DNA from: Candidatus Bathyarchaeota archaeon
GTDB lineage: Archaea; Thermoproteota; Bathyarchaeia; TCS64
Assembly: GCA_030593155.1 (NCBI GenBank)
Contig: JAUVHT010000010.1
Location: 1 to 12,412, forward strand
Direction: 5' to 3'
DNA: 12,412 nt
This document shows, piece by piece, positions 1 to 12,412 of this stretch. Every line of letters begins with the position of its first letter. Position 1 is the first letter of the stretch. The position numbers and the translations under genes are program-made. Under the pieces are notes generated by a model, which searched no databases, was not told the DNA's origin, and saw only the letters and a program-made list of their open reading frames with translations.

Positions 1-1911
1 GGAGACACATACACAGAACGCTCCAAAAAACTCAGCGACCTCATCAGATGGGGCCAAGAACGGGCCCGAGTCTCCCTCCTCCTCGACAACTCCGAACGGG
101 AGAACGGCAGAAGACCCATACCCCGATTCGACAGCGACCTCATCAGGCTCACCCGCAACCTGAGGCGGGACGGCAAGTACTGGTTCGAGATCAACCAGAA
201 AAGCGCCCAGAAATACGAGGTCGTAGACATCCTGAAAGGCCTCGGCTTCGACCCAAGCAACATGCTCATCATAATGCACCAGAGCATGCCCACCCGCTTC
301 GCCGCCCTCTCAAACACGGACAAGCTGAAAACCCTGGAAACAGCCGTGGGATTCGAGACCTACCGCGCAGACGTCGTTGAGGCCAAGAACAAGCTCGGCG
401 GCATCCTCAGCGAGGAAGATAGCCTCAACGAGCTCTTGGACAGGGCCAACGAGACCCTGGGCTACTGGAGAGAGCAGTACGAACGGCTCCAGATCAAGAA
501 GCAGCACCAGACCCGCATCATCTTCCTCCAACGGGAGATGGCCTGGAGCAGGGTCACAGCCCTCGAGGAGGCCCACCGGAGCCTGGAGCAGGATCTGGAA
601 AGCGCCGACTCCGAACTATACGAGGCGGAGGCGGAGATGGATCGGAACAGCAAGCTCGTCCTCGACACCCACGACGAGCTCAAAAAACACCAGGGCGCCT
701 GGGAAGGTCTCGTGGAGCGACGCGTCGGCCACGAGAGGACCATCGGCATCTGCGAGTACACCATCCGGAACTCCAAAGAGTCCCTCATCCAGCTAGACAC
801 CATGATAAAATCATCAGGGGAGAACCGGCGGAGGTTCGAGATCGGAGCCGAGGCGCTGAGGTCGAAGCTCAAATCAGGCCCCACCACCCTGGACGACTAC
901 TTCAACCTCTTGGCCGAGATCGAGAGGACCCAGACAGACACATACGACTCCTGGAGCACGGAACTCGGGGAGCAGAGAACCGAGATCCAAGGCTCCATAG
1001 ACTCCCTGAGCGCCCAGCTCGGCCAGGCCGAGGCCGGAGCCAGAGACGTGATCCAGGAGATGTCCCGGGTCCGAACCCGGATCGACGAGGCCAACGACAG
1101 GTACATCGACGGTCGCATCGCCATGGCCCTCCTCAAGGACCGGAGGGGCAGGCTCAAACGCAGGATAGACGGCATCAAGGCCGACATGGACAGGATGAGG
1201 AGGGACCTCAACGACGCCGAGGCAGAGGCCCTCATAAAGGGCTCCAGGGTGGAGACCGGCCGGGACTCGGAGGAGATCCTCGGCGACATCAGGAAGATCA
1301 GCGGCATCCTCCTCGGCCTCGCTGACGTCTCCGAGGACGCAGAGGCCATGTACGAGTCCTACAACAGGACCTACAAGGAGCTCCAGGAGAAGATGGAGCT
1401 GGTCCGGAAGAGCCGCAGGCAGGTCATGGAGGAGATAGACGAGAGGACCAAACGGTGGCTCCAGGTCATGAGAAACCTCCTGGACGAGGTGAACAGCCGC
1501 TACCAGAACCTCCTCTCCATGCTCCAAGCCACCGGAGAGGTCAGACTCGTTGACACCATGGACATCGAGGAAGCCGGCCTAGAGATCTGGGTGGGCTTCA
1601 AAGGCGCCGCCCCGAACAGGCTCGACTCCTACACCCACAGCGGCGGGGAACGGAGCACATCGGTCATGGCCTTCCTCCTCTCCCTCCAGCAGAACATCGT
1701 CTCCCCCTTCAGAGCCGTGGACGAATTCGACCTCCACATGGACCCCAAGAACAAGGAGATGGTCTCCGAGTTCATAGTCAAAACCATGGAGGGATCCGTC
1801 GACCAGTACCTGGCCATCACCCCCAGCCAGGTAACCTTCCAAGGAGACAGCGTCCACCTCATCCTGATCCACAAAACAGAGGGCACATCCCTCATGAGGG
1901 TGGTGGAATAA
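1..1911 (+). CDS. SMC5/6-like ATPase with short coiled coil (5' partial)
   Basis: The frame is open from the first base to TAA at 1909-1911, giving 636 visible residues; the start and Walker A lie upstream. Residue numbers count visible codons. The opening stretch ([16 protein letters not shown]) resembles the region after Walker A in SMC5/SMC6. The Q-loop is MLIIMHQ with Gln94. Charged heptad-rich coil runs from about 115 to 520. The ABC signature SGGERS is at 547-552. Walker B and D-loop ([17 protein letters not shown], 568-584) carry catalytic Asp574-Glu575. DEFD is SMC6-like and MDPKN is SMC5-like. Only about 450 residues separate Q-loop and signature, roughly half the span in canonical SMCs, with no globular hinge and no CxxC zinc hook. 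The family entraps and moves DNA as ATP-driven dimers bridged by a kleisin. The next two genes fit as its kleisin and KITE partners. The SMC family call is firm; the SMC5/6 affinity is inferred from motifs. Confidence 0.9.
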
Positions 1912-1912
1912 C

Positions 1913-2704
1913 TTGGCTGATCAGGACACCCGAGCCCAGCTGGAGGGCGTCATCAACCTCTGCAGAGCGGTCTCCGAAGGCGCCCTGGACCCCTTCGCCG
2001 TGGACGCCGACTACATCCTCTCGGTGATCAGGAGATACTACCCGGATGCTGCCTCCTTCGAGGAATTCTGCCTAGACGCGGAGGCCCTCAAGGAGCTCTC
2101 CTCGGTGCTCGAGAGGCAGAACCAGTGGATCCACCACCAATCCACAACCCTCTACAAGGACCCTTTCATGCTCAGCCAGCAACTCCTCATGATGGATGTC
2201 GGCGCCATAGCGGACGCCTTCCTAAAGTCCTGGCACCCCATCGTCGAGATGGAGCAGATATCGGCAAAGACACTGACGGGCTCCCTGGCCTACTGGGGGG
2301 ACCTCCTGCCCGTAGACGAGCGGTGGAACGATCTCCAGGTCAGGCACATCGAGACGGGAACAGCCACCATGAGGGACGCCCGGGAACTCGGGATAATCCT
2401 AGAGCAAGGATTCACAGAGACCATGGAGGCCTACTGGAGAGAGATGAAGGAGAAGACGGGAAAGGACAGCCACATACACTACTGGGACTGGGTCGGCGCC
2501 GACACATACACGGAGACGTTGAAACGGGCGTTCATCACCAGCTTCCTCGTGGGCTACGGCTACGCCACCATCCGGATGGACAGGTTCATGGAGAACGTGG
2601 AGCTGAGCCCCACGGACGAGCCCAACCAAAACCCAGACGAAGACACGAGATCCCTACCGGTCCTAGTCGACTACGAGGAGTGGGAGAAATGGCGAAACGG
2701 GTGA
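1913..2704 (+). CDS. Putative kleisin-like subunit (Nse4/ScpA role)
   Basis: This is a 263-residue acidic, mainly helical protein starting at TTG one base after the SMC stop, with a purine-rich GAGGGTGG stretch ending 6 nt upstream. No in-frame ATG occurs near the start. The N-terminus (residues about 9-70) has the cadence of a kleisin N-terminal domain: a first helix, then [17 protein letters not shown], then a long helix ending in [15 protein letters not shown]. This recalls the ScpA pattern in which a DP(W/F)-containing loop follows the first helix, before a helix that contacts the SMC neck. The middle is helical. The last 40 residues include an Asp/Glu/Pro-rich linker and a short DYEEWEKW tail. 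Its position between an SMC ATPase and a double winged-helix gene, and its 16-nt overlap with the latter, are typical of SMC-kleisin-KITE operons. Sequence similarity alone is weak, so the kleisin assignment is an inference. It could be a lineage-specific accessory subunit instead. Confidence 0.5.
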
Positions 2705-3273
2705 GAAGAGCCGAGAAGGCCTACTCCAGAAAGGTGAAGGAAGCAGTGCACCTGCTCTTCTTCACCCACCACAGGCTGCCCGGCGTGAGAGGCTGGGAAC
2801 TAAGGCAGGAGCTGGGATCAGACTGGCTGGACGTGGTGGAAGTCCTAGACGCCCAGCTCAAGCCACTGGACCTCAAGGTGACCAGAGTCCTGGACAACCC
2901 GGACGCCGCGGCCGAACCAACGAGAGCCCAGCTGGCCGATGCCAGGTTCTACGTGACCATGAGAGGGACAGTGGACCAGAAGACCGCAAAGTCCATAGGG
3001 TGGAGGATCGACGACATCGCGGGCCTCGCCGTATCCATAGCCTACCTCATCTCGAAACAGGGGAAATCCCAGAGGACAGAGGTCGAGAAGATCCTCTCCG
3101 AGAAGCTGCCGGGGTGGCGGGTGAAGATGAACATCGACAGATACATAGCGCAGGGATACCTCGGCGAAGACGACAGGGGCACCCTCTACATCAACTGGCG
3201 GAGCAGGGCCGAGATCGACCAAAAGCAGCTGGTGGACCTCGTCGTCGGATTCGGGCGGAAGACCACAGCCTGA
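2689..3273 (+). CDS. Double winged-helix KITE-like SMC subunit (Nse1/Nse3/ScpB type)
   Basis: ATG at 2689 follows GAGGAG with 8 nt spacing, overlaps the previous gene by 16 nt in another frame, and gives 194 residues. The same frame is open further upstream but has no signal there. Two winged-helix units are readable. The first, at about 13-92, has helices, then [12 protein letters not shown], then strands LKVTRV and FYVTMRG. The second, at about 112-170, has [13 protein letters not shown], a recognition-type helix ending [13 protein letters not shown], and a wing GTLYINW. The FYVTMRG strand leading into a helix-rich second unit ending in [13 protein letters not shown] matches the layout of eukaryotic Nse1 and MAGE/Nse3 proteins, and more distantly ScpB. 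KITE proteins work as dimers that bind the kleisin of an SMC complex and, in Nse1-Nse3, DNA. No RING finger follows, unlike Nse1. The neighbouring SMC gene supports the assignment strongly; distinguishing ScpB-like from Nse-like needs a profile search. Confidence 0.62.
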
Positions 3274-3324
3274 TACGAGCCTCTAGATCTCAATATTTAA
3301 TCTCCTAGAACCTTGCGGCCCAGT
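3274..3324. other. 51-nt intergenic space between convergent operons
   Basis: The SMC operon (plus) and the archaeosortase operon (minus) end here, facing each other. The space is AT-rich around CAATATTTAA (3291-3300). It contains only an imperfect inverted repeat (TCTAGAT at 3282-3288 against ATCTCCTAGA at 3300-3309, with a two-base bulge). No T-run typical of archaeal terminators is evident on either strand. Confidence 0.4.
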
Positions 3325-3855
3325 CTAAGATCCGTAGGCTTGGGCCCCTATCGTCGGCTCCTCGAACAACGAGAAGTCTCCCCGGGTGAAGTAGTGCACC
3401 AGTACTTCCTCGTCGTGGTCCCACCGCCTGAACCCGTTCTCTTCCAGGATGGCCTCCGCCCTGTCCAGGCTCCCCTCCTCCGCATCGGAGACTATTACCG
3501 CCTTGTTGTTCAGCCTCCAAGCCGATTCAGGGCCGAAAAGGTTGAGCTCTTCGGGGAACAGATCCAGGTCGATCAAGTCACCCCTCTCCCTGACGTATAT
3601 GAACAGGTTCCTGCCCTGCCGGGAGTAGAACTTATCCTCCTCCGGCGGAGGCTCGATCCTTCGCTCAACTGGGGGGCGGCGGTAGAAGACGTAGCCTCTG
3701 CTCTTCAGGTAGTCTACGATGAGCTTCGCGGCCTCACGCTCGGCAGGCGTCCCGACGCGCTCCGCCGGCCTCTGGGGGGGCCGCTTCGACACCTGGGAAC
3801 GGCTCCTGAAGTATTCGAGGCTCTCGAGGAGCTCTTCAAAGGCCGTCTTCGACAT
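3325..3855 (-). CDS. Unrecognised soluble protein: helical repeats plus shared ~90-residue domain
   Basis: I do not recognise this 176-residue protein. The start is ATG at 3855, directly behind a strong GGAGGGGGTGAG; an in-frame start at 3900 lacks such a site. It is the last gene of the minus-strand operon, 41 nt after its neighbour. Residues 4-28 (FEELLESLEYFRSRS) and 38-66 (AAKLIVDYLKSRGY) each resemble the short helical repeat found many times in the upstream 402-residue protein. Residues 76-167 form a strand-rich domain (FYSRQGRNLFIYVRERGD, then LDLFPEELNLF, KAVIVSDAEEG, then HYFTRGD). This is clearly homologous to the N-terminus of the same neighbour. Order is repeats then domain, the reverse of the neighbour. 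There is no signal peptide or membrane segment, so it is probably cytoplasmic. Linkage to a glycosyltransferase and archaeosortase suggests a role in surface polymer assembly or its control, but nothing in the sequence shows a catalytic activity. Confidence 0.8.
   Translation of the reverse strand: MSKTAFEELLESLEYFRSRSQVSKRPPQRPAERVGTPAEREAAKLIVDYLKSRGYVFYRRPPVERRIEPPPEEDKFYSRQGRNLFIYVRERGDLIDLDLFPEELNLFGPESAWRLNNKAVIVSDAEEGSLDRAEAILEENGFRRWDHDEEVLVHYFTRGDFSLFEEPTIGAQAYGS
3355..3630 (-). other. Shared ~90-residue domain, copy B (C-terminal in the 176-residue protein)
   Basis: Residues 76-167 of the small protein align along their length with residues 4-96 of the 402-residue neighbour. Shared landmarks are (F/Y)YSR near the start, IYV(R/T)R, DLxLFPxEL(N/E)LF, a hydrophobic AxI strand followed by an acidic (D/E)AE-type turn, and (H/Y)Y(F/V)xxxDxSxFE at the end. 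Predicted fold is mixed alpha/beta. I cannot assign it to a known family. Confidence 0.75.
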
Positions 3856-3896
3856 CTCACCCCCTCCTCTTCCACCACAACTTCGATTCCTTTTTT

Positions 3897-5105
3897 TCAC
3901 GATTCCCGGTTTTCCTTCTTGAGGCGCTCGCCGAGGAGCTTCAGCACTTCCTCTGGGAACTTGGGCTTCCCCTCGGTCTTCAGAGGCGCGACCTGCTCGT
4001 TCCAGCGAAGCATGGTGAGCGGCCTGTGAAGCTCATTCGACGGGGGACCCCTCGTCTCCCTGACGTCGGATCCCCTTATCGGGAGCCTGCTCTTGACGTA
4101 TTCGACTATGTGCCTGTCCAGCTCCTCCTCGATCGAATGACGCTTTTGGATCGCCGGCGTCGTCTCAGCCGCCTGACTCCTGAGATAGTCAGAGATCCGC
4201 ATGATCAACTCCTCCGTCGAAGGACTCGGCGTCTCAGCCTCGACTGGAACCGGGGTTCGGCTACTGACGAACTGCGTGAACTCGTCAACTAGCTCGTCCA
4301 AGGCGGTCTTCGGCGTCTCCATTTCCTGGGGTCTAGGTGTAATGCTCTTAACGTAACTGGATATTTGCCTGAGTAGTTCATCTAAAGACAACTCAGCCGG
4401 AGTAGGCCGCAGGGGGGCCTTTGCCTTTAAGGTTTCGCTCAGGAGCTCGATGAGCTCATCCCCCGCAGATTTTTCGTCGTGGGTGTCGTTTCGACCACGT
4501 CTCGGAGTCTCGATCTCAGAAGGCTCACGCTCCTTCTCGATCTGGAAGCCCTGGCTCCTCATCCAGAGGACCAGGCTGTCAATCAGCTCCTCCTCGGAAG
4601 CCGGCCTCCTGCCTTGGTCCGCATCATGACTTTCTGCCGTGGGTTCCTGAGGTTTCCACATTTTCCCGGGGCGAACTCTTACCACATCCTTAGCGTCTTC
4701 GTGGTTGTCTAACATATAACCTAGAGTGGGGCTAGTAGACCTCGGGATGATGACGTCTGTCTCCCTCCTTTCGGTTGGTCTTTCAGCGTCTTTCGAATCC
4801 GCCTTTTTCCTCCCAAGAGGGTCGCCCTCGAAGACGGAGTCATCGCCTACAACGTAATAGTGCTCCAGAATCTCCTTCGGATGATCCCTCTTCTTGAACC
4901 CGCTCAGGCTGAGGATGATCTCCGTCTTGTCGACGTTCGCTTCAGCAGCTCCCGTGATGATGGCCATCCTCTCGTTCACCTTCTTTGGCTTTTCAGGGTC
5001 GAACAGTTCTAGCTCGGGGGGGAAGAGACTCAGATCCGCCATCGAATCGTTCCTGGTGACGTAGATGTACAGAACCCCATCATGCCTTGAGTAGTATCTT
5101 CCCAT
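3897..5105 (-). CDS. Unrecognised soluble protein: shared domain plus ~28-residue helical repeats
   Basis: I do not recognise this 402-residue hydrophilic protein. ATG at 5105 abuts the archaeosortase stop with no spacer and has GGGAGAG upstream, so the two are probably translationally coupled. Residues 4-96 are the shared domain also found in the next gene. Residues 100-168 are a charged, apparently disordered linker. Residues 170-345 hold about six degenerate repeats of the form xxELxxxIxxYxxSxxP followed by a Pro/Glu/Thr linker often ending ETP. The conserved Leu falls at 174, 218, 244, 272, 300 and 329, so the last four units have a 26-29 residue period. A further FPEEVLKLLGERLKK helix closes the protein. 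No signal peptide or membrane segment is visible, pointing to the cytoplasm. The repeats resemble a string of short amphipathic helices on flexible linkers, which suits multivalent binding or scaffolding. Membership of the archaeosortase operon is the only functional clue. Confidence 0.87.
   Translation of the reverse strand: MGRYYSRHDGVLYIYVTRNDSMADLSLFPPELELFDPEKPKKVNERMAIITGAAEANVDKTEIILSLSGFKKRDHPKEILEHYYVVGDDSVFEGDPLGRKKADSKDAERPTERRETDVIIPRSTSPTLGYMLDNHEDAKDVVRVRPGKMWKPQEPTAESHDADQGRRPASEEELIDSLVLWMRSQGFQIEKEREPSEIETPRRGRNDTHDEKSAGDELIELLSETLKAKAPLRPTPAELSLDELLRQISSYVKSITPRPQEMETPKTALDELVDEFTQFVSSRTPVPVEAETPSPSTEELIMRISDYLRSQAAETTPAIQKRHSIEEELDRHIVEYVKSRLPIRGSDVRETRGPPSNELHRPLTMLRWNEQVAPLKTEGKPKFPEEVLKLLGERLKKENRES
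4071..4598 (-). repeat. Coding tandem repeats, about six units of ~28 residues
   Basis: Units begin at residues about 170, 214, 240, 268, 296 and 324 of the 402-residue protein. Examples are SLDELLRQISSYVKS, ALDELVDEFTQFVSS, STEELIMRISDYLRS and SIEEELDRHIVEYVKS. Each helix is followed by a Pro-rich linker (TPRPQEMETP, TPVPVEAETP). The second unit is followed by a shorter gap and the first by a longer one. Divergence between units shows the repeat is old, not a recent slippage product. Confidence 0.75.
4818..5096 (-). other. Shared ~90-residue domain, copy A (N-terminal in the 402-residue protein)
   Basis: Residues 4-96 (landmarks YYSRHDGVLYIYVTRND, DLSLFPPELELF, AIITGAAEA, HYYVVGDDSVFEG) are the homologue of the C-terminal domain of the small downstream protein. 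Having one copy at each end of two adjacent genes implies duplication followed by domain shuffling within the operon. Family unknown. Confidence 0.75.
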
Positions 5106-5768
5106 TTACACATCTCTCCCAAAGTCTTGATCCTTTCCGTCAATTTTTCCCACTGAGACTGGTTTATCCCGTGAAGTATCTTCGCCAATGTTTGCACCGT
5201 CTTTTTTCACGAGGATGCCGTCGAATGCGTAGCTCCAGAAGGCTCCCATCCAAAGCAGCGTGAGGAGCGTTCCGATGTAGTCGTGGAAGATGATGGCGGG
5301 TATGTAGTCTACCTTATAGGCGATCAGTGTCGGTATCAGTATCCGTACCATATTAATGAGGAAGGTTCCTTCCACCCCTATGAGGATCGTGACGAGCTTG
5401 CTGCGCCGGGTGTAGGACCCCTGGAGGCCTGTGATTATCGTGAGGGCGAGCAGTATGAAGCTCTGCCATCCTATGCAGTTCCAGTTGATGTAGACCCTCA
5501 AGGGCATCCACCCGCCCGTCAGATAGAGGAAGGAACCGTCGGCGGAGGCGGGCACCCCCAAGGCCCGTAGCAAAACGACCAGGACTTTCACTATGAAGGG
5601 AGCCGCGACGCCCTGCATCGCATTGACGAAGTGGAGGCTCTCCACGACCTTCGTGAGGACCTCGTTGAACGACGTGATGAACGGGAGCACGATGAAGGCT
5701 ATCGCCGCGTACAGGATAAGCTTCTGGTAAATCTTCCCTTCGAGGTACTTTTCAGTGGTCTGATTCAT
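5106..5768 (-). CDS. Archaeosortase/exosortase family transpeptidase
   Basis: This 220-residue polytopic membrane protein starts at ATG 5768, overlapping the glycosyltransferase stop as ATGA, with GGAGGGAT upstream. It carries the three invariant residues of the family in order, each in or next to a membrane helix: Cys98 in NWNCIGWQS, Arg142 in INMVRILIP and His162 in FHDYIG. Hydrophobic segments lie at about 18-34, 54-72, 98-114, 126-150 and 160-180. A charged, soluble tail of about 35 residues follows. Family members cut a C-terminal tripartite signal (short motif, membrane helix, basic cluster) on surface proteins and are thought to transfer them to a lipid or glycan anchor. Archaeosortase A of haloarchaea is the studied example. 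The neighbouring membrane glycosyltransferase recalls the exosortase-glycosyltransferase pairs of bacteria. The subfamily cannot be settled by eye. The most obvious nearby candidate substrate is the C-terminus of the glycosyltransferase itself. Confidence 0.92.
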   Translation of the reverse strand: MNQTTEKYLEGKIYQKLILYAAIAFIVLPFITSFNEVLTKVVESLHFVNAMQGVAAPFIVKVLVVLLRALGVPASADGSFLYLTGGWMPLRVYINWNCIGWQSFILLALTIITGLQGSYTRRSKLVTILIGVEGTFLINMVRILIPTLIAYKVDYIPAIIFHDYIGTLLTLLWMGAFWSYAFDGILVKKDGANIGEDTSRDKPVSVGKIDGKDQDFGRDV

Positions 5769-8077
5769 CTAATCCCTCCATGGTGTGACTTCCTCCATTT
5801 TCTGGCCTTCAACACGAACAGTGGGATGAGGGGCGCGATCAACATGAACGGCAGTAGGTACTCTGGCATGACTATCCCCGGGAACTCGATCACGGATTCC
5901 TTACTCAAGGAGTCGTAGTCGAGGTAGTACTTCTCGTCTCCCTCTCCTATGACCCATATCTCGACCACGATGCTGTGGCCGGTCCTGAACATTACGGATT
6001 TCTGCACTTCAACCGGGAGACGGATGGCTTCTGAGGGTGAATCTGAACCGAGCTCCACACCTTTGATCTGGTATGATATCTTATGATCCAACTCGCCGTC
6101 GGTGTCGAGGTCTGCTATCTTGATCTTTATGTTAACGGTTCTTTTAGCGTCCGAATACAAGTAGAGGTAGAGATCCACGCCCCTCTTCAGCTTGTAGTCC
6201 TCCTCCAGCGGTCCATATAGATAGAAACCCCAGGCTTTCTGCCAGTCATCGCCAGATATCGTGTAGTTGTCTGTACGCCCCGGTCCCAGCATGTCGTGGT
6301 CCGGGTGTGTCAATATCCGGTTGGTCAGGTGTCCGTTCACGCTCACGGCTGAGGTCACATACTCAAAGGTGAGAGCCGTCGTCTGGTATCCATCATCGAG
6401 TGTGGACATCGCAGCCGCAGTCACCCAGACGATTATGGACGACATCAGGATCAGGAAGATCAGGGCCAACGCAGAGGGCCTACGCTTCCTCCTATCTGTC
6501 TCCTGCTTCTCTCTTCTCGAGGGTTCCCTCCTCGGCAGGATCCAACTGAAGAGCCGCCTCACCCTGACCTGGAGGATCCGGTCGGTGATGCTACCGGTTT
6601 TAAACGTTCTGACCCAGCCGCTCTCATCTTTCGCGATAAGGCCTTTCACCGCAGCGTAAGCCTGGAAGGGCGTCAGAATGTACGACAGGACTATGAACGA
6701 GAATATCCCGGTGAAGTCCTCCCTCGCCGTCTGTTCCAGGTACAGCCCTGATAAACTCATCAACGGCAGCGCGAAGAGGTTGCTGAGGATGAGACTCCAG
6801 CCGAAGGTGGCCGTCCAGAAGGACGGATGCTGCGCGAGGATCTCCGCCACGACCCAGAAGAAGGTTCCTATCAAGAAGAAGAAGGATTGGAGGTAGTAGG
6901 GTGCGAAATATAGGAACTCTAGCTTCTCCCTGCGCGTCAAGTTGGGGGATCTAAGAACGTCCCAGAAATACTTCTTGACGGCGAAGGTGTGGCCCTCGGC
7001 CCAGCGCATCCTCTGGCGGGCTATGGCTCGGACCGTGGTGGGTATCTCGGCCGGCGCCTGGATCAGCGGCGTGTACAGAACCTTCCAGCCGTCCAAGTAC
7101 ATCCGGAGGGTGAGGTCCCAGTCCTCGGTGATGCTGTGGGTCCACCCCAGCTTCCTCAGGATCTCGGCCCTGATCATGAAGACGCTGCCGGTGATCATCT
7201 TCATGGACCCGAAGAACTCCTCGGACACCCGCTCGATCATGTAACCCCCGCTGAACTCGCACCTGATCCCCTTGGTGATCCAGTTCTCGTTCTTGTTCAG
7301 GTGGTGGAGCTGGTACCCCTGCACAACGCCTATCCGACGCCTCTCGTACCACTCGTCTACCCTCTCGAAGATATCGACCTCGGGTTCGTCATCCTCCCCG
7401 TTGACGTAGCGGTTCATCACCTCGTCTGCGAACCTATGCCCCTCTCCGTTCTCGTGGTTGCCGTTCCTCCCCTGGCCCTCGAAGTACCAGATGAACTTCT
7501 TAAGGATGTCCGGCGGTGGGATGAAATCGGCGTCCAGCACTACGGCGTACTCGGTCCGGGGGTCCATATACTGCACGGCCTTCTGTAGGGCGCCCCCCTT
7601 GAACCCCGTCCTGTCCTTCCTGTGGATGAACTTGATGGTGGGGCCTTCGGTCCTCTTGTTGAGCTCTTTCAGGATCTCGATTGTCTCGTCCCTGGAGTCG
7701 TCCGCCACCATTATCTCATAGTTCGTGTAGTCGATGTCCACGCAGGCTTGGATGATCCTCCTGGCGACGTTCTTCTCGTTGTAGAAGGGGAGCTGTATAG
7801 AAACGAAGGGCTCCCTGATCAGGCCGTTTTCCAGGGCTCCGTTGAAGAAGTTGCCGTTGTTATTCTCCTTCGACTGTCTGCGGAAGGGCTCCGGTGTACC
7901 ATTCCCCAGGAGGGAGTTCTTGTTATTCCCGTTCTTCCAATTGTCTCCGTTTTTCCTCCCGCTGAAGAGGGCGATGAGTATGGCGAAGTAGTACTTGCAG
8001 GCGAACAGGAAGAAGAAGAGGCCCACGGTCAGTGCAACGTAGGAGAACGCTTGTCCTATGATCACCAGCGTTGACAC
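5765..8077 (-). CDS. Membrane GT2 glycosyltransferase with extracytoplasmic beta domain and sorting-like C-terminus
   Basis: This 770-residue processive-type glycosyltransferase resembles cellulose/hyaluronan synthases. It starts at GTG 8077, 8 nt after GAGGAGGT; an ATG at 8085 is in another frame. After one or two N-terminal membrane segments (about 6-40), a GT-A domain runs from 91 to 365. It shows VSIQLPFYNE, ADDS (125-128), KGGAL, the metal-binding DAD (182-184), the catalytic-base region TEDW (317-320) and QRMRW (355-359). Membrane helices follow at about 388-412, 423-447, 455-480 and 535-558. Residues 560-735 form a strand-rich domain, likely outside the cell, of the kind found before C-terminal anchors of archaeal surface proteins. 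The end (EFPGIVMPEYLLPF, hydrophobic stretch, then KARKWRK) has the layout of an archaeosortase signal. Asn/Gly-rich inserts interrupt residues 43-86 and 201-248. It probably polymerises a sugar on the inner face and exports it. It is first in a four-gene operon. Confidence 0.95.
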   Translation of the reverse strand: MSTLVIIGQAFSYVALTVGLFFFLFACKYYFAILIALFSGRKNGDNWKNGNNKNSLLGNGTPEPFRRQSKENNNGNFFNGALENGLIREPFVSIQLPFYNEKNVARRIIQACVDIDYTNYEIMVADDSRDETIEILKELNKRTEGPTIKFIHRKDRTGFKGGALQKAVQYMDPRTEYAVVLDADFIPPPDILKKFIWYFEGQGRNGNHENGEGHRFADEVMNRYVNGEDDEPEVDIFERVDEWYERRRIGVVQGYQLHHLNKNENWITKGIRCEFSGGYMIERVSEEFFGSMKMITGSVFMIRAEILRKLGWTHSITEDWDLTLRMYLDGWKVLYTPLIQAPAEIPTTVRAIARQRMRWAEGHTFAVKKYFWDVLRSPNLTRREKLEFLYFAPYYLQSFFFLIGTFFWVVAEILAQHPSFWTATFGWSLILSNLFALPLMSLSGLYLEQTAREDFTGIFSFIVLSYILTPFQAYAAVKGLIAKDESGWVRTFKTGSITDRILQVRVRRLFSWILPRREPSRREKQETDRRKRRPSALALIFLILMSSIIVWVTAAAMSTLDDGYQTTALTFEYVTSAVSVNGHLTNRILTHPDHDMLGPGRTDNYTISGDDWQKAWGFYLYGPLEEDYKLKRGVDLYLYLYSDAKRTVNIKIKIADLDTDGELDHKISYQIKGVELGSDSPSEAIRLPVEVQKSVMFRTGHSIVVEIWVIGEGDEKYYLDYDSLSKESVIEFPGIVMPEYLLPFMLIAPLIPLFVLKARKWRKSHHGGIR

Positions 8078-8085
8078 CTTGTCAT

Positions 8086-8093
8086 ACCTCCTC
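8086..8093 (-). promoter_or_regulatory. Shine-Dalgarno site selecting the GTG start of the glycosyltransferase
   Basis: On the minus strand GAGGAGGT ends 8 nt before GTG at 8077, the usual spacing. An ATG at 8085 directly abuts the site but opens a frame that stops after 7 codons. The GTG is therefore the start. Confidence 0.7.
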
Positions 8094-8124
8094 TAACGTG
8101 TAGTCCTGTTGCACACCACTACAT

Positions 8125-8144
8125 TATATCGATTCTTCGATATA
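8125..8144. promoter_or_regulatory. Perfect 8-bp inverted repeat, candidate PadR operator
   Basis: TATATCGA and TCGATATA flank a 4-nt spacer. The site lies just downstream of where transcription of the minus-strand glycosyltransferase operon should begin, about 25 nt below the TATA box at 8169-8176. A bound dimer there would block that promoter. The adjacent PadR gene is the obvious binder, but this is inference from position. Confidence 0.5.
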
Positions 8145-8168
8145 TCCGCTCATTACCCCAGAAACTGG

Positions 8169-8176
8169 AATATAAA
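8169..8176 (-). promoter_or_regulatory. TATA box for the glycosyltransferase-archaeosortase operon
   Basis: The minus strand reads TTTATATT here, preceded by purines (AAAGA) that could serve as a BRE. Expected initiation is about 25 nt downstream, near 8147, leaving a leader of about 70 nt that contains the inverted repeat at 8125-8144. Confidence 0.55.
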
Positions 8177-8183
8177 TCTTTAC

Positions 8184-8202
8184 CTGAAAAACTGATTTTC
8201 AG
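8184..8202. promoter_or_regulatory. 7-bp inverted repeat upstream of the glycosyltransferase TATA box
   Basis: CTGAAAA and TTTTCAG are separated by 5 nt. The site lies between the two divergent promoters, immediately upstream of the minus-strand TATA/BRE, where an activator or second repressor site could sit. No protein can be assigned. Confidence 0.3.
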
Positions 8203-8257
8203 TACATATGTTTCTGAGGAAGGTTACTGAACATGGTTAATCATTTCCCCAGTGACC

Positions 8258-8265
8258 ATTTATAT
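8258..8265 (+). promoter_or_regulatory. TATA box for the PadR gene
   Basis: ATTTATAT lies 35-43 nt upstream of the PadR start codon. Initiation about 25 nt downstream (near 8287) would leave only a short leader of roughly 14 nt. This agrees with the absence of any ribosome binding site before the start. Confidence 0.55.
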
Positions 8266-8300
8266 GTCTCTAGAATGATATATGTTCCTGTTGATATGTG

Positions 8301-8618
8301 ATGTCGGAGAACACCCACAGCGAACTCCGGAGGAGGTTCGTGAGGAGCTTCCTCGATCTGATAGTGTTACGCATGCTACTGGATGAACCCCTCTGGGGCT
8401 ACAGGATCATGTCTAGGATGATGGAGGCCTATGGCATCAAGGTCGGTCCACCCGTGATCTATCCCCTCTTGGAATCCCTGGAATCTGAAGGACTTTTAGA
8501 GTGTAATGAGATCTACGAGGGGAAGAGGAAGAGAAAGGTCTACAACACAACCCCTCTTGGCGTGGAGAAAATTAAGCAGTTCGCAGACGTCCTAGGAGAG
8601 TTCTCAGGTTCGGTTTAG
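8301..8618 (+). CDS. PadR-family winged-helix transcriptional regulator
   Basis: This is a 105-residue minimal PadR protein. ATG at 8301 is chosen; GTG at 8298 directly before it is possible. Hallmarks are LIVLRMLLDEPLWGYRIM, the IYPLLESLESEGLL recognition region, and a wing with EGKRKRKVYNTT ending in PLGVEKI. PadR proteins are dimeric repressors that bind inverted repeats through the winged helix, using a C-terminal helix for dimerisation. This one has only the single short helix after the wing, as in small PadR subfamily 2 proteins. It is divergent from the glycosyltransferase-archaeosortase operon across 223 nt holding several inverted repeats, so it probably represses that operon and perhaps itself. 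The ligand is unknown. Its stop codon abuts the stop of the convergent MinD-like gene. Confidence 0.93.
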   Translation: MSENTHSELRRRFVRSFLDLIVLRMLLDEPLWGYRIMSRMMEAYGIKVGPPVIYPLLESLESEGLLECNEIYEGKRKRKVYNTTPLGVEKIKQFADVLGEFSGSV

Positions 8619-9401
8619 CTACAGCTGGTCTTCCAACCGTTTCGCGACCTCGCCCAAGGCCCATGTAAACGGGTGCTCTGGCTTGTCCAGGGCGAAGAGG
8701 GACACTCTCTGAGCCAGGAGTATATCGCAGTAGCACGGGATGATCGCGATCAGGGGCTGCGTGAAGCGGCCCTTTATGGACTCAACGAGGTTTTTCTGGC
8801 TGTCATCTTCGAAGAACATGTGGGGGGTGGCCTTGTTTACGAGGACGTAGGTCTTCTTCTCGAAGGGCTCGTAGAGATCCTTGACCATGCGCTGGGCGCC
8901 TTCGAGATCCAGGAGGTCCATGCTCGAAACGATGACACACACGTCGGAGCTGACGACCGCGTTCACCGATGAATACTGGACCCCCGGGCTAGTGTCGATT
9001 ATAATGATCTCTACTCCGAACTGATCGGCAAGCTCCTGTTTCATCGACATGATCCGTTTCAGGGCCCTCATCTGCCACTTCCTGTCCTTCCTGGCGATAT
9101 CCCTCATGGCGTCCATCTCGACGTTGGCAAAGCCCACGAGGAACCTCCCCTTGGTCTTGTACCTATCCGTCAGGTCCACCATGACGTCTCCGATCTTGGC
9201 TTTCCCGTCCAGGTAGTCGTTGACCCATCTCCTGACGTTGTTCTTCGCCTGGAATATGGTCAGGAGGCTGGGGGCCCTGAAGTCGAAGTCGAGGAGGGCG
9301 ACGTTCCGCCCCTTCGCAGCCAGGATTACGCTTATGTTACTGGATATGAGGCTCTTGCCGGTGCCTCCCCGGCTTGAGTGGATCGAGATCGTTTTCACCA
9401 T
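8619..9401 (-). CDS. MinD/ParA-like P-loop ATPase
   Basis: This is a 260-residue member of the SIMIBI MinD/ParA group. ATG at 9401 is preceded by GGTGAG at 5 nt spacing, which overlaps the previous stop codon. A GTG at 9410 has no such site. The deviant Walker A at 11-17 is RGGTGKS: the signature Lys, which in this family reaches across the dimer, is Arg here, while the catalytic-loop Lys16 is kept. Walker A' is DFDF (38-41), the Walker B region is IIIIDTSPG (132-140) and VNKA (188-191) contacts the base. There is no obvious C-terminal amphipathic MinD membrane helix, though the last helix (AKRLEDQL) is short and charged. Relatives position cell structures such as division sites, archaella, pili or chromosomes. 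It follows a zinc-ribbon/winged-helix protein gene with essentially no spacer, so that protein is the likely partner. The exact cargo is unknown. Confidence 0.93.
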   Translation of the reverse strand: MVKTISIHSSRGGTGKSLISSNISVILAAKGRNVALLDFDFRAPSLLTIFQAKNNVRRWVNDYLDGKAKIGDVMVDLTDRYKTKGRFLVGFANVEMDAMRDIARKDRKWQMRALKRIMSMKQELADQFGVEIIIIDTSPGVQYSSVNAVVSSDVCVIVSSMDLLDLEGAQRMVKDLYEPFEKKTYVLVNKATPHMFFEDDSQKNLVESIKGRFTQPLIAIIPCYCDILLAQRVSLFALDKPEHPFTWALGEVAKRLEDQL

Positions 9402-9410
9402 TTCGCTCAC

Positions 9411-10490
9411 CTACGATATTACGGAGAAGAGCACCTGCCGACCCTTCCTCTCCTTTTTCAGGTAACCCATCCTCACCAGCTGGTTCAGATAGCCGCTCTC
9501 GACGGCCCTCGCCCTCTTCGTCATGTCAGAGATCTCGTCGGCCGTCGTCTTTCCCTTCTCACACACCACGGAAGCCGTCTTCCTCAGGTGGTCCGGGAGG
9601 GAAAGGAGAGTCATGACATCGAGAGTCTCAAATTTGAACTCTTCTACGGGGGGGATCACCTTGAGCAGATCCTTCCAGAGAGTGCCGAGATCGCGGGTCT
9701 CCACGACATCTATGTCATACTGCTCTGCGAGTTTTCTCGCCTTCCTCGTCAGCCCCGGAAACGCCACCAGGATGGACCTGGGAGGGTTCGTGTCGAAGAC
9801 CTTAGCGAACATGGATATTACTTTGTCCTCTCCCACATCATCGTCGGAGACCACGAAATCCAAGGCGAGGATCACCTCGCTCTGGTCGTCGCTCCTGGCC
9901 GTGATGTCGAAAAAATGCTCCACTTCGGATTCACCTGTCATGAACCCGGGGCTCTCGGTGTCGTACCCCCGTTCGTGGAGGAACTCGAGCAGGGGTTTTA
10001 TCGCCAGCCGGTCTGAGATCTTCTCTATCCCTTCTTCGCTGAACTTGTAGCAGAAAATAGGCCTGACCGATAGGTCCCCCTTCAGGATCAGTACGCCGCA
10101 GCTGCGGCATCTCCAATCCGCATCGCCGGATTTTGCCCTCTTCGAAATCTCATTTTCTCCTGATGATCCGCTGTTTCGAATAGTATTTGTGTCCTGTCTG
10201 TCCGATTTGAGGAGCTGGTCGATGTTGCTTGAACCGCATCCAGGGCAGCACACGAGGACACCGCAGACCTCCGAGGTCAGGAGATTGATGTCCTGAAGCG
10301 ATTTCAGGAAGGCCTCGGCATCCTCTGGTCTGTCGACGAAGACCTCCGCGCCGGGGTATCTGTAGCCTAGTTTTTCGTCCAGGACCGGGTAGAGGCTTTC
10401 GAGCTCTCCGTCGAGGAATCTACCGATGAATAGCTGGACTCGGCTGTCCGCGAATAGTCCCTCTTTCTTATCCGGCTTTTTCCCGCTCAA
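9411..10490 (-). CDS. Zinc-ribbon, nuclease-fold-like and winged-helix protein (possible TackOD1-type regulator)
   Basis: This 359-residue protein starts at TTG 10490, with GAGGG about 9 nt upstream; no better ATG precedes it. Residues 20-75 form an alpha/beta N-terminus. A zinc ribbon follows, with CPGC (82-85) and CRSC (128-131). Its two halves are separated by a Ser/Asn/Asp-rich linker, and Cys147 lies just after. Residues about 165-268 resemble a restriction-endonuclease-like fold (HFFDITA, VILALDFVVSDDD, SMFAKVFDTNPPRSILVAF, ARKLAEQYDIDVVE). I cannot pick out a complete PD-(D/E)XK active site, so it may be inactive. Residues 300-357 are a winged helix (KTTADEISDMTKRARAVES, then LVRMGYLKKERKGRQVLF). 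The overall plan recalls the TackOD1 output proteins of TACK archaea, recalled from general knowledge and uncertain. It is the first gene of a two-gene operon with the MinD-like ATPase, suggesting a sensor or adaptor working with that ATPase, or a DNA-binding regulator. Confidence 0.85.
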   Translation of the reverse strand: MSGKKPDKKEGLFADSRVQLFIGRFLDGELESLYPVLDEKLGYRYPGAEVFVDRPEDAEAFLKSLQDINLLTSEVCGVLVCCPGCGSSNIDQLLKSDRQDTNTIRNSGSSGENEISKRAKSGDADWRCRSCGVLILKGDLSVRPIFCYKFSEEGIEKISDRLAIKPLLEFLHERGYDTESPGFMTGESEVEHFFDITARSDDQSEVILALDFVVSDDDVGEDKVISMFAKVFDTNPPRSILVAFPGLTRKARKLAEQYDIDVVETRDLGTLWKDLLKVIPPVEEFKFETLDVMTLLSLPDHLRKTASVVCEKGKTTADEISDMTKRARAVESGYLNQLVRMGYLKKERKGRQVLFSVIS

Positions 10491-10537
10491 ATGGTGGTGC
10501 CCTCGCTGCCCAGATGATGATAATCCATTTTTCGATG

Positions 10538-10553
10538 ATAGTATTATAACTAT
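10538..10553. promoter_or_regulatory. Shared divergent promoter region with TATA-like core
   Basis: ATAGT and ACTAT flank ATTATA, giving a near-symmetric TATA-like core between the minus-strand zinc-ribbon gene (start 10490) and trm1 (start 10613). On the minus strand it would place initiation near 10520, about 30 nt before the TTG. For trm1 a second AT-rich site (GTAATATC, 10581-10588) about 25-32 nt before the ATG fits nearly leaderless transcription. Assigned by position only. Confidence 0.35.
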
Positions 10554-10612
10554 TCCCTTCGCAATGCGAAATCAGCTAAAGTAATATCTAGCCGGACCCA
10601 AGAATAGCAGGA

Positions 10613-11812
10613 ATGGACTTCCCCACGACAACGGTTCGAGAGGGCACCTCCGTTATTAGGGTACCCGAAATTAGTCAGGAAGAGGGGGAACCCCTTGAAC
10701 ATGCCAGATCGAGAGCCCCCGTGTTCTACAACCCCCGGATGAGGATGAACAGGAGTACGGCGGTCCTTGCCTTGGGTGTTCACCAGAGGCGGGTTTCGAG
10801 GCCGTTGACTGTCTGTGAGCCGATGTGCGGGACGGGGGTGAGGGGGGTACGGCTGGCCCTTGAGTCGCCCGGGGTTGAGCGGGTCGTGATGGGGGACATG
10901 AATCCAAAGGCCATCAAGCTTGCGAGGGAAAACGCCCATATCAACGGCGTGTCGGGCGTTGTGAACGTGAGGCTCATGGAGGCCAACCTCCTCTTGTCAA
11001 TCCATTCCAAGCCACTATCTCGATTCGACTACGTCGACGTCGATCCCTATGGATCACCAGCCCCGTATCTAGACGGAGCCATCAGGGCGTGCAAGAGGGA
11101 CGGGATGCTGGCGTTGACGGCCACCGACATGGCCCCCCTCTGCGGCGTTAACCCGAGGGCTTGCCTGCGTAAATACGGGGGCCGCCCCCTCAGGACAGGG
11201 TACTGTCGCGAATCTGCGTTGAGGCTCGTCGCTGGGGCCCTCGTGACCGCGGCCGCCGTCCACGAGGTCTCCACGAAACCCGTGTTCAGCTACGTGGCGG
11301 ATCATTATGTCCGTCTGTACGTGAAGCTGGGAAGGGGGAAGAAGAATGTGGACAGACGCCTGTCAGAGATGGGGTACATTCTCCACTGTTTCAAGTGTCT
11401 CAACAGGAAGGCGGTGTCTAGTCGGAGCATCTTCGATTCCGCCGTGTGTGGACATTGCGGATCTCCGATGGGGGCTGCGGGGCCGATGTGGCTGGGGGAT
11501 CTGGCAGAAGAGGCCTTTTGCGACGACATGCTGACGCTGTCCGAAAGGTCCGCCATCAGCAGCAACCTGAGGCTCATCCGCATAGTTCAAAGAGTCAGGG
11601 GGGAGATAGGATTCCCCCAAGGTTTTTACAGCATAGATAAAATATGTTCAAAGCTCGGAATGCCGTCAAGGGCGACGGGCGAAGTCATCTCGGCGATAGA
11701 GGAGGCGGGATTCAGGGTGGCGAGGACCCACGTAGACGATAGAGGCTTGAAGACGGACGCCCCGATAGGGGAGCTGATGGACATCGTAAAGTCGATCAAA
11801 ACCGACGGGTAG
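10613..11812 (+). CDS. trm1: tRNA (guanine(26)-N(2))-dimethyltransferase Trm1
   Basis: This 399-residue protein is of typical archaeal Trm1 length. It uses S-adenosylmethionine to make N2-methyl- and N2,N2-dimethylguanosine at position 26 of tRNA. Family landmarks are FYNPRMRMNRS (38-48), SAM motif I CEPMCGTGVRG (68-78), GDMNPKAI (94-101), the catalytic DVDPYGSP (142-149) and LTATDMAPLCG (168-178). SYVADHYVRLYV follows (226-237), then a zinc site formed by Cys259, Cys262, Cys279 and Cys282, and a C-terminal domain with GPMWLGDL and a winged-helix-like tail. ATG at 10613 places the conserved N-terminal EGTSVIRVP strand correctly. Little or no leader is expected. The ftsJ-type gene starts 9 nt after its stop, so the two RNA methyltransferases probably share a transcript. 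Confidence 0.97.
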   Translation: MDFPTTTVREGTSVIRVPEISQEEGEPLEHARSRAPVFYNPRMRMNRSTAVLALGVHQRRVSRPLTVCEPMCGTGVRGVRLALESPGVERVVMGDMNPKAIKLARENAHINGVSGVVNVRLMEANLLLSIHSKPLSRFDYVDVDPYGSPAPYLDGAIRACKRDGMLALTATDMAPLCGVNPRACLRKYGGRPLRTGYCRESALRLVAGALVTAAAVHEVSTKPVFSYVADHYVRLYVKLGRGKKNVDRRLSEMGYILHCFKCLNRKAVSSRSIFDSAVCGHCGSPMGAAGPMWLGDLAEEAFCDDMLTLSERSAISSNLRLIRIVQRVRGEIGFPQGFYSIDKICSKLGMPSRATGEVISAIEEAGFRVARTHVDDRGLKTDAPIGELMDIVKSIKTDG

Positions 11813-11821
11813 GGCACAAGG

Positions 11822-12412
11822 ATGTCGAGCAGGTGGTTCAACGAGAGGAAAAACGATCCCTACTACAGGTGGGCGAAGGAGCAGGGGTACCGCTCTCGGG
11901 CGGCCTTCAAGCTAATCCAGCTTGAAGAGCGCTTCGGCTTTCTGGAGGGTGCGCGCAACGTGCTTGACCTGGGGGCGGCACCCGGCGGATGGCTCCAGGT
12001 GGCCAGCGAATCGCTCGGCGATGAAGGCCTCGTCCTTGGGGTAGACCTCTACGAGATCGAGCCCCTCGGCCTCCCGAACGTCGAGACCTTGGTCGGGGAC
12101 ATCACCGACGAGGAGACCCAGGATGAAATCATGGACATGTTCCAGGGGAAGATAGACGTCATCCTTTCTGATATGGCCCCCGACGTCAGCGGAACATGGG
12201 ATCTGGACCAGTATCGCCAGATATACCTGGCCAGGGTGGCGTTGGTCATCGCAGACAGGCTGTTGAAGAGGAAGGGTTGGATGGTGATCAAGACGTTCCA
12301 GGGCTCGGAACACGGCAAATTCGTCCGGGAGATGAGGGACATGTTCGAGACGGTGAAGATAGTCAAGCCGAAGGCCACGAGGAAGAAGAGCGCGGAGATC
12401 TACCTCGTCGCG
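11822..12412 (+). CDS. FtsJ/RrmJ-family rRNA 2'-O-ribose methyltransferase (3' end outside window)
   Basis: ATG at 11822 opens a frame with no stop up to the window end, giving 197 visible residues. That is nearly the whole family core of about 200 residues; an extra domain could still follow. The SAM motif DLGAAPGGW is at 49-57. The catalytic K-D-K-E tetrad is complete: Lys30 (YRSRAAFK), Asp117 (LSDMAPD), Lys157 (VIKTFQG) and Glu192 (KSAEIYLV). The RKSAEIY-type end motif shows the core is finished. The bacterial homologue methylates the 2'-O of U2552 in 23S rRNA; archaeal members are annotated as RlmE-like and some carry a C-terminal TRAM domain. It lies 9 nt downstream of trm1 with an AAGG just before the start. 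Confidence 0.95.
   Translation, partial: MSSRWFNERKNDPYYRWAKEQGYRSRAAFKLIQLEERFGFLEGARNVLDLGAAPGGWLQVASESLGDEGLVLGVDLYEIEPLGLPNVETLVGDITDEETQDEIMDMFQGKIDVILSDMAPDVSGTWDLDQYRQIYLARVALVIADRLLKRKGWMVIKTFQGSEHGKFVREMRDMFETVKIVKPKATRKKSAEIYLVA

What the first reader, a model, noticed from the sequence alone, without database searches (positions are those of the whole stretch)
1..3273. Compact archaeal SMC5/6-like operon: SMC ATPase, kleisin candidate and KITE subunit
Seen: three tightly packed same-strand genes, an SMC-type ATPase followed by a helical protein with kleisin-like N-terminus and a double winged-helix protein. Known: SMC-kleisin-KITE is the core composition of Smc-ScpAB, MukBEF, Wadjet and eukaryotic SMC5/6. 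Inferred: motif details point to SMC5/6 over canonical archaeal Smc-ScpAB, so this could be a prokaryotic relative or precursor of the SMC5/6-Nse complex, or a defence-type SMC system.
Basis: partly seen in the sequence, partly recalled or inferred. Interest (0 to 1): 0.85.

Follow-up and report, generated by a model that had tools for sequence, protein, structure and literature searches.

The report
Archaeal hinge-less SMC5/6-like DNA clamp operon
Bathyarchaea and related archaea carry, next to their ordinary chromosome-folding machine, a second and much smaller one whose parts most resemble the core of the eukaryotic SMC5/6 DNA-repair complex but which lacks the hinge that normally closes the ring.

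Summary
In detail: three same-strand genes, an SMC ATPase cut by the window's left edge, a kleisin and a small winged-helix (KITE-like) protein. The operon is conserved, adjacent in 74 of 80 loci. The ATPase groups with eukaryotic SMC5/SMC6, not with canonical SMC or Rad50-like proteins. The kleisin's best matches by profile and by predicted structure are Nse4, then ScpA. The KITE's best matches, weak, are the Nse3/MAGE and Nse1 families. Relatives' genomes hold a separate canonical smc-scpA-scpB operon. Best reading: a constitutive SMC5/6-type ATP-gated DNA clamp for genome maintenance, without a hinge-closed ring. Archaeal 'SMC5/6-related' SMC proteins are in print (PMC9389158). My searches found no description of partners or hinge loss, but the likeliest paper (Cell Rep 2025, 115855) could not be read. 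Defence is unlikely. Whether it is ancestral to SMC5/6 is open; Asgard genomes were not searched.

The parts
1..1911 (+). Short, hinge-less SMC5/6-like ATPase, cut at the 5' end (636 of about 690 aa; Walker A lies outside the window). Signature SGGER, Walker B FRAVDEFD.
   Evidence: full-length relative L001:7139-9211 modelled
1913..2704 (+). Kleisin (263 aa, TTG start): N-terminal helical bundle with a long helix, C-terminal winged helix; Nse4-like
2689..3273 (+). KITE-like protein (194 aa from ATG 2689, overlapping the kleisin by 16 nt). The motif [11 protein letters not shown] is invariant or nearly so in 32 members and looser in the wider set.

Best explanation
A second, chromosomally inherited SMC complex of Bathyarchaeia and other Thermoproteota: an archaeal relative of the SMC5/6 core, with (inferred) two copies of one short SMC ATPase, one Nse4-like kleisin and KITE subunits. 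Shown by computation: the relationships, the operon, and the absence of a hinge. Inferred: two heads engage through ATP; the kleisin joins the neck of one to the cap of the other; a KITE dimer bound to the kleisin's middle closes over DNA lying on the heads. This is the DNA clamp that yeast Smc5/6 forms with Smc5-Smc6-Nse1-Nse3-Nse4. Without a hinge there is no hinge-closed ring, so it should act as an ATP-gated clamp or tether on DNA (repair or fork maintenance) rather than as a long-range loop extruder. Chromosome folding would be left to the separate Smc-ScpAB.
For: SMC: profile A5 against PDB sequences, the 9 best are all SMC5/SMC6 (182-190 bits), before archaeal Smc (161.5), SMC2 (116) and Rad50 (46). 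Four canonical SMCs of the same genomes give the reverse order, Smc 468, SMC4 323, best SMC5 63 bits. Tree: short SMC + SMC5 + SMC6 100/97, 99/99 without the Smc4 row; AU rejects short+canonical (p 0.011) and SMC5/6+canonical (p 0.004). Kleisin: Nse4_C at E 0.1 or better in 23 of 61 and 22 of 39 members, best 3.5e-7; PDB profile hits Nse4 7.2e-7, EID3 4.6e-4, ScpA 0.003; Foldseek's only hit under 1e-3 is chain F of 7qcd (Smc5/6; Nse4). KITE: MAGE 12 of 32 (best 2e-5), SMC_Nse1 12 of 32 (best 1.2e-4). Hinge: PF06470 in 13 of 22 genomes, once each, in a 962-1199 aa frame and never in the operon SMC. The predicted structure is head plus helices 174-345 and 353-468 joined by a 7-residue turn. Walker A to signature is 442-564 residues against 1050-1058 in 9 canonical SMC. 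Usually single copy. Clamp precedent: yeast Smc5/6 (PMC9191643, passages); hinge-less EQ-mutant Smc5 and Smc6 sub-complexes interact detectably only with ATP (PMC8327961, passages).
Confidence: 0.7

Rival explanations
1. Full SMC-type motor: the hairpin tips, or kleisin- or coil-mediated contacts, dimerise two protomers into a closed small ring that extrudes or translocates DNA like other SMC complexes.
For: An SMC head, an Nse4-like kleisin and a KITE-like gene are present together. [quoted passage not shown]
Against: No hinge; no CxxC in the coil of 63 copies; coil length and tip sequence vary strongly between lineages, 572-756 aa, unlike a conserved dimer interface.
Confidence: 0.25
2. An anti-plasmid or antiviral defence complex, a Wadjet- or Lamassu-like relative.
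For: Kleisin, KITE and SMC are also JetA, JetB and JetC of Wadjet, and human SMC5/6 restricts extrachromosomal DNA (PMC10586767, passages). PADLOC models match the SMC: mad3 92-110 bits, LmuB 62-96, JetC 33. A DUF2357/PDDEXK_7 gene lies beside the KITE in 7 of 80 loci.
Against: Present in 90 of 121 genomes of the class and 141 of 349 of the phylum, usually single copy, not sporadic. No PADLOC model matches kleisin or KITE at E 0.001. Beyond the three genes the commonest neighbour is an Lhr-type helicase (30 of 80); no other cluster exceeds 19 of 80.
Confidence: 0.12
3. A DNA-end or break-repair tether that works like RecN or Rad50, the kleisin-KITE acting only as a scaffold.
For: A hinge-less hairpin of this size recalls RecN and ASRP (recalled). 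The NCBIfam ASRP model scores 66.9 bits (cut-off 300) and Rad50 models 48-56 bits on the L001 SMC.
Against: The ATPase groups with SMC5/6 and away from four Rad50-like rows; scores are far below the curated cut-offs; Nse4-like kleisin.
Confidence: 0.15
4. A degenerate canonical Smc-ScpAB.
For: NCBIfam's best match is the prokaryotic SMC model (196.5 bits; cut-off 729.4).
Against: A canonical smc-scpA-scpB is present beside it in the same genomes; the tree and reciprocal profiles disagree; the short form is conserved in 63 complete copies.
Confidence: 0.03

Closest known systems
Eukaryotic SMC5/6 core (Smc5, Smc6, Nse1, Nse3, Nse4)
   Same: Head phylogeny, Nse4-like kleisin, Nse1/Nse3-like KITE, weakly
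   Different: One short SMC gene instead of two long ones, no hinge, one KITE gene per genome as a rule; no RING family among the KITE's Pfam matches
Archaeal 'SMC5/6-related' SMC (Yoshinaga and Inagaki; PMC9389158, parts 1-3 of 4 read; their 2021 paper not held)
   Same: An archaeal SMC group that clusters with SMC5 and SMC6
   Different: The parts read describe no kleisin, KITE or loss of hinge for that group; its sequences could not be compared here
van Hooff et al., Cell Rep 2025, 115855 (bioRxiv 2024.01.07.573240)
   Different: Not held; known here only from citations. It may already describe this complex
Hinge-less marine actinobacterial SMC (PMC12153180, passages)
   Same: SMC head and coiled coil without hinge and without zinc hook
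   Different: Annotated as Actinomycetes and not found in tandem with regular SMC; no kleisin or SMC5/6 mentioned (term counts 0). Here an archaeal paralogue coexists with canonical SMC. The sequences were not compared
Smc-ScpAB, and the archaeal Smc-ScpA without KITE (PMC7055376, passages)
   Same: SMC plus kleisin; ScpA is the kleisin's second-best relative
   Different: Separate operon in the same genomes; the KITE does not match ScpB

Membership tests
Eukaryotic SMC5/6 complex | ATPase heads group with SMC5/SMC6 rather than SMC1-4, canonical SMC or Rad50 | tested here: met
   SMC1-4 were tested only by profile ranking, plus one Smc4 N-head row that joins the SMC5/6 side at 85/71
Eukaryotic SMC5/6 complex | Nse4-type kleisin | tested here: met
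   the window's own Nse4_C match is under the cut-off (17.5 of 26 bits)
Eukaryotic SMC5/6 complex | Nse1/Nse3 tandem winged-helix KITE | tested here: inconclusive
   searches support it weakly; searches give nothing; no structure was predicted
Eukaryotic SMC5/6 complex | Two SMC paralogues (heterodimer) | tested here: not met
   (E 1e-20 or better): in the 6 genomes searched, one short SMC locus each; the further matches lie in frames of 1174-1199 aa
Eukaryotic SMC5/6 complex | Hinge domain and long arms | tested here: not met
Eukaryotic SMC5/6 complex | Nse2 SUMO ligase and Nse5/6 loader | not tested
   no search was made for them
Smc-ScpAB | Hinge-bearing SMC of about 1,180 aa with ScpA and ScpB | tested here: not met
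   that complex is a separate operon (L105)
Wadjet / MksBEF | JetA/JetB-type kleisin and KITE | tested here: not met
   no PADLOC model matches kleisin or KITE at E 0.001 (a JetC model matches the SMC at 33 bits)
Wadjet / MksBEF | JetD nuclease | not tested
   JetD was not searched for; no fourth gene is conserved in more than 30 of 80 loci, and the commonest is helicase-like
Rad50 / ASRP | Zinc-hook CxxC at the coil apex | tested here: not met
   0 of 63; ASRP model 66.9 of 300 bits
Archaeal SMC5/6-related SMC (Yoshinaga and Inagaki) | Clusters with that published sequence set | not testable with these tools
   their 2021 paper is not held and its sequences were not at hand

The most novel reading that the evidence does not exclude
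The minimal, hinge-less and possibly homodimeric form of SMC5/6 exists as a core genome-maintenance complex in Bathyarchaeia and other Thermoproteota, side by side with Smc-ScpAB. If so, SMC5/6 is older than eukaryotes as a whole kleisin-KITE complex, and its basic activity is an ATP-gated DNA clamp that needs neither hinge nor ring, so an SMC complex can work without loop extrusion.
Probability: 0.4. Interest if true: 0.88.

Novelty: new variant of a known kind. Interest (0 to 1): 0.7.

Why it matters
SMC5/6 is the least understood eukaryotic SMC complex, and its loop-extrusion and clamping activities are hard to separate. A natural SMC5/6-type complex without a hinge would separate them. It would also make the origin of SMC5/6 testable: whether the whole kleisin-KITE complex predates eukaryotes. 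It shows archaea with two SMC gene sets, Smc-ScpAB and this one, in the same genomes.

Tried and rejected
Defence (PADLOC; breadth): ATPase matches for the SMC (mad3, LmuB, AriA, PtuA, a weak JetC), none for the partners; widespread and usually single copy. KITE as a ScpB: hhalign probability 0.4, and no PF04079 match at the operon. KITE PDB profile searches: nothing meaningful. Reach beyond Thermoproteota: 3 of 243 genomes of the phylum of G013, the genome whose record is titled Thermoplasmata. Asgard genomes were not searched, because no handle for one was at hand. The last protein search listed 120 rows, all 646-693 aa, so it says nothing about long relatives. Zinc-hook search to collect Rad50: 6 of 16 genomes; four frames with SGGE (L114, L115, L116, L119) served as outgroup and are called Rad50-like only on that ground. 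Literature: ten searches found no description of partners or hinge loss for the archaeal SMC5/6-related proteins; only open-licence PMC papers are held.

Rows dropped before counts. SMC ORFs running off contigs, and L003, L012 and L016 (best ORFs 194, 457, 291 aa, fragments), are not in the length range. Kleisin alignment A3 holds 61 rows (30 of the 120 listed database proteins); A8 holds 39 of 40 loci (L066 left out) and A7 38 of 40 (L066, L067 left out). The first tree used 12 of the 28 rows of A5 and 14 of the 40 later loci; the second tree left out 13 of 52 rows, Smc4 because it is half-filled and long-branched, the others to save time. Walker A is found in 63 of 63 copies and SGGE in 62 of 63 (L074 lacks it). 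My strict Walker-B pattern missed 13 of 63; the eight misses printed read DEYD or DEFE. Organism names given to PDB chains (yeast, human) are recalled except where a call's description names them.

Full report
WHAT IS THERE. The window opens inside an SMC-type ATPase gene (1-1911, 636 aa, 5' open). The kleisin gene starts 1 nt after its stop (1913-2704, 263 aa, TTG), and a 194-aa gene (2689-3273, ATG) overlaps the kleisin by 16 nt. The window is archaeal: the named homologues are mostly Bathyarchaeota (one row is labelled a Patescibacteria bacterium). No whole genome of the window is held, so genome-level statements concern relatives.

CONSERVED OPERON. A scan of species genomes with the KITE alignment confirmed 40 loci: 26 titled Bathyarchaeota, one titled Thermoplasmata, the rest Terraquivivens, Calditenuaceae, Thermoproteota, HR02 or uncultured archaea. 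With 40 further stretches chosen from the matches of a phylum-wide search, SMC, kleisin and KITE are adjacent on one strand in 74 of 80 loci. L004 and L026 are cut by contig ends. L057, L059, L073 and L084 have kleisin and KITE here and a short SMC (569-607 aa frame) elsewhere in the genome. The KITE profile matches 141 of 349 genomes of the phylum, 90 of 121 of the class (wider profile) and 3 of 243 of the phylum of G013, usually once per genome.

THE ATPASE IS SMC5/6-LIKE. Against PDB sequences the profile of 28 such SMCs ranks nine SMC5/SMC6 sequences first (190-182 bits), then archaeal Smc (161.5), SMC2 (116), SMC3 (110), SMC4 (98), SMC1 (94) and Rad50 (46). A profile of four canonical SMCs from the same genomes ranks Smc 468, SMC4 323, SMC3 284, SMC2 263, SMC1 254 and best SMC5 63 (that profile includes the hinge, which favours long SMCs). 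A head-domain tree of 52 rows puts 26 short SMCs with Smc5 and Smc6 of yeast and SMC5 of human at 100/97, apart from 18 canonical rows and 4 Rad50-like rows. Against a clean picture: the canonical rows hold together at only 62/82, and an Smc4 N-head row joins the SMC5/6 side at 85/71. Without Smc4 (39 rows) the clade has 99/99, and the AU test rejects short+canonical (p 0.011) and SMC5/6+canonical (p 0.004), but does not decide whether SMC5 and SMC6 form one clade (p 0.39). Branches to the eukaryotic rows are long, the programme warns of long branches meeting, and the window row holds only the C-head.

IT HAS NO HINGE. The 63 complete copies are 572-756 aa, median 621. Walker A to signature is 442-564 residues against 1050-1058 in nine canonical SMCs, and none of 63 has a CxxC in the coil. 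The hinge family PF06470 occurs once in each of 13 of 22 genomes, in a 962-1199 aa frame and never in the operon SMC, and in 9 of 22 genomes of a second, slightly overlapping set, in frames of 1183-1469 aa. Single scans of the window fragment, of L001 and of four divergent copies show SMC_N but no hinge. The AlphaFold2 model of the L001 SMC (pLDDT 83.7) is an ATPase head with helices 174-345 and 353-468 joined by a 7-residue turn of low confidence; its four best structural matches are Smc5/6 chains.

THE KITE IS PROBABLE, NOT PROVEN. MAGE (the Nse3 family) and SMC_Nse1 each match 12 of 32 members at E 0.1 or better (best 2e-5 and 1.2e-4), but only 4 and 2 of 38 in the divergent set. Of ten scanned singly, six match one or both, all below cut-off and mostly in the C-terminal half. 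The window's own protein gives SMC_Nse1 at 0.098 as 191 aa and nothing at 0.1 as 194 aa. There is no meaningful PDB profile hit and no alignment to ScpB. No structure was predicted, because the two structure jobs went to kleisin and SMC.

TWO SMC GENE SETS IN ONE GENOME. ScpB (PF04079) is found in 21 of 23 genomes. In all 16 of those 23 that have a hinge match, a ScpB match lies within about 3 kb of the hinge on the same contig (my count). ScpA at the search threshold is found in only 2 of 23. In L105, from a record titled chromosome, the ORFs are SMC 2250-5834, a ScpA-like ORF 5838-6497 (55% identical to the Pfam-matched one of L113) and ScpB 6497-7126. The short SMC therefore supplements Smc-ScpAB.

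HOW IT MOST LIKELY WORKS. Shown: relationships, operon, missing hinge, Walker A in 63 of 63 and SGGE in 62 of 63 copies. Inferred: an ATP-driven head dimer bridged by the kleisin and roofed by KITE subunits, a DNA clamp. In yeast the five core subunits clamp duplex DNA between heads, Nse4 and Nse1/3 (PMC9191643, passages), and hinge-less EQ-mutant Smc5 and Smc6 sub-complexes interact detectably only with ATP (PMC8327961, passages). Lacking the hinge, it should hold DNA without a hinge-closed ring. A role in repair or fork maintenance is suggested by analogy and by a convergent neighbour that is an Lhr-type helicase in the one representative scanned and whose cluster occurs in 30 of 80 loci. 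Defence is disfavoured.

NOVELTY. An archaeal 'SMC5/6-related' SMC group is in print (PMC9389158, parts 1-3 of 4), and so is a hinge-less SMC in marine Actinomycetes (PMC12153180, passages). My ten literature searches found no account of the kleisin-KITE partners or the hinge loss for the archaeal group. van Hooff et al. 2025, whose title covers this ground, could not be read. I therefore call it a new variant of a known kind.

Noticed in passing
window 3325-3900 (-) and 3897-5105 (-): Two neighbouring genes share a domain of about 100 residues (40% identity) and have no convincing Pfam match. A cluster that looks related by eye lies beside the operon in 10 of 80 loci.
   Followed up: partly
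window 5106-5768 (-) and 5765-8077 (-): An exosortase/archaeosortase-like protein overlaps the gene of a large family-2 glycosyltransferase.
   Followed up: no
window 8298-8618 (+), 8619-9410 (-), 9411-10490 (-): PadR-like regulator, MinD/ParA-like ATPase and a protein with weak TackOD1 and winged-helix matches.
   Followed up: no
window 10613-11812 (+) and 11822-12412 (+, cut): tRNA dimethylguanosine methyltransferase (TRM) and an FtsJ-like methyltransferase.
   Followed up: no
L039:11015-13876 (-) and clustered ORFs: Lhr-type helicase (DEAD, DEAD_assoc, WH_Lhr) convergent with the KITE gene; its cluster occurs in 30 of 80 loci, only 2 of them among the first 28.
   Followed up: partly
L024:2513-4126 (-) and clustered ORFs: A DUF2357/PDDEXK_7 nuclease-like gene lies beside the KITE in 7 of 80 loci, all among the first 28.
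   Followed up: no
L105:2250-7126: A canonical smc-scpA-scpB gene order in Bathyarchaeota with ScpB adjacent, of interest because archaeal Smc-ScpA was proposed to lack a KITE (PMC7055376, passages).
   Followed up: partly
L057, L059, L073, L084: Split operons: kleisin and KITE without the SMC next door (in L084 the kleisin too lies about 2 kb off); the short SMC is elsewhere in the genome, about 6-10 kb away in two of the four.
   Followed up: partly
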